Origin: a bacterium SCSIO 12741
GTDB taxonomy: Bacteria; Bacteroidota; Bacteroidia; Flavobacteriales_G; Salibacteraceae
Direction: 5' to 3'
DNA: 64,000 nucleotides
Assembly (NCBI GenBank): GCA_024398055.1
Contig: CP073749.1
Coordinates: 868,001-932,000, forward strand
This document shows, piece by piece, positions 1 through 64,000 of this stretch. Positions within the stretch are counted from its first letter, which is position 1; each line of letters opens with the position of its first letter. The position numbers and the translations under genes were made by a program. The notes below the pieces were generated by a model, which was given only the letters and a program-made list of their open reading frames with translations, made no database searches and was not told where the DNA came from.

Positions 1-245
1 TCAAGCGAAAAAGAAAAGGCCGGGGTAAGTCCAGGTACCGTCAGGGCGGAGGAAACCGCAGAAAAGGAGGAGGACAAAACCGAAATTCGAACAACCGTAA
101 CAAAGGCGGGAAGAATTTTCGTGGTCAGAAAAAGAACAATGACCAGTCCAATCGTTCGGGCAAGAAACCTCAAGGCAAAAGACCACCGGGAAAGGGAAAC
201 AATTCCCAAAAAGGTTCAGGCAACTCTGGCCAGGGCAAATCCTAA
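1..245 (+). CDS. C-terminal tail of a basic RGN-rich protein (partial)
   Basis: An open frame enters from the left edge (codons start at position 3) and ends with TAA at 243-245, giving 80 visible residues. The tail is almost entirely Lys, Arg, Gly, Asn, Gln and Ser with no hydrophobic core, so it is a disordered nucleic-acid-binding extension. Tails of this kind are common at the C terminus of DEAD-box RNA helicases in Bacteroidota, which is the most likely identity, but no helicase motif is in view. The other forward frame open here runs into the convergent regulator gene and is less protein-like. Its stop interlocks by 4 bp with the stop of the convergent XRE gene. Frame choice is fairly safe; function is an inference. 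Confidence 0.55.
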   Translation, partial: KRKRKGRGKSRYRQGGGNRRKGGGQNRNSNNRNKGGKNFRGQKKNNDQSNRSGKKPQGKRPPGKGNNSQKGSGNSGQGKS

Positions 246-565
246 TTGCCTTTTAATTGCTTCAGTTCTTGCTCCAGGTTTTCCAACCTTTGGTAGAGCA
301 TTTTAATTTCGGTTTCAGCTGGATTTGAAATGGGATTTAATTGATCCGGCCTCACTTTGTTTCCTTCTCGACTAAAGCGTACAATCTCATCCATAGAGAA
401 GCCCAACACCCGGGATATTTCATAAAATGTAGTAGCCTGAATTCGGGTTACTCCGTTTTCTAAGTTTGAATACACCTTTTGGGAAACACCCAATTGGATG
501 GCAACATACTCTTGTGTAAAATGCTTGTATTCTCGTAAAATTCGAATGGCCAATGCGAGATCCAT
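242..565 (-). CDS. XRE-family helix-turn-helix regulator, 107 aa
   Basis: Small cytoplasmic DNA-binding protein. Residues about 5-60 form a Cro/C1-type HTH: the stretch with FTQEYVAIQLGVSQ followed by YSNLENG is the classic helix 2-turn-helix 3 pattern. The C terminus (about 85-105) is a short Glu/Leu/Lys coiled coil that probably dimerises it. The frame stays open upstream to 622, but the Met at 565 (MDLALAIR) is preferred because the extra 19 residues are Cys/Phe/Tyr-rich and unlike this family. It stands alone on its strand, convergent with the basic-tail gene and overlapping it by 4 bp. Target genes are unknown. Single-domain XRE proteins of this size often regulate stress or biofilm functions in Bacteroidota, but nothing here specifies that. 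Confidence 0.8.
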   Translation of the reverse strand: MDLALAIRILREYKHFTQEYVAIQLGVSQKVYSNLENGVTRIQATTFYEISRVLGFSMDEIVRFSREGNKVRPDQLNPISNPAETEIKMLYQRLENLEQELKQLKGN

Positions 566-801
566 CGATCCACTTGTGTTTAAGAAGTTGGCGAACTCAT
601 AGTAAAAGACAAAGCAACACATTCGTACTGTTTTGCCTTTCCAAAAAGGGTATAGACTATCCCAAGAACTGGGTAAGCTTATACGATTTTCGGGGTAAAC
701 TGAAAATCAACTGACTTATATTTGTGGTATCATCTGCAAAAAGGAAGAAAATCGGTTAGATTGGCTTGTTTTTCGCAGGAATCTCAAAAACTCAAATTTA
801 A

Positions 802-809
802 TACATTTG
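802..809 (+). promoter_or_regulatory. Candidate -7 element (TACATTTG) for the 894 gene
   Basis: TACATTTG matches the Bacteroidota -7 consensus TAnnTTTG exactly and lies about 85 bp upstream of the membrane-protein start. A second exact match (TATATTTG) lies at 717-724. Neither has a clear TTG at the expected 19-21 bp upstream, so both are tentative. The rest of the 566-893 gap shows no gene; the stretch is AT-rich, with a short CCCA/TGGG hairpin near 661-672. Confidence 0.35.
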
Positions 810-893
810 AGTTGTTCTTTTTGTATTTAAAAAGAACTTTTTCAACCGAATTATTACTCCATGTAAATGGAGGAAAAAACTAAGAACTAAACA

Positions 894-1304
894 ATGGAAG
901 CGAACTGGATGGTTCCCGTAAATGTATCCTACAGCACCCTGGCCAAATGCACGGCTTTTTTGGTGGTGAGTTGCATTACCGCCTTCCAAAGTCTTAATCC
1001 TTTTACGCCTTGGCTCTACAATTTGGGTTTGGCCTTGAGCATTCTATTCTCAGTAGGACTATTGACGCTACTCAATAGAATGCGACAGGTTGATCATGTG
1101 CCGATGTACGGCTCTATTCCAAGACCTTACTTCCAGTTGCAATATTTGCTGTTTTCACTCATGGCTTTAGGGCTAATGCAGGATGGGTGGGAAGAAAAAG
1201 ACCGGCTCGTGGATCGAGCACTGGTCGGTCTTTGCATCTACTTTGGTGTTTTGTTTATTGGATCGCTCTTTCAAACCAGAACACACCCTTCGGAGATTCC
1301 CTGA
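894..1304 (+). CDS. Unknown integral membrane protein, 136 aa
   Basis: Not recognised as a named family. Hydropathy by eye gives about four membrane segments: near residues 15-33, 40-60, 80-97 and 108-126. They are separated by short charged loops, including RMRQVDHVP after the second and EEKDRLVDR between the third and fourth. The N-terminal residues are not a cleavable signal peptide. This would place it in the inner membrane with both ends probably on the same side. It is isolated: an XRE gene points away upstream and a 304-bp gap lies downstream. The ATG start at 894 follows an A-rich leader. Protein-like composition and membrane pattern support it being real, but no function can be assigned. 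Confidence 0.65.
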   Translation: MEANWMVPVNVSYSTLAKCTAFLVVSCITAFQSLNPFTPWLYNLGLALSILFSVGLLTLLNRMRQVDHVPMYGSIPRPYFQLQYLLFSLMALGLMQDGWEEKDRLVDRALVGLCIYFGVLFIGSLFQTRTHPSEIP

Positions 1305-1363
1305 ATATCTCCAGTAAAATATTCCTCATTCGCCGGTGCCGTTGCAGTTCAATAGTCTAAGGT

Positions 1364-1378
1364 TGTGACCAGGTCACA
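1364..1378. repeat. Palindrome TGTGACC-A-GGTCACA
   Basis: Perfect inverted repeat of 7 bp per arm around a single base. It resembles the half sites of CRP/FNR-type operators (TGTGA/TCACA), but with a 5-bp rather than the usual 6-bp centre. It lies 60 bp after the membrane-protein stop and is followed by TTTCT, so it could instead be a weak terminator for that gene. A similar element sits at 63451-63467. Confidence 0.4.
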
Positions 1379-1408
1379 TTTCTGCAAAGGTTGGCGGCAC
1401 AGGCGTTT

Positions 1409-1430
1409 GAGGATGTTTTTTTTCATCCTC
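1409..1430. repeat. Stem-loop GAGGATG-T8-CATCCTC
   Basis: Seven-base perfect arms (1409-1415 and 1424-1430) enclose a loop of eight T. No T-run follows the stem, so it is not a textbook terminator. It may be a transcript-end or protein-binding structure between the membrane protein and the lipoprotein gene. Confidence 0.4.
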
Positions 1431-1608
1431 CATCAATCCCTTAAATAAATTCACTCATACCGCCCAAAAACAGCCTTATTCCGGCCTATTCAGCCTCCCC
1501 TACTACCCATTCTCATCTCCTCAATTTCAGCCTTAGCAAGCCCCTCAAAAATGCCGAGCACCCAACTCCCCGAAAAATGCGATTGTTAGATTTATAGACA
1601 CGTCGCCT

Positions 1609-2262
1609 ATGTTAATTTCAAGGTCCCAACTACTACCCCTCTTGGCATTGCTCACAATCAGCTTGCTACATGCTTGCCAAAAAAATGACGTTCAAGGGCT
1701 AACCACCCGGAACCTAACCTCACCATCCTGCCAGCTCCGGTCGTCGAATTATATTTTCGACGCCGGATCTAAATGGATTTATCAAAACGACAGCACTGGA
1801 GAACTCATTCAGGTTAAAGTAAGAAGCACTAAGCGTGATCAAGCCCCAAATCAGGAGCACCACGAATCGATTTGCTTTATCCAGAGTCAACTATCACCAG
1901 CCGACTTCAGTTATTCCTACTCAGAAGGAGAGTTTAGCAATCCTCCAACCGATCAGGAGTCTACCTCTCTCCCCTCCTATTGGGAAAGAAGTGGCGCTCA
2001 ACTTAACGATACGCTCTTTCACCCGCAATACGACCAGTTGCTCTACCAAACTCCGCGACTGGATCGCATGAAAATTCGTTCGCTCATTTTTACAGAAGTG
2101 GATGAAGTAGTTCAGTTTGCCTCAGCGAAGGCCGATCTCCCTGTTCGAAGAGACTTTTACTCCCCACGGGTAGGACGCATCAAATGGATGGAATACGAAG
2201 CAAATGGCTCCATTACCTCCTACTCACTAATCAGCTACCAAACCATTCTCTGGGAAATGTAA
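1609..2262 (+). CDS. Unknown lipoprotein, 217 aa
   Basis: The N terminus is a type II signal peptide: a hydrophobic stretch from Leu8 to Leu20, then LHAC with the lipid-modified Cys at residue 23. It should therefore be anchored in the inner or, more usually in this phylum, the outer membrane. The mature part is polar, rich in Ser, Gln and Tyr, with Cys41 and Cys89 as a possible disulfide. The pattern around residues 47-70 (IFDAGSKWIYQND) is like the opening strand of many small Bacteroidota beta-sandwich lipoproteins, but I do not recognise the family. It stands alone, convergent with gltA, and a bidirectional hairpin terminator separates the two. Function unknown. Confidence 0.7.
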   Translation: MLISRSQLLPLLALLTISLLHACQKNDVQGLTTRNLTSPSCQLRSSNYIFDAGSKWIYQNDSTGELIQVKVRSTKRDQAPNQEHHESICFIQSQLSPADFSYSYSEGEFSNPPTDQESTSLPSYWERSGAQLNDTLFHPQYDQLLYQTPRLDRMKIRSLIFTEVDEVVQFASAKADLPVRRDFYSPRVGRIKWMEYEANGSITSYSLISYQTILWEM

Positions 2263-2285
2263 ACCTAATTTTTAGGCACAAAAAA

Positions 2286-2315
2286 AGCGGCTTCTTCCGA
2301 AGAAGGTTAGCCGCT
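2286..2315. terminator. Bidirectional intrinsic terminator between the lipoprotein gene and gltA
   Basis: AGCGGCT (2286-2292) pairs with AGCCGCT (2309-2315), with a further TTCTTC/GAAGAA stem inside. On the minus strand the stem is followed by a run of T (the A-run at 2279-2286 on the plus strand), which suits termination after gltA. On the plus strand the tail is CTTTCT, which is weaker. Confidence 0.8.
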
Positions 2316-2343
2316 CTTTCTGACTCAATATAATTCTTAACGC

Positions 2344-3633
2344 TTACTTGCGATCAACAAAGTTGACGAAGTCGCGATGGGTTGAACCCGTGTACACCTG
2401 ACGTGGGCGTCCGATAGGCTCATTATTTTCACGCATCTCTTTCCACTGTGCAATCCATCCAGGAAGACGTCCCAAAGCAAACATTACAGTGAACATTTGA
2501 GTTGGAATACCCATAGCCCGATAGATGATTCCAGAGTAGAAATCTACGTTTGGATACAGTTTTCTTTGAATGAAGTACTCATCCTCCAAAGCCACTTTTT
2601 CAAGGCTCTTAGCAATTTCAAGTACAGGATCATTCACTCCCAGCTTAGCCAATACTTTATCAGCAGCTTTCTTGATAATTAAAGCACGAGGATCGTAGTT
2701 TTTGTAAACGCGGTGTCCGAAGCCCATCAAACGGAATGGGTCATTCTTGTCCTTAGCCTTAGCGATAAACTTAGCTGTATCACCACCATCGGCGCGGATA
2801 GCTTCAAGCATTTCAATCACTGCCTGGTTAGCACCACCGTGAAGTGGACCCCATAGAGCAGAAATACCTGCTGAAACCGAACTGTACAAGCTGGCGTGGC
2901 TTGATCCTACGATTCTAACGGTAGAGGTAGAGCAGTTTTGCTCGTGGTCAGCATGAAGAATCAAAAGCTTGTTCAAAGCATCGGAAATAACCGGATCTGT
3001 TTGGTAAGACTCAGATGGAATAGCGAACATCATTTTCAAGAAGTTCGAACAATAATCCATAGAGTTGTCTGGGTAGTTCACAGGGTGACCTACTTCGTTT
3101 TTGTAAGCCCAAGCAGCAATCGTAGGCATCTTAGCCAAGATGCGGATAATGCTCAAGTTAACTTCTTCCACAGAACGGTTAGGATCCAAAGACTCTGGAT
3201 AGAAAGCAGTCAGAGAAGAAATTAGGGACGAAAGAACACCCATTGGGTGAGCTTTTGAAGGAAATCCGTCCAAAATATTCTTGATCTCTTCGTGAACCAA
3301 GGTATGCTCAGTAATGTCTTTACAAAACTTCTCGTATTGTGCCTTATTCGGCAACTCACCGTAGATGATTAAGTAAGCCACTTCCAAGAAAGAAGCGTTC
3401 TCAGCCAAGTCCTCAATCGAGTATCCACGGTATCTCAACACTCCGTTTTCACCATCGAGGTAAGTAATTCCGCTCTTGGTTGAACCGGTGTTTTTGAATC
3501 CTGGATCCAGTGTAATTAGCCCGGATTGACCGCGCAATTTACTGATATCTACTGCCTTTTCATTTTCGGTACCTTCAATTACCGGCAGTTCGTAGGATTG
3601 ACCATTATAGGTGAGTGTTGCAAAGTCTGACAT
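2344..3633 (-). CDS. gltA: Citrate synthase (type II), 429 aa
   Basis: Condenses acetyl-CoA and oxaloacetate to citrate, the entry step of the TCA cycle, in the cytoplasm. Full length for the bacterial type II enzyme. The catalytic elements are visible: the His of HADHEQNCS, the His of FGHRVYKNYDPRA (with the oxaloacetate-binding Arg) and the Asp of VDFYSG. The N-terminal 45-residue beta domain typical of the hexameric, NADH-sensitive type is present. The gene is downstream of eno on the same strand after a 121-bp gap that could hold its own promoter, although no TAnnTTTG match was found there; a small CGCGT-C-ACGCG palindrome sits in the gap. A hairpin terminator follows it. Confidence 0.97.
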   Translation of the reverse strand: MSDFATLTYNGQSYELPVIEGTENEKAVDISKLRGQSGLITLDPGFKNTGSTKSGITYLDGENGVLRYRGYSIEDLAENASFLEVAYLIIYGELPNKAQYEKFCKDITEHTLVHEEIKNILDGFPSKAHPMGVLSSLISSLTAFYPESLDPNRSVEEVNLSIIRILAKMPTIAAWAYKNEVGHPVNYPDNSMDYCSNFLKMMFAIPSESYQTDPVISDALNKLLILHADHEQNCSTSTVRIVGSSHASLYSSVSAGISALWGPLHGGANQAVIEMLEAIRADGGDTAKFIAKAKDKNDPFRLMGFGHRVYKNYDPRALIIKKAADKVLAKLGVNDPVLEIAKSLEKVALEDEYFIQRKLYPNVDFYSGIIYRAMGIPTQMFTVMFALGRLPGWIAQWKEMRENNEPIGRPRQVYTGSTHRDFVNFVDRK

Positions 3634-3754
3634 TTTATGCCTGTTACAAGTTTAAAAATACGTTTGAAAAACCGTCGAAATTCGCCTTCTGTGGGGGATT
3701 TCCCGCGTCACGCGAATATACAACTACTGCTTCAGAATTCCTAATGCGAAATCG

Positions 3755-6159
<2,405 letters not shown>

Positions 6160-6167
6160 TTTAGATC

Positions 6168-6206
6168 AAAAAAAAAGGACAAGGCAATGTTGCCCTATCC
6201 TTTTTT
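6168..6206. terminator. Terminator closing the ribosomal operon
   Basis: AAAAAAGGA (6171-6179) pairs with TCCTTTTTT (6198-6206), and GGCAA/TTGCC (6183-6187, 6190-6194) forms an inner stem. Read on the minus strand the hairpin is followed by a T-run. It lies between the rplQ stop and the carA start. Confidence 0.8.
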
Positions 6207-6232
6207 GTATTGTTTGAGTGTAGGATTCAATT

Positions 6233-6826
6233 CTATTCTTTGTCTCCTTCCTTTTTGCTTTTTTCTTCTGATCCTTTATCAGAATCAGCTTTCGCTTCTG
6301 CTTTTGGAGCAGCTTCAGCGGCAGGAGCTTCTTCAACTTTCGCTTCTGCTTCAGGAGCAGCAGCCTCAGTTGTTTCAGCTTGAGCCTCCGCTTTAGGAGC
6401 AGTAGAAGCAGATCCACCGCGACGACGACGACGGGTAGTCTTCTTCTTGGCATCTTGACCGTACAGTTCGTTGAAATCAACCAGTTCGATCATACACATT
6501 TCAGCACCGTCACCCTTACGAGATCCTGTTTTGATAATGCGGGTGTATCCACCTGGTCTGTCGGCAATTTTAGGAGCCACTTCGCGGAACAGTTCGGAAA
6601 CTGCCACTTTATTTTGAAGGTAGCTAAACACCACACGTCTGGAGTGAGTAGAATCCGTTTTTGATCGGGTGATCAAAGGCTCTACATACCGTCTTAGTGC
6701 ACGAGCTTTAGCAACAGTCGTGTTGATGCGCTTATGCTCGATCAGGGAGCTGGCCATATTTGCCATCATCGCCTTTCTGTGACCGGCTTTTCTACCTAAG
6801 CTGTTTGTTTTATTATTGTGTCTCAT
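6233..6826 (-). CDS. rplQ: Ribosomal protein L17 with long acidic/basic tail, 197 aa
   Basis: Large-subunit protein near the exit tunnel. Residues 1-120 are a standard bacterial L17 core ([17 protein letters not shown] start, [27 protein letters not shown]). The usual length is about 120-130. Here an extra stretch of about 70 residues follows: first a run of Lys and Arg, then a repetitive Ala/Glu/Lys low-complexity tail. Such tails are common in Bacteroidota L17. The gene is the last of the alpha operon, 34 bp after rpoA, and is followed by a terminator. Confidence 0.97.
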
Positions 6827-6860
6827 CTCAACAAATATTCCTCTTTAAACCTTCCTCTTC

Positions 6861-7850
6861 TTAGTCTTTGTCTAACTTGTACTTGGACAAGTTCATTCCA
6901 AAGGACAATCCTTTCGCCTCTACCAATTCTTCCAGTTCGGTCAAAGACTTCTTACCAAAGTTTCTAAACTTCAGCATGTCGTTTTTGTCGTACTGTACAA
7001 GATCTCCGAGGGTATCGATTTCCGCTGCTTTCAAGCAGTTCAATGCACGTACACTCAAGTCCAAATCAACCAATTTGGTTTTAAGCAATTGACGCATGTG
7101 CAATGAAGTCTCATCGAATTCTTCTTCAGAAGCTTTTTCTTCTGTATCCAACGTGATCTTCTCATCAGAGAACAACATAAAGTGGTGGATAAGAATCTTA
7201 GCGGCCTCTTTCAAAGCATCTTTAGGATGAATGGACCCGTCTGTTTCAATATCAACAATCAATTTCTCGTAATCCGTCTTTTGCTCAACACGGTAGTTTT
7301 CAACCGAGTATTTCACGTTGCGGATAGGAGTAAAAATGGCATCGATCGGAATTACGCCAATAGCCAAATCAGATTTATTTTCTTCAGCAGGAACATATCC
7401 GCGACCTTTATTGATGGTCAATTCCATCTGGATGTCTACGGACTCGTCCATGTGAGCGATCACTAAGTCAGGATTCAATACCTGGAAGGCAGAAGTAAAC
7501 TGACCGATATCACCAGCGGTAAGAGTTTCCTTTCCGCTTACTTTGATGATCACTTTTTCGCTGTTAATATCTTCGATTTGTTGCTTAAACCGAACTTGCT
7601 TCAGATTCAGAATGATTTCGGTAATATCTTCCGAAACACCCTTCAAAGTGGAGAACTCATGATCAACACCTTCTAATTTTACAGATACCACTGCAAAACC
7701 TTCAAGAGAAGACAGAAGGATACGTCTTAATGAGTTTCCGATGGTAATTCCATAGCCAGGCTCCAATGGTCTGAATTCAAAACGACCATTTTGCTCGTCT
7801 GACTCAATCATGATTACCTTATCGGGCTTCTGAAAATCTAGGATTGCCAT
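6861..7850 (-). CDS. rpoA: RNA polymerase alpha subunit, 329 aa
   Basis: Assembles RNA polymerase through its N-terminal domain (about 1-235; signatures [18 protein letters not shown] and KGRGYVPA) and contacts activators and upstream DNA through its C-terminal domain (about 255-320; [35 protein letters not shown]). Full length. It lies between rpsD and rplQ, the usual alpha-operon position. The 96-bp gap separating it from rpsD is the largest between neighbouring genes in the ribosomal block and holds several inverted repeats. Confidence 0.98.
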
Positions 7851-7946
7851 ATTTTTTTCTTCTTTTTAATTGTTTCAGGGTTGCGCGGTTGGAGAGAGTG
7901 AAGAAATCTAACCAACCCTTTAGCCCCAATCCAATGGGATTAATTA
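7851..7946 (-). promoter_or_regulatory. Structured rpsD-rpoA spacer with competing hairpins
   Basis: Within an operon whose other gaps are mostly 1-35 bp, this spacer is 96 bp. CCAACCC at 7912-7918 can pair either with GGTTGG (7887-7892) or with GGGTTG (7878-7883), giving two mutually exclusive stems. AATCC/GGATT (7928-7932, 7937-7941) forms a third. Mutually exclusive stems ahead of rpoA suggest a leader or an mRNA stability/processing element. The role is inferred only. Confidence 0.4.
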
Positions 7947-8555
7947 TTATTTAGAATACAATTCTACGATTAGCTGCTCCTTGATATTTTCTGGAATCTC
8001 ATCTCTTTGAGGTTCTTGAACGAAAGTACCAGAAAGAGTTTCGCGGTTAAAATCCAACCAAGGGTATTTAGATACATTAGAAGCCCCTAAAGAGTTGCGG
8101 ATAACTTCCAAGGTTTTAGACTTTTCGCGAACCGCTACAACATCACCTGGACGTACGTGGTATGAAGGTACATTCACTACAGTTCCATTAACAGTAATGT
8201 GACGGTGAGTAACCAGCTGACGAGCACCACGACGAGTAGTTGAAATACCCAAACGGAAAACGGTGTTATCCAAACGGGCTTCACACAATCTCAACAGGTT
8301 CTCACCTGTAATTCCTTTAGAACGGGATGCTTTGTCAAACAAGTTCGAGAATTGACGCTCAAGAATACCGTAAGTATACTTAGCTTTTTGTTTTTCGGCC
8401 AATTGCAGTGCATATTCGGACTGCTTCATACGACGCTTGTTTGGGCCGTGTTGTCCGGGAGGATATGCCTTTCTATCCAGTGATTTATCAGCACCAAAAA
8501 TCGGGTCGTTAAACCTACGTGCAATTTTTGATTTGGGGCCTCTGTATCTTGCCAT
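7947..8555 (-). CDS. rpsD: Ribosomal protein S4, 202 aa
   Basis: Primary 16S rRNA binder that nucleates small-subunit assembly; in several bacteria it represses its own operon. The N-terminal domain is the zinc-free type ([13 protein letters not shown] with no Cys cluster), followed by [12 protein letters not shown] and a clear S4 RNA-binding domain ([32 protein letters not shown]). Normal length. It sits between rpsK and rpoA, as expected for the alpha operon. Confidence 0.98.
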
Positions 8556-8584
8556 TGCTTATTGCTTTTCTCTTCTTGAACTAA

Positions 8585-8968
8585 TTAAACTCTTCTGCGC
8601 TTTGGTGGGCGACATCCGTTATGTGGAAGTGGAGTTACGTCCACAATTTCCATCACGGTAATACCAGCGTTGTGCAGGCTACGGATAGCAGATTCTCTAC
8701 CTGAACCCGGGCCTTTAACGTACACCTTCACTTTTCTCAATCCTGCCTCGTAAGCCGGTTTAGCCGCATCTTGGGCTGCCTGCTGAGCAGCATAAGGAGT
8801 ATTCTTCTTCGAACCACGGAATCCCATTTTCCCAGCAGATGACCAGGAGATAGTTTGTCCTTGTGAGTTGGTCAAAGTGATAATGATGTTGTTAAAAGAT
8901 GCTCTAACGTGAGCTTCTCCAACGGCATCAATCTTAACCTTATACTTTTTTGCACTTGATTTTGCCAT
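8585..8968 (-). CDS. rpsK: Ribosomal protein S11, 127 aa
   Basis: Platform protein of the 30S subunit, close to the mRNA exit. The signature is complete: [53 protein letters not shown] and the C-terminal [17 protein letters not shown]. Normal length. It is 10 bp after rpsM and 29 bp before rpsD in the alpha operon. Confidence 0.98.
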
Positions 8969-8978
8969 GATCTATCTA

Positions 8979-9356
8979 CTATTTGGAAGCAATTTTCTTG
9001 TTTGCAACCGTTTTTCTCTTTCCTTTTCTGGTTCTGCAGTTGTTCTTCGTACGCTGACCACGTAGGGGCAGACCGTTACGGTGGCGAATTCCACGGTAAC
9101 AACCAATATCCATCAATCGCTTGATGTTTAGTTGTACTTCCGAGCGAAGTGCACCCTCAACCTTCAATTCAGAGTTGATGTAACTACGAATTCTTGACAA
9201 TTGATCGTCATCCCAATCCTTCACACGAATGCTTGGATCGACCTCAGCCGCTTCCAAAATCTCTTTCGCCTTCGAGGGACCAATACCATAAATGTAGGTA
9301 AGGCCGATAATTCCTCTTTTGTTCTTTGGTAAATCTACACCTGTAATCCGGGCCAT
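8979..9356 (-). CDS. rpsM: Ribosomal protein S13, 125 aa
   Basis: Head protein of the 30S subunit that bridges to the 50S subunit and contacts the P-site tRNA. N-terminal [13 protein letters not shown], helix-two-turn-helix [11 protein letters not shown] and the C-terminal [20 protein letters not shown] signature are present. Normal length. It follows rpmJ by 10 bp, the standard rpmJ-rpsM-rpsK-rpsD order. Confidence 0.98.
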
Positions 9357-9366
9357 AACTTAACTA

Positions 9367-9483
9367 TTAACCTTGTCTTTGTTTGAATTTAGGATTCTTC
9401 TTGTTGATCACATACAAGCGTCCTTTTCTTCTGACGATCTTGCAATCCTCACTACGCTTTTTCAAAGATGCTCTTACTTTCAT
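9367..9483 (-). CDS. rpmJ: Ribosomal protein L36, zinc-free form, 38 aa
   Basis: Reading the minus strand from ATG at 9481-9483 to TAA at 9367-9369 gives a 38-residue protein beginning [15 protein letters not shown] and ending PKFKQRQG. That is L36, the smallest 50S protein, placed between infA and rpsM as usual. The classical form binds zinc through three Cys and one His. Here only one Cys (residue 14) remains; the other positions are Ser, Asn and Phe, so this is a zinc-independent form. It is only 38 codons long and easily missed. Confidence 0.95.
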
Positions 9484-9491
9484 CTCAATCC

Positions 9492-9710
9492 TTATTTGTA
9501 TCTGTAAGTAATTCTACCTTTCGTCAAATCATAAGGAGACATTTCCACCTTTACCGTGTCCCCTGGCAAAATCTTGATGTAGTGCATCCGCATTTTACCA
9601 GAAATGTGTGCTGTGATCACGTGACCGTTTTCGAGTTCTACGCGAAACATAGCATTGGACAGGGCTTCGATGATCTTACCGTCCTGTACTATCGATGACT
9701 GTTTAGGCAT
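9492..9710 (-). CDS. infA: Translation initiation factor IF-1, 72 aa
   Basis: OB-fold factor that blocks the A site during 30S initiation. Full length for the family, with the characteristic [20 protein letters not shown] and [21 protein letters not shown] strands. It overlaps the end of map by 8 bp and is 8 bp before rpmJ, so it is translationally coupled in the secY-map-infA-rpmJ segment. Confidence 0.98.
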
Positions 9711-10497
9711 ACTTTTTTTTATTATCCAATACCTTTTCTATCTCTTCAAAACTTGACAGAATATCTGCCTTGCCGTTCCTGATGGCAATATCGTGCTCAA
9801 AGTGCGCTGAAGGTTTTCCGTCACGTGTTACAATGGTCCAGCCATCGTTCAATTGTTTCACGCCCCGTACTCCCAGATTGATCATTGGCTCAATTGCCAA
9901 TGCCATTCCGGTTTTCAACATCTTACCCCTTCCTGGCTTCCCGTAGTTAGGAACTTCGGGACCTTCATGAAGATCGCGCCCCAACCCATGACCGACTAAT
10001 TCACGAACCACACCATAGCCGTGATTTTCCGCATGAGTTTGAACTGCATAACCAATATCACCAATGCGATTACCAGTTATGGCTTGTTCAATACCGAGGT
10101 ACAAACTTTCTTTGGTTACTTCCAAAAGCTTTTTCACTTCCGGAGCAACTTCACCAATTTCAAAGGTGTAAGCTGAGTCACCACAAAAACCATTAAGAAC
10201 AACTCCGCAATCAATCGAGGCAATATCCCCGTTTTCAAGCGGTTTATTTGTAGGAATCCCGTGTACCACTTGCTCATTTACTGAGAAACAAAGGGTATTT
10301 GGAAATCCGCCAAATCCTTTAAATCCTGGCTTAGCTCCATGATCGCGGATAAACTCCTCTGCGATCTTGTCCAAATCGAGCGGAACAACTCCAGGCTCAA
10401 TTCGTTTAGCTACTTCCGCCAGGGTTTTGCCAACAAGCAAACAACTCTCGCGGAGGATCTCAATCTCTTCGTCAGTCTTGTAAAAGATCTGCGCCAT
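9703..10497 (-). CDS. map: Methionine aminopeptidase type I, 264 aa
   Basis: Removes the initiator Met from new cytoplasmic proteins. The five metal ligands of the pita-bread fold are visible: Asp in [11 protein letters not shown], Asp in GDSAYTF, His in [13 protein letters not shown], Glu in [10 protein letters not shown] and Glu in AHFEHDIAI. Length fits type Ia enzymes. The start shares one base with the secY stop (10497), and the end overlaps infA. adk, which lies between secY and map in many other bacteria, is absent here. Confidence 0.97.
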
Positions 10498-11849
10498 TAG
10501 ATTGCTGCTCCTCCGGTGCCATAAGCACCAGCCGTAGAACGACCACTAATTTTTCCAGACTTCATCAGTCCGTCATATTCACGCATCAACAGGTAGCTTT
10601 CTACTTGCTGAAGTGTGTCCAAAATTACCCCTACCATGATCAACAAACTGGTTCCACCAAAGAAGTAAGCAAACTGAGTACTTACTCCTGCGATCATAGC
10701 AAATGCAGGTAATATGGCTATCACTCCCAAGAAAATAGATCCAGGGAGAGTAATTTTTGAAAGAATGTTGTCCAAGAAATCAGCCGTAGCTTTTCCAGGA
10801 CGAATACCGGGAACAAACCCACCGTTCTTCTTCAGGTCATCTGCCATCTGATTCGGGTTAATGGTAATCGCGGTATAGAAATATGTAAATGCAATAATCA
10901 ACACAAAGAAGGTAAAGTTGTACCAGAACCCTGTGATGTCCGCAAATACGGATGCAAAACTGGTCAATGCACTGGACTCATCAGAAGAGAATCCAACCAA
11001 AGTCATTGGCAAGAACATCAAAGCCTGAGCAAAGATAATTGGCATTACACCAGAAGCATTTACTTTCAATGGAATGTAGTTACGAGCTCCACCGTACTGG
11101 CGGCTACCTACTACGTTTTTCGCAAAATTAACCGGTACCTTACGTACACCCTGTACTAACAGGATAGTAGCTACGGTAACCAAAAGAAGGAATACCATCT
11201 CAACCAGGAACAACACTGTACCACCAGCTTCAACACCCAAACGGCTCTCAAATTCAAAGATGATAGCTGTTGGGAAGTTGGCGATAATACCGATCATGAT
11301 CAACAAGGAGATACCGTTACCCAGTCCTTTGTCGGTGATTTTCTCACCCAACCACATTACGAACATGGTACCAGTAACCAAAAGAACGGTAGAAGAAATC
11401 CAGAAGAATGGTCCGCTGCTTACCATAGCTTCAGCTGGCACCTGAGTAGCGATATACCCTGGAGCCTGAGCCAAACAGATGGCGATAGTCAACAAACGAG
11501 TCCACTGTGTAATTTTCTTACGACCGCTTTCTCCTTCTTTCTGCATCTTAGCAAACTGAGGAACTGCAATTCCCAGCAGCTGCATAACAATCGATGCCGA
11601 GATATAAGGCATAATACCCAGGGCAAACACAGATGCTCGTGAAAAAGCACCTCCCGCAAACATGTTTAACAATGATGCAAGTCCTGTACCCTGGCTGGCA
11701 TATTGTTCCAACATAACCGAGTCTACACCCGGAAGAACAATAAACGAGCCCAAACGATAAATAAGCAAAAAGAACAACGTATTCAGGATTCGAATACGTA
11801 GATCTTCTATTTTATAAATGTTTACAAATGTCCTTATTAATCTCTTCAT
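10497..11849 (-). CDS. secY: Preprotein translocase subunit SecY, 450 aa
   Basis: Channel subunit of the Sec translocon in the inner membrane, which exports the signal-peptide proteins encoded elsewhere in this window. About ten transmembrane helices can be seen, starting with LFFLLIYRLGSFIVLPGV. The plug and helix 2 region (GAFSRASVFALGIMPYISASI) and the cytoplasmic loop with AKNVVGSRQYGG are conserved. It follows rplO by 13 bp and overlaps map by one base. The length is normal. Confidence 0.98.
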   Translation of the reverse strand: MKRLIRTFVNIYKIEDLRIRILNTLFFLLIYRLGSFIVLPGVDSVMLEQYASQGTGLASLLNMFAGGAFSRASVFALGIMPYISASIVMQLLGIAVPQFAKMQKEGESGRKKITQWTRLLTIAICLAQAPGYIATQVPAEAMVSSGPFFWISSTVLLVTGTMFVMWLGEKITDKGLGNGISLLIMIGIIANFPTAIIFEFESRLGVEAGGTVLFLVEMVFLLLVTVATILLVQGVRKVPVNFAKNVVGSRQYGGARNYIPLKVNASGVMPIIFAQALMFLPMTLVGFSSDESSALTSFASVFADITGFWYNFTFFVLIIAFTYFYTAITINPNQMADDLKKNGGFVPGIRPGKATADFLDNILSKITLPGSIFLGVIAILPAFAMIAGVSTQFAYFFGGTSLLIMVGVILDTLQQVESYLLMREYDGLMKSGKISGRSTAGAYGTGGAAI

Positions 11850-11862
11850 TTGGTTGTTCTGA

Positions 11863-12306
11863 TTAAGCGGTCAATGCTTCTCCGCCTTGGTCAATAATTG
11901 CGCTTTTAGCTTTTTCCGAAAAGGCGTCAGCCGTCACTTTCATTTTCGCGTTCAATTCACCGTTACCGAGAATTTTGATCAAATCATTTTTAGAAGCCAA
12001 TCCATTAGCTACCAAAATTTCTTGATTTACCTCAGTAATCTTCTTGTCAGCCAATTCCTGAAGCGTGCTCAGGTTGATAGGCTTATATTCAACGCGGTTA
12101 ATGTTCTTGAAACCGAATTTTGGAACACGACGTTGTAGGGGCATCTGACCTCCTTCGAATCCAATCTTACGAGAGTATCCTGAACGAGACTTAGCACCTT
12201 TATGTCCACGTGTGGAGGTTCCGCCTTTTCCACTTCCTTCCCCACGTCCGATGCGCTTCTTACTTTTTACCGATCCTTCTGCCGGTTTCAGATTCTCTAA
12301 TTTCAT
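11863..12306 (-). CDS. rplO: Ribosomal protein L15, 147 aa
   Basis: Late-assembling 50S protein that binds 23S rRNA domain II. The Gly/Arg/Lys-rich N-terminal arm (KKRIGRGEGSGKGGTSTRGHKG) and the GGQMPLQRRVPKFGF segment are diagnostic. Normal length. It sits between rpmD and secY, as in the spc operon of most bacteria. Confidence 0.98.
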   Translation of the reverse strand: MKLENLKPAEGSVKSKKRIGRGEGSGKGGTSTRGHKGAKSRSGYSRKIGFEGGQMPLQRRVPKFGFKNINRVEYKPINLSTLQELADKKITEVNQEILVANGLASKNDLIKILGNGELNAKMKVTADAFSEKAKSAIIDQGGEALTA

Positions 12307-12322
12307 CTTTCCTGGTTCTTAT

Positions 12323-12505
12323 CTATTTAACCTCTTCCGTTTGAACAAGGTGAGCCACCTTTTTCACCATTCCTACAACTTGAGGAGTAGCTTCATGTTC
12401 TACGGTTTGATTCATTTTTTTCAGACCTAGAGCTTCCAAAGTCTTCTTCTGTCTAGCCGGACGATTAATTCCGGAACGTACTTGAGTGATTCTAATCTTA
12501 CCCAT
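12323..12505 (-). CDS. rpmD: Ribosomal protein L30, 60 aa
   Basis: Small 50S protein. The KIRITQVRSGINRPARQKKTL opening and the ALGLKKMNQTVEHEATPQVVGMV core match the family, at its usual 60 residues. It is 10 bp after rpsE and 16 bp before rplO. Confidence 0.97.
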   Translation of the reverse strand: MGKIRITQVRSGINRPARQKKTLEALGLKKMNQTVEHEATPQVVGMVKKVAHLVQTEEVK

Positions 12506-12515
12506 GGTCTTATTC

Positions 12516-13034
12516 TTAACCGTTAAATACTTTGTTCACATTCACACCACGGTGATTTGCCACAGTGTAAGCGTCTCTCAATTCAGTCAAAGCCTTAACT
12601 GTAGCCTTAACCACGTTCTGTGGATTAGAGGAACCTTTAGACTTTGCCAATACGTCAGTTACACCAACGCTTTCCAATACTGCACGCATCGCACCACCGG
12701 CAATTACCCCGGTACCGTGTGAAGCTGGCTGCAAGTATACATCAGATCCACCATAACGTGCTCTTTGTTGGTGAGGAATAGTTCCTCTAATGATAGGAAC
12801 TTTTACCAAATTCTTCTTAGCGTCGTCAATTCCTTTGGCAATAGCAGAGGTTACTTCCTTCGCTTTACCGGTTCCAAATCCAACTACACCATTCTCATTT
12901 CCCACAACAACCAAAGCGGAGAAACTAAAAGTACGTCCACCTTTGGTTACTTTAGTCACCCGGCGGATGTTAACCAGCTTATCTTTCAATTCGATCTCGC
13001 TGGATCTTACTCGTTTAATATTTGCGTTTGCCAT
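12516..13034 (-). CDS. rpsE: Ribosomal protein S5, 172 aa
   Basis: Small-subunit protein that contributes to decoding fidelity and mRNA unwinding. The N-terminal S5 double-stranded RNA-binding domain ([29 protein letters not shown]) and C-terminal domain ([29 protein letters not shown]) are intact. The frame is open to 13079, but the ATG at 13034 (MANANIKR) is chosen because it is 7 bp after the rplR stop, whereas the longer form would overlap rplR by 38 bp. Confidence 0.97.
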
Positions 13035-13041
13035 TATCCGA

Positions 13042-13395
13042 TTAGAATTTGAGTCCGCCTTCTCTTGCCGCGTCAGCAAAAGATTTAACTCTTCCGTGAT
13101 ACAAATAACCGTTACGATCGAACTTTACGGTTTCGATCCCAGCTTCTACCGCTTTACCGGCAATTACTTTTCCTACATAAGCAGCCTGGTCGCTTTTGCT
13201 TCCTTCAGCGGCTTGTTTATCATTTAAAGAAGATGCAGATGCCAGGGTTTTTCCTGATACATCATCGATCAACTGAGCGTAAAACTCCTTGTTGCTTCTG
13301 AATACAGACAATCTTGGAGTACTTGCGTCACCGCTAACGATTTTGCGGATTCTCTTCTTAATTCTGCTACGTCTCTGTAATTTCGTTAGTGCCAT
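13042..13395 (-). CDS. rplR: Ribosomal protein L18, 117 aa
   Basis: Binds 5S rRNA and carries it into the 50S subunit with L5. The [18 protein letters not shown] and C-terminal [24 protein letters not shown] signatures are clear. Normal length, 9 bp after rplF. Confidence 0.98.
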
Positions 13396-13404
13396 CTCTC
13401 AAAC

Positions 13405-13956
13405 TTATTTAGCTGCTGACTTACCTGCTTTTCTACGGATGTACTCACCTACGTAACGAATACCTTTTCCTTTGTAAGGCTCAGGCTTTCTAAGGGAGCG
13501 AATTTTAGAGGCCACCATTCCAAGCAACTGCTTGTCGTGAGACTCTAACTGAATCAAAGGATTCTTACCTCTTTCAGTTTGTGCTGCTACCTTAACTTCT
13601 TCAGGCAATTGGATCAGCACGTTGTGGGAAAATCCTACAACCAGTTCCAGTTCCTGCCCCTTAGCGGTAGCACGGTAACCAACACCGATCATTTCCAATT
13701 CTTTCTTATATCCCTGTGTAACTCCAATGATCATGTTATTGATCAAAGCACGGAACAAACCGTGTCTTGCACGGGAATCTTTACTGTCATCTTTCCTTTC
13801 AAGAGTCAGAACGTTGTCTTCGATTTTCACGCTTACGTGATCCGACAACTCCTGAGACAGCTCTCCTTTAGGACCCTTAACGTTCACAACGTTACCATCA
13901 ACGGTAACGGTTGCGCTTTCAGGTATTGCTATAGGTGCTTTTCCTACTCGTGACAT
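13405..13956 (-). CDS. rplF: Ribosomal protein L6, 183 aa
   Basis: 50S protein near the factor-binding site and the sarcin-ricin loop. Two tandem L6 folds are visible, starting at SRVGKAPIAIPES and ending with the signature PEPYKGKGIRYVGEYIRRKAGK. Normal length. It is 18 bp after rpsH in the spc segment. Confidence 0.98.
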   Translation of the reverse strand: MSRVGKAPIAIPESATVTVDGNVVNVKGPKGELSQELSDHVSVKIEDNVLTLERKDDSKDSRARHGLFRALINNMIIGVTQGYKKELEMIGVGYRATAKGQELELVVGFSHNVLIQLPEEVKVAAQTERGKNPLIQLESHDKQLLGMVASKIRSLRKPEPYKGKGIRYVGEYIRRKAGKSAAK

Positions 13957-13974
13957 TTCTAATTGTCTATCTGA

Positions 13975-14373
13975 TTAATACACGTGGCAAAGAACCTCTC
14001 CGCCAACATTCAAATTTCTTGCTTCTTTATCCGTCATCACACCTTGAGATGTAGACACGATGGCCACTCCCAATCCGTTCAGTACGCGTGGCATTTCTTT
14101 AGCGCTGGTATACTGACGTAAACCTGGCTTAGAAATACGGGTAATCTTTTTGATCGCGTTGGTCTTGCCATCGGCATTGTATTTCAAAGCGACCATAATT
14201 TTACCTTGTGGTTTTTCGTCCACGAATTTGTAGTTCAGGATGTACCCTTTCTCAAAAAGGATCTTGGTCATCTGCTTCTTAAGGTTAGAAGCAGGAATCT
14301 CAACTACTTTATGTTTGGCCTGTACACCGTTTCGGATACGGGTCAAAAAATCTGCTATAGGATCTGTATACAT
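13975..14373 (-). CDS. rpsH: Ribosomal protein S8, 132 aa
   Basis: Central-domain 16S rRNA binder; in E. coli it is the translational repressor of the spc operon. The TDPIADFLTRIRNG start and the GLGVAIVSTSQGVMTDKEAR signature near the C terminus are present. Normal length, 20 bp after rpsN. Confidence 0.98.
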   Translation of the reverse strand: MYTDPIADFLTRIRNGVQAKHKVVEIPASNLKKQMTKILFEKGYILNYKFVDEKPQGKIMVALKYNADGKTNAIKKITRISKPGLRQYTSAKEMPRVLNGLGVAIVSTSQGVMTDKEARNLNVGGEVLCHVY

Positions 14374-14393
14374 AATTCCTTCTTGTCTCTATT

Positions 14394-14663
14394 CTACCAA
14401 CTCGCTTTCTTCACTCCGGGAATCAAGCCTTGTACAGCCATTTCACGGAAGGTCACCCTGGAAATACCGAAGTGACGCATGTATCCTCTTGGTCTTCCGG
14501 TTAGTTTACAACGGTTGTGCAAACGAACGGAAGAAGAGTTCTTAGGAAGTTTCTGAAGAGCTTCCCAATTTCCTTCAGCTTTAAGAGCAGCACGCTTTTC
14601 GGCAAATTTCGCAACCATTCTTTCGCGTTTGCGCTCTCTTGCTTTCATTGATTCTTTAGCCAT
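14394..14663 (-). CDS. rpsN: Ribosomal protein S14, zinc-free type, 89 aa
   Basis: Head protein of the 30S subunit. At 89 residues with only one Cys (in [15 protein letters not shown]) it belongs to the longer zinc-independent S14 type, not the 61-residue type with two CxxC pairs. The C-terminal [25 protein letters not shown] pattern is standard. It is 9 bp after rplE. Confidence 0.97.
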
Positions 14664-14672
14664 CCTTCTGTC

Positions 14673-15218
14673 TTATTTTTTAAAGGGTAATCCAAATTCG
14701 TCTAACAATGCACGAGCTTCCTCGTTGGTATCGGCTGAAGTCACAAAAGTGATATCCATACCATTGATCGATTTGATCTTATCGATATCGATTTCCGGAA
14801 AGATGATTTGCTCTTTGATACCCAATGTGTAGTTTCCACGTCCGTCAAACCCTTTAGGGCTAATTCCGCGGAAGTCACGAGTACGTGGAAGAGCCAAGGC
14901 AACCAGGCGATCCAGGAATTCGTACATATTATCGTTTCTAAGAGTCACTTTGGTACCAATTGGCATCCCTTTTCTGATCTTAAAGTTAGACACGTCTTTC
15001 TTGGCTTTACAAGAAACAGCGCGCTGACCTGCGATCATAGATAACTCTTCAACAGCTACTTCCAAAATCTTTTTGTCAGTAGTTGCTTTACCCATACCCT
15101 GGCTGATAACAATCTTCTCCAGTTTAGGCACTTGCATGGAAGACTTGTATTGGAACTTATCCATCAAGTTGGATACGATAGTCTCCCGGTACGTTTTTTT
15201 CAATCTGGGCTGATACAT
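14673..15218 (-). CDS. rplE: Ribosomal protein L5, 181 aa
   Basis: Binds 5S rRNA and contacts P-site tRNA and S13. The [32 protein letters not shown] and [18 protein letters not shown] segments are diagnostic. Normal length. Only 2 bp separate it from rplX. Confidence 0.98.
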
Positions 15219-15220
15219 AA

Positions 15221-15541
15221 TTAAATCTCCTCCCGTTTATCTTTAGACTTCTTGGAATAGCGTACAGTTTTTCCTTCAGCATTCTTCATGCGGCCAACAC
15301 GGGTTACGTCCCCGTTCTTGTCAACGAGCATCAAGTTGGAAATGTGTACGGTACCTTCCTTCTCAACAATTCCACCGTCAGGGTTAGTGGCGCTTGGCTT
15401 GGCGTGAACTTTAATCACGTTAACACCTTCCACAACCGCTCTGTATTTTTCACGATCTACGGACATAACCCTTCCGGTTTTGCCTTTGTAGGATCCGGCA
15501 ATCACTTTTACCGTATCGTCTTTTTTAATGTGGATTTTCAT
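15221..15541 (-). CDS. rplX: Ribosomal protein L24, 106 aa
   Basis: Assembly initiator of the 50S subunit. The KOW motif ([18 protein letters not shown]) occupies the N terminus, followed by [14 protein letters not shown] and the HISNLMLVD segment. Normal length, 18 bp after rplN. Confidence 0.98.
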
Positions 15542-15559
15542 CTTTCCTTTTCTTATCCG

Positions 15560-15928
15560 TTAAAGTACTTCAGGTGCAAGAGAAACAATCTTCATGAATT
15601 GCTTTTCACGCAGCTCACGAGCTACCGGACCAAAAATCCGAGTTCCTCTCATTTCTCCTGCAGCATTCAATAGCACACAGGCGTTATTATCGAAACGGAT
15701 GTAAGATCCGTCTGCTCTTCTCACCTCTTTCTTGGTTCTCACAATCACCGCGCGGCTCACTGCACCCTTTTTCACGTTGCCTGAGGGCATGGCATCTTTC
15801 ACAGTAACTACAATCTTGTCACCAACTGAAGCGTATCTTCTTCCGGTACCACCCAGAACGCGGATACACAATACTTCTTTGGCGCCGCTATTGTCTGCTA
15901 CATGTAACCTGCTTTCTTGCTGAATCAT
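15560..15928 (-). CDS. rplN: Ribosomal protein L14, 122 aa
   Basis: 50S protein at the subunit interface. The start [17 protein letters not shown], the [10 protein letters not shown] loop, [10 protein letters not shown] and the C-terminal [20 protein letters not shown] are all typical. Normal length of 122. Confidence 0.98.
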
Positions 15929-15953
15929 TGTTATTCCTTTAGCCTGTTAAACC

Positions 15954-16205
15954 TTACTTGGCTTTCTCAATAATTTCGGTCAACCTCCAACGCTTGTTTT
16001 TAGACATTGGACGCATCTCCATGATCTTTACGGTATCGCCTATTCCGCACTCGTCTTTTTCGTCGTGTGCCATAAACTTCGTCGTTTTCTTAACGAACTT
16101 ACCGTACTTCGGGTGCTTAATTTTACGCTCCACAGCTACAACGATGGACTTGTCCATAGCTGCACTGGTTACCACACCGATTCTTTCTTTTCTAAGATTT
16201 CGCAT
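15954..16205 (-). CDS. rpsQ: Ribosomal protein S17, 83 aa
   Basis: OB-fold 16S rRNA binder of the 30S body. The [22 protein letters not shown] strand, [19 protein letters not shown] and [20 protein letters not shown] are conserved. Normal length. It is 5 bp after rpmC and 25 bp before rplN. Confidence 0.98.
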
Positions 16206-16210
16206 TGCTC

Positions 16211-16411
16211 TTATTTAGATTGCTCCAACTCTCGTTTGGTGATTTCGGTTTTCAACCGGGCAATAGTTCTTCTTTTCTCACGGATTACCATCGGGTTTTC
16301 CAGCTGAGATACCGTGTGATTCATTTCAAGTTTGCCCAATGATTCAGTCTCATCGCCCAAACGCTCAAACAACTCCTCGGTAGTCAATTCTTTAATTACA
16401 GATTGCTTCAT
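16211..16411 (-). CDS. rpmC: Ribosomal protein L29, 66 aa
   Basis: Two-helix protein at the exit tunnel that helps dock the signal recognition particle and trigger factor. The [19 protein letters not shown] helix and the C-terminal [18 protein letters not shown] helix match L29. Normal length, between rplP and rpsQ. Confidence 0.97.
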
Positions 16412-16422
16412 CGCTTCTCTTG

Positions 16423-16845
16423 TTATTCTCCGTCGTAATCTCTTCTAACAACTAACTTACAGGTAACTGGTAGTTTTTGAGCAGCCAGTCTCAGGGCTTC
16501 CTGAGCGATGGTGGAGTTCACTCCTTCGATCTCAAACAACATTCTACCAGGCTTCACTTTCGCCACCCAGTGGTCCAAGTTACCCTTACCTTTACCCATC
16601 CGTACTTCGGCTGGCTTAGAGGTGATCGGAGTATCTGGGAAAATACGAATCCAAACTTGTCCTTCCCTTTTCATGTAACGGGTTACTGCGATACGAGCAG
16701 CCTCAATCTGACGGCTTGTAATGCGACCCATTTCCAGGGTTTTGATCCCGAAAGATCCGTAGGCAAGCTGGGCGCCACGTTGGGCGTTTCCTTTAATTCT
16801 TCCCTTCTGTACTTTTCTATGCTTTGTTTTCCTGGGCTGTAACAT
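16423..16845 (-). CDS. rplP: Ribosomal protein L16, 140 aa
   Basis: 50S protein close to the A-site tRNA elbow. [18 protein letters not shown], the Arg-rich loop [15 protein letters not shown] and the [19 protein letters not shown] signature are present. Normal length, 26 bp after rpsC. Confidence 0.98.
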
Positions 16846-16871
16846 CTTTCCCTAAATTAAATCTCCGACGA

Positions 16872-17576
16872 TTAATTTCTTTTCTTTCTGTTAAAACGCT
16901 GCTTTTGTGGCCCTTTCTTCTGTTTCTCAACAACAGGGGACAAATCGCGTTTTCCAAGTACTTCACCATTACAGATCCATACTTTAATTCCAATACGACC
17001 ATAAGTGGTGTGAGCCTCACTCAAAGCGTAGTCGATATCAGCACGGAATGTGTGCAATGGAATACGACCATCTTTGTAGTGCTCGGTACGTGCCATCTCA
17101 GCGCCATTCAAACGACCAGAGATAGTTACTTTAATACCTTCAGAACCCATTCTCATGGCGGAGGCTACAGCCATTTTAGCCGCTCTACGGAAGGAAATAC
17201 GTCCTTCGATTTGACGAGCAATGCTATCAGCCACCAGGCTTGCATCCAATTCAGGACGCTTTATCTCAAAGATGTTGATTTGAACATCCTTACGGGTGAT
17301 CTTTTTCAACTCTTCTTTCAGCTTATCAACCTCAGATCCACCTTTACCGATAATGATACCTGGACGTGCAGTCTTAACAGTAACAGTGATCAGCTTAAGT
17401 GTTCTTTCAATCACAATTTTAGAAACACTCGCCTTTCTCAAACGAGCATTCAGGTAACGACGAATCTTATGGTCTTCAACCAATTTGTCTTCGTAACGTC
17501 TTCCACCGTACCAGTTGGAATCCCAACCGCGGATAAAACCTAATCTGTTAGCAATCGGATTTGTCTTCTGTCCCAT
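16872..17576 (-). CDS. rpsC: Ribosomal protein S3, 234 aa
   Basis: 30S head protein at the mRNA entry, with helicase activity on mRNA. The N-terminal KH domain ([21 protein letters not shown]) and the C-terminal S3 domain ([30 protein letters not shown]) are intact. Length is normal with a short basic tail. It is 4 bp after rplV. Confidence 0.98.
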
Positions 17577-17580
17577 CTTA

Positions 17581-17988
17581 TTAGTTTTCTACCTCCTGGT
17601 TTTGTGTTCCCAGTACTAGTGTTACGTGATTTGATCTCTTTCTGATGCGGTAAGCGCGACCCTGAGCCCGTGGGCTAATTCTCTTAAGGGTGCGAGCACC
17701 GTCAACTTTCACTTCTTTAACGAAAAGGCCTGCAGTTTCCCAGCTATCACCACTCTTCTCTTCGAAGTTGGCTACAGCCGACCACAGGAGCTTGGCCATA
17801 AGACCAGCAGCTTCCTTCTTGTGAAACTGAAGAACATTTGAGGCCTTAGCCACTTCCTCACCACGGATTAGATCTGCGACTAATCTCATTTTGCGGGGAG
17901 AGCTTGGACAGTTATTCAGCTTAGCCGAATAAACGGTTTTGTTCGCCTCTTTTCTCTCTTGTGCTTTATTGTGTTTTCTGGCTCCCAT
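17581..17988 (-). CDS. rplV: Ribosomal protein L22, 135 aa
   Basis: 50S protein whose beta hairpin lines the exit tunnel near the macrolide-binding site. [17 protein letters not shown], the hairpin region with [20 protein letters not shown] and the final strand are conserved. A roughly 20-residue N-terminal extension rich in Lys and Glu precedes the core. 16 bp after rpsS. Confidence 0.97.
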
Positions 17989-18004
17989 ATTAAACCTCAG
18001 TTAT

Positions 18005-18280
18005 CTATCGTTTCTTATCTTTTTTACCGGCGTGACCTCTCCAGGTACGGGTTGGAGAAAATTCTCCCAATTTGTGCCCTACCATGTTTTCAGTTACGTA
18101 TACCGGAATAAACTGTCTTCCGTTATGCACCCCAATAGTCAACCCAACGAAGTCAGGTGTAATCATGGATGCTCTGGACCAGGTTTTGATCACCGACTTT
18201 TTGCCGGAAGCCTGCATGTCCAGTACTCGTTTCTCTAGTTTGTAATGTACAAACGGCGGTTTCTTCAATGAACGACTCAT
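18005..18280 (-). CDS. rpsS: Ribosomal protein S19, 91 aa
   Basis: 30S head protein partnered with S13. [10 protein letters not shown], the [22 protein letters not shown] core and the C-terminal [20 protein letters not shown] signature are present. Normal length, 14 bp after rplB. Confidence 0.98.
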
Positions 18281-18294
18281 AATCTACTCCCTAA

Positions 18295-19116
<822 letters not shown>

Positions 19117-19132
19117 CGTTTTCTGTTATTTC

Positions 19133-19423
19133 TTAAATACCACTATAAAAATCAATCATATCACCGTCAACCAAAGTAACTACAGCTTTCTTGTAAGAAC
19201 CCGTAGAACCTTGCTGAACCCCTCTCTTGGTATAGCGAGTCTTGCTCTTGCCGGCAACGATCATGGTGTTAACTGACTTTACGGTTACCCCATAAGCCTC
19301 TTCCACTGCATTTTTAACTTGCAGCTTGTTCACGTCTTTAGGAACCACAAACCCATAACGATTGAAATCTTCACCGTCTTGGGTCATCTTTTCAGTGATC
19401 ACTGGTTTGAGTAAAATTTTCAT
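19133..19423 (-). CDS. rplW: Ribosomal protein L23, 96 aa
   Basis: Exit-tunnel protein and docking point for trigger factor and SRP. LLKPVITEKMT opening, VVPKDVNKLQVKNAVEEAYGV helix and the VKSVNTMIVAGKSK loop fit the family. Length is normal. It is 7 bp after rplD. Confidence 0.97.
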   Translation of the reverse strand: MKILLKPVITEKMTQDGEDFNRYGFVVPKDVNKLQVKNAVEEAYGVTVKSVNTMIVAGKSKTRYTKRGVQQGSTGSYKKAVVTLVDGDMIDFYSGI

Positions 19424-19430
19424 CGTTATC

Positions 19431-20057
19431 TTAACTTAAAATCGTTTCAATTTTGCCAATCGCACCTTCACACAAAACCAATTTCCCAGAGTTAACAATA
19501 CTGTAAGTATTTAATTCTGAGGCAGTTATATATGAAAGCCCCTCTAAATTTCGGGAGGACAAATATACATTTTTATTCTGCTCAGGCAACACCAGCGTGG
19601 TTTTTTTGTCTGTTAACTTCAGGTTATTCAGAACTTTAACCATCTCTGCAGTTTTAGGAGCATCGAACGAAAAGTCTTCTACGACCATGATTTCATCAGC
19701 TTTTGCCTTAGCAGCCAAAGCAGATTTACGGGCCAATTTTTTAACTTTTTTGTTCAATTTGAAACCGTAGTAACGAGGTTCTGGACCGAATACACGACCA
19801 CCACCACGGAACAATGGATTCTTGATGCTACCCGCACGAGCAGTACCGGTACCTTTTTGCTTCTTGATCTTACGAGTACTACCCGTAATCTCTCCGCGTT
19901 GCTTTGCTTTATGAGTTCCTTGCCTTTGGTTTGCCAGGTACTGCTTTACGTCGAGGTAAACAGCGTGCTCATTTGGTTCGATTCCGAAAACGGCATCATT
20001 CAGGTCTACCTTTTTGGAAGCCTTAGAACCATCAATTTTATACAGATCTACCTTCAT
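19431..20057 (-). CDS. rplD: Ribosomal protein L4, 208 aa
   Basis: 50S protein with a loop reaching into the exit tunnel; in E. coli it represses the S10 operon and binds RNase E. The tunnel loop ([30 protein letters not shown]) is clear. The frame is open four codons further upstream, but the ATG at 20057 ([10 protein letters not shown]) starts just after the rplC stop, which fits the family start. A trimmed start was therefore used. Confidence 0.97.
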
Positions 20058-20058
20058 C

Positions 20059-20676
20059 TTACTTCTCAATTGTAACTACTGAACCTTTAGGACCAGGAAC
20101 AGCACCTTTAACGACCAACAAGTTTTTATCTCCAATAACTTTCAAAACACGAAGGTTTTGAACTTTAACCGTATCGCCGCCAGTACGACCTGCCATTCTC
20201 ATTCCCTTAAATACACGAGAAGGAGTAGAGGCCATCCCGATAGAACCGGGAGCGCGACCTACGTCTTTGGTTCCGTGTGTAGCATCACCTACACCATGGA
20301 AACCGTGTCTTTTCATTACACCCTGGAAGCCTTTACCTTTAGAAGTTCCGGTAACGTCAACAAATTCTCCTTCTTCGAAAATGCTCACATCGATTACATC
20401 GCCAGGCTTAACATCCTGATCGTAGCCATCAAATTCTTGAACATGTTTCTTCGGAGTAGTTCCGGATTTCTTAAAGTGACCTTTCAGGGCAGCGGAAGTG
20501 TGTTTTTCGGATTTCTCTTCGTACCCAATCTGAACAGCGGTATAGCCATCTGTTTCTTCGTTCCTTACCTGTGTCACCACACAAGGACCGGCAGCGATGA
20601 CGGTACAAGGAAGGTTTTTACCCTCTTCATTGTACACGCTGGTCATTCCTATTTTTCTACCAATTATTCCAGGCAT
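20059..20676 (-). CDS. rplC: Ribosomal protein L3, 205 aa
   Basis: 50S assembly initiator that reaches the peptidyl-transferase centre. [17 protein letters not shown] start, the [15 protein letters not shown] loop (including the Gln that is methylated in some bacteria) and [21 protein letters not shown] are diagnostic. Normal length, one base before rplD. Confidence 0.98.
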
Positions 20677-20699
20677 CTTTATTCTGTATTAATGCTTTC

Positions 20700-21005
20700 T
20701 TAAACCTTAATTTCTACATCTACACCACTGGGCAGTTCCAGCTTCATCAACGCGTCCACAGTTTTTGAAGACGAAGAGTAGATATCCAACAAACGCTTGA
20801 ATGAGTTCAATTGGAATTGCTCTCTCGACTTCTTGTTTACGTGTGGAGAACGCAATACGGTGAAGATCTTTTTGTCAGTGGGCAATGGAATTGGCCCGCT
20901 CACAACTGCTCCGGTAGACTTTACCGTTTTTACGATCTTCTCAGCAGACTTGTCTACCAAATTGTGATCGTAAGACTTCAACTTAATTCTAATTTTCTGA
21001 GCCAT
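20700..21005 (-). CDS. rpsJ: Ribosomal protein S10, 101 aa
   Basis: 30S head protein that also acts as NusE in antitermination complexes with Nus[23 protein letters not shown] and the [15 protein letters not shown] signature are conserved. Normal length. It directly follows fusA (10 bp): the tuf gene found at this point in many proteobacteria is absent, joining the str and S10 gene sets into one block. Confidence 0.98.
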
Positions 21006-21015
21006 GTCTTCTTAC

Positions 21016-23124
21016 TTATACAGTTGCAGTTCCTTTAACTTTTGCTATTACATCGTCAGCGATGTTCCTTGGTGTTGGATCGTAGTGAGAGAACTCCATA
21101 GTAGAAGTTGCACGACCAGAAGAGATCGTTCTCAAAGCAGTCACATATCCAAACATTTCAGAAAGAGGAACAATTGCTTTTACTACCTGAGCGTTGTTAC
21201 GGCTATCCATTCCCTGGATTTGACCACGACGACGGTTCAAGTCAGCAACGATATCACCCATGTTTTCTTCCGGAGTAACTACTTCCAATTTCATAATTGG
21301 CTCAAGCAATACCGGAGTAGCATTCTTGGCAGCGTTACGGTAGGCCAACTTGGCACAAACCTCAAAAGAAAGTGAATCGGAGTCAACCGCGTGGAAAGAT
21401 CCATCAATCAACTCAACTTTCATGCTGTCAAGTGGGTAACCAGCCAAAGGACCGTTAACCATAGCATCTTTAAATCCTTTTTCCACTGAAGGAATAAATT
21501 CTCTTGGAATGTTACCACCTTTAATGGAGTTAACGAATTCCAATCCTTCTTTACCTTCATCACCTGGCATAACTTTCACCACGATATCGGCGAATTTACC
21601 ACGACCACCTGTTTGCTTCTTGTAAGTCTCACGGTGATCAACAGATGAAGTAATCGCTTCTTTGTAAGCTACCTGAGGAGCACCTTGGCTACACTCAACT
21701 TTAAACTCACGCTTCAAACGATCCAAAATGATTTCCAGGTGAAGCTCACCCATACCGCTAATTACGGTTTGACCAGAATCCTCATCGGTTTTAACACGGA
21801 ACGTTGGATCCTCTTCAGAAAGCTTTCCAAGAGCAACACCCAACTTATCCACATCACCTTGAGTTTTTGGCTCGATAGCGATACCAATTACTGGCTCAGG
21901 GAAAGTCATTGATTCAAGTACGATAGGAGCTTTCTCATCACATAGAGTATCTCCAGTACGAATATCTTTAAATCCTACAGCTGCACCGATATCACCAGCC
22001 TCGATGAAAGGAATCTGGTTTTGCTTGTTTGAGTGCATCTGGAAGATACGTGAAATACGCTCTTTCTTTTGGGTACGAGTGTTCATTACGTAAGAACCTG
22101 CATCCAATTTACCAGAGTAGCAACGGAAGAAGCAAAGACGACCTACGTATGGGTCAGTAGCAATTTTAAAAGCCAAAGAAGAGAAAGGCTCTTCCTTAGA
22201 AGGCTCACGCTTCAATACTTTTTCTTCGTCGTTGATATCATGACCTTCAACAGCACCTTTATCCAATGGAGATGGCATAAATTCCATTACACCATCCAAC
22301 ATGGTTTGAACACCTTTGTTTTTAAAGGCAGAACCACACATTACAGGCTGGATAGTCATATTGATGGTAGAAGTACGGATTGCATTCAACATTTCCTCTT
22401 CTGTAATTGAATCTGGATCTTCGAAGAATTTCTCCATCAAAGAATCATCTGTTTCAGCTACAGCTTCAACCAACTTCTCACGCCACTCAGCAGTAAGATC
22501 AACTAAATCTTCAGGGATAGGAATCTCCTTCCAGGTCATTCCCATATCTTCCTCATTCCATACGATAGCACGGTTGTTAATCAAATCAACCACACCTTTA
22601 AACTCGTCTTCAGCTCCGATTGGAATCTGAAGTGGAATTGGGTTACCGCCTAGTCTTTCTTTGATCTGCTCAACAGTACCAAAGAAGTCAGCACCAGCAC
22701 GGTCCATTTTATTTACGAAGCACAAACGTGGTACGTTGTACTTATCAGCCTGACGCCATACAGTTTCTGATTGTGGCTCAACACCTGAAGAAGCACAGAA
22801 CAAAGCTACAGCAGCATCCAATACACGCAAGGAGCGCTCTACCTCAACAGTAAAGTCAACGTGTCCAGGAGTATCAATAATGTTGATACGATATTCTTTG
22901 TCTCTGTAATTCCAAAAACAGGTAGTAGCAGCGGAAGTAATGGTAATCCCTCTCTCCTGCTCCTGCGCCATCCAGTCCATTACGGCAGCACCGTCGTGAA
23001 CCTCTCCAATCTTATGACTGATACCAGTATAATAAAGAATACGCTCGGTGGTTGTCGTTTTACCGGCATCCACGTGGGCCATAATCCCAATGTTTCTGGT
23101 ATATGTTAAATCTCTTTTAGCCAT
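21016..23124 (-). CDS. fusA: Elongation factor G, 702 aa
   Basis: GTPase that drives ribosomal translocation and, with RRF, ribosome recycling. G-domain motifs are intact: [15 protein letters not shown] (G1), [12 protein letters not shown] (G2 region), DTPGHVDF (G3) and NKMDRAG (G4). Domains II to V follow, including [14 protein letters not shown] in domain III and [22 protein letters not shown] in domain IV. Full length. It sits between rpsG and rpsJ in the str segment. Confidence 0.98.
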
Positions 23125-23144
23125 TGTTTCCTTATTATCTTGGG

Positions 23145-23612
23145 TTAGAATCTAAAATGTGAAAACGCTTTGTTAGCCTCAGCCATACGGTGAGTATCCT
23201 CTTTCTTCTTATAAGCACCACCCTCTTCACGAGCTGCTGCCATAATCTCTTCAGACAATTTCTCAGCCATGGATCTTCCGTTACGCTTACGGGCGAAAAG
23301 AATCATCCATTTCATAGCTTGAGAAGTCTTTCTTGACGAACGAATCTCTTGAGGAATCTGGAAAGTTGCCCCACCAACACGGCGGCTACGTACTTCTACT
23401 TGAGGAGTAACGTTAGACAATGCTTTTTTCCAAGTCTCAAGACCACTCTCGCCAGTCTTTGACTCTACACGATCCAAAGCTTCGTAGAAGATTTTAAAGG
23501 AAATACTCTTCTTTCCTTGGATCATCAAGTTGTTCACAAAAGTGGTAACCAGTGTCTCACCGAATTTGGGATCCGGCGCGGTTTCAAACTTTTTTGCTCT
23601 CGCTTTTCTCAT
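23145..23612 (-). CDS. rpsG: Ribosomal protein S7, 155 aa
   Basis: Initiates 30S head assembly and lines the E-site exit channel; in E. coli it represses the str operon. [38 protein letters not shown] and the C-terminal [15 protein letters not shown] signature are present. Normal length, 11 bp after rpsL. Confidence 0.98.
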
Positions 23613-23623
23613 CGTTCAGTCTC

Positions 23624-23998
23624 CTATTTTTTTGGACGTTTTGTTCCGTACTTAGACCTTCTTTGAGCTCTCCCGTCAACACCAGCGGTATCCAATGCAC
23701 CACGTACAATGTGATAACGTACACCTGGAAGATCTTTCACTCTACCACCACGAACCAGTACAATACTGTGTTCCTGTAGGTTGTGACCTTCTCCTCCGAT
23801 GTAGGAGTTCACCTCGTTACCATTCGTTAATCTAACCCTGGCCACTTTTCTCATGGCCGAGTTCGGCTTCTTTGGGGTGGTAGTATACACCCGTACGCAT
23901 ACCCCTCTTCTCTGGGGACACGCATCTAGAGCAGCGGATTTAGATGTCTTAATCTTGCTCTGTCTTCCTTTTCTTACTAATTGCTGTATAGTAGGCAT
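23624..23998 (-). CDS. rpsL: Ribosomal protein S12, 124 aa
   Basis: Decoding-centre protein of the 30S subunit. The two loops where streptomycin-resistance changes arise are wild type: [15 protein letters not shown] retains its Lys pair and [11 protein letters not shown] its Lys. This is the first gene of the 18-kb ribosomal block, about 46 bp after the predicted start of transcription. Normal length. Confidence 0.98.
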
Positions 23999-24051
23999 AT
24001 ATTCTAAAATCTGTTATATTGAGGCACTCCACCCCAATAAATTCAGGGCGG

Positions 24052-24082
24052 CAAAGGTAGAAGTTTTTCCAATTAAATTCAA
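24052..24082 (-). promoter_or_regulatory. Promoter of the str-S10-spc-alpha block
   Basis: On the minus strand TACCTTTG (24052-24059) matches TAnnTTTG and is followed by C, as in strong Bacteroidota promoters. TTG (24080-24082) lies 20 bp upstream, within the expected 19-21. The predicted start is near 24045, giving a leader of about 46 nt before rpsL. Confidence 0.75.
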
Positions 24083-24224
24083 CTACCCTTGAAATTAATT
24101 TACCAAGATCAGAATTCCAGTTTTAAACGCTATAAATAAACAGGCATTCAAGCGTTTAGAACATCGGGCCGCAAACATCCACAATTCCCTCCACAACCCC
24201 GGTGAATAAACTCCCAAAACACAG

Positions 24225-24260
24225 CGTCAATTTCCCTATGCGCACTTTTAAAAATTGACG
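24225..24260. repeat. Inverted repeat CGTCAATTT / AAATTGACG
   Basis: Perfect 9-bp arms at 24225-24233 and 24252-24260 separated by 18 bp, about 70-105 bp upstream of the helicase start. It could be an operator or a hairpin; no T-run follows, so it is not a clear terminator. Confidence 0.4.
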
Positions 24261-24318
24261 ACTTCAAAAGGGTGGAAAAATTGCCTCATCGACGGCTTAT
24301 ATATATAGGTATAAAAGA

Positions 24319-24326
24319 TAGTTTTG
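24319..24326 (+). promoter_or_regulatory. Candidate -7 element TAGTTTTG at the helicase start
   Basis: TAGTTTTG followed by C matches TAnnTTTG, but ends only 4 bp before the ATG at 24331. If used, transcription would start at or within the first codon, giving a leaderless mRNA. No TTG lies at the right distance upstream, so a different promoter further up is quite possible. Confidence 0.35.
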
Positions 24327-24330
24327 CAGC

Positions 24331-26688
24331 ATGAGTTATTTGGACAACCTAAATGTGGAGCAGAGAAAGGCCGTACAGCAGATCGAAGGACCAGTAATGG
24401 TAATTGCGGGTGCGGGATCGGGAAAGACACGGGTACTCACCTATCGAATAGCCCATATGATTGAAAGAGGAGTCGACTCCTTCAATATCCTTTCACTAAC
24501 GTTTACCAACAAGGCAGCACGTGAGATGAAAGGCCGTATCGCCAAGATTGTTGGAGCGAGCGAATCGAAGAATATTTGGATGGGAACTTTCCACTCGGTG
24601 TTTGCACGAATATTGCGAAATGAAGCAACACTTTTGGGATACCCATCTAATTTCACCATTTATGATACGGATGACGCCAAAAGTTTAATCAAGCGAATCA
24701 TCAAAGAATTTAACCTGGATGATAAGGTATATAAACCAAATCTGGTCTTAAGTCGGATTTCATCTGCGAAGAACAACTTGATCTCGGCAGCAAACTATGC
24801 GAACAATTCGGTTATTCAACAAGAGGACATCCAATCCCGCAAGCCTGAATTGGCACGAATCTACCATACGTATGAGAAAAGATGCTTTCAAGCGGGAGCC
24901 ATGGATTTTGATGATCTACTCTTCAAAACGAATGTCTTGTTTCGCGACCATCCGGACGCTTTGATCAAATATCAAAACAAGTTCCGTTACATTTTGGTGG
25001 ATGAGTACCAGGATACGAACTTTTCTCAGTACTTAATACTGAAAAAGCTTGCCGCCCGGTTTGAGAATATCTGCGTGGTGGGTGATGATGCTCAGAGTAT
25101 CTATGCCTTCCGTGGAGCGAACATCCAAAACATCCTCAACTTCAAAAACGAATATCCAGACGTAAAAACCTTTAAGCTGGAGCAGAATTACCGCTCAACC
25201 AAAAACATTGTTCAGGCGGCCAATAGCCTGATCAGCAAAAACAAGGAGCAGCTGGAGAAAAATGTTTGGACGAACAACGATGAAGGCGAAAAGATCAAAA
25301 TCGTAAAAGCGCTTTCTGACAACGAAGAGGGCTTTGAAATAGCCAATGACATCTTCTTCCGGAAGCATAATGAACAGCGGGAAAACGCCGACTTTGCCAT
25401 TTTGTACCGAACCAATTCTCAATCTCGTTCGCTGGAAGAGGCCTTAAGAAAAAAGGACATCCCTTACCGCATTTATGGAGGGCTCAGCTTTTACCACCGA
25501 AAAGAAATTAAGGACCTGTTGGGCTATTTCCGATTGGCAATTAACCCCAAGGACGAAGAAGCCTTGAAACGGGTGATCAACTATCCCAAAAGAGGAATCG
25601 GAAACACCACCATGGACAAGATTTCAGCCGCCGCTTCTCAGGGAGGCGTTAGCCTCTGGCAGGTGGTCAATAATCCGGCTCAATTTGGCCTGCAGTTTTC
25701 AGCTGCTGTGATTAACAAATTACGAGGATTCGCAGAAATGGTTGAAACCTTCCACCAATTGCTGCAAACGGAAGATGCCTTTGAATTAGCAAGTCGGATT
25801 GCAACTACCTCCACTATTCTAAAAGAACTCTATTCGGATAAATCTGTAGAAGGGGTTGCCCGCTATGAAAACATTCAGGAACTTTTGAGCGGGATCAAAG
25901 AGTTTGCCGAAAACGACACGGTAGACGATGTAATCGATCTACCGGAAGGAAACGACAAACGAACACTGGACGTTTATATGCAGGACATCGCCTTGCTCAC
26001 CGACTCCGACAACAATAAGGAAGAGAATAAGGACACGGTAACCCTGATGACCATTCACGCCTCCAAGGGACTTGAATTTCCCTATGTATACATCTCGGGA
26101 ATGGAAGAAAACCTGTTCCCTTCCCAACTATCGGTAAACTCAAGAACGGAGCTGGAGGAAGAGCGACGATTGTTTTACGTGGCCTTAACCCGGGCTGAAA
26201 ACAAAGCCATGCTTTCTTACGCCACCACTCGCTACCGTTGGGGCAACCTAACCTATTGCGAACCCAGTCGTTTTTTAGAGGAACTCGATCCCAATTATGT
26301 GGAACGCAATGACCTTGGAGCAGGAGGCAAATCGCCAAGTGAAGGAATTGATTTTGAACGAGGGGCACGCGAAGGTGGATTAAACTACCGCCAACCTGCT
26401 TACCAATCCAGTTCAAGCTCACCGCGTCCATCCGCTGCACCAAGCCGACCACCAAGACCCGGCATGAAACGGATGAATACAGCCAAACCTGCTACACCAC
26501 CCGCTGATTTCACGCCATCTGACGTAAGCCTTATTACCGTTGGTGCTGAAGTGTTGCATCAACGATTTGGAAAAGGAAAGGTCGTCGACATACAAGGACC
26601 GTCTGACAACCGGAAAGCTTCGGTAAACTTTGAATCTGTGGGCCAGAAACAATTACTCCTTAAGTTTGCCAAACTTCAGCTTCTCTAG
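24331..26688 (+). CDS. uvrD: UvrD/PcrA-type superfamily 1 DNA helicase, 785 aa
   Basis: ATP-dependent 3'-5' helicase for nucleotide excision repair, mismatch repair or removal of proteins from DNA. SF1A motifs in order: Walker A AGAGSGKT (residues 26-33), motif Ia TFTNKAAREM, motif II VDEYQDTN, motif III VVGDDAQSIYAFRGA, motif IV EQNYRST, motif V TLMTIHASKGLEFPYVY and motif VI LFYVALTRAE. The C terminus has a Ser/Pro/Arg-rich linker (about 690-730), then a Tudor-like segment (VLHQRFGKGKVVDI), as in PcrA, where it contacts RNA polymerase. It starts a four-gene plus-strand series with a DUF4290 gene, murA and a TlpA gene. Full length with no missing motif. Confidence 0.95.
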   Translation: MSYLDNLNVEQRKAVQQIEGPVMVIAGAGSGKTRVLTYRIAHMIERGVDSFNILSLTFTNKAAREMKGRIAKIVGASESKNIWMGTFHSVFARILRNEATLLGYPSNFTIYDTDDAKSLIKRIIKEFNLDDKVYKPNLVLSRISSAKNNLISAANYANNSVIQQEDIQSRKPELARIYHTYEKRCFQAGAMDFDDLLFKTNVLFRDHPDALIKYQNKFRYILVDEYQDTNFSQYLILKKLAARFENICVVGDDAQSIYAFRGANIQNILNFKNEYPDVKTFKLEQNYRSTKNIVQAANSLISKNKEQLEKNVWTNNDEGEKIKIVKALSDNEEGFEIANDIFFRKHNEQRENADFAILYRTNSQSRSLEEALRKKDIPYRIYGGLSFYHRKEIKDLLGYFRLAINPKDEEALKRVINYPKRGIGNTTMDKISAAASQGGVSLWQVVNNPAQFGLQFSAAVINKLRGFAEMVETFHQLLQTEDAFELASRIATTSTILKELYSDKSVEGVARYENIQELLSGIKEFAENDTVDDVIDLPEGNDKRTLDVYMQDIALLTDSDNNKEENKDTVTLMTIHASKGLEFPYVYISGMEENLFPSQLSVNSRTELEEERRLFYVALTRAENKAMLSYATTRYRWGNLTYCEPSRFLEELDPNYVERNDLGAGGKSPSEGIDFERGAREGGLNYRQPAYQSSSSSPRPSAAPSRPPRPGMKRMNTAKPATPPADFTPSDVSLITVGAEVLHQRFGKGKVVDIQGPSDNRKASVNFESVGQKQLLLKFAKLQLL

Positions 26689-26702
26689 CCCACTGAAATA
26701 TC

Positions 26703-26710
26703 TAACTTTG
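26703..26710 (+). promoter_or_regulatory. Candidate -7 element TAACTTTG before the DUF4290 gene
   Basis: Exact TAnnTTTG match in the 40-bp gap after the helicase stop, about 18 bp before the ATG at 26729. A TTC at 26681-26683, 19 bp upstream, is a weak -33 partner. It may give separate expression of the DUF4290-murA-tlpA genes. Confidence 0.45.
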
Positions 26711-26728
26711 AAAGTCTAAGATCCAAAA

Positions 26729-27331
26729 ATGGAATACAATACAGTAAGAGAACACCTCATCATCCCGGAATACGGAAGAAACATACAGAAGATGGTCAAC
26801 CTGGCCATTGAGATTGAAGACCGGGAAGAACGAAATAAAGCCGCCAAAACCATTATCAAAATTATGGGGCAATTGAACCCCAGCCTCCGTGATGTCAACG
26901 AGTTTAACCACAAGTTGTGGGACCATTTACACATCATCGCAGACTTTAAGTTGGATGTAGACTCCCCCTTCCCTCTTCCTGAGAAGGAAGCTCTGGAAGC
27001 TCGCCCTGAAATGCTGAGTTACAACGACGAACGCATCCCCTTTAAGCACTACGGCAAGATTATTCCTAAGTACATCAAGTCGGCTATTGAAATGGAAGAC
27101 GGAGATGAAAAGAATGCCTTGATTCTATCCATTGCCAACATGATGAAAAAGTCTTACGTGACCTGGAATAAGGAATCCGTGATCGACGAAGAAATCATCA
27201 ATGATCTTGATCGGCTTTCCAAAGGACAGCTTCAACTCGATCTGAGTACCGAATTGATCAAGAGCACGGAGATCATTACAAAGCCGAGAAACAAATCCAA
27301 GAACACCAAAAACAAAAAGAAAAAGCGCTAA
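26729..27331 (+). CDS. DUF4290 domain protein, 200 aa
   Basis: Cytoplasmic protein found almost only in Bacteroidota; function unknown. The start MEYNTVREHLIIPEYGRNIQKMV, the IMGQLNPSLRDVNEFNHKLWDHL segment and KLDVDSPFPLP are family hallmarks. The last 30 residues are a Lys/Asn-rich basic tail (NKSKNTKNKKKKR) that could bind nucleic acid. It ends 8 bp before murA, so it is probably in the same transcript. Association with murA is frequent in this phylum and hints at a cell-wall or growth role, but that is inference. Confidence 0.9.
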   Translation: MEYNTVREHLIIPEYGRNIQKMVNLAIEIEDREERNKAAKTIIKIMGQLNPSLRDVNEFNHKLWDHLHIIADFKLDVDSPFPLPEKEALEARPEMLSYNDERIPFKHYGKIIPKYIKSAIEMEDGDEKNALILSIANMMKKSYVTWNKESVIDEEIINDLDRLSKGQLQLDLSTELIKSTEIITKPRNKSKNTKNKKKKR

Positions 27332-27339
27332 TACGATCC

Positions 27340-28647
27340 ATGGGAACTTTTAAGATTACTGGCGGTCACAAACTTCGTGGAGAAATTGTTCCACAAGGTG
27401 CGAAGAACGAGGCCCTGCAAATTCTATGTGCAACTCTCCTCACCAAGGAGCGAGTAATAATCAATAATGTTCCCGACATCCGGGATGTAAACAAGCTGAT
27501 CGACCTCCTCAGATCGCTGAACGTAGAGGTGGAAAAATTGGGACCAGAATCCTACGCCTTTGAAGCCAAAGATGTGGACATCGAGTACATGAACACCCCT
27601 GAATACTTCAGACAAGGTGGAGGCCTTCGAGGATCCATTATGGTGGTTGGCCCCCTTTTAGGCCGCTATGGTAGAGGATACATTCCTAAGCCAGGTGGAG
27701 ATAAAATTGGTCGCCGCCGGGTTGACACCCACTTCATTGGATTTGAAAAGTTGGGAGCTACCTTCAGCTATGACCCCGAATTAGGCGTTTATAGAGCTCG
27801 TGCCAAAAATTTGAGCGGAACCCACATGTTGCTGGATGAAGCTAGCGTAACTGGTACCGCTAATATCCTTATGGCTGCTGTGTTGGCCAAAGGCGTTACT
27901 ACAATTTACAATGCCGCTTGCGAACCCTATATTCAGCAACTCTGCCGCATGCTCAATAGCATGGGTGCAAAAATATCAGGAGTTGGATCCAACCTTTTGA
28001 CCATACATGGTGTAAAGGAGTTAGGTGGGTGTGAGCACACCATTCTTCCCGACATGATTGAGGTGGGAAGTATGATTGGATTGGCTGCGATGACAGAATC
28101 GGAGTTGACGATCAAAAATGTAGGTTATGAGCATTTGGGCATCATACCCGAAATGTTTCGTCGGCTGGGAATCATTTTGGTGCGAAAGGACGATGATCTG
28201 ATTATCCCTTCGCAAAAAAATTACGAAATTGAAACCTTTATTGACGGCTCGATCATGACCTTGTCAGATGCTCCATGGCCAGGGTTTACACCCGACCTAT
28301 TGAGCATTATGCTCACGGTGGCCACGCAGGCCAAAGGAAGTGTTCTCATTCATCAGAAGATGTTTGAAAGCCGTTTGTTCTTTACAGATAAGTTGATCGA
28401 CATGGGAGCCCAAATTATTTTGTGCGACCCACACCGGGCAACTGTTATTGGATTAAATCGTCAATATCCATTGAGAGCCATTGAGATGACCTCACCTGAT
28501 ATTCGTGCCGGAGTGTCGTTGTTGATAGCTGCCATGTCGGCAGAAGGAACCAGCACTATTCACAATATTGAACAGATAGATAGGGGTTATCAACGCATCG
28601 ATGAGCGCTTAAATAAAATTGGCGCGGAAATTGTCAGGATAAACTGA
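27340..28647 (+). CDS. murA: UDP-N-acetylglucosamine 1-carboxyvinyltransferase, Asp variant, 435 aa
   Basis: Transfers enolpyruvate from PEP to UDP-GlcNAc, the first committed step of peptidoglycan synthesis, in the cytoplasm. Two EPSP-synthase-type domains are complete, with the conserved Lys22-Asn23 pair (QGAKNEAL), RGSIMVVGPLLGR and the DIRAGVSLLIAA region. The catalytic loop reads KPGGDKIGRRRVD: the Cys attacked by fosfomycin in E. coli (Cys115) is Asp121 here (codon GAT at 27700-27702). Asp at this position supports catalysis in other bacteria and makes the enzyme insensitive to fosfomycin. Located between DUF4290 and a TlpA-type gene. Confidence 0.96.
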   Translation: MGTFKITGGHKLRGEIVPQGAKNEALQILCATLLTKERVIINNVPDIRDVNKLIDLLRSLNVEVEKLGPESYAFEAKDVDIEYMNTPEYFRQGGGLRGSIMVVGPLLGRYGRGYIPKPGGDKIGRRRVDTHFIGFEKLGATFSYDPELGVYRARAKNLSGTHMLLDEASVTGTANILMAAVLAKGVTTIYNAACEPYIQQLCRMLNSMGAKISGVGSNLLTIHGVKELGGCEHTILPDMIEVGSMIGLAAMTESELTIKNVGYEHLGIIPEMFRRLGIILVRKDDDLIIPSQKNYEIETFIDGSIMTLSDAPWPGFTPDLLSIMLTVATQAKGSVLIHQKMFESRLFFTDKLIDMGAQIILCDPHRATVIGLNRQYPLRAIEMTSPDIRAGVSLLIAAMSAEGTSTIHNIEQIDRGYQRIDERLNKIGAEIVRIN

Positions 28648-28654
28648 CACCAAA

Positions 28655-29230
28655 ATGATAACTGTTATGAAATTACAAGCAAAAACCATTCTAATGATCG
28701 GCGCCTTGGGGCTAATGATTCTTGCTTTTATTCCTTGCAACTACGTTTTATCGTCGCTTCCAAAGCAAGAAGTTTTGGTCGGCACACGAGTTGGGGATAA
28801 AGCTCCGGAAATTTCCTTAGCGGCTCCCGATGGCAGCGTATATGCCTTAAGTGAATTGCAAGGCAAGGTGGTTTTAATTGACTTCTGGGCAAGCTGGTGT
28901 GGCCCTTGTAGGAGAGAGAATCCAAACGTAGTGGCAGCGTACGAAAAGTACAAAGATGCCAAGTTCAAATCTGGAAAAGGATTTGAGATCTACAGCGTAT
29001 CTCTCGACCGCAACAAACCGGATTGGGAAAGAGCCATCACTCAAGATAAATTGGATTGGAAATACCACGTAAGTGACTTGAAATTCTGGTATGGAAAAGC
29101 CGCTACTGACTACGGTATTTCAAGCATCCCTACGAACTACCTCATTGATGAGAATGGGATCATTATCGCGAAGAACCTTCGTGGTGCCCAACTCCATGTG
29201 ACCATCGATCAGTTGGTCGAGGAACTTTAA
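28655..29230 (+). CDS. TlpA-family thioredoxin-like protein, 191 aa
   Basis: Membrane-anchored or exported thiol-disulfide protein. An N-terminal hydrophobic segment (about residues 13-30) precedes an AhpC/TSA-Redoxin type fold: VGDKAPEISLAAPDG, VVLIDFWASWCGPCRRENP with the redox-active CGPC pair, and the cis-Pro segment SSIPTNYLIDENG. A Cys follows the hydrophobic stretch (IPCN), but the lipobox is poor. ATG at 28655 gives MITVMK; the internal ATG four codons later is an equally good start. It is 7 bp after murA and is followed by a strong terminator. Probable role: reduction of exported Cys proteins. Partners are unknown. Confidence 0.85.
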   Translation: MITVMKLQAKTILMIGALGLMILAFIPCNYVLSSLPKQEVLVGTRVGDKAPEISLAAPDGSVYALSELQGKVVLIDFWASWCGPCRRENPNVVAAYEKYKDAKFKSGKGFEIYSVSLDRNKPDWERAITQDKLDWKYHVSDLKFWYGKAATDYGISSIPTNYLIDENGIIIAKNLRGAQLHVTIDQLVEEL

Positions 29231-29250
29231 ATCACTGACAATATTTTATG

Positions 29251-29288
29251 AAATAAAGGCAGACATTTGTTCTGCCTTTATTTTTTTT
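29251..29288 (+). terminator. Intrinsic terminator after the tlpA-type gene
   Basis: AAATAAAGGCAGA (29251-29263) pairs with TCTGCCTTTATTT (29271-29283) around a 7-base loop, and the T-run continues to 29288. This closes the helicase-to-thioredoxin transcript. Confidence 0.9.
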
Positions 29289-29306
29289 GTGCCATTATGT
29301 CAAAAA

Positions 29307-29343
29307 TGCCATCTGGCAGATAATTTGGTATTGCCCTTGGCAA
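29307..29343. repeat. Two small inverted repeats upstream of grpE
   Basis: TGCCA-TC-TGGCA (29307-29318) and TTGCC-CTT-GGCAA (29331-29343) lie between the terminator and the grpE start. They do not resemble the CIRCE element (TTAGCACTC-N9-GAGTGCTAA). They could be operator halves or a leader hairpin; no exact TAnnTTTG promoter was found in this gap. Confidence 0.3.
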
Positions 29344-29361
29344 CTGTTAAGAGAACGTGAA

Positions 29362-29931
29362 ATGAGCAAGGAGGAAAAGAACACTTCAACTAATTCGACT
29401 GAGGAACAAATCGTGAACCCAGAAAACACATCAGCCGAGGCTGCTGAAGAACAAACCACCGAAACGGAGAACACTGAAGTAGATGAGCTGCAAAAATTGA
29501 CAGATCAAGTTCAGGAATTGAATGATCGCTATGTTCGGTTGTATTCAGAGTTCGAAAACTTCCGTCGCAGAACGGCCCGTGAGAAACTGGAAATGATCCA
29601 AACAGCGGGTGAAAAAGTTATTGGAGACCTTCTTCCGGTCATGGATGACTTTGCCAGGGCTATTGAAAACTCTGAAAAAACAGACGATATAGCCGCCGTT
29701 AAGGAAGGAATTCAACTGGTGCATCAAAAGTTTGCCCACGTTATGACTCAAGCGGGCGTTACCGAAATTGAGGCCATGGGAGAAACTTTTGATATGGAAT
29801 TGCACGAAGCAATCACGAAAATCCCAGCTCCTTCTGAAAAGGAAAAAGGCAAGGTTTTGGACGTAGTGGAAAAAGGATACAAAATCAAGGACAAAGTCAT
29901 TCGATACCCTAAAGTAGTAGTAGGAGAATAA
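29362..29931 (+). CDS. grpE: Nucleotide exchange factor GrpE, 189 aa
   Basis: Releases ADP from the chaperone DnaK. Acidic disordered N terminus (about 1-45), long coiled coil (KLTDQVQELNDRYVRLYSEFENFRRRTARE), then the conserved DLLPVMDDFARAI and the beta-rich head (GVTEIEAMGETFDMELHEAI, GYKIKDKVIRYPKVVVGE). The frame extends upstream to 29287, but the ATG at 29362 (MSKEEKN) is preferred because the upstream 25 residues are Trp/Cys-rich and unlike GrpE. Four base pairs after its stop dnaJ begins. dnaK and hrcA are not nearby. Confidence 0.96.
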   Translation: MSKEEKNTSTNSTEEQIVNPENTSAEAAEEQTTETENTEVDELQKLTDQVQELNDRYVRLYSEFENFRRRTAREKLEMIQTAGEKVIGDLLPVMDDFARAIENSEKTDDIAAVKEGIQLVHQKFAHVMTQAGVTEIEAMGETFDMELHEAITKIPAPSEKEKGKVLDVVEKGYKIKDKVIRYPKVVVGE

Positions 29932-29934
29932 CCG

Positions 29935-31074
29935 ATGTCGAAAAGAGATTATTACGAAGTACTTGGCGTTGATCGCAGCGCATCCGACAGCGAGATAAAA
30001 AAAGCTTATCGGAAGCTAGCCATCAAGTTTCACCCGGATAAAAATCCTGGCAACAAGGAAGCTGAGGATCAGTTTAAAGAAGCTGCTGAAGCCTACGAAG
30101 TGCTTAGCAACCCTGACAAGAAAGCCCGTTACGACCGTTTTGGCCATGCAGGCATGGGTGGCGGTGCCGGTGGATTTGGTGGTGGCCAGGGTATGAACAT
30201 GGAGGATATCTTCAGTCAGTTTGGAGATATTTTCGGAGGAGCATTTGGTGGCGGATTTGGCGGCGGTTTCGGCGGCGGCGGCGGAGGCCCTAGAAGATCG
30301 GCTCGTGTTAAAGGCTCCAATCTCAGAATTAAAGTAAAACTTGATCTTGAAGAAATCTCCAATGGGGTGACCAAGAAGATCAAACTCAATAAACTGGTAA
30401 ACAATCCGGATGCAACTTTTAGCACCTGTTCCACGTGTGCAGGTACTGGACAAGTGACTCGGGTAACCAATACCATTTTAGGCCAAATGCAAACGGCATC
30501 TACTTGCCCTACTTGTCATGGAACGGGTAAGCAGATTAATAACCGAGGCAAAGGAGGAGATTCCAATGGACAGATCCGGAAAGAAGTTCTGGAAACCATT
30601 GAAATTCCTGCTGGGGTTGAAGAAGGCATGCAGCTATCCCTAAGGGGGAAAGGAAACGAAGGGCCTTATGAAGGGGTACCTGGTGATTTGATCATCGTAG
30701 TGGAGGAAAAACCTCATCCGGAATTGCACCGGGAAGGCACGAACCTTTACTTTGATTTGGATGTAAGTTTTCCAGAAGTAGCTCTCGGTGCCACCAAGGA
30801 GATTCCTACTGTATCGGGTAAAGCAAAAATCAATATTCAAGCCGGAACTCAAGCGGGTAAAATTCTACGCCTGAGAGGTAAAGGCTTACCTGACATCAAC
30901 GGCTATGGCCGTGGAGATCTCTTGGTTCACGTAAACGTTTGGACACCTACCAAGCTTTCTCGTGAAGAGAAAAAGATGATGGAAGATCTAAAAGAGGCAG
31001 AACATTTTCAACCGACAGGTGACAAGAAGGACTCAAGCTTCTTTAACCGAATGCGCGAATTTTTCCATTCTTAG
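29935..31074 (+). CDS. dnaJ: Chaperone DnaJ with a single zinc centre, 379 aa
   Basis: Co-chaperone that delivers unfolded substrates to DnaK and stimulates its ATPase. J domain at 1-70 with HPD at 33-35; Gly/Phe region about 73-118 with repeated GGGFGGG; then the Cys-rich domain and the substrate-binding C-terminal beta domains ([40 protein letters not shown]). The Cys-rich domain has only two CxxCxGxG motifs (Cys165/168 and Cys191/194) rather than four: motifs 1 and 4, which form zinc centre I, are replaced by Cys-free sequence. Centre II is kept. Frame and length are otherwise normal, so this is a type A DnaJ with a reduced zinc finger. Followed by a terminator. Confidence 0.96.
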
Positions 31075-31114
31075 GGCATCTCCCCTCAAAGGAATCAGAC
31101 AATTTTTATATTTG

Positions 31115-31168
31115 AAAGCTGACTGTATACCTCTTTATATAAGAAGAGGTTATTAGTCAGCTTTTTTT
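31115..31168 (+). terminator. Double-stem terminator after dnaJ
   Basis: AAAGCTGACT (31115-31124) pairs with AGTCAGCTTT (31155-31164), and CCTCTT (31130-31135) pairs with AAGAGG (31144-31149) inside it. A T-run ends at 31168. A TATATTTG (31107-31114) directly before the stem matches the -7 consensus but has no -33 partner and is probably fortuitous. Confidence 0.85.
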
Positions 31169-31182
31169 ATGCCTGATTCCGA

Positions 31183-32115
31183 ATGGGAGCTACACTCACG
31201 ATTGATCATATTTCCAAACACTACGCAAACCACCAAGCGCTCGACGATGTGTCGCTGGAGGTTTCCGAAGGAAAAATTTTCGGACTACTTGGCCCAAATG
31301 GGGCTGGTAAAACAAGTCTGATTCGAATTATCAACCAAATCACCGCGCCAGACGGCGGCCAGGTGCTATTTAACGGGGAGCCGATTCAATCTGCTCATCA
31401 GCTTAAGATTGGCTACCTACCTGAAGAACGCGGTCTTTACAAGAAAATGAAAGTAGGGGAACAAGCCCTCTACCTCTGCCGACTCAAGGGACTTTCGAAA
31501 TCGGAAGCGATGCACCGCCTCAAGCACTGGTTTGAAAAGTTTGAAATTACCCCCTGGTGGAATAAAAAAATTGAAGAGCTCTCCAAAGGGATGCAGCAAA
31601 AGGTACAGTTCATCGTTACCGTTTTGCATCAGCCCGATCTTTTGATTCTGGATGAACCCTTTTCTGGCTTTGACCCCATCAATGCTTCTTTGATTCGCAA
31701 CGAAATTCTTTCACTAAGGGACCAAGGAACTTCCATCATTCTATCCACCCACAACATGGCTTCGGTTGAAGAGATTTGTGATGACATCGCCTTGATCTAC
31801 CGATCCAAGAAAATTCTGGGCGGATCTTTGGAAGAAGTAAAAAACGAACGAAAGGAAAACGTCTACGAAATCATGTATAAAGGCGACGTAGTTGAATTCA
31901 CCCGAGCGCTTTGGATTGATGCTGAACTGATCGACAAGGGGCGCAAAGGAAGTCTGCATACTGCAGAGATAAAACTACTGAACAATAAAACGCCAAACGA
32001 CTTACTCAAGGCTCTGATCCCGCATGTGGAAATTCATGCCTTGCAAGAGCGAGTACCTTCTATGAACGATATATTTATCCGTCGGGTAACTGAAATAAAC
32101 GAAAGCCATGGGTAA
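31183..32115 (+). CDS. ABC transporter ATP-binding protein (NatA type), 310 aa
   Basis: Cytoplasmic ATPase that powers the ABC-2 permease encoded next. Walker A GPNGAGKTS (about residues 38-46), Q-loop region YLPEERGLYKKMK, signature LSKGMQQK, Walker B LLILDEPFSG and the switch His in LSTHNM are all present. The C-terminal 90 residues form the extra domain typical of NatA/YhaQ-like exporters. The last 8 bp overlap the permease gene. This class exports sodium or hydrophobic compounds; the actual substrate is not evident. Confidence 0.93.
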   Translation: MGATLTIDHISKHYANHQALDDVSLEVSEGKIFGLLGPNGAGKTSLIRIINQITAPDGGQVLFNGEPIQSAHQLKIGYLPEERGLYKKMKVGEQALYLCRLKGLSKSEAMHRLKHWFEKFEITPWWNKKIEELSKGMQQKVQFIVTVLHQPDLLILDEPFSGFDPINASLIRNEILSLRDQGTSIILSTHNMASVEEICDDIALIYRSKKILGGSLEEVKNERKENVYEIMYKGDVVEFTRALWIDAELIDKGRKGSLHTAEIKLLNNKTPNDLLKALIPHVEIHALQERVPSMNDIFIRRVTEINESHG

Positions 32116-33445
32116 GATAGGACTGATAATAGAGCGGGAATACATGACCCGGGTCAAGAAGAAAACCTTCTTGCTAATTACCCTGTTGGGACCAGTCGTA
32201 ATGATCCTTGGATTATCTCTGGCCTTATGGTTGAGTCTTCAGGAAACAGAAGACCATCACATCCTGGTGATCGATGGCCACGCTCCAGCCTTTAATTCTT
32301 TGCGAAACAAAAAACACCTGGAGTTCACTTACAGACCTGAATTGGATTTGGCCACAGCCAAACAGATGCTCTACGAAACCAACTTCACAGGTGTGCTTTA
32401 CATTCCACCCAATTTGGAATTCAGCCGAAGCATTAAACTGTTTTACAAGAAGCAACCGAGCCTGAACATCCTCCATGTAATCGAAAACGAGGTTGAAAAA
32501 ATCATCGAAGAAATTCAACTCGATCAATACAACATTGATCGCGAAGCTTTTTACAAGGTCAACACAGATTTTAACCTAACGGCCGTCAAATATTCGGAAA
32601 GCGGCGAAGAGGAAGAAGGCAATAGCAAAAAGGCAGTTATTGGATTCATATTTGGAGCCATGATCTACCTGTTCATCTTCTTATATGGAGTTCAGGTGAT
32701 GAGAGGTGTGATTGAAGAAAAGACCAATCGAATTATTGAGGTCATTGTCACTTCGGTTAGACCCATGCAATTGATGATGGGAAAAATTCTTGGTGTTGGA
32801 TTGGTCAGCCTAACTCAGTTCTTTTTCTGGATTCTGATTACTATGGCCCTGTTCACTGTAGTACAATCCTTTTTCATCTCGGAGTTCTTGGATCCGGCAA
32901 GCTTGTCTGAAACCGTTCAAGCAACCCCCGAAATTGCCCAACAGATACAGCAAGAGCAATCGGCAGTTAGTAAAGCGTACTTTGATCAAAACAACATCTT
33001 GTTCAATACCCCTTGGGTCAGCCTAATTGCAGGCTTCTTGTTTTACTTCTTTGGCGGTTACTTTTTATACAGTGCATTATTTGCTGCTGTAGGAGCAGCT
33101 GTGGATAGTGAAACCGACACCCAACAATTTATGGTTCCCCTCACAGCACCACTCACGGTTGCTTACATATCGGGGGTGGCCATCATTCAGAATCCGGAAG
33201 GCCCTGTGGCTTTTTGGCTATCGATGATTCCGCTCACCTCTCCGATCACCATGCCCATACGGATGGCCGTAGGTCTGGAAGATGGACATGAATGGGAATT
33301 ATTCGTTTCCGGGGCCTTACTTATTATCTTCTTCCTACTTACTACTTGGATGGCTGGAAGAATATACAGAACGGGAATATTGATGTACGGAAAAAAAGCC
33401 TCCTATAAAGAATTGTGGAAGTGGATTACCTATAAATCCAATTAA
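32108..33445 (+). CDS. ABC-2 type permease (NatB/YhaP type), 445 aa
   Basis: Inner-membrane partner of the preceding ATPase. A first membrane helix lies at about residues 22-43. A large extracytoplasmic region follows (about 45-175), then about five more helices: near 178-200 (VIGFIFGAMIYLFIFLYG), 230-255, 300-325, 340-365 and 400-420. The motif VMRGVIEEKTNRIIEVIVTSVRP is the conserved coupling segment of ABC-2 permeases of the NatB group. Translation is coupled to the ATPase (8-bp overlap), and the response regulator starts 2 bp after its stop, so export and regulation share a transcript. Confidence 0.92.
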   Translation: MGKIGLIIEREYMTRVKKKTFLLITLLGPVVMILGLSLALWLSLQETEDHHILVIDGHAPAFNSLRNKKHLEFTYRPELDLATAKQMLYETNFTGVLYIPPNLEFSRSIKLFYKKQPSLNILHVIENEVEKIIEEIQLDQYNIDREAFYKVNTDFNLTAVKYSESGEEEEGNSKKAVIGFIFGAMIYLFIFLYGVQVMRGVIEEKTNRIIEVIVTSVRPMQLMMGKILGVGLVSLTQFFFWILITMALFTVVQSFFISEFLDPASLSETVQATPEIAQQIQQEQSAVSKAYFDQNNILFNTPWVSLIAGFLFYFFGGYFLYSALFAAVGAAVDSETDTQQFMVPLTAPLTVAYISGVAIIQNPEGPVAFWLSMIPLTSPITMPIRMAVGLEDGHEWELFVSGALLIIFFLLTTWMAGRIYRTGILMYGKKASYKELWKWITYKSN

Positions 33446-33447
33446 TT

Positions 33448-34614
33448 ATGGCATACCTGTTAGTCATTGATGACGAGAAGAGCATTCGCAACTCCTTAAA
33501 AGACGTACTGGAATATGAAGGTCACCAGGTAGATTTGGCCGAACAGGGAATGGAAGGGATTTCTCTGATCAAGAAAAACGACTATGACCTGGTTTTGTGC
33601 GACATCAAAATGCCAAGAATGGATGGCATGGATGTTTTGGCCATGGCCCTGGAGATAAAACCTGACCTCACGGTGATCATGATTTCCGGACACGGAACCA
33701 TTGAGACGGCTGTTGAGTCTATTAAGAAAGGAGCCTACGATTACCTCGAGAAACCCCTCGACCTTAATCGCCTTTTGGTCATCGTGAGAAACGGCTTGGA
33801 CAAAAAAGAGCTGATTCAGGAAACCCGCCAACTCAAAAAGAAAATTCAACGGCAAAAAAGCGGAGCCATTTTAGGAGAGTCTGAAGGCATCCAAAACATT
33901 CACGACATGATTGCCAAAGTGGCTCCGACCGATGCTCGTGTGCTCATTACCGGACCCAATGGGTCGGGAAAAGAATTGGTGGCTTCGGAGCTTCACAATC
34001 AAAGTAACCGAAGCAAACAACCTTTCGTGGAAGTAAACTGTGCGGCTATTCCCTCCGAATTGATCGAGAGTGAATTATTTGGGCATGAGAAAGGTGCTTT
34101 TACTTCAGCCGTAAAAATGAAGAAGGGTAAGTTTGAGCAAGCCCAGGGCGGAACTTTATTTCTGGATGAAATTGGTGATATGAGTCTGCCTGCCCAAGCC
34201 AAGGTGCTGAGAGCTCTCCAGGAAAACAAGATCACCCGGGTGGGTGGTGAAAAAGACATTAAGGTTAACGTAAGAGTACTTGCGGCAACCAATAAAAATT
34301 TGCGTCAGGAAATTGACGAAAAGAAATTTAGAGAAGACCTTTTCCATCGACTTAGCGTCATACTAATTGAGGTCCCTTCTTTAAATGATCGAAAAAAAGA
34401 TGTTCCTTTATTGGCGGAACACTTTCTAAAGTTGAGTTGCGAGGATATGGGCCTCCCCCTAAAGTCCTTCAATTCGGAAGCCCTTAAGGAATTGCAATCC
34501 ATTGACTGGACAGGGAACATTCGGGAACTTAAGAACATAGTCGAACGACTCGTCATTTTGTGTGATAACGAAATTGGAGGCGACGACATTAAAAAGTATG
34601 CGAACCCTAAATAA
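33448..34614 (+). CDS. Sigma-54-type response regulator lacking a DNA-binding domain, 388 aa
   Basis: Two-domain regulator. Receiver domain at 1-120 with the acidic pocket Asp8-Asp9, phospho-acceptor Asp52 (LCDIKMPRMDG), Ser/Thr in MISGHG and Lys in LEKPLDL. AAA+ sigma-54 interaction domain at about 145-370: Walker A GPNGSGKE (169-176), GAFTSA loop (216-221) where the usual GAFTGA Gly is Ser220, Walker B GGTLFLDEIGD and the arginine-finger region. The protein ends 15-20 residues after the AAA+ lid (NPK), so the Fis-type helix-turn-helix of NtrC relatives is missing. The stop is followed directly by another gene, with no frameshifted HTH remnant. No sensor kinase gene adjoins. Confidence 0.93.
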   Translation: MAYLLVIDDEKSIRNSLKDVLEYEGHQVDLAEQGMEGISLIKKNDYDLVLCDIKMPRMDGMDVLAMALEIKPDLTVIMISGHGTIETAVESIKKGAYDYLEKPLDLNRLLVIVRNGLDKKELIQETRQLKKKIQRQKSGAILGESEGIQNIHDMIAKVAPTDARVLITGPNGSGKELVASELHNQSNRSKQPFVEVNCAAIPSELIESELFGHEKGAFTSAVKMKKGKFEQAQGGTLFLDEIGDMSLPAQAKVLRALQENKITRVGGEKDIKVNVRVLAATNKNLRQEIDEKKFREDLFHRLSVILIEVPSLNDRKKDVPLLAEHFLKLSCEDMGLPLKSFNSEALKELQSIDWTGNIRELKNIVERLVILCDNEIGGDDIKKYANPK

Positions 34615-34626
34615 AAGGTAGATGTT

Positions 34627-37600
34627 ATGAAGATGCGTGTATTGCTAGCTGGACTTCTCACCCCATTTCTATTTACAGGATGTGGAGATAAGCCGAAGGA
34701 ATCCCAAACCAAAGACCACCATGCCGCCGCCCCTACTCAATCCTCCACCCTGTTTAAATTGCTTTCTACCGAAGAAAGCGGAATTGATTTTAGCAACTCT
34801 TTTACCGAAGAGACTGAATTGCTGTTCTACAACTTCCAATACCTATTTAATGGTGGAGGTGTAGCCGTCGCCGATTTCGATCAGGATGGCTTACCGGATA
34901 TTTTCTTCTCGGGTAACGAAGTAAGCAACCGTATCTATAGAAACCTGGGTAACCTCAAATTTGAAGACCTCACTCAAAAAGCGGGAGTGGGTGCCGAGAA
35001 TGAGTGGTGCACAGGAGTGACGGTAGCCGATGTAAACAATGATGGTCTACCCGACCTTTACGTAAGCAAAAGTGGATACCTACCTGGAGAAGAACGTAAA
35101 AACAGACTCTATATTAATAAAGGTGATTTTACCTTTTCGGAAGAAGCTGAATCTTATGGCATAGCCGACAGTGGGTATACTACTCAATCTGCCTTCTTCG
35201 ATTTTGACCTGGATGGTGATCTGGATTTATACGTACTGAATCATAAGAACACCTGGAAAGGAGATCGCAAACTGAGTCGAAACGATTTGACAAATAACCT
35301 GATCACTGCCGATCACCTCTACCGCAATGATGGAGGAAAGTTTACCGATGTTTCGAAGTCTGCTGGACTGAAGAATGAAATCTTTGGTGGATATGGCCTT
35401 GGACTCGCCGTAGGTGATTTGGATGGAAATGGATATCCAGATGTATACGTATCCAACGACTATGACTCACCTGACTTTATGTATATGAATCAGGGGGATG
35501 GAACCTTTAAGGATGAAATCAAAGAGCGCACCTCTCATATTGCTCTTTATAGTATGGGAAATGACATTGCCGATTTCAACAACGATGGCCTACTTGATTT
35601 TATCGCATTGGATATGTCCGCTGAAGATCACTTTCGGTTAAAAACCCAAATGGGTGCGATGGCCCCTAAGAAGTTTTACGAGTTGGTTGAGTTTGGACTC
35701 CCCCATCAATACATGTACAATACCCTTCAGGTAAATAACGGAAACGGAACCTTTAGTGACATTGGACAATTGGCCGGCGTGCACAGTACGGATTGGAGTT
35801 GGGCTCCCCTATTTGCTGATTTCGACAATGATGGCTACAAGGATCTTTTTGTGTCCAATGGATACCGCCTCGATGATCGCGACAACGATTACCAGCGCAA
35901 GGTAGCCCGTGAATATGGAACTACTGAGCAATTTACCGACGATCAAAAGAAAACCATCTTTAGAAACACGCCTTCTACTCCATTGCCGAACTACGTATTC
36001 AAAAACAATGGAGACTTCACCTTCACCAAGAAAAGCTACGAGTGGGGTGTTGCTCAAAAAGGATTTACCCAGGGTACAGCTTTCGCCGACTTTGACCGCG
36101 ATGGTGATTTGGACTTAGTCATGAACAACATGAACGAACGTGCCTGGCTCTATCAAAACACCGCCGATCAATCCGGAAAGCATTTCTTGAATGTGTCCTT
36201 GAAAAGCGATTCCAAAAATCCAATTGGCGCCCAAGTAGAGATTGAAACTCAAGATGGCATCCAATTAGAGTTGCTCAATGTAACTCGAGGGTACATCTCC
36301 TCGATGAACGATTTGTTGCATTTCGGATTAGGCGACCAGAGTATAGTGGATAGACTCACGGTTACCTGGCCCGATGGAAAAACTCAAACCCTAACCAATA
36401 TTAAAGGTGACCAAATTCTAACCTTAGATTACAAGGATGCTGCACGGAGCGCCAACGCCGCAGAAAGTGTAAATCCATTGTTTGCTCAGAACAAGGCCGC
36501 GGGTATTGGTTTGGATTTTAAACATGTAGAAAATCCTTTTGATGATTTCGAAAAAGAGATTCTACTTCCTCACCGCAACAGTCAACATGGCCCTGGCATG
36601 TCAGTGGGTGACATCAATGGAGATGGTCTGGACGATATATATGTAGGTGGAGCGATGAATCAAGCCGGACAATTGTTTGTTCAAAATGAAAACGGGAAGT
36701 TTAGTCCCAAAAAGCTACCCGCCTTTATCTCTGATAAAAAATCTGAGGATGTAGGGAGCCTATTCTACGACTACGATAAAGATGGTGACCTGGATTTATA
36801 TGTAGCAAGTGGAGGAAATGAATATGCCGAAAATGCTCCCGAACTTCAGGATCGCCTTTATACCAATGATGGAAAAGGGAACTTCACCAAATCCAAAGGA
36901 GTACTACCCACTATGCTTACCAGTGGCAAATCAGTTTCCGCTGGAGACTTTGATGCGGATGGAGACCTTGACCTTTTTGTAGGAGGTCGATTAGTTCCTG
37001 GCAAATATCCCTTTGCACCCAGAAGTTACATTTTGCGCTATGAAGACGGTAAGTACGTTGACGCTACCAACGAAGTTGCTCCTGACTTGTATGAACCCGG
37101 GTTGGTAACCAACTCCATGTGGGTAGATTATGATGGTGACAATGATCTGGACTTAATGGTGGTGGGTGAATGGATGCCACTCCTGTTGATGACCAACGAT
37201 GGAGGCAAACTCAGCAAATTAGAAGAAGGACACCCCTTTCATGAAGAGACCGGTTGGTGGAGTGGCTTGGAAGCCGGCGATTTTGACAACGATGGTGATT
37301 TAGATTTTGTCGTTGGTAACTTAGGCTTAAACTACAAGTACAAAACATCGCCAGAAGAGCCCTTTCAGATTTGGTGTCATGATTTTGATGCTAACGGCAC
37401 CCTGGATATCGTTTTGGGGTACTTTGATCACGGTGGTTGCTACCCGGTTAGAGGTCGTCAATGTTCTTCTCAGCAGATGCCATTTATCAAAGACAAATTT
37501 CCAACTTATAACGATTTTGCTTCGGCTACTATAGAAGACGTTTATGGGAAGCAATTGAAAGATGCGTTGAACTATAAGGCCACCCGATTTTCTTCGGTGT

Positions 37601-37980
37601 ACATCGAAAATTTGGGCGGTAATCAATTCAAGATTAAAAATTTACCCCAACGCGCTCAATTTTCAATCGTACACTCTATTATAGCCCGTGATTTTGACGG
37701 AGATCACAACTTGGATATCGTGGTTTCGGGTAATTTGTACTCTTCAGAAGTAGAAACACCCCGAAACGATGCGTCTATTGGTACCTTCCTGAAAGGGGAT
37801 GGCAAAAGTGGATTCGACGCATTACCATACTCATCAACCGGGTATTATACACCCGGGGATGTCAAGGATGTGAAACTGGTAAAAACAGCCCATGGTAAAT
37901 ACCTCATCGTGTCGGCTGTAAACAATGATTTTCTTCAGGTTTTGAGCGTCCTAGGCACACCGTCGGAATATAGCCTTTAA
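34627..37980 (+). CDS. Giant FG-GAP/VCBS and UnbV-domain lipoprotein, 1117 aa
   Basis: Lipid-anchored envelope protein: signal peptide ending LFTGC with Cys19 as lipid site. The mature protein carries two propeller-like sets of FG-GAP/VCBS repeats with Asp-rich calcium-binding loops (for example DFDQDGLPD, DVNNDGLPD, DFDLDGDLD, DFDNDGYKD), about residues 75-510 and 660-960. An ASPIC/UnbV domain lies between them (about 520-600: GAQVEIETQDG, HFGLGDQ, VTWPDGKTQ). Proteins of this CRTAC1-like type are common on Bacteroidota surfaces and are thought to bind glycans or proteins. There is no T9SS sorting domain, consistent with lipid anchoring. It begins 12 bp after the response regulator gene. Ligand unknown. 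Confidence 0.9.
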   Translation: MKMRVLLAGLLTPFLFTGCGDKPKESQTKDHHAAAPTQSSTLFKLLSTEESGIDFSNSFTEETELLFYNFQYLFNGGGVAVADFDQDGLPDIFFSGNEVSNRIYRNLGNLKFEDLTQKAGVGAENEWCTGVTVADVNNDGLPDLYVSKSGYLPGEERKNRLYINKGDFTFSEEAESYGIADSGYTTQSAFFDFDLDGDLDLYVLNHKNTWKGDRKLSRNDLTNNLITADHLYRNDGGKFTDVSKSAGLKNEIFGGYGLGLAVGDLDGNGYPDVYVSNDYDSPDFMYMNQGDGTFKDEIKERTSHIALYSMGNDIADFNNDGLLDFIALDMSAEDHFRLKTQMGAMAPKKFYELVEFGLPHQYMYNTLQVNNGNGTFSDIGQLAGVHSTDWSWAPLFADFDNDGYKDLFVSNGYRLDDRDNDYQRKVAREYGTTEQFTDDQKKTIFRNTPSTPLPNYVFKNNGDFTFTKKSYEWGVAQKGFTQGTAFADFDRDGDLDLVMNNMNERAWLYQNTADQSGKHFLNVSLKSDSKNPIGAQVEIETQDGIQLELLNVTRGYISSMNDLLHFGLGDQSIVDRLTVTWPDGKTQTLTNIKGDQILTLDYKDAARSANAAESVNPLFAQNKAAGIGLDFKHVENPFDDFEKEILLPHRNSQHGPGMSVGDINGDGLDDIYVGGAMNQAGQLFVQNENGKFSPKKLPAFISDKKSEDVGSLFYDYDKDGDLDLYVASGGNEYAENAPELQDRLYTNDGKGNFTKSKGVLPTMLTSGKSVSAGDFDADGDLDLFVGGRLVPGKYPFAPRSYILRYEDGKYVDATNEVAPDLYEPGLVTNSMWVDYDGDNDLDLMVVGEWMPLLLMTNDGGKLSKLEEGHPFHEETGWWSGLEAGDFDNDGDLDFVVGNLGLNYKYKTSPEEPFQIWCHDFDANGTLDIVLGYFDHGGCYPVRGRQCSSQQMPFIKDKFPTYNDFASATIEDVYGKQLKDALNYKATRFSSVYIENLGGNQFKIKNLPQRAQFSIVHSIIARDFDGDHNLDIVVSGNLYSSEVETPRNDASIGTFLKGDGKSGFDALPYSSTGYYTPGDVKDVKLVKTAHGKYLIVSAVNNDFLQVLSVLGTPSEYSL

Positions 37981-38004
37981 CAGGTTTAACTATTTTTTAA
38001 AAGA

Positions 38005-38035
38005 TTTGTGTCCTATAGTTAAATTGCTATATTTG
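38005..38035 (+). promoter_or_regulatory. Promoter of the first T9SS cargo gene
   Basis: TTTG (38005-38008), a 19-bp spacer, then TATATTTG (38028-38035): a full match to the Bacteroidota housekeeping promoter. The predicted start near 38042 gives a leader of about 40 nt before the ATG at 38084. Confidence 0.85.
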
Positions 38036-38083
38036 GGAGTTCATTTTAGAGGTAATTAAGAAATATTCTAATTAATTCAGCTT

Positions 38084-41000
38084 ATGAAAAAGTGGTTACT
38101 TTGTAAAAAGGCACTTTTATTGTGTCTCATTTTTCTCACCGGTGAGTACGCTTACTCACAAAAAATCAAGACCTATCAGGAGTCGTTTGATAATTTCAAC
38201 ACGATGCCTGCAGGTTGGACTACTTCCAATAACTCGGGTAACACATCCGCGAACGCTTTTTGGAAAATTGGAGCCTTCTCTGGTTCTCCAAACTATGACG
38301 TTCAGGGTGCATCTGATCACACCGGAAACGGTGGTGAGTATGCTTGGGTAGATGGATCATTTCCTTATCCAGAGGTTGTTCACCTGGAAACAAAATCTTT
38401 TGATTTCTCACTTGAAAGAAATCTTGAACTTCGTTTTTGGCACATTAGTTATAATGTGACCTATTCTTCATCAGGTCATAACGACTTCAGCGTAGATTTC
38501 TACGATGGTCAAACTTGGCACATTGGTGTATTTACCCAAAAGGGTAGCAACGCAAGCAACGCTTGGGTTCAAAAAGTTGTTGACCTTTCGGCGTATCCGC
38601 CTGATGGAAACAAAATGTGTAAGGTTCGCTTTACAGTGAACAAAAACGCAAGTACCACCTTCTACAATGACATCCTTATCGATGACTTTGAATTGGAAGG
38701 AGAATTGGCTGCTTTTGGTATGAACAATGCTGGTATCCCTGAGTTGGATCCTGTGACTGTTTGTGCTGGAAAGAACAACATTCATGCGATTGTTCAGAAT
38801 GATGGTATTAACCAAGTAGATAGTGTATCACTTGCTTGGACTCTGAACGGAGTAGCTCAACCAGATGTAAAATACATTGGTTTGATCGATACCTTGCTTG
38901 GATCTAGCCCTCAAAGCGTAAAAGTTTTGTTGGATTCAATCAACATTCTTTCTGATAGCCTTTACTCTATTAAAGCTTGGATTAAAACGGTTAACGATAC
39001 CGTTGACACCGTTGCTTGGAATGACACGATTTATCATGAGTATTACGCAGCGTTGAATGGTACTTATACCATTGCTGACTCTATTAACGGTGACTTCCCT
39101 GACATTACTACAGCTGTTAATCTTTTGAACCGCTGGGGTGTTTGTGGTCCCGTAGTATTTGAATTAGCTGACTCGACCTGGAATGAACAAGTTGAGATCA
39201 CTGACTTTGTTGGAAGTTCTCCTATTAACACAGTAACCTTTACCTCTGAATCTGGTGATACGTCCTTATGTGAATGGACTTACATGGCGAACAACAACAA
39301 TTCGAATCACATTGTAATACTGAATAACGCAACGAATATCATTTTCGAAAACATTACAATGTACAATAGTGGTACTGGTACTTACGGTAGAGTTGTAAAC
39401 TTTGTTGATGAGCCAGAAAACATCGAATTTGATAACTGTCATATTAAGAATGACTACAACTCAGGTACTTCTAACAATGCTGCTTTGATGTACGCTGATG
39501 ACGAGTCTATGGTTGACGGACTTTGGATCCACGACTGTTTGCTAAACGGTGGTTCTTGGGCCTTGAATCTGGACGGTGATCGTGCTTTCATCCACGACAA
39601 CATTACTATCGAAGACAACGGTTTCTGGAACCAGAACTACGGTAGTATCCGCATTGACAATGTAGTTGACGTTGACATCAACGAAAATGAATTTGAATCT
39701 GCAAGTACTCGTACTGACGGACGTGCCATGCGCATCCTGAATACAAGCGGCGAAATGTTGATCTATAACAACATGATCGCTACTAAGAATGATTGGCCAC
39801 GTTACGGAATCTTTGTTTCTCAAAATGTAGGTGCAAGATCAAACCGCAACTGGATTGCTAACAACATCATTAGTGAAGGTGATACTTCAAGCACTGACAT
39901 GTTTGTAGGTATTCGTTTGTATCAATCTCAATTTACCAATGTTGTACACAACACCGTTGTAGTATATGGTAAAGACAACAATTCCTCTGCTCTTGAGGTA
40001 GACGATTGTAGTGGAGCTGAAGTTTACAACAACATCTTCGTGAGCATGGGAGCTGGTAAAGCGGTTGACGTAATGGGTAATGGTAGTATCACTATCATGG
40101 ATTACAACGACCTTTATGCTCCAATGGGACTTCAATTGGCAAGTTTCAATAACCTTAGCCAAGGAAACCTTGCATCTTGGACAGCAAACACTGGTTATGA
40201 TCAAATGTCTGTATCTGCAGATCCTCAATTCCACGGAAGACTTGAGTTGAACTTGTGTTCTCCTGATCTGGATAACATCGGATGGCCTTCATTGGTTGTA
40301 ACTGAAGATATTCTTGGAGCTCCACGTGATGCTTCTACTCCTGACCCAGGTGCATACGAGTATGCTTCTGTTCTTGGATTCGTTGTTGACGATGTAGCTA
40401 TGTGTATTGGAGATACAGCTGTATTTGAAGCCACTGTTGGTGCAACTGACACTGTGGTATTCGAACCAGGAACTCCTAATGCTGATACTACTACCACTTT
40501 CATGACTACCATGGCAGGACAGTATATCGTAGAAGCTTTTGGATTCTGTGGTACTGCACGTGATACTTTTGAAGTAGCCATCAACTCTTTGGCTAAGGCT
40601 TCTAATGACACGAACTTGTGTTACGGTCAAATGACTACTGTAGGTGTTGACATTAACAACGGTACTTACATGTGGAACACAGGTGATACTACTCAAAACA
40701 TTATGGTAGGTGTAACTGGACAGTACTATGTACACGTAGTTGATTCTGACGGATGTGTATCTTCTGATACTTCTGAAATCATTGTTGGAACTCCTGTAAT
40801 GTTAGGAGCTGACACGGCAGTATGTGACGGTGAAAGCGTTGAGCTTGATCCAGGAACTGGAGCTGGTAGCTATGAGTGGTACCGTGATGGTAACTTGATT
40901 ACTACTGCTTCTAAGATCTTTGCTACAGTAGACGGTGAGTACATCGTTAACTACACTGATCCTAACAGCTGTAACAGTGCCGATACTCTTGACATTGTAG

Positions 41001-41518
41001 TTTACCCAAGACCTCATGCTACATTTACTTACACTCAAAATCAGAACAACGTAGAGTTCACTGCAGATGATACTACAGGATCTAACTACTTCTGGTCTTT
41101 CGGTGACGGTAAAACAGTTAACGGTCCAGCTTGGAAAACCATTAATCACTACACAGCTGGTGGAACAAATACATACGGAGTAACACTTACTGTTACCAGC
41201 GAATTCTGTGGAGATTCTACTTACACAGAAGACGTTGCTGTAATCGATGTTAGCGTTGTTGAGTTGATCAACAATGAAGACATCAACATCTTCCCGAATC
41301 CAAACAACGGATTGTTCAATATCGATATTGAGAACTCTTTGGACAGCAAATTGAAATTGCAAGTTCTGGACGCACAAGGAAAAGTGATCCACGAACAAAG
41401 ACTTCAAGGTGGTAGCAACAACGCCATTGATCTGTCTGGAACTTCAACTGGTCTATACCTCATCCAAATTCAGGATGCTGGAAACACTGTATACCAGAAC
41501 AAAATTTCAATTAAGTAA
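38084..41518 (+). CDS. Giant secreted modular protein with T9SS sorting domain, 1144 aa
   Basis: Sec signal peptide (about 1-25, ending AYSQ). Then a MAM/laminin-like jelly-roll (about 30-205: ESFDNFNTMPAGW, FWHISYNVTY, NKNASTTFYNDILIDDFELEG), a CARDB-like linker (about 215-320) and a right-handed parallel beta-helix (about 325-740, with repeated Asn/Asp/Ile coils). Ig-like repeats (about 770-960), a PKD domain (SNYFWSFGDGKTVNG, about 990-1060) and a type A T9SS C-terminal domain (INIFPNPNNGLFNIDI to the end) complete it. The CTD routes it through the outer membrane and attaches it to the surface. Its architecture suggests an adhesin or polysaccharide-binding surface fibre. Arg is mostly CGT/CGC and codons look optimised for high expression. 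It has its own promoter; the next gene starts 26 bp later. Confidence 0.93.
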   Translation: MKKWLLCKKALLLCLIFLTGEYAYSQKIKTYQESFDNFNTMPAGWTTSNNSGNTSANAFWKIGAFSGSPNYDVQGASDHTGNGGEYAWVDGSFPYPEVVHLETKSFDFSLERNLELRFWHISYNVTYSSSGHNDFSVDFYDGQTWHIGVFTQKGSNASNAWVQKVVDLSAYPPDGNKMCKVRFTVNKNASTTFYNDILIDDFELEGELAAFGMNNAGIPELDPVTVCAGKNNIHAIVQNDGINQVDSVSLAWTLNGVAQPDVKYIGLIDTLLGSSPQSVKVLLDSINILSDSLYSIKAWIKTVNDTVDTVAWNDTIYHEYYAALNGTYTIADSINGDFPDITTAVNLLNRWGVCGPVVFELADSTWNEQVEITDFVGSSPINTVTFTSESGDTSLCEWTYMANNNNSNHIVILNNATNIIFENITMYNSGTGTYGRVVNFVDEPENIEFDNCHIKNDYNSGTSNNAALMYADDESMVDGLWIHDCLLNGGSWALNLDGDRAFIHDNITIEDNGFWNQNYGSIRIDNVVDVDINENEFESASTRTDGRAMRILNTSGEMLIYNNMIATKNDWPRYGIFVSQNVGARSNRNWIANNIISEGDTSSTDMFVGIRLYQSQFTNVVHNTVVVYGKDNNSSALEVDDCSGAEVYNNIFVSMGAGKAVDVMGNGSITIMDYNDLYAPMGLQLASFNNLSQGNLASWTANTGYDQMSVSADPQFHGRLELNLCSPDLDNIGWPSLVVTEDILGAPRDASTPDPGAYEYASVLGFVVDDVAMCIGDTAVFEATVGATDTVVFEPGTPNADTTTTFMTTMAGQYIVEAFGFCGTARDTFEVAINSLAKASNDTNLCYGQMTTVGVDINNGTYMWNTGDTTQNIMVGVTGQYYVHVVDSDGCVSSDTSEIIVGTPVMLGADTAVCDGESVELDPGTGAGSYEWYRDGNLITTASKIFATVDGEYIVNYTDPNSCNSADTLDIVVYPRPHATFTYTQNQNNVEFTADDTTGSNYFWSFGDGKTVNGPAWKTINHYTAGGTNTYGVTLTVTSEFCGDSTYTEDVAVIDVSVVELINNEDINIFPNPNNGLFNIDIENSLDSKLKLQVLDAQGKVIHEQRLQGGSNNAIDLSGTSTGLYLIQIQDAGNTVYQNKISIK

Positions 41519-41544
41519 GCATTTAAAACAGTAAATTAAGAGAT

Positions 41545-44500
41545 ATGAGAAAGATATACTCTCTGGTACTTTTGGTTTCCGCACTGATGTTCGGAAACCT
41601 CGCTAACGCCCAATATTGTTCTCCAAGCTTTGGTGACTGTTGGGGTTACATTAGCTCCGTTACAACTACGGGTGGGGTAACGAACCTAAACATGCAAGGT
41701 CTAAGTGCGAATTCGTCTGGACCAAACTATCATGATAACACAGGTACTGATACCTTGGTTATGTCACGTGCAGCGGTAACGTTCACCGTGAACATGTCCA
41801 CCTGTTTTTCGTCATCTACCTGGTCAGGCGGTCGCTTGTACTTGTGGGCGGATTGGAATGGTAACAACATTTTTGATAACCCTGCTGAATTGATTGCATC
41901 AAATACCAGCACGGCTCCATTTCCACAAACGAAAACGTTCACTATTAATCCTCCTAACAATCCTGCTAAGAACACAACACGGGCCAGGTTAATGATTAAC
42001 CAAGCGAACCCTTGTTATTCTGGTTTCGGAGATGGTAACGTAGTTGACTTCACCATCAGCTACTCTGTACCTTACTCTGTTTCTCCTGGAAAATTGGTTT
42101 CTCCTGGAAACCCTGCTTGTTCAGGAAGCACAGATTTGATTGTTACCGTTGAAAACACCGGTCAAAATGATTTGACTAAAGGATTTACCCTGGGTGGTGT
42201 TATTCACTACGGAGTTAGTGGAACCACAACCCGTTTGAGAGATACTATTCCGGATTCGTTTTACACTGTTCCGATTCTTTCAGGCAGTGAAACTGCACCT
42301 ATTAACATGTACAGCTTCAGCAATGGATTTAACCCTGGTGATACCATTTACATTTGGGCTACGTTCCCAGACAGTTTGCCAGATGACAATACTACTGACG
42401 ATACTCTTTGTACTGCTCTTAAAGCGGTTGTTCCTGGAACTCACTACTCCGTTGGTGATACGAATCACTTTGCCTATGATTTCCATACTTTAAGTGATGC
42501 GATTGATTACTTGAATTCATTTGGAGCCATCTGTGACTCGGTAATATTCATGCTGGCAGATACAGTAAATCTGACCTCAAGAGGACACTATGAAATTGAT
42601 AACATCTTAGGTACTTCCTATATCAATACCATCACTTTCCGTCCGATTGATACGAACACGACTGAAGTCATCGTTTTAGGAGACTCTGCATATTCGAGTC
42701 GGAACTACACACTTAAATGTTCTGCTTCTCACATTAACTTCGAAGGAATCAACTTCGTTTCTACTAATGTGATTAACCAAACTGGTTACCACAGTGTAAT
42801 TGCTTTGGAAGATGGAGCACACCACGTAAGCTTTGAAGATTGTTCATTCACTACAGACTTAGTGACCAATACTTCTAACAGAGGTAGAAAACAATTGGTT
42901 TACACGGATTCTAAAGTGGGTAGATATATCGAGTTTGATGAGTGTCTGTTCTACGGTGGTAGTGACGCTATCTACTTGATCGACGGAGATTCCATCATGA
43001 TTGAAGATTGTGTATTCGAAGATCAGTACTGGATGTCTATTCGTCTTGAGGATTTTGGAGCTACTTTGATTGATGACAACTGGTTCAGATCTAAGTCTAC
43101 TTACGCAAGTAGTACTAACACTGTAGCCAGCATCGGTACAGCTATCTTCTTGGATGGAGTACACGGTGAATTGCACATCAACGGTAACGCGATCCTTTCC
43201 TCTAACGGTCAGTGGCCACGTTACGGTATTAGTACTTATGACTATAACGCTATTGGAAAGACCTGTCACATTTCTAACAACATGATTAATGTTGGTCAGC
43301 CTTGGAGTAGCCTTCGCTACCATCCAATTGCTATCAACAATAGTGTTGGTGTAGAGGCTTACCACAACACTTTCGTTGCAACTGGTAACAGCTCTGACAA
43401 CGCCGGTGTTCATATTGAAGGTGGTGCTAATCACCAATTCTACAACAACATCTTTGCCTCTATGCTTACAGGTAAAGCTATGATCTCTACTACAGCAGCT
43501 GCTATCTTGAATTCTGATAACAACGACTTGTATGTTAACCCAGGACAAGACGTAGCCGAATTCAACGGAACCAGTCAAGCCACTTTGGCTGATTGGCAGC
43601 TTAGCTCTTCATTGGATGCAAACTCCATTACAGCTAATCCTAACTTCTTTAATGTCGCTCAGAATGACCTTCACGTTTGTAACGACTCCCTATTCCAAGG
43701 TGGTGTTCCAATTGCATCTGTGATGTATGACTTCGACGGTGATATGAGAGATGCCTCTGCTCCATGTATGGGTGCTGATGAATTTGCTCCTGTAGAATTC
43801 TTCTCTTTGGGTGATGACTACGGATTGTGTCCTGGAGACTCTACTGTCCTAAAAGGTGGTAACAACAACTTCGGTGACCGTGTAATCTGGAAAGATTTGG
43901 GTACCGGTCAAGTAATTGACTCTACTCAGTTCTTGGTTGTGCACCAGCCTGGAGATTATGAGGTAACTCTTCTGAATGCCTGTGGTATTTTGGTTGACTC
44001 GATTACTATTATTGATCCGGATATGGTTGTTCTTCCAAATGACACTAACCAGTGTCCAATGACAACTATCTCTTACGATGCTTCTATCGTTGACGGTGAT
44101 ATCTATGTATGGTCTACTGGTGATTCTACTGCTAACATTACTGTAACAGCTGAAGATAAGTATACTGTAACTGTAACTGACGTTTGGGGATGTATCACCA
44201 TGGATTCAGTAAATGTTACTTATTCTAATGCTGCAGACATGGGTAGTGATACAGCTATCATCTGTCAAGGAGTAGCCATCCAGTTATTCGGTGGTACACC
44301 TGACGGACCAGATGTATCTTATACTTGGGATGGATTCTTAGGATCAGGTGCTGAAACTGGTGACAACGTATTCGTTGACTACATCCAGGTGAATGACACT
44401 GATACGGTAGTATGTAATTTGGATCACAGAGGATGTACTACATCTGATACTATCTACACTTTCCGTGAGACTCCACCAGATGCATCTCAAATCGTTTGGT

Positions 44501-44973
44501 CTACTAACGGTTTGGCTTTCCACATCGATCAGAACAACACTTCAGCTACTACTCACTTGTGGGTATTCGGTGACGGTGATACTTCTGATTTCCCAGAGCC
44601 AAGACACCTTTACGGTAGCTCAGGAACCTATACGGTATGGTATTACTCTACCAACGACTGTGGAACTGACTCTGCTTCTTACGAAGTAATGGTTGAGTTC
44701 TTGGGAGTTGATGAGAACGGAGGAAACATGGTATTCACCTTGTTCCCTAACCCGAACCACGGACAGTTCCAAGTGGATTTCACTGATGTGAATGCTGAAA
44801 ATGCTCAAATGGTAATTACCGACGTTCAAGGTAAGGTTATCGCTAACCGCAACCTTGGATCGATTTACGGTACTCTTACTGAGAACTTCGCCTTGAACCT
44901 GGAGTCTGGAGTATACTTTATTAAAGTTACCCTGGATGACCAAGTACACAATGCTAAGTTTACTGTAGAGTAA
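41545..44973 (+). CDS. Giant secreted protein with GEVED and T9SS sorting domains, 1142 aa
   Basis: Signal peptide about 1-22 (NLANAQ). The N-terminal domain (about 65-170) is GEVED-like (FTVNMSTCFS, LYLWADWNGNNIFDNPAELI, GDGNVVDFTISY), replacing the jelly-roll of its neighbours. After it come the same modules as the genes on either side: CARDB-like linker, beta-helix (about 300-730), Ig-like repeats with paired Cys, PKD (THLWVFGDGDTSDFPEPRHLYG) and a type A T9SS CTD (FTLFPNPNHGQFQVDF, then GKVIANRNLGS). Only 26 bp from the preceding stop, so probably cotranscribed, and closed by a strong terminator. Codon choice is like the upstream gene. Surface adhesion or matrix formation is inferred. Confidence 0.93.
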   Translation: MRKIYSLVLLVSALMFGNLANAQYCSPSFGDCWGYISSVTTTGGVTNLNMQGLSANSSGPNYHDNTGTDTLVMSRAAVTFTVNMSTCFSSSTWSGGRLYLWADWNGNNIFDNPAELIASNTSTAPFPQTKTFTINPPNNPAKNTTRARLMINQANPCYSGFGDGNVVDFTISYSVPYSVSPGKLVSPGNPACSGSTDLIVTVENTGQNDLTKGFTLGGVIHYGVSGTTTRLRDTIPDSFYTVPILSGSETAPINMYSFSNGFNPGDTIYIWATFPDSLPDDNTTDDTLCTALKAVVPGTHYSVGDTNHFAYDFHTLSDAIDYLNSFGAICDSVIFMLADTVNLTSRGHYEIDNILGTSYINTITFRPIDTNTTEVIVLGDSAYSSRNYTLKCSASHINFEGINFVSTNVINQTGYHSVIALEDGAHHVSFEDCSFTTDLVTNTSNRGRKQLVYTDSKVGRYIEFDECLFYGGSDAIYLIDGDSIMIEDCVFEDQYWMSIRLEDFGATLIDDNWFRSKSTYASSTNTVASIGTAIFLDGVHGELHINGNAILSSNGQWPRYGISTYDYNAIGKTCHISNNMINVGQPWSSLRYHPIAINNSVGVEAYHNTFVATGNSSDNAGVHIEGGANHQFYNNIFASMLTGKAMISTTAAAILNSDNNDLYVNPGQDVAEFNGTSQATLADWQLSSSLDANSITANPNFFNVAQNDLHVCNDSLFQGGVPIASVMYDFDGDMRDASAPCMGADEFAPVEFFSLGDDYGLCPGDSTVLKGGNNNFGDRVIWKDLGTGQVIDSTQFLVVHQPGDYEVTLLNACGILVDSITIIDPDMVVLPNDTNQCPMTTISYDASIVDGDIYVWSTGDSTANITVTAEDKYTVTVTDVWGCITMDSVNVTYSNAADMGSDTAIICQGVAIQLFGGTPDGPDVSYTWDGFLGSGAETGDNVFVDYIQVNDTDTVVCNLDHRGCTTSDTIYTFRETPPDASQIVWSTNGLAFHIDQNNTSATTHLWVFGDGDTSDFPEPRHLYGSSGTYTVWYYSTNDCGTDSASYEVMVEFLGVDENGGNMVFTLFPNPNHGQFQVDFTDVNAENAQMVITDVQGKVIANRNLGSIYGTLTENFALNLESGVYFIKVTLDDQVHNAKFTVE

Positions 44974-44994
44974 GCCTATAAACAATACTCACTG

Positions 44995-45032
44995 AAAGCC
45001 CGCTCCGCATTAGCTGAGCGGGCTTTTTTTTT
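44995..45032 (+). terminator. Strong intrinsic terminator after the second T9SS cargo gene
   Basis: AAAGCCCGCTC (44995-45005) pairs perfectly with GAGCGGGCTTT (45016-45026) around a 10-base loop, and the T-run continues to 45032. Confidence 0.95.
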
Positions 45033-45150
45033 GCTTCAAACATTTAGGCCAACTCCAATTAAAATAAAAGGTCTATCCTTATACGGTTCACCAGAGAGAT
45101 GATTAGTTTGTAGGAATGAAACGGGAACCAACAGCCTAATCCTATTCGCT

Positions 45151-48100
45151 ATGAGATTCATTTATTCCTTTGGAGTCGCCTTACTCTTCAGCCTACTCCT
45201 TTGCCATTCTTCCTATTCCCAAATTATTGTCCACTCCTATGTGGAGTCCTTCGACAATCCCAGCACACCTATTGGTTGGACCAACACCAATAATTATGGC
45301 AATTCGCATCCCAACTCATTCTGGAAATACAACGACAGCCTTAGGCAAAATACCAACGTGCATGATCACACCGGAAACGGTGGGCATTTTGCCTGGGTGG
45401 ATGGTAGCTATCCCTACCCCATCATTTGCACCCTGCAAAGTGACTCCATGGATCTGTCCAAAGCAGATTCGGTCTTTTTAGAACTATGGCATGTTTCCTA
45501 CAATGTAACCTTTCAAACCGGAGGACATAATGCCTTTTATATTGACTTCTTTGATGGCAAACGATGGAATCAAAATGTACATGTATTTGCAGGTAACTAT
45601 TCGAATCAGCAATGGCACAAAATTTCGCTTGACCTTACACCCTTTCCAATTTCCCGAAACAAGAAAGCCGTATTACGGATTTCGGTCAACAAAAATGCAT
45701 CAACCCCTTATTACCATGACCACCTCATAGACGATATTAAGGTTACTGGAATTTCTTATTCAAATGGCCAAAACAATGCCGCTCTGCACTACCATACCTT
45801 ACCCCAGCCCATTTGCAAAGGAAACAACGATATTGGCGTTAAAATCAGTAACCGGGGACGCAATCAAATGGACAGCGTTCAAGTCCATTGGACAGTCAAT
45901 GGGGTTACTCAACCCATGATTCACTTACGATCATTGTTGGATACCTTAGGAGGTAACCTTCCCAATGATACGCTTCTACACCTGGGCAACATCAATTTTC
46001 CCGCCGACAGTTTAATTCATCTCAAAATCTGGACATCCCTACCCAACGGGGTTGTTGATTCCATTAACGACAACGACACCCTCACCTTTTCTATTCGACC
46101 CGGACTGGAAGGAAAATATACTGTAGGAGGATCTAACCTGGATTTTGACAGTATTGTTGAAGCCGTTGATATCCTAAACCTCTGGGGAGTGTGCGGCCCG
46201 GTAACCTTCGAATTAACGGATACCGTTCATTATGCTCGCCCTGTCATTAAGGACTACCCGGGAAGTGCTCCAAGCAAATTAGTCACCTTTACCTCCAAAT
46301 CCAAAAACCACAACCTTTGCTCCATTGAATTTCAATCAACCGGATCAAATGATAATGGAACCATTGAGTTTGATCAAACATCCAACCTTTTGTTTTCGCA
46401 TATTGGAATTCGTAATCGCAATACCTCGATTTGGGCCATGGTTGGAACCTTCAAGAATAAATCCCAAAACATCTCTTTCCACAATTGCCACATTTCTTCA
46501 GCCAGCTCTTTTCAGGATCCTGCCACAGCCTCGCTACTTCATGTCGCCTATCCCCATGAAATAGAAAACCTCAGCATCGATTCCTCCACTTTTACGAATG
46601 GAGCCAGTGCCATTTATTTATCCGGAAACATTGGCAAATTGAACAAGGACTTAACCATTAAGTCCAGCACCTTTACCAACCAAAACAATAACCCTATTGA
46701 CATTCAATATTCCAGGCGGGTAATAATTGAACAAAATCAAATTACCTCCAATGCCAACCAAGCTATTCAAATGGGCATACAACTAAATCGAGTTCGAGAT
46801 TCTTTGTGGGTGGTCGGAAATACCATACAAAACATGCACCGAGGTATTTGGGTTAGGTTTGCAAGCGGAAAGGCGGGTCAACTAAATCTAATTGCCAACA
46901 ACGTTTTGACCAGTGGTTATAACCATACCCGTACAAACCCTATCATAGGTCTTGACATAGACTCCGTAAGTTTTACTCAGATTTACCATAACACCGTAGC
47001 CATCAAAGGAAATCACAGCCAATCCAATTGCCTATACATCAATAAAGGAGCAGGACTCAGAATTCACAACAATAATCTGGTGAACGACAGCCTGGGAAAC
47101 ATTGTTTACCTCGATCAATCGACCTCCATTGCCTCTATGAACCACAATAACTATTATGATCCTTTCAACCCGACTTTGAAGTTTGGCGCCAACACAATCT
47201 CCTCAATGGCCACTTGGCGCTTCTTAACCGGAATCGACTCAAATAGCACCTTCACAGACCCTCAATTTTCGCCGCCTCAGAACCTTCGCCCCTGTTCCCC
47301 ACAACTGGACAATCGAGCCAATTCGAATCACAGCATAGCCTTTGATCAAACTCTTGTTAATCGGGATCCAAATCACCCTGATGTTGGTGCCTACGAATTC
47401 ATCTCCCTAAATAACTTCCATATTGCAGATGGGTGGATTTGTCCAGGAGACACGTACACTTTTGCTCCCTCAATTCGTCCAAAGGATACTCTGTTGTGGA
47501 ATTCAAGTCTTCAATCGCACCAATTTCAAAGCGCCCAGCCCGGCAACTATTTCGTCGATTACTCGTCAGCTTGTGGCTCGATACGCCAATACTTTAGTCT
47601 TCATGAAAGTCCCAAAATTGAATTAGGACCAGATACCCATCTCTGTGCAGGCCTCAGCTGGATTATTCAACCCAATGTTGCTACCGGCCAATTTCTTTGG
47701 AACGATGGCACTCAAAACCGTACACAATTGGTCACCAAACCAGGGGTTTATGAAGTAAGCCTGATCGACACCCTCGGTTGTAGCTCTGCAGATACCGTAG
47801 AGGTTACCTATTCCAAAACTCTAAAGCTTCGCTCTGACACGGCCGTTTGCCCGGGTCAGTCTGTAGTCCTAAACCCCAAGCAAGGGCCAGGTGGATATCA
47901 ATGGACTCTTAATGGTCAAGCGATAGATACCAATCACCAAATCAATGCAGATCAACAGGGCACCTATCGACTGCAACATCTGGACCCGTATGGCTGCACC
48001 AGCTCCGATGATTTCATCTTAACGCATTTAAAAGCACATCAAGCCCTATTTACCACTTCTCAAAGTCAGAATCAAGTGCAATTTACCGCACAGGATAAGT

Positions 48101-48552
48101 CCGCAAGTAACTATGCCTGGTCATTTGGAGACGGTCAAACGGCTTCGGGAACTTCCTGGCAAACCCTGCACACCTATCAACAGCCCGGAACTCATGATTA
48201 CGTGGTCACCTTAACTGTAAGTAGTCAACGTTGCGGAGATTCAAGTCATACCGATACAGTCAGCATTATAGGTGTGGGATGGGAAGATTTAAATTCAGGA
48301 AATCTTTCAGCACGTGTATATCCCAATCCAAGCTCGGGTGAGCTTAATATTGAACTTCAATCTGATCTCAGCCAACAATGGGAGTTAAGGCTTACCGATA
48401 TTCAAGGCAAACAAATTTTGAAGAACACACTCTATCAGAATGCACCCAAAGAAGTTTTTCAACCCGCCGTTCAGCTGGAAACAGGTACCTATATTTTGTA
48501 CTTAAGTCCGGAAAAAGGAGAACCTAAAACGGTCCGATTAGTCGTTCACTAA
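45151..48552 (+). CDS. Third giant T9SS-secreted protein, paralogue of the 38084 gene, 1133 aa
   Basis: Signal peptide about 1-24 (SSYSQ). The domain order repeats that of the 38084 gene: jelly-roll (ESFDNPSTPIGWTNTNNYGN, HDHTGNGGHFAWVDGSYPYP, NKNASTPYYHDHLIDDIKV), CARDB-like linker, parallel beta-helix (about 320-720), Ig-like repeats, PKD (SNYAWSFGDGQTASG) and type A CTD (ARVYPNPSSGELNIEL). Many short blocks match the first gene, so it is a clear paralogue. Codon use differs: AGG, CGG and CGA for Arg and many CCC and ACC codons, suggesting lower expression or an independent history. It is separated from the first two by a terminator. Its stop interlocks with that of alaS over 4 bp. Confidence 0.92.
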   Translation: MRFIYSFGVALLFSLLLCHSSYSQIIVHSYVESFDNPSTPIGWTNTNNYGNSHPNSFWKYNDSLRQNTNVHDHTGNGGHFAWVDGSYPYPIICTLQSDSMDLSKADSVFLELWHVSYNVTFQTGGHNAFYIDFFDGKRWNQNVHVFAGNYSNQQWHKISLDLTPFPISRNKKAVLRISVNKNASTPYYHDHLIDDIKVTGISYSNGQNNAALHYHTLPQPICKGNNDIGVKISNRGRNQMDSVQVHWTVNGVTQPMIHLRSLLDTLGGNLPNDTLLHLGNINFPADSLIHLKIWTSLPNGVVDSINDNDTLTFSIRPGLEGKYTVGGSNLDFDSIVEAVDILNLWGVCGPVTFELTDTVHYARPVIKDYPGSAPSKLVTFTSKSKNHNLCSIEFQSTGSNDNGTIEFDQTSNLLFSHIGIRNRNTSIWAMVGTFKNKSQNISFHNCHISSASSFQDPATASLLHVAYPHEIENLSIDSSTFTNGASAIYLSGNIGKLNKDLTIKSSTFTNQNNNPIDIQYSRRVIIEQNQITSNANQAIQMGIQLNRVRDSLWVVGNTIQNMHRGIWVRFASGKAGQLNLIANNVLTSGYNHTRTNPIIGLDIDSVSFTQIYHNTVAIKGNHSQSNCLYINKGAGLRIHNNNLVNDSLGNIVYLDQSTSIASMNHNNYYDPFNPTLKFGANTISSMATWRFLTGIDSNSTFTDPQFSPPQNLRPCSPQLDNRANSNHSIAFDQTLVNRDPNHPDVGAYEFISLNNFHIADGWICPGDTYTFAPSIRPKDTLLWNSSLQSHQFQSAQPGNYFVDYSSACGSIRQYFSLHESPKIELGPDTHLCAGLSWIIQPNVATGQFLWNDGTQNRTQLVTKPGVYEVSLIDTLGCSSADTVEVTYSKTLKLRSDTAVCPGQSVVLNPKQGPGGYQWTLNGQAIDTNHQINADQQGTYRLQHLDPYGCTSSDDFILTHLKAHQALFTTSQSQNQVQFTAQDKSASNYAWSFGDGQTASGTSWQTLHTYQQPGTHDYVVTLTVSSQRCGDSSHTDTVSIIGVGWEDLNSGNLSARVYPNPSSGELNIELQSDLSQQWELRLTDIQGKQILKNTLYQNAPKEVFQPAVQLETGTYILYLSPEKGEPKTVRLVVH

Positions 48553-51173
48553 AGACTGCTTACGATCTGCTCTACCGCCTGATCCACTCCGGCAGGTTCC
48601 TTTCCTCCAGCTGTAGCGAAGAAAGGTTGCCCTCCCCCACCACCTCTAATGAGGCTGGAAACTTCCTTGATCATTTGGATAGCATTAAGCGATTTTTCTT
48701 CGACCAAGCCCTTATCGATCAGTACGGAAAGACCAGCTTTATCGGCCATTTTGGATCCGATTACAACGACGGCTCCATCTACTTCTTTTTGCAACTGGAA
48801 GCAAATATCGCGCACCTTCTTGGTGTCCAAATCGGTTACTGCCGACATGATGGCCATGCCATCTTTGCTTACCGCGTTGTTTTTGAGCGATTGAACCAAT
48901 TCAGCCTTGCGAGCCTCATCAAATTGAGCCAGTTTCTTTTCAAGCTTGTTCTTATCCTCCATCAACTGAGATACAGAAGCCTTAATGTCCTTAGGATTTC
49001 CCAAAAGCGCCATCAACTCATCCAGGGTAGTCTCTTTTTGTTCCAATAAAGCCATAGCGCCCTGACCGGTTACCGCTTCAATTCTTCGAACTCCAGCGGA
49101 AATAGATGATTCACCCGTGATTTTAAAATACTTAATATCACCCGTGTTGCCCACATGAGTTCCTCCACAGAGTTCGATCGAGTCGCCAAATTTGATCACA
49201 CGCACTTCTTCGCCGTATTTCTCACCAAACAGTGACATGGCGCCCATTCCCTTAGCCTCCGCCAAAGGCACCGAGCGTCTTTCATCCAAAGGCACACGAG
49301 CATCGATCCATTCGTTCACCTCTTTTTCGATGGTAGCTAACTCTTCTTCGCTCACTTTTTGAAAGTGGGAGAAATCAAATCGCAAGTAATCTTTGTTTAC
49401 CATAGATCCTTTTTGCTCCACATGATTACCCAAATGTTTTCTTAAAACGTGATGAAGCAAGTGAGTTGCAGAGTGGTTGCTGGCCGTATCCTGACGTGGT
49501 CCGGAGTATACGGTTGCTCTACCTGAAAGACTTGCATCAGCAGGTAATTCCTTGGTAAAGTGTACGATTAAGTCGTTCTCCTTTTTGGTATCGAACACAG
49601 CAATTGTTTGATCTCCAAAAACCAAGGTTCCCTTATCGCCTACCTGTCCACCACCTTCTGGATAAAAAGGTGTTTGGTCAAGTACCAACTGATAGAATTC
49701 TTTTCCCTTTTGGTTTACTTTCCGGTATTTCTGAATTTGGACGTCGGCTTGCAACTGATCATACCCCAAAAACTGCCCGGTGGTACTTTCTCCGGTAAGT
49801 TCAACCCAGTCATCGGTCTCCAGAAGGTTTCTTTCTCGGGAGCGGTTCTTTTGCTTTTCCAACTCCACTTCATACCCTTCGCGGTCTACCGAAGCGTTTT
49901 CCTCAGAGGCAATAAGTTCGGTCAAATCAATGGGGAAACCAAAGGTATCATAGAGTTCAAATGCCGATTTTCCGTCTACTTGATTTCCGTTTTGAAGAAT
50001 CTTTTGAAGGCGATCTATTCCTTTATCCAAGGTTCTAAGGAAGCCTTCCTCTTCTTCCCGAATCACTTGAGCGATAAATTGTTCTTGGGATCTCAATTCA
50101 GGATAGCTTTCTCCCATTTGTTCAGAAAGCACAGGAATCAAGGTATACATGAATGGCTCCTTCAAATTCAAGAAGCTGTATCCGTAGCGAACCGCTCTTC
50201 TCAAAATACGACGGATAACATACCCCGCCTTGTTATTGGATGGCAACTGACCATCGGCAATGGTAAAGGCTACGGCACGGATATGATCGGAAATAGCTCG
50301 GAAAGCCACTTCTTCTTTTCCTTCACTGGAAGCATACGATCTTCCACTTAAAGATTCGAGGTGGCCAATCAGTCCTGAGAAAACATCGGTATCGTAGTTC
50401 GATTGCTTGCCTTGGAGAACCATAGCCAAGCGTTCAAGACCCATTCCAGTATCAATATGCTTGCTTGGTAAGGGAACCAACTTCTCATCAGCCATGCGGT
50501 TGTATTGGATAAACACCAAGTTCCAAATTTCGATGACCTGCGGGTGATCCATATTGACCAACTCACGGGCGTCTTGCTGTTTCTTTTCTTCCTCTGAACG
50601 AATGTCGATATGGATTTCAGAACATGGTCCACAAGGCCCCGTTTTACCCATCTCCCAGAAGTTGTCTTTTTTGTCGAATTCCAAAATTCGATCGGCAGGA
50701 AGGTGATTGAGCCAGTATTCCCGAGCTTCTTCATCAGCTTGAGTACCGTCTTTTTTATCTCCTTCGAAAATGGTGATGTACAAATCTGCCGGATCAATAC
50801 CATAAACTTGGGTGAGAAGCTCCCAGGCCATGTCAATGGCTTCCTTTTTGAAATAGTCTCCAAAAGACCAGTTTCCCAGCATTTCAAATAAAGTGTGGTG
50901 GTAGGTATCTACACCCACTTCTTCCAGATCGTTGTGCTTTCCGGATGCGCGAAGACACTTTTGAGCGTCAGCCACTCTTTTTTCCGCTCGGTTATCATTA
51001 CCGAGAAACACATCTTTAAACTGATTCATCCCTGCATTCGTAAAAAGCAGAGTCGGGTCATTTTTGATCACAACCGGTGCCGATGGCACTACTTTATGTC
51101 CTTTCCCTTCGAAATACTCTAAAAAAGCCTTCCTGATTCGATTTACATCCCAGTTCTTCACCTTCGCTGACAT
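48549..51173 (-). CDS. alaS: Alanyl-tRNA synthetase, 874 aa
   Basis: Charges tRNA-Ala and hydrolyses mischarged Ser/Gly-tRNA. Class II catalytic core at about 1-250 (DPTLLFTNAGMNQFKDVFLG; TGPCGPCSEIH; DTGMGLERLAMVLQG), tRNA-recognition domain to about 460, editing domain with the zinc-binding HSATHLLHHVL and CGGTHVGNTGDI, and C-Ala domain ending in GGGGGQPFFATAGG. Length is normal. Upstream lies a palindrome with a T-run on the minus strand and a promoter that interleaves with that of the divergent peptidase gene. No terminator separates its end from the T9SS gene. Confidence 0.98.
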   Translation of the reverse strand: MSAKVKNWDVNRIRKAFLEYFEGKGHKVVPSAPVVIKNDPTLLFTNAGMNQFKDVFLGNDNRAEKRVADAQKCLRASGKHNDLEEVGVDTYHHTLFEMLGNWSFGDYFKKEAIDMAWELLTQVYGIDPADLYITIFEGDKKDGTQADEEAREYWLNHLPADRILEFDKKDNFWEMGKTGPCGPCSEIHIDIRSEEEKKQQDARELVNMDHPQVIEIWNLVFIQYNRMADEKLVPLPSKHIDTGMGLERLAMVLQGKQSNYDTDVFSGLIGHLESLSGRSYASSEGKEEVAFRAISDHIRAVAFTIADGQLPSNNKAGYVIRRILRRAVRYGYSFLNLKEPFMYTLIPVLSEQMGESYPELRSQEQFIAQVIREEEEGFLRTLDKGIDRLQKILQNGNQVDGKSAFELYDTFGFPIDLTELIASEENASVDREGYEVELEKQKNRSRERNLLETDDWVELTGESTTGQFLGYDQLQADVQIQKYRKVNQKGKEFYQLVLDQTPFYPEGGGQVGDKGTLVFGDQTIAVFDTKKENDLIVHFTKELPADASLSGRATVYSGPRQDTASNHSATHLLHHVLRKHLGNHVEQKGSMVNKDYLRFDFSHFQKVSEEELATIEKEVNEWIDARVPLDERRSVPLAEAKGMGAMSLFGEKYGEEVRVIKFGDSIELCGGTHVGNTGDIKYFKITGESSISAGVRRIEAVTGQGAMALLEQKETTLDELMALLGNPKDIKASVSQLMEDKNKLEKKLAQFDEARKAELVQSLKNNAVSKDGMAIMSAVTDLDTKKVRDICFQLQKEVDGAVVVIGSKMADKAGLSVLIDKGLVEEKSLNAIQMIKEVSSLIRGGGGGQPFFATAGGKEPAGVDQAVEQIVSSL

Positions 51174-51249
51174 TATTTTTGATTCAACTTTATTTCCTTT
51201 TGCTAACTAACTGGCAATCTGACACCTTGTTAAAAAACATAAAGAAAAA

Positions 51250-51266
51250 GGTAGCCTGTGGCTACC
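51250..51266 (-). promoter_or_regulatory. Palindrome GGTAGCC-TGT-GGCTACC at the predicted alaS transcription start
   Basis: Perfect 7-bp arms (51250-51256 and 51260-51266). On the minus strand the stem is followed by TTTTTCTTT, so it can act as a hairpin terminator for minus transcripts. The -7 element of alaS (51273-51280) places the transcription start at about 51266, at the palindrome edge, so it could equally be an operator or a 5'-end mRNA hairpin. E. coli AlaRS is known to bind a palindrome flanking its own start site; whether that applies here is untested. Confidence 0.55.
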
Positions 51267-51269
51267 AAA

Positions 51270-51299
51270 TTGCAAAGTTAGTTGAAATCCCTAATTTTG
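51270..51299 (+). promoter_or_regulatory. Promoter of the M23 peptidase gene
   Basis: TTG (51270-51272), 19-bp spacer, TAATTTTG (51292-51299) followed by C. The predicted leader is about 25 nt before the ATG at 51331. The alaS -7 element lies inside its spacer, so the two promoters are interleaved. Confidence 0.7.
51273..51280 (-). promoter_or_regulatory. -7 element (TAACTTTG) for alaS
   Basis: Minus-strand TAACTTTG followed by C matches TAnnTTTG. The nearest TTG upstream on that strand is 23 bp away, slightly beyond the usual spacing. It overlaps the promoter region of the divergent M23 gene. Confidence 0.55.
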
Positions 51300-51330
51300 C
51301 CGGCAAGCCTATCGAGGGAATTCCTCTTAC

Positions 51331-52302
51331 ATGAAAGAAAAAAAGTATCGGTATAACAGGACCACGCTTTCGTATGAGCGTATTCAGCTTACTGCTCGGG
51401 ATCGATTAGTTCGTTTGACGACCTATGCGTTTACCGGAGTGGTGTTTGCTTCCATCTTTGTATTGCTTACTTACTTCTTTATTGACAGTCCCAAGGAAAA
51501 ACAGCTTAAACGAGAAAATGCCCAGCTCCGCCTTCAGTATGATTTACTGGATAAGGACATGGACCTGGTGGAAAATGTTTTGGCAGACCTCGAGCGTCGC
51601 GATGACGATATTTGGCGTGTGGTTTTGGAGGCCGAACCGATTCCAGATAACATTAGAAAGGCTGGGTTTGGTGGAGTAAATCGTCACCAGCATTTGGAAG
51701 GTTACGAGAATTCAAAATTGGTTATCGATGCGCACAAGCGTATGGATCAACTCAAAAAGGAACTATACATCCAATCCAAATCATACGATGAGGTGATGGA
51801 CATGGCCCAGAAGAAGGAAGACATGTTGGCCTCTATTCCATCCATCATTCCAATTTCGAACGATGACCTTAAGCGGGTAAGTTCAGGGTTTGGAATGCGA
51901 ATCCATCCCCGTCTTAAAATTCTAAAGATGCATCCGGGACAGGACTTCGCCGCCAATGTTGGAACCGAGATTTATGTTACCGGAAACGGAAAAGTGGTTA
52001 AAATTAAAAATGTGCGAAACGGATATGGAAAGCACATTGTGGTAGACCACGGATACGGTTACCAAAGCCTATACGCTCACCTTTCCGAGTTTAAAGTTAA
52101 GCTGGGTCAGAAGGTAAAACGAGGAGAAGTTATAGGTCTTTCTGGTAACACCGGAACCTCAACCGGTCCGCACCTTCACTACGAAGTAATCCATAATGGA
52201 AAGAAGATCAATCCCGTGAACTTTTACTACCAGGATCTGACTCCCCAGCAATATGAGGAGATCATCGAATTATCGCAGATGCCACTTCAATCCTTTGATT
52301 GA
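51331..52302 (+). CDS. M23-family (LytM-type) peptidase, membrane-anchored, 323 aa
   Basis: Cleaves peptide cross-bridges of peptidoglycan, or activates amidases, in the periplasm. Topology: cytoplasmic basic N terminus (about 1-35), one membrane helix (about 36-55), periplasmic coiled coil (about 58-165), then the M23 domain (about 190-300). Zinc ligands are complete: His and Asp of MHPGQDFAA and the HxH of GPHLHYEV; GYGKHIVVDHGYGYQSLYAHL and GNTGTSTGPH are typical. Because all ligands are present it is probably an active hydrolase rather than an EnvC-like activator. Divergent from alaS, with a MerR-type regulator gene just downstream. Confidence 0.94.
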   Translation: MKEKKYRYNRTTLSYERIQLTARDRLVRLTTYAFTGVVFASIFVLLTYFFIDSPKEKQLKRENAQLRLQYDLLDKDMDLVENVLADLERRDDDIWRVVLEAEPIPDNIRKAGFGGVNRHQHLEGYENSKLVIDAHKRMDQLKKELYIQSKSYDEVMDMAQKKEDMLASIPSIIPISNDDLKRVSSGFGMRIHPRLKILKMHPGQDFAANVGTEIYVTGNGKVVKIKNVRNGYGKHIVVDHGYGYQSLYAHLSEFKVKLGQKVKRGEVIGLSGNTGTSTGPHLHYEVIHNGKKINPVNFYYQDLTPQQYEEIIELSQMPLQSFD

Positions 52303-52351
52303 TTATTGGTCCAAATGATTACCTTTACGGGCCCTATTTGAGCCCATAGAA

Positions 52352-52687
52352 ATGCCTTACCGGGAAAAAGAAATAACCAAGATTTACTACACCATCGGCG
52401 AGGTAGCCTCCCGATACGAAGTAAACACTTCTTTAATCCGTTTTTGGGAGAAGGAGTTCGATGTCATTAAGCCCAAGAAGAACAAAAAGGGCAATCGCTT
52501 ATTTACTCCAAAAGACTTAGAAAACTTTGACATCATTTTCCGATTGGTCAAGGAAAAAGGGTACACTTTGGATGGCGCCAAAAGAGCCTTAAAAGAGAAT
52601 AAGGATGCTATTCAGACGGAAAATAAGTTGCTCAAAAACCTGGAAAAGATCCGTACCGAGCTGATCAACTTAAAATCTGAAGTTTAG
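52352..52687 (+). CDS. MerR-family HTH regulator, 111 aa
   Basis: Small cytoplasmic DNA-binding protein. The N-terminal winged HTH of MerR type covers about 10-80: YYTIGEVASRYEVNTSLIRFWEKEF, then RLFTPKDLENFDIIFRLVKEKGYTLDGAKRAL. The C terminus is a short coiled coil for dimerisation; there is no sensor domain and no Cys cluster, so it is not a metal-responsive member. It follows the M23 peptidase gene by 49 bp, a pairing seen in other flavobacteria, so it may act on envelope genes. Its TAG stop interlocks with the hldD stop. Confidence 0.9.
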   Translation: MPYREKEITKIYYTIGEVASRYEVNTSLIRFWEKEFDVIKPKKNKKGNRLFTPKDLENFDIIFRLVKEKGYTLDGAKRALKENKDAIQTENKLLKNLEKIRTELINLKSEV

Positions 52688-53649
52688 TAATAACTCCCGT
52701 CGCTTAAGTAATTTATCACGTAATCACTTACTCCCTCTTCTAAGCTGCTAAAGGGTCTGTCATAACCAATAGAAATAAGCTTGCTCATATCTGCTTCAGT
52801 GAAGTACTGGTACTTATCACGGATATCCAAGGGAGTCGGGATGTAAGAAATATTGGGTTCCTTACCCATGGCAGCAAAGGTTGCCGTAACCAAATCGTTG
52901 AAGGTTCTGGCCTTTCCTGAACCCAGGTTATAAATTCCTGAATCTTTTCGGTTTTGCATGAGGAAGAAGAGCACTTCCACCACATCTTTTACATATACGA
53001 AATCACGAATTTGCTCGCCATTTTTGTAATCCGGATTGTGGGATTGGAATAGTTTCATTCCACCTGTTTCCTGAATCTGCTTGAATGCATGCATCACCAC
53101 AGAAGCCATTCGTCCTTTGTGGTATTCATTAGGTCCATATACGTTGAAGAATTTTAAACCCGCCCAGAAGTAAGGCTTATTTTCTTGCTCCAGGGCCCAG
53201 ATATCAAATTCGTTCTTGGAATCTCCGTAAGGATTTAGTGGCTTGAGCTGCGGTATGATAGTATGATCATCTCGGTAACCCAACTCACCCATTCCATAGG
53301 TTGCCGCAGAAGAAGCGTAGACCAAAGGAATACCGTGTTCGGTACAGAGGTTCCAAATATCTTTGGTGTAGTTCAGGTTTAACCGATCAAATATGGCTCG
53401 ATCAAACTCCGTTGTATCTGTGCGCGCACCGATATGGAAAATGAACTCGGTAAGTTTGTGATTTTCCTTCAACCAATCCACAAACTCATTGCGATCTACA
53501 AGTTCGCGGTATTCTTTATTCTCATAGTTAGCCCGGTTCGATTCCCTGGAGAAATCATCTACCAAAATCAATTCCTTGAAACCTGCTTCATTTAGTCGGG
53601 TGACTAAGCAACTGGCGATAAATCCGGCCGCTCCGGTAACTACGATCAT
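52684..53649 (-). CDS. hldD: ADP-L-glycero-D-manno-heptose 6-epimerase, 321 aa
   Basis: Last step in making ADP-L-glycero-D-manno-heptose for the LPS inner core. Extended SDR fold: NADP-binding TGAAGFIAS at the N terminus (third Gly of GxxGxxG is Ala), FHIGARTDTTE, catalytic Ser region YASSAATYG and the NPYGDSKNEFD motif with Tyr and Lys, then GLKFFNVYGPNEYHKGRMASVV. The start is set at the ATG at 53649 (MIVVTGAAG). The longer frame would begin with TTG at 53667, which overlaps a -7 promoter element. Convergent with the MerR gene, overlapping by 4 bp. Confidence 0.94.
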   Translation of the reverse strand: MIVVTGAAGFIASCLVTRLNEAGFKELILVDDFSRESNRANYENKEYRELVDRNEFVDWLKENHKLTEFIFHIGARTDTTEFDRAIFDRLNLNYTKDIWNLCTEHGIPLVYASSAATYGMGELGYRDDHTIIPQLKPLNPYGDSKNEFDIWALEQENKPYFWAGLKFFNVYGPNEYHKGRMASVVMHAFKQIQETGGMKLFQSHNPDYKNGEQIRDFVYVKDVVEVLFFLMQNRKDSGIYNLGSGKARTFNDLVTATFAAMGKEPNISYIPTPLDIRDKYQYFTEADMSKLISIGYDRPFSSLEEGVSDYVINYLSDGSYY

Positions 53650-53664
53650 ACTTAGGATTTTCCG

Positions 53665-53672
53665 CAAAAATA
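53665..53672 (-). promoter_or_regulatory. -7 element (TATTTTTG) for hldD
   Basis: Minus-strand TATTTTTG followed by C, an exact TAnnTTTG match about 16 bp before the hldD ATG. No good TTG partner was found upstream. It supports the ATG at 53649 as the start, because the upstream alternative lies inside the element. Confidence 0.55.
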
Positions 53673-53737
53673 ACCCTTTTGCTCCGTCGGAGAATGAATA
53701 CTGACTAATATCCTGTTTTTGAGTTCATCAATCGTAG

Positions 53738-53745
53738 TATATTTG
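53738..53745 (+). promoter_or_regulatory. -7 element (TATATTTG) for the pterin synthase gene
   Basis: Exact consensus match followed by C, 20 bp before the ATG at 53766. TTTG at 53718-53721 is 16 bp upstream, shorter than usual. It should give a very short leader of about 14 nt. Confidence 0.55.
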
Positions 53746-53765
53746 CACGCTTTCAGCGCAGGACT

Positions 53766-54179
53766 ATGATCTATATTACACGAAGAGAGTGCTTTAACGC
53801 CGCCCACAAATTGTGGAAAGAGGACTGGAGTCAAGAGAAAAATGAGGCCGTCTTTGGAAAATGTGCTAACAAAAACTGGCACGGTCACAATTTCGAATTA
53901 CTTGTGACGGTAAAGGGAGAAGTAAATCCTGATACCGGCTTTGTTGTGGATTTAAAAGATCTGAGTAAGCTCATTAAAGATCAGGTTATCGAGAAGGTTG
54001 ATCACAGCAATCTCAACCTGGATGTGGATTTCATGCACGGACTTATGGCTTCTACTGAAAACCTGGCCATGCAAATCTGGGCCCAGCTGGAAGAACCAAT
54101 TAAAGGCATGGGAGGAATTCTCCACTGCATTAAGCTGACCGAAACCGAGAACAACTACGTTGAATATTACGGAAATTAA
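53766..54179 (+). CDS. 6-pyruvoyl-tetrahydropterin synthase / QueD family, 137 aa
   Basis: Converts 7,8-dihydroneopterin triphosphate to 6-pyruvoyl-tetrahydropterin (biopterin route) or to carboxy-tetrahydropterin (queuosine route). The zinc ligands are the His in FNAAHKL and the two in NWHGHNF. FGKCANKNWHGHN carries the catalytic Cys, followed by DTGFVVDLKDL, KVDHSNLNLD, STENLAMQIW and the Glu of KLTETENNYVEYY. The spacing and the GKCxNxxGHGHN-like pattern are closer to animal biopterin-type PTPS than to the short E. coli QueD, so the biopterin reaction is a real possibility. 6 bp before fabD. No queuosine or GTP cyclohydrolase gene lies nearby. Confidence 0.88.
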   Translation: MIYITRRECFNAAHKLWKEDWSQEKNEAVFGKCANKNWHGHNFELLVTVKGEVNPDTGFVVDLKDLSKLIKDQVIEKVDHSNLNLDVDFMHGLMASTENLAMQIWAQLEEPIKGMGGILHCIKLTETENNYVEYYGN

Positions 54180-54185
54180 ATAAGG

Positions 54186-55073
54186 ATGAAAGCATACGTT
54201 TTTCCTGGACAAGGATCACAGTTTTCCGGCATGGGATCGGATTTGTACAATCAAAGCGAAACTGCCCGCGAATTATTCGAAAAGGCCAATGAAATTCTTG
54301 GTTTTAAAATCACGGATATCATGTTCGAAGGCAGCGATGAAGAATTGAAACAAACCAAGGTTACTCAGCCTGCAATTTTCTTGCATTCCGTAATTCTCGC
54401 CAAAGAATTGGGCGATAGTTTTCAGCCTGATTTGGTAGCTGGTCACTCCCTGGGAGAATTGTCTGCCTTGGTAGCCAATGGCACCCTCGATTTTGAAGAT
54501 GGATTGCGTTTGGTATCTAAGCGTGCTATGGCCATGCAGAAAGCCTGTGAGGCAGAGCCGTCAACAATGGCCGCCATCTTGGGATTAGATGATGAGGTCG
54601 TAGAAAAAGTATGCGCAGAAGTAGACGGCATCGTTGTCGCAGCTAACTACAACTGCCCAGGCCAGCTGGTTATTTCTGGTAGCATTCCAGCCGTAAATGA
54701 AGCCTGCGAAAAATTAACCGAAGCCGGTGCTCGTCGTGCACTTGTTTTGCCTGTTGGTGGAGCCTTCCATTCTCCTTTGATGGAGCCTGCACGTCAGGAA
54801 TTGGAAGAAGCCATTGCTCAAACGGAGTTTAAAGCTGGAGTTTGTCCAGTATACCAAAACGTAACAGCATCTGCTGTAACGGATCCGGAAGAAATCAAGG
54901 CAAACCTGATTAAGCAATTGACAGCCCCAGTTCGCTGGACACAAACTATGCAACAAATGATTGCTGACGGAACTGCTGAATTTGTTGAGGTGGGCCCAGG
55001 CGCTGTACTTCGCGGATTGGTAAAGAAGGTAGATCGTAAGATTCCTACCAGCTCTGCTGAAATCCTAGCTTAA
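54186..55073 (+). CDS. fabD: Malonyl-CoA:ACP transacylase, 295 aa
   Basis: Loads malonyl groups onto acyl carrier protein to feed fatty acid elongation. The GQGSQFSGMG N terminus, nucleophile Ser in AGHSLGELSAL, the catalytic His in GGAFHSPLM and the QNVTASAVTDP segment are complete. Normal length. It starts 6 bp after the pterin synthase gene and is probably cotranscribed with it. A weak 6-bp stem (55086-55102) without a T-run follows. Confidence 0.97.
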   Translation: MKAYVFPGQGSQFSGMGSDLYNQSETARELFEKANEILGFKITDIMFEGSDEELKQTKVTQPAIFLHSVILAKELGDSFQPDLVAGHSLGELSALVANGTLDFEDGLRLVSKRAMAMQKACEAEPSTMAAILGLDDEVVEKVCAEVDGIVVAANYNCPGQLVISGSIPAVNEACEKLTEAGARRALVLPVGGAFHSPLMEPARQELEEAIAQTEFKAGVCPVYQNVTASAVTDPEEIKANLIKQLTAPVRWTQTMQQMIADGTAEFVEVGPGAVLRGLVKKVDRKIPTSSAEILA

Positions 55074-55231
55074 GGAGCTTCCGCCCTCCTTCTGAAAAGG
55101 AGTCCCTATTTATTGGTCATCTTGGGTTTGGTAATTACCTATTTTTTCAGGTGATAAATTACTCATGGAATTTGGTCTTGTTTTTGCAGATGAGACTGGT
55201 TAATCCTTACTTTTAGGTAAAATTTTTTTCC

Positions 55232-56482
55232 ATGAGAAACCTGGCCTTGTTGCTTGCCCTGACCTTGACTCTATCCCTTGGTGCGAAAGAAAAAATCGTT
55301 GACAAAAGCGGCAAAAAACCCAAGTGGGTCAATACGCTTGCTACTGGATACATTATTACCATGGCAGGAGATGCCGATCTTGAATCTGCCAAGCAAAAGG
55401 CTTTGGTAAGAGTGAAGGAGCAAATTGTATCCTCTATTGCTGATAATGTGCGTACCACTTCTAACCTCAGTTCAGAGGAGCAATCCAAGAATAAGCAAGT
55501 CGAATTCTTTATCGAAAACTACTCCTCGGCCACTACAACCGAATCTGGGAAAACCGATTTTGTAAAAGGGATTTCCATCAGCAAAGTGGAGGATTTTTAC
55601 TGGGAGAAAGTTTACGACACCGACAAGAAAAGTAACCGCTACGATTACCACATTAAATATCCATTCAGCCAAGCAGAGCTGGACGAGTTGATCACGGATT
55701 ACAAGCGTAAAGACGCTGAATTGACCTACGAGCTGGATAAAATTGTCAATGCTATTCCGGAATTGGACAAAGTGGAAGATATTCAGTCCAGTATTGCCCA
55801 ATTATCTACCCTCAAAAACAGTTTTGTTGACCTTCGCCAAGACCGAGCCATTGCTGCTATCTCTGAGCTTAGAAGTATGATCAAAAACATGCAGGTAGTA
55901 GCCGTTTCACACAAATTGGGCATGCTTGAGTTTGAACTGCAATATGACGGGCGTTCATTTACCTATGGCAAAAATCCTAAGGTAACTTCAGCCTGTGCAG
56001 ACATCCTCAATACACAGTCATCTGACGGCCGAGTATTGGTTAAGTACAACGCCGACTACTGCATCGAAGATGATCCTGAAAACGGTATCGATGTACTCTA
56101 CCGAATCGGGTCGGACCGAGTTACTCGCCGCTTTAGGTTTGACGTTACTTCAGAAAAGGTAGAACTTACAGGAAAGGATCAGGTAGTATTTGAGCCTGCT
56201 GGTTCTGGTTATAAAGTAAGCTTGACCCTGGTTGAGAAATACGGAAACACCTTTCGCATTGAAAAAATTGACCTGACTGTTCCCGGCGAGCCATCCATTA
56301 CCTTGCTTCCAGGAACAGATCCTTATTCGGGCAAAGGAGTTCATTTAATCACCTGTGAATACAAGGGTGATATACCCCAAAAGAAAAACGGCACCTTGAG
56401 GGGCACCGTTTATTATACTGCGGAAAAATCCGGTCAATCCGGACGGGCCTGGTTAAGAAACTTGCCCTATGAGGTTCGTTAG
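55232..56482 (+). CDS. Exported LPP20-like protein, 416 aa
   Basis: Signal peptide at about 1-18 (cleavage near LGAKE), no lipid Cys. Residues about 28-75 (KPKWVNTLATGYIITMAGDADLESAKQKALVRVKEQI) look like the LPP20/CsgG-associated fold in which an Ala-rich helix follows a short strand. Then comes a helical region (about 150-225) and a C-terminal beta-rich part. Function is unknown; LPP20-like proteins are periplasmic or outer-membrane accessory proteins. It faces the four-gene operon 56479-60916 and its TAG stop interlocks with the last gene of that operon. Since exported DUF6175-type and LPP20-like proteins occur together in other Bacteroidota, it probably belongs to the same system. Upstream gap 55074-55231 has no exact TAnnTTTG match. 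Confidence 0.75.
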   Translation: MRNLALLLALTLTLSLGAKEKIVDKSGKKPKWVNTLATGYIITMAGDADLESAKQKALVRVKEQIVSSIADNVRTTSNLSSEEQSKNKQVEFFIENYSSATTTESGKTDFVKGISISKVEDFYWEKVYDTDKKSNRYDYHIKYPFSQAELDELITDYKRKDAELTYELDKIVNAIPELDKVEDIQSSIAQLSTLKNSFVDLRQDRAIAAISELRSMIKNMQVVAVSHKLGMLEFELQYDGRSFTYGKNPKVTSACADILNTQSSDGRVLVKYNADYCIEDDPENGIDVLYRIGSDRVTRRFRFDVTSEKVELTGKDQVVFEPAGSGYKVSLTLVEKYGNTFRIEKIDLTVPGEPSITLLPGTDPYSGKGVHLITCEYKGDIPQKKNGTLRGTVYYTAEKSGQSGRAWLRNLPYEVR

Positions 56483-57465
56483 TTTCCTCCTATTATTTCC
56501 TGAGCTTTTTCTTCTGCACGCATCGCAGCATCTTCTGCATCCGCGTCCTTCATTTCGCTAATAACCTTTTTGGTTTCGGCCATGGTTGACTCTGGCGTCG
56601 GTTCAGCATCCTGGGAAGCTGCCTCGGCTTTCGCCATTTCTTCGGCTTTAGCGGCCTGATCCGCGAGGTTCTTCTCTTTCAGTGCCTGGATTACTTCTTC
56701 CGATTTGGCTGAGCATCCTGGAGTCTGAACCATTTCTTCGTAGCGCTTCATAATCTCACCGCTTTCTGCGCCTGACTTAATCAAACCTAAAACCAGTGCC
56801 GAACGCTCTTCACAAAGTTGATTGTTGTGTTCGCTCAAGATTTCACCCATGGCATCATTAGCCCGTGACTTACACTCCGCACATACATCAGGAACGTTGT
56901 AGTAAACCGTTAGAGCCTCACGAGTCATTCCTCCTGTGGCCAATACTCGGGCTTGCTCAAGAATCTGCTCGCATTGTGCATTGTAGTACTCCACAATTTT
57001 CATTTTCCCCTTTTGAATCATGGCTTTAATTCCGGAATTCTTGGGAGTAATATTCTTAATGGCAGAGTTGTATGCCTTGGTATCATTCTCCCCTACACCC
57101 TTCAGTTCTTGCGTATAGTTGTTGAATACCGCTTCCGAATACAAGTCAATCACATAGAGGTCAAATTGCAGCGTAACCGTCTGCATAGGAGGCGCTGTCA
57201 TGGTTACATTCTTGTCAACCAATGAAACTCTACCCACCAACGCAAATTGAGAGCTTTCGCCTTTAGCTGCCAGTCCAGTTGCTGTGGCCAATTGCATCAA
57301 TCTCCCTTCCAACATTTTGACGGAGTTTTCACTCATTCCTTCCGATTTCAAAACGATAGGTTTAAGCGCAATTCGTTCTAAATCGTCCATGGCACCGCGA
57401 TCATTTTGAGCCACCGAGCCCAAAGTGAAGCAAACGCCAATCATTAACATTATCCAGTTTTTCAT
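56479..57465 (-). CDS. Exported protein of unknown function with Ala/Glu-rich tail, 328 aa
   Basis: Signal peptide about 1-19 (GSVAQND). Mature N-terminal domain at about 30-155, with alternating strands (FALVGRVSLVDK, VTLQFDLYVIDLYS) and the block LKGVGENDTKAYNSAIKNI; this looks like an accessory alpha/beta domain of the kind seen in CsgG/TolB-N-like envelope proteins. A Cys-containing helical repeat follows (about 160-265: VEYYNAQCEQIL, VPDVCAECKSRAND, LCEERSAL), with a TPR-like feel. The C-terminal 60 residues are low-complexity Ala/Glu/Lys. It is the last gene of the minus-strand operon, 9 bp after the DUF6175 gene. Function unknown. Confidence 0.78.
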   Translation of the reverse strand: MKNWIMLMIGVCFTLGSVAQNDRGAMDDLERIALKPIVLKSEGMSENSVKMLEGRLMQLATATGLAAKGESSQFALVGRVSLVDKNVTMTAPPMQTVTLQFDLYVIDLYSEAVFNNYTQELKGVGENDTKAYNSAIKNITPKNSGIKAMIQKGKMKIVEYYNAQCEQILEQARVLATGGMTREALTVYYNVPDVCAECKSRANDAMGEILSEHNNQLCEERSALVLGLIKSGAESGEIMKRYEEMVQTPGCSAKSEEVIQALKEKNLADQAAKAEEMAKAEAASQDAEPTPESTMAETKKVISEMKDADAEDAAMRAEEKAQEIIGGN

Positions 57466-57474
57466 AAGTCTTTG

Positions 57475-58461
57475 TTATTTCTCACCAATAATCACCCAAG
57501 CTTCGCCCAGGCCTTTTTGATATACTTTACATTCCAGGTTAAACGGTTCTTGTGCCAGAAACTTTCTCAAATTATTGGCGAATACCCGGGAGTCCATTCC
57601 CCGTTCACGACCATTTCTTTCGTAGGTCAAGGGAATACGAACCTGTTCAAATTTCATTTGATTGGCAGTAACAGTAGAAAGGTTGTAACGCTGCTTAACC
57701 GTGTTCTCAGCTACCCAGTCGTCGATAAAGATGTTGAGCTCTTCGTTCTCTCCATTGTAGTCATAGGCCTCTTCTAAATCAACCGGTGAACCATCCCAAA
57801 CTTTAACCTGAAAAGTAATTTCACGTCCTTTCTCGAACATGTCTTCGAAATAAGTTTGAAGCGTATTGGAGAAATTATCCATGTTAGCCAAAACCGCTTC
57901 CTCTAACAATGTGGGAACATCAGCCGAAAATGAAGGGTTTCCGGTTCCCTGGGCTCCAGCAATTTGCTTATTGGTGTATGAATCCAAGCCCTGAAGGTTG
58001 AAGCTAATGGTCTTCTTAGGTCCAACTTCGTTAACCGTGTAAGTCAATTGAATGATGATGTCTGCCTGAGCCGTACGCTTAAGTACATCAATAGGCGATT
58101 CGCTAATCATCGAACCTTGTTTACTCATCATCACCGAAGATTCGGCAGCTTCTTGCTTAATTGACTTAAGTTCCGATTCCAGGTTTTTCAGAGGAAATCC
58201 TCTTTCGGCCATCATGGTATTGATCTTACCAATTACCAACAACAAATCAGGATCACCTTGAAGAGCGGCCGTGTAATCGGGCACTTCCATTATGGTTCCT
58301 ATGTTGTCAAACTTCTGCATGTAACCCGCTTGCTTACAAAATGCATCACTGGGCACTACCATAAGGGTAGGTTTCTTTACTTGAGCTGTAACCATTCCGG
58401 CCAGCATTAAAAAACCGGCTACCAAACCGAGTCGAGCGAATAGATTGCGCTTAAAATCCAT
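57475..58461 (-). CDS. Exported DUF6175 family protein, 328 aa
   Basis: I recognise the layout of the Bacteroidota family DUF6175. It opens KPTLMVVPSDAFC, then MQKFDNIGTIMEVPDYTAALQ, ERGFPLKNLESELKSI, the central QADIIIQLTYTVNEVG strand, DSYTNKQIAGAQGTG, and a C-terminal domain with MKFEQVRIPLTYE and a final KGLGEAWVIIGEK. A signal peptide (MVTAQ) follows the Met at 58461. The frame opens at 58488, but the ATG at 58461 (MDFKRNLF) is chosen because it has a normal signal peptide and reduces overlap with the upstream gene to 11 bp. No biochemical function is known for the family. Confidence 0.82.
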   Translation of the reverse strand: MDFKRNLFARLGLVAGFLMLAGMVTAQVKKPTLMVVPSDAFCKQAGYMQKFDNIGTIMEVPDYTAALQGDPDLLLVIGKINTMMAERGFPLKNLESELKSIKQEAAESSVMMSKQGSMISESPIDVLKRTAQADIIIQLTYTVNEVGPKKTISFNLQGLDSYTNKQIAGAQGTGNPSFSADVPTLLEEAVLANMDNFSNTLQTYFEDMFEKGREITFQVKVWDGSPVDLEEAYDYNGENEELNIFIDDWVAENTVKQRYNLSTVTANQMKFEQVRIPLTYERNGRERGMDSRVFANNLRKFLAQEPFNLECKVYQKGLGEAWVIIGEK

Positions 58462-58957
58462 AATCCAGGGATTTAATAATTCCATCATCTTCCAATTTTT
58501 TTCTCAAGGCTGCATGATTTACTGAAACAACCATCGCCGCTTTCGTTTGTTTTCCCACCATTGTTCTTTCGGTAATTCCTCCGGTAGAATTCACATAGTT
58601 TAGATACTCTCCGCCGGGTTCGAAAAACTTCTCAAAGTAAGCCTCGTTTTGGCTTCGTTCTTCGGGCTTAACCAAAGGCTTTTTCATACAGCCTGATCCT
58701 TGAGTAATCCCTCTAAACATGACTGCTTGTACGCCATTCATTTTCGCATAAATTCCGGCATTCTTGTCCTTTTTAAAGTAGAAGTACACCTTAATTAATT
58801 GGGTACCTTCTGCTCCAGTTCCAGCACAAACGGCTTCATAATCTGTCTTTGTGGTCCCGGCAATCTTTTTCTTCTTTTTCGATTGCGCCATTCCCTCCAT
58901 GCCCATAAACAGGAGTAGGGCCAACATCAAAATGGGAAAATTCCTCAGCATTTTCAT
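58451..58957 (-). CDS. Small exported protein of unknown function, 168 aa
   Basis: Signal peptide about 1-24 (MEGMAQ), followed by a KKKKK basic stretch and a single compact domain. Two Cys (YEAVCAGTG and GSGCMKK) could form a disulfide. Alternating strands such as GTQLIKVYFYFKKDKNAG suggest a beta-rich fold. Not recognised. It lies between the 649-residue protein gene (9-bp gap) and the DUF6175 gene (11-bp overlap), so it is certainly part of the same operon. Confidence 0.72.
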   Translation of the reverse strand: MKMLRNFPILMLALLLFMGMEGMAQSKKKKKIAGTTKTDYEAVCAGTGAEGTQLIKVYFYFKKDKNAGIYAKMNGVQAVMFRGITQGSGCMKKPLVKPEERSQNEAYFEKFFEPGGEYLNYVNSTGGITERTMVGKQTKAAMVVSVNHAALRKKLEDDGIIKSLDYGF

Positions 58958-58966
58958 TACGTATAT

Positions 58967-60916
58967 TTATAAATCAATTCGAATTCCGGCTTCAAGGGTA
59001 AGTCCCTCACGACCTGGAAAAAAATCTGTGTACTTCCGATCCAAATAAAACTTATCCTCTCTATCCACTGCATTGAAAAAGGGGATGTAATAATCCGCCC
59101 TTCCATACACTTGAAGCGGGTAATACAAATACCTCGCCACTTGTAGGTTTACCAAAAACAAGTTCCCTCTTACTTCTAACACATTGGCGTCAAGTGAATA
59201 TTGCGGAAAAGTGGAAAAGACCTGGTAATTGTAAATTCCTGCTCCCGTATTCACCCGATTTCCATCTGAATCTCTCAAAATTGTACTAAAGCCCCACTCA
59301 TAGCACCAGCCGATACCCGGGGTAATGGTAAAGTTGCGACCAACTGCAAAATCCCTTGAGAATCCACCCTGCAAACGGTAAAAATTAAATGGAGCTGACC
59401 AAATTTCGTCGCTTTCGTAATCCGAAAAATCGGGATGGGTAGCCAAAAATTTGTGGAACCGATCGTAGTAATCCAAATGCGGACTGTTGTAGGTATTAAA
59501 ATCCGCGGCTCCTTCAATCCACAATTTCCATCCTGGATCCATATTGGGTAATTGCGACCCAATATAATTGGAGAGATTAAAGTCAAACCCAAGCATAAAG
59601 CCTCGAATTTCGCCAAAGCCGTAACCTGCACGAATTCCAATTCCCAAAGCTTTTTTCTGTTCGATGAGCATTCCCGGTCTGATTTTTCTACCAGCTACCT
59701 GAAAAAATTGAGAGGGCTCGGTATCTCCTTCTGAAATCTTGCGGTTGTCCACCACCGAACGAACCCGAATTACCCCTTTTCTCTTGGATGCTACGGTTCC
59801 ATCTTTCCCTTGGCGATCTTCCCAAACGAAGTAACGCTGTTCCACACCAAGTCCTTCTTTGCGCCCCACTTTGGCACGAATTGGGTGGGTATCTGTAATT
59901 CTGGTTTTTACCCGGAATGAAGGAATTTTACGTTCAAATCGATCGATGGCTCGATTCACTCCATCTTGCATCAACTTAACCAACATATCGTCCTTGGATC
60001 CCTGTTTCTTATTCATGAATCCATATCCCGGATTAAACTGAGTTCCCTCAACCGAAAAACTGGAACGAAAAACAAAAGTGAATGGAATATCGAAGGTATC
60101 GAGGGCCGCTTTACGGGCCTGCTTCACACTATCTGGGTCAGTAGAGTTTACCCACAATTGCGAATAGAACTCTGAGCTCAATTCGTCATTGAAATCAATC
60201 TTGTATAGGTAAACGTGAGCATTTCCTTTATAACCGTTTTTGGATCGCTCTACCGGAACAAATCGTTGATTGGTAGCCTGAGCTCTTTTACGGCGTTGAG
60301 CATCCTGCTGGTCGTAAATCTCTTTCATGGTGCGTATACCGTTGTATCGCATCACGAGTACATAACTCTTATCAATGAGGGTTAGGGCCATTTCATCCAA
60401 AAAGGACAAACCTCTTCGGGTCATCATGGCTTCCTTTACCTGCTCATCGCTCGCATTGTATTGACCACGTTGCGTTACCCGATCCATGTTCATCGAGCCA
60501 TCTTCCTGCTGGTTGTACCAGATTTCAAGAATGTGTTTACCGACCTGTTCATGGCGCATTACATTGCCCAAGGAATTTTCGCGAACGCCTGCTGTTTGAG
60601 CATTGGTTCCACCGCCCGATGCACCAGGCCCAAGTGAGCGTGACTTTTCGAGCACATTATCTTCCAGGCGATTGTCGTTGAACTTATCCGTTACCCGCAC
60701 CTTTTCAAATAACTTTTGCATCCGCGATTCGAAGCGATCACCGGAGGGCTGGTAGAGGTAGGTTAAAGAAAGCCTGTCATAGTTGGCGTCAACCTTTTTC
60801 GGATTGAGGGTATCTGACTGCGCAAATACGGTGAATTGAAGAAATAGGGCGACGAACGATAGGAAGGCCGAAGGAAAAAAACCGTTCATGGAGAATGAGT
60901 TTGTTCTTTTATTCAA
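58967..60916 (-). CDS. Large outer-membrane protein of unknown function, 649 aa
   Basis: First gene of the operon. A signal peptide ends FTVFAQ (about residue 33). The periplasmic part (about 35-400) contains a Gly/Asn stretch, a helical region and the segment FVFRSSFSVEGTQF. From about 405 onward the sequence has alternating aromatic and polar strands (GIRAGYGFGEIRGFMLGFDF, FYRLQGGFSRDF, LFLVNLQVARYLYY) ending LEAGIRIDL, consistent with a C-terminal outer-membrane beta barrel. A second Met at residue 10 is a possible start, but the first gives a normal positively charged signal peptide. TAATTTTG at 60925-60932 on the minus strand could be its -7 element. Family not recognised. Confidence 0.78.
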   Translation of the reverse strand: MNKRTNSFSMNGFFPSAFLSFVALFLQFTVFAQSDTLNPKKVDANYDRLSLTYLYQPSGDRFESRMQKLFEKVRVTDKFNDNRLEDNVLEKSRSLGPGASGGGTNAQTAGVRENSLGNVMRHEQVGKHILEIWYNQQEDGSMNMDRVTQRGQYNASDEQVKEAMMTRRGLSFLDEMALTLIDKSYVLVMRYNGIRTMKEIYDQQDAQRRKRAQATNQRFVPVERSKNGYKGNAHVYLYKIDFNDELSSEFYSQLWVNSTDPDSVKQARKAALDTFDIPFTFVFRSSFSVEGTQFNPGYGFMNKKQGSKDDMLVKLMQDGVNRAIDRFERKIPSFRVKTRITDTHPIRAKVGRKEGLGVEQRYFVWEDRQGKDGTVASKRKGVIRVRSVVDNRKISEGDTEPSQFFQVAGRKIRPGMLIEQKKALGIGIRAGYGFGEIRGFMLGFDFNLSNYIGSQLPNMDPGWKLWIEGAADFNTYNSPHLDYYDRFHKFLATHPDFSDYESDEIWSAPFNFYRLQGGFSRDFAVGRNFTITPGIGWCYEWGFSTILRDSDGNRVNTGAGIYNYQVFSTFPQYSLDANVLEVRGNLFLVNLQVARYLYYPLQVYGRADYYIPFFNAVDREDKFYLDRKYTDFFPGREGLTLEAGIRIDL

Positions 60917-60974
60917 AGCCCACCAAAATTAGTTCCAAAATTGTATTTTAGCAGGAAATCAACCAATTTTTACT

Positions 60975-62516
60975 ATGCTAACCAAAATCTATGGGAGCGC
61001 CATCATTGGCGTGCACGCCCAAACCATTACCATCGAAGTTAATGCATTTAAAGGAGTCAAGTATTATTTAGTTGGACTTCCTGACAACGCCGTGAAAGAA
61101 AGTCAATTTCGAATTCGGTCCGCCTTGTCTCAATCGGGTTACAAAATGCCCGGCAAAAAAATCATCATCAACATGGCACCTGCCGACCTCAAAAAGGAAG
61201 GTGCTTGTTTTGATCTACCCATTGCCTTAGGCATTCTTCAAGCTTCCGGGCAGATGGATGCGGAACACCTTTCCAAGTATGTGATCATGGGAGAGCTCTC
61301 CCTGGACGGTGGCCTTCAGCCTCTAAGAGGCGCACTATCCATGGCCGTTCAAGCCCGGAAGGAAGGATTCAAAGGCATCATTCTTCCCCAAGCCAATGCT
61401 CGGGAAGCAGCCGTGGTGGAGGGGATAGATGTTTATGGTGCGGAACGACTTCAGGATGTGGTTCAATTTCTTACCACCGGTCTTGGACTGGTTCCCACAG
61501 TTTTATCCTATTCCGGGTTATCCTCCAGTAAAAACCTCTATGCCGATCTTCCTGATATGGAAGATGTTAAAGGTCAATCCACCGCGAGAAGAGGTTTAGA
61601 AATTGCGGCGGCAGGCGGCCACAACATTTTGCTTATAGGACCTCCGGGAGTAGGTAAATCGATGCTGGCCAAACGAATCCCGAGCATACTTCCTCCCCTC
61701 TCTTTGCAGGAAGCTCTCGAAACCACCCAGGTTCACTCAATCGCCGGGCAATTGGATGCCCAATCCGCTCTCATGACCCAGCGCCCCTTTCGATCTCCGC
61801 ATCATACGGTTTCTCATGTGGCCTTGGCGGGAGGTGGCAGCAATCCTCTGCCTGGAGAAATTTCTTTGGCTCACAACGGGGTTCTTTTTCTGGACGAGTT
61901 ACCTGAATTTCAGCGACAAGCTCTTGAAGTGCTTCGTCAGCCTCTGGAGGATCGAAAGGTATCCATTTCGAGAACCCGGCTTTCAGTAGAGTATCCTTCC
62001 TCTTTTATGCTCGTCGCCTCCATGAATCCTTCTCCGAGTGGAAACTTCTATTCACCAAATGATCCGGAATCCGATCCCTGGCATGTAGTCCGAAGGTACC
62101 TAAGCAAGGTATCCGGCCCGCTGCTCGACCGAATCGATATTCATGTAGAAGTTACTCCGGTATCTATTGATGATCTTACCAGCAAACCACTGGGTGAAAA
62201 ATCGGAGAGCATCAGAGAACGCGTCATCCAAGCACGGGAGATTCAGGAAAAACGGTTCAAGCGGATCAAAAAAGTGCATTGCAATGCTCAACTCACACCG
62301 AAGATGATTCGCAAACATTGTGACATTGAGCCTACGGCTGAAAAGCTGCTCCGGAAAGCCATTGACAAGATGGATCTATCGGCACGAGCATATACCCGAA
62401 TTTTAAAGGTATCGCGCACCATAGCGGACCTGAGAGGAGAAAAACTCATTCAGGAATTGCACATAGCCGAGGCCGTTCGATACCGGTGTATGGACCGCCC
62501 ATATTACCGGATTTAG
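60975..62516 (+). CDS. comM: ComM/YifB-type Mg-chelatase-like AAA+ ATPase, 513 aa
   Basis: AAA+ ATPase of the YifB/ComM family; in competent bacteria ComM is a branch-migration helicase that helps integrate foreign DNA. The N-terminal Lon-protease-like domain (about 1-170: VEVNAFKGVKYYLVGLPDNAVKES, MAPADLKKEGACFDLPIALG) has no intact protease dyad expected of Lon. The chelatase-type AAA+ core follows: Walker A GPPGVGKSM, FRSPHHTVSHVALAGGG, Walker B VLFLDELPEF and SGPLLDRIDIHVEV. The C-terminal helical domain is present. The Cys pair seen in some relatives after SMNP is replaced by SPSG, as also in E. coli. Divergent from the envelope operon. Confidence 0.93.
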   Translation: MLTKIYGSAIIGVHAQTITIEVNAFKGVKYYLVGLPDNAVKESQFRIRSALSQSGYKMPGKKIIINMAPADLKKEGACFDLPIALGILQASGQMDAEHLSKYVIMGELSLDGGLQPLRGALSMAVQARKEGFKGIILPQANAREAAVVEGIDVYGAERLQDVVQFLTTGLGLVPTVLSYSGLSSSKNLYADLPDMEDVKGQSTARRGLEIAAAGGHNILLIGPPGVGKSMLAKRIPSILPPLSLQEALETTQVHSIAGQLDAQSALMTQRPFRSPHHTVSHVALAGGGSNPLPGEISLAHNGVLFLDELPEFQRQALEVLRQPLEDRKVSISRTRLSVEYPSSFMLVASMNPSPSGNFYSPNDPESDPWHVVRRYLSKVSGPLLDRIDIHVEVTPVSIDDLTSKPLGEKSESIRERVIQAREIQEKRFKRIKKVHCNAQLTPKMIRKHCDIEPTAEKLLRKAIDKMDLSARAYTRILKVSRTIADLRGEKLIQELHIAEAVRYRCMDRPYYRI

Positions 62517-62546
62517 TGTTACCTTCCGTCCCCAGATACTCAAGAT

Positions 62547-62996
62547 ATGGTATTCCGGATTATCCTGATAAGCGTGTTTTTTCTGGGGTCGGTTCTTTCC
62601 TCCTTTGGTCAGAATGGAATTGAGGCTGGTATTCGGATCGGCAATAGTCCCGGACGCTCTCCCGGAGTTGGTATCGATGGCACCATGGGCCTTTCAGCTC
62701 ACACCCGCATGCACCCTTCCTTCTATTGGCTAAATAATGGAATTGGCGTTGGACTTTACCTCGATCGACTCTTCGACTTTGGCAAACGATTCCGTTTATA
62801 TCCAGGTATTGGCCCGGAATTCTACTTTGATCAGAATTTTGAAATGGGCATAGCCGCGAATATGGGATTCGAATATGCTTTTGAATTCCCGATTACTTTC
62901 GGCTTTGATTATCGACCGTCATTCACCTTTGTAAACCGTACCGATCTTTATACAGAAAATTGGGGTTTTACGCTACGCTATCGGCTGAAGGATTAG
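62547..62996 (+). CDS. Small exported beta-barrel-like protein, 149 aa
   Basis: Signal peptide about 1-21 (SSFGQN). The rest is Gly- and aromatic-rich with alternating strands (GVGLYLDRLFDFGKRFRLYPGIG, FEYAFEFPITFGFDYRPSF) and ends GFTLRYRLKD, as in small eight-stranded outer-membrane barrels of Bacteroidota. It lies 30 bp after comM. The 3' end overlaps the convergent DUF983 gene by 29 bp. Not assignable to a specific function. Confidence 0.7.
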   Translation: MVFRIILISVFFLGSVLSSFGQNGIEAGIRIGNSPGRSPGVGIDGTMGLSAHTRMHPSFYWLNNGIGVGLYLDRLFDFGKRFRLYPGIGPEFYFDQNFEMGIAANMGFEYAFEFPITFGFDYRPSFTFVNRTDLYTENWGFTLRYRLKD

Positions 62997-63402
62997 CCGT
63001 TGCTTTAGGCTCCTTGTACTTTGGATCGTAATGCACAAACATATTGATCCAAATCGATCTTGAAACCTTAAACATCAATGGAGCAATCGCAATCAAACTT
63101 CCGATTGATACAGCCAAGTACCACTCCAAATTAAACTCTGCCGATATCCAATCAGAAATGACATACATAGCCACAAAAACAGAGACCATCCAAGCTACCG
63201 CGACCCCGTAGGATACGTACATAGCTCCGTAATAAAATCCAGGCTCTCGTTCATATTTCAAGCCGCAATTCGGGCATTCCGAATGCATCTCAAAAAACTT
63301 ATCCAGTTTGTATGGATTCTTGTTGGGGAATAGATCTCCCTCATGGCATTTGGGGCACTTAAGCCCGAAGATGCTGTATAATTTTGTTCCCTTACCAATC
63401 AT
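62968..63402 (-). CDS. DUF983 zinc-ribbon membrane protein, 144 aa
   Basis: The N-terminal zinc ribbon has two CPxC pairs (LKCPKCHEGDLF and SECPNCGLKYE), followed by PGFYYGAMYVSYGVA and two or three transmembrane helices (about 58-80 and 90-115), then SRSIWINMFVHYDP. This matches DUF983, a family of unknown function often near cytochrome oxidase or shikimate genes. The product is an inner-membrane protein with a cytoplasmic ribbon. It is read in the same direction as aroB, 103 bp downstream of it, and overlaps the convergent barrel gene. Confidence 0.88.
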   Translation of the reverse strand: MIGKGTKLYSIFGLKCPKCHEGDLFPNKNPYKLDKFFEMHSECPNCGLKYEREPGFYYGAMYVSYGVAVAWMVSVFVAMYVISDWISAEFNLEWYLAVSIGSLIAIAPLMFKVSRSIWINMFVHYDPKYKEPKATANPSADSVA

Positions 63403-63450
63403 GATGGACTAAATGGAAGACAAAGATCGCCCGTAAAAGTTGAAAAATTG

Positions 63451-63467
63451 GTAACCTGGGTCACATT
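63451..63467. repeat. Imperfect GTAACC-TG-GGTCACATT inverted element
   Basis: Located between aroB (ending 63506) and DUF983 (starting 63402). On the minus strand it reads as a short stem followed by CAATTTTTC, so it may be a weak terminator for aroB. The arm GGTCACATT is shared with the palindrome at 1364-1380. Confidence 0.35.
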
Positions 63468-63505
63468 ATTGAGAATATTTTTCAGATTTTCAATCCAGTC
63501 TATCA

Positions 63506-64000
63506 CTAATTCTCGCTTGAAAAATCAATGGCATTGAATTCATCGATGACCGTTTGAAGTTCTGCCTCCTCAAATTCCCGATTGATTTCATGAGCTCCAA
63601 TACCCGTAAGCAGGGTAAAATTGATTTTGTCTGACGAATTCTTCTTGTCGGCTCGCATAATTTGAACCCAGGATTCAAAAGCAAATTTGGGTGGATTCAA
63701 GTATCCAAAATGTTCACTGATGAATTCACAAATCTCACCATACTCCTGAGCCGACAATCCACAATGCATTTGAGACAGTCCGGCTTCCAACATTATTCCA
63801 AAAGCAATGGCCTCACCATGAAGTAAAGGCTTTTCGGCAGCATGGGAAAGTGTTTCGAGGGCATGACCAAAGGTATGCCCAAAATTCAAGGCTTTTCTCG
63901 GCCCTTTTTCCAATGGGTCGGATTCAACAATGGCGGATTTAATGTCCACAGATTGCCGAATTAGAGCTTCCCAATCCTCGTTCTGGCCCCAATCTCTTGA
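63506..64000 (-). CDS. aroB: 3-dehydroquinate synthase, C-terminal part
   Basis: Second step of the shikimate pathway (DAHP to 3-dehydroquinate), NAD- and metal-dependent. The frame stays open to the right edge of the window, so about 164 C-terminal residues of a protein usually near 350 are visible. Diagnostic parts: the metal-binding His in NFGHTFGHALE and in PLLHGEAIAFGIMLEA, preceded by KGPRKALNF with the active-site Arg and Lys. The segment upstream of 63949 continues in frame (WGQNEDWEALIRQ), so no start codon should be placed there. Stop at 63506-63508. Confidence 0.93.
   Translation of the reverse strand, partial: SRDWGQNEDWEALIRQSVDIKSAIVESDPLEKGPRKALNFGHTFGHALETLSHAAEKPLLHGEAIAFGIMLEAGLSQMHCGLSAQEYGEICEFISEHFGYLNPPKFAFESWVQIMRADKKNSSDKINFTLLTGIGAHEINREFEEAELQTVIDEFNAIDFSSEN

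Follow-up and report, generated by a model that had tools for sequence, protein, structure and literature searches.

Five genes encoding exported proteins, hereafter A to E, lie together in the genome of the Bacteroidota bacterium SCSIO 12741, and it is well supported that four of them, A-B-C-D, form a conserved, co-occurring gene set. The explanation that we favour, and to which we give about an even chance, is that the five genes encode a flagellum-independent ring or scaffold of the outer membrane, built from the domain types of the Vibrio H-ring (FlgT, FlgO and FlgP); its assembly, its barrel and its function are what we infer from the evidence below.

The window, i.e. the whole stretch of DNA that was analysed, spans 64,000 nucleotides, in which the five open reading frames (ORFs) were found at the coordinates and on the strands given by a first-pass annotation made from the sequence alone. 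The minus strand carries gene A (58967..60916; 649 aa, TTG start), gene B (58451..58957; 168 aa, a small exported protein), gene C (57475..58461; 328 aa, a DUF6175 protein) and gene D (56479..57465; 328 aa), and the plus strand carries gene E (55232..56482; 416 aa), which encodes an exported LPP20-like protein and faces D. The spacing is as compact as had been described, with a 9 bp gap between A and B, an 11 bp overlap between B and C, a 9 bp gap between C and D, and interlocked stops of the facing genes D and E that overlap by 4 bp. The ORF list places the start of C at 58488, position 58461 being an in-frame ATG. The start of gene A is TTG 60916, with ATG 60889 as a possible alternative; the TTG start yields the better-looking signal peptide, with KR close to the start. 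Judged by eye, each of the five proteins has a hydrophobic N-terminus and, behind it, a site of the AQ or GA type, in agreement with the export signals previously attributed to them. Since A, B, D and E have no Pfam or NCBIfam match above the curated cut-off, an enzyme family was recognised in none of these four, consistent with the lack of known enzymatic motifs noted in the first pass. Sequence searches with all five family profiles against solved structures returned no convincing relative (best E 0.03). Scanning for sigma-70-type promoters gave 7 sites vs 10.4 in shuffled sequences, i.e. fewer than in the shuffles, and terminator-like sites numbered 9 vs 6.8. In the literature searched, DUF6175 was named in no paper found, and among the matches listed, none was recognised as describing this gene cluster.

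The first-pass assignment of C to DUF6175 was borne out by a match to PF19672 of 386 bits vs a cut-off of 23 (E 1.2e-115) that covers positions 1-293 of the 293 in the profile. This family was used to survey genomic neighbourhoods: 23 DUF6175 loci were found, of which 19 were inspected with wide flanks (G137, G237, G338 and G390 were left out). The order A-B-C-D occurred in 8 of the 19 loci, with a rearranged version in one other, and six loci contained two fused genes, B+DUF6175 and LPP20+D-like. Locus L024, one of those with A-B-C-D, belongs to Flavobacterium noncentrifugens. Co-occurrence was computed from one sample of 395 genomes of the phylum, in which A and DUF6175 had 16 genomes in common (A in 17, DUF6175 in 19) and D and DUF6175 had 13 (D in 14, DUF6175 in 19). 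Counted by taxonomic family, A and C shared 7 (of 8 and 9, respectively) and D and C shared 9 (of 9 and 9). A and C sat on different contigs in eight of the genomes that have both, and their co-occurrence is therefore not explained by linkage alone. For A, B, C and D, the survey showed linkage also in distant genomes, while E stood beside A-B-C-D in no other locus inspected; the proposal of one envelope system is supported for A-B-C-D by this linkage and co-occurrence. The opposite explanation, that these are separately acting exported proteins co-transcribed by chance with no complex between them, is favoured by the unlinked E and by the eight genomes with A on another contig; however, co-occurrence without linkage and the repeated domain fusions argue for a joint function, and we consider this explanation unlikely.

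The fusions also connect D with LPP20. All six LPP20+D-like products passed the LPP20 threshold of Pfam, with E values from 6.7e-6 to 5.9e-10, and match D in their C-terminal part. The corresponding region of D is its N-terminal domain (residues 46-152; 57010..57330, minus strand), a domain that in six distant genomes is joined to LPP20, and for which hhalign comparisons with the C-terminus of the fusions gave probabilities of 95-97 (E 2.5e-8 and 8e-11). When the fused-domain profile was run on the 105 ORFs of the window, D ranked first (E 0.008), the next at 0.26. It is therefore well supported that the LPP20 domain and the D-type domain belong together, and the earlier view of this region as CsgG/TolB-like was not supported: comparison with CsgG-type proteins reached a probability of 1.7, and the C-terminal domain of the LPP20 fusions matches instead. 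Beyond this domain, D continues with a Cys-containing helical repeat and an Ala/Glu-rich tail. The first-pass description of the repeat was right in outline: residues 165-251 (56713..56973, minus strand) contain four recurring cysteines, the set of Cys165, Cys198, Cys218 and Cys251 being complete in 10 of 15 family members, and matches to repeat-type Pfam families were weak. The D family tree, with long branches and 9 of 12 inner branches open, did not separate descent of the window D from the operon D and descent from the D2 found at E loci. BLAST favours the operon type, with 37% identity to the D of L033 (E 2e-42) vs 23% to the D2 of L050 (E 2e-9).

That E itself is LPP20-like, as had been suggested, is well supported. 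With a profile built from seven LPP20-domain proteins above the Pfam cut-off, E was the best of the 105 ORFs (E 1.3e-4, next 0.72), the LPP20-like core lying at residues 29-91 (55316..55504, plus strand). The Pfam LPP20 model (PF02169) gave no match to E, and the hhalign comparison of E with LPP20 was weak (probability 22 and 6). Of the 395 genomes, two contained the close family of E, one of these on a weak match. Five of the seven E loci outside the window were inspected, and in three of these, relatives with the same chromosomal site, E faces a D paralogue. Within the order (n=42), E and DUF6175 shared 3 genomes, of 8 and 4, respectively (p 0.018, kinship ignored). As for B, the description as a small two-Cys protein stands (Cys44 and Cys90); its homologues in L029-L032 and a second B copy in L027 have the look of lipoproteins by eye. 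A likeness of B to LPP20 was unsupported in profile comparison. Four profile links, B-E, B-LPP20, C-D and A to a CsgG-like profile, were too weak to use.

Gene A, whose homologues are found in the operons of L024-L028, L032 and L033, encodes an exported protein with a putative FlgT-like periplasmic part and a probable C-terminal outer-membrane beta-barrel. The fold search returned, as sole PDB matches at E<=1e-3, FlgT (3w1e, E 2.7e-6) and a chain of the LPHT-ring (8z5n_0, E 1.8e-5), the FlgT match covering its middle and C-terminal parts. Over residues 46-423 (59648..60781, minus strand), alignment of a model with a mean pLDDT of 55 gave Z 8.4 with 3w1e (201 residues aligned, rmsd 10.3) and Z 9.6 with 8z5n_0 (202 residues, rmsd 10.6). 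Both matches cover the two domains, at an rmsd >10 A and 7% identity, and Z values of 8.4-9.6 are little above the 7 to 8 reached by models without clear relatives. The whole model is poor, with residues 423-649 below a pLDDT of 50; in residues 46-423, ten-residue blocks ranged from 36 to 88 and exceeded 60 in 27 of 38. No sequence search linked the A of the window to FlgT; its periplasmic part is indicated to be FlgT-like by a low-confidence model. Residues 425-649 (58970..59644, minus strand) form the probable beta-barrel, a region missing from homologues of about 404 aa and with a like region in those of L032, L037 and L039. The beta-alternation z against shuffles was 2.2 for the A of the window and 5.5, 4.2 and 4.4 for these three homologues, respectively, vs -0.5 and 0.0 for two N-terminal parts used as controls, and the L039 homologue matched OMP_b-brl_2 at E 5e-4, under the cut-off of that model. 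The first-pass view of A as a barrel with a large periplasmic part is accordingly plausible, its barrel half on an alternation z of 2.2 and its periplasmic half on the modelled fold match.

The AlphaFold model of C was of better quality (mean pLDDT 86.5), and for its residues 28-210 (57832..58380, minus strand) Foldseek and VIA-align point to a CsgG/PelC/LptE/TolB-N/FlgT-type fold. This call applies to that segment, residues 213-328 being barely covered by the comparison and Foldseek TM-scores across the whole model being <=0.28. Foldseek matches included FlgT (E 2e-4), CsgG (E 8e-4) and LpoB (4q6z, E 0.02), and VIA alignments gave Z 10.6 with CsgG (141 aligned, rmsd 7.0), 10.3 with PelC (109 aligned, rmsd 2.8), 9.6 with the DUF330 protein 2iqi, 8.9 with FlgT (135 aligned, rmsd 3.5) and 7.6 with PqiC. 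Comparison of DUF6175 with CsgG/LpoB-like proteins by hhalign gave a probability of 82 for whole and 63 for trimmed profiles (E about 1e-5). The CsgG/PelC/FlgT-type fold of the N-terminal half of DUF6175 is thus well supported at the level of a predicted model; since the fold also occurs in LptE, TolB and ribosome-hibernation proteins, it fixes no function. Within this fold class, PelC forms a ring of twelve and PqiC a ring of eight, according to PMC12141448 and PMC10897342, respectively. Unlike the window set, PelC and PqiC are each a single lipoprotein serving a named transporter, and no such transporter was recognised in the cluster.

With CsgG as the top Z for DUF6175, a secretion channel of the curli kind might be envisaged, in which DUF6175 or CsgG-like partners would form an outer-membrane pore exporting a substrate. 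Related clusters do contain CsgG/LpoB-like genes, beside or near B-C-D in 3 of the 19 loci (adjoining in L029 and L031, near in L030) and beside C only in one (L035). However, none of the five window proteins has a Pfam CsgG match, C is devoid of a lipobox, no curli subunit gene was recognised by eye beside the cluster, and the best match of A is FlgT, not CsgG; the sole CsgG match of the genome is partial and lies elsewhere, next to an LPP20 lipoprotein. A channel of this kind seems unlikely. Even less credit is given to a regulation of the cell wall, whereby LpoB-like periplasmic proteins, acting from the outer membrane, would switch on peptidoglycan synthases. The CsgG/LpoB-like proteins of L031 and L035 have LpoB as their top Pfam match (that of L030 falls under the Pfam cut-off, LpoB E 0.025), LpoB is one of the DUF6175 fold neighbours, and an M23-type peptidase gene was seen by eye both in the window, five genes upstream of E, and within the same block in L050, L053 and L054; yet LpoB ranks low for DUF6175, and in the loci read, the conserved A-B-C-D cluster included no peptidoglycan enzyme. 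Finally, a collar of the type IX secretion/gliding machinery is very improbable: such machines are common in Bacteroidota and Cys-rich periplasmic proteins would suit envelope assembly, but DUF6175 was present in 19 of the 395 genomes, a much narrower spread than is usual for that machinery, and such genes were not recognised by eye beside the clusters.

As to the transport or assembly complex suggested in the first pass, the fold evidence singles out no particular transporter and points instead to a FlgT-CsgG-LPP20-type ring or scaffold. In the proposed outer-membrane ring, A would be anchored through its C-terminal barrel and show a FlgT-like two-domain arm to the periplasm, on which C, D, B and E may assemble into a ring or collar lying against the outer membrane from inside; B, D and E would be stiffened by disulfides. 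Its job is the least certain point: by analogy with rings that serve flagella, Pel export and PqiABC, it might brace or gate an envelope structure, or link the cell wall with the outer membrane. PMC6375700 lists FlgO, FlgP and FlgT as the H-ring, and PMC12222027 attributes a common fold to FlgP, Lpp20 and FlgT. The window set resembles the Vibrio H-ring by the FlgT-like two-domain periplasmic part of A (in a low-confidence model), the LPP20-type domain of E and the CsgG/TolB-N-type domain of C. In contrast to the H-ring, A ends in a probable barrel and its aligned part leaves out the FlgT N-terminal domain, and the set adds B, D and the second half of DUF6175. Elsewhere in this genome, another locus (G000:C1:3682659-3685453) also combines an LPP20 protein (PF02169, E 3e-9) with a CsgG/LpoB-type protein that has weak TPR matches, their genes overlapping by 4 bp; a D-like C-terminus is weakly indicated there (E 0.03-0.06, two-protein search). 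Unlike the window set, this locus encodes two lipoproteins only, and DUF6175, A and B were not recognised in it.

FlgI, the sole flagellar marker searched, was not found in the genome of SCSIO 12741 (95.9% complete), whereas 3 of 14 control genomes matched; on this search, the window set was not found to belong to a flagellum. A FlgI match was obtained for 3 of the 25 genomes tested, located on other contigs, and for 2 of the 23 DUF6175 genomes, in which the set may have a flagellar role. The FlgT-, LPP20- and CsgG-type domains are kept together in genomes that gave no FlgI match, 21 of the 23 with DUF6175. More tentatively, the set may be a free-standing relative of the H-ring, with a ring of FlgT-, CsgG/FlgO- and LPP20/FlgP-type domains anchored by a FlgT-barrel fusion in a non-flagellar machine of Bacteroidota, a possibility that we consider less likely than not.

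DUF6175, a Pfam family without assigned function, can now be given a fold class, partners that recur and a role open to testing. If a ring is indeed made of these parts, a non-flagellated organism would offer a way to address where the extra rings of high-torque flagella came from; and were the kinship with the H-ring true, it would suggest that flagella did not invent this ring kit but took over an older one of general use at the outer membrane.

The five ORFs for exported proteins listed by the first-pass annotation are all present in the window: A (58967-60916), B (58451-58957), C (57475-58461) and D (56479-57465) on the minus strand, and E (55232-56482) facing them on the plus strand. Adjacent ORFs are separated by 9 bp (A/B and C/D) or overlap, by 11 bp (B/C) and 4 bp (D/E). 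The assignment of C to DUF6175 was borne out (E 1.2e-115), and A, B, D and E had no Pfam or NCBIfam match above cut-off. Judged by eye, the flanking genes are of the fabD and yifB/comM types; the genome is a single contig of 5.10 Mb.

DUF6175 was detected above cut-off in 19 of 395 genomes of a phylum-wide sample, 4 of 42 in the order and 4 of 35 in the family, one of these four (G399) being weak, and the protein of Flavobacterium noncentrifugens is 53% identical. Nineteen loci were inspected among the 23 DUF6175-bearing genomes (17 fetched with wide flanks, L024 and the window), and eight of them (window, L024, L025, L026, L027, L032, L033 and L034) have A-B-C-D in this order. Within this arrangement, B is duplicated in L027 (6598-7617, plus strand), the second tandem copy being lipoprotein-like with both cysteines and the first having neither. 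In L034, A and B are split into several ORF pieces (9925-11700, minus strand), the B piece lying about 0.7 kb from C, and C and D are intact; this may reflect assembly error or decay. The A homologue of L026 (9811-12204, minus strand) has an N-terminal extension of about 424 residues seen in no other homologue. All four genes also occur within about 6 kb in L028, in a changed order and with other genes interspersed. A CsgG/LpoB-like protein immediately precedes B-C-D in L029 and L031, precedes it with one intervening gene in L030, and adjoins C only in L035. Those of L031 and L035 exceed both Pfam cut-offs, that of L029 is slightly above the CsgG and slightly below the LpoB cut-off, and that of L030 falls below cut-off (LpoB E 0.025), with 31% identity to the L031 protein. 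The L030 gene is flanked by two alike-looking exported proteins of 520 and 572 aa (3659-7837, plus strand), which had no Pfam match above cut-off.

At L036-L041, the six most distant loci, two adjoining ORFs make up the set: the first combines a B-type domain with DUF6175 and the second LPP20 with a D-type domain, some having weak Ig-like matches in between. Among about 600 ORFs searched, the first ORF was matched by the B profile (E 6e-12 to 3e-3) and the DUF6175 profile (E at most 2e-14); in all six, the D profile found its match at the C-terminus of the other ORF (E 4e-8 to 1e-2). The Pfam models for DUF6175 and LPP20 (E 6.7e-6 to 5.9e-10) were likewise above cut-off in 6/6, and profile-profile comparison of D with the LPP20-fused domain gave a probability of 95 (E 2.5e-8). 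A relative of A adjoins the fused set in L039 and lies about 4.7 kb away in L037.

The family of gene E was found in 8 of 42 genomes of the order and in 2 of 395 across the phylum sample, one weakly. The flanks inspected at the 18 remaining DUF6175 loci contained no E gene, the sole faint match to the E profile there being the LPP20 protein of L039 (E 0.04). The chromosomal block of the window recurs in L050, L053 and L054, by eye with M23 peptidase, MerR, epimerase, fabD, E, a D-like paralogue (D2) opposing E, yifB and a DUF983-like gene, plus aroB in L050 and L053; none of the three contains A-B-C in this block. The D-like gene of L054 was assigned by position and alignment (BLAST against window D only 0.41), and none was found at the E loci L051 and L052. 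Directly after yifB, the window encodes a 149-aa exported protein (62547-62996, plus strand) that by eye resembles a small outer-membrane barrel; no such gene was seen at the corresponding place in L050, L053 or L054. One genome, G402, carries both the E-D2 locus (L050) and, on a different contig, an A-B-C-D operon (L033). By BLAST, window D is closer to the operon type than to D2, a placement that the D tree did not resolve. We infer that operon and E locus were joined in the window lineage, in either direction, with operon D replacing D2.

By its profile matches, E is LPP20-like. It was the best of 105 window ORFs against a profile of seven LPP20 proteins (E 1.3e-4), and, of the five further members of the E family, those of L051, L050 and L052 were the top non-training matches among 601 ORFs (E 5e-4 to 3e-3); the Pfam LPP20 model did not match E, and hhalign gave probabilities of only 22 and 6. 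A joint role of E and D is hinted at in two independent ways, by the repeated pairing of the two genes and by the LPP20-D fusions.

Across the phylum sample, A was found in 17 of 395 genomes, 16 with DUF6175 (the exception being G280), and D in 14, 13 with DUF6175 (the additional one being G120), six DUF6175 genomes falling under the D threshold. The three genomes with DUF6175 and no A (G154, G158 and G318) are those of L029-L031, with the CsgG/LpoB-like gene. Co-occurrence with DUF6175 gave p 1e-24 (A) and 5e-19 (D) with kinship ignored, and by family p 1e-6 for A (7 shared, of 8 and 9) and 1e-10 for D (9 shared, of 9 and 9), assuming 56 families from labels and with profiles derived from DUF6175 loci and, for D, also E loci. 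A and DUF6175 lie on separate contigs in eight f30 genomes, so their co-occurrence reflects more than linkage, although contig ends may hide some.

The predicted model of C (pLDDT 86.5) structurally matches, over residues 28-210, GNA1162, FlgT (Z 8.9, rmsd 3.5, 135 aligned), CsgG (Z 10.6, rmsd 7.0, 141 aligned), PelC (Z 10.3, rmsd 2.8, 109 aligned) and DUF330 proteins. The fold class is broad, since LptE, TolB and ribosome-hibernation proteins match too (Z 7 to 9). For A, mean pLDDT was 55 and the putative barrel region was below 50; in residues 46-423, blocks ranged from 36 to 88, 27 of 38 exceeding 60. Among PDB structures, this low-confidence model had only two matches at E<=1e-3, with Z of 8.4 and 9.6 spanning both domains: FlgT (3w1e, of Vibrio alginolyticus according to PMC12222027) and, in the LPHT-ring entry 8z5n, the unnamed chain 0, whose length and match lead us to read it as FlgT. 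ATP synthase subunits came next (Z 7.8, the 335-423 part only), Z of 7 to 8 being often reached by models without clear relatives. Residues 425-649, lacking in A homologues of about 404 aa, gave a beta-type alternation z of 2.2 by our own measure, with 4.2-5.5 in three relatives and -0.5 and 0.0 in two N-terminal control stretches. Four cysteines occur together in 10 of 15 D relatives; at aligned columns, the B pair is complete in 6 of 12 and absent in 4, L030 and L032 being intermediate, a pattern compatible with a putative disulfide.

The flagellar marker FlgI was not found in the SCSIO 12741 genome (95.9% complete; 3 of 14 control genomes gave a match) nor, this genome included, in 22 of 25 tested (the 23 DUF6175 genomes, G280 with A only and G120 with D-like only); in G109, G243 and G120 it is on other contigs than the genes of the set. 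The only CsgG and LPP20 matches of the SCSIO 12741 genome adjoin at a second locus (3682659-3685453; L102:6660-9454), as a CsgG/LpoB-type lipoprotein with weak TPR matches overlapping an LPP20 lipoprotein by 4 bp.

No description of this gene combination, its putative FlgT-barrel protein or its occurrence without detected FlgI was seen in the literature searched; the individual parts belong to known kinds. FlgP, H. pylori Lpp20 and FlgT have one common fold (PMC12222027), the H-ring comprises FlgO, FlgP and FlgT (PMC6375700), and PelC and PqiC form twelve-membered (PMC12141448) and eight-membered (PMC10897342) rings. PelC and PqiC share the fold class of DUF6175. The domain calls and genetic linkage are evidence; ring formation, layer order, barrel anchoring and function are what we infer, the low-confidence model of A being a main weakness and contacts among the parts being putative. 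On these grounds, A, B, C, D and E would build an outer-membrane ring or scaffold, in which A would be the anchor in the outer membrane and C, D, B and E would form periplasmic layers on it.
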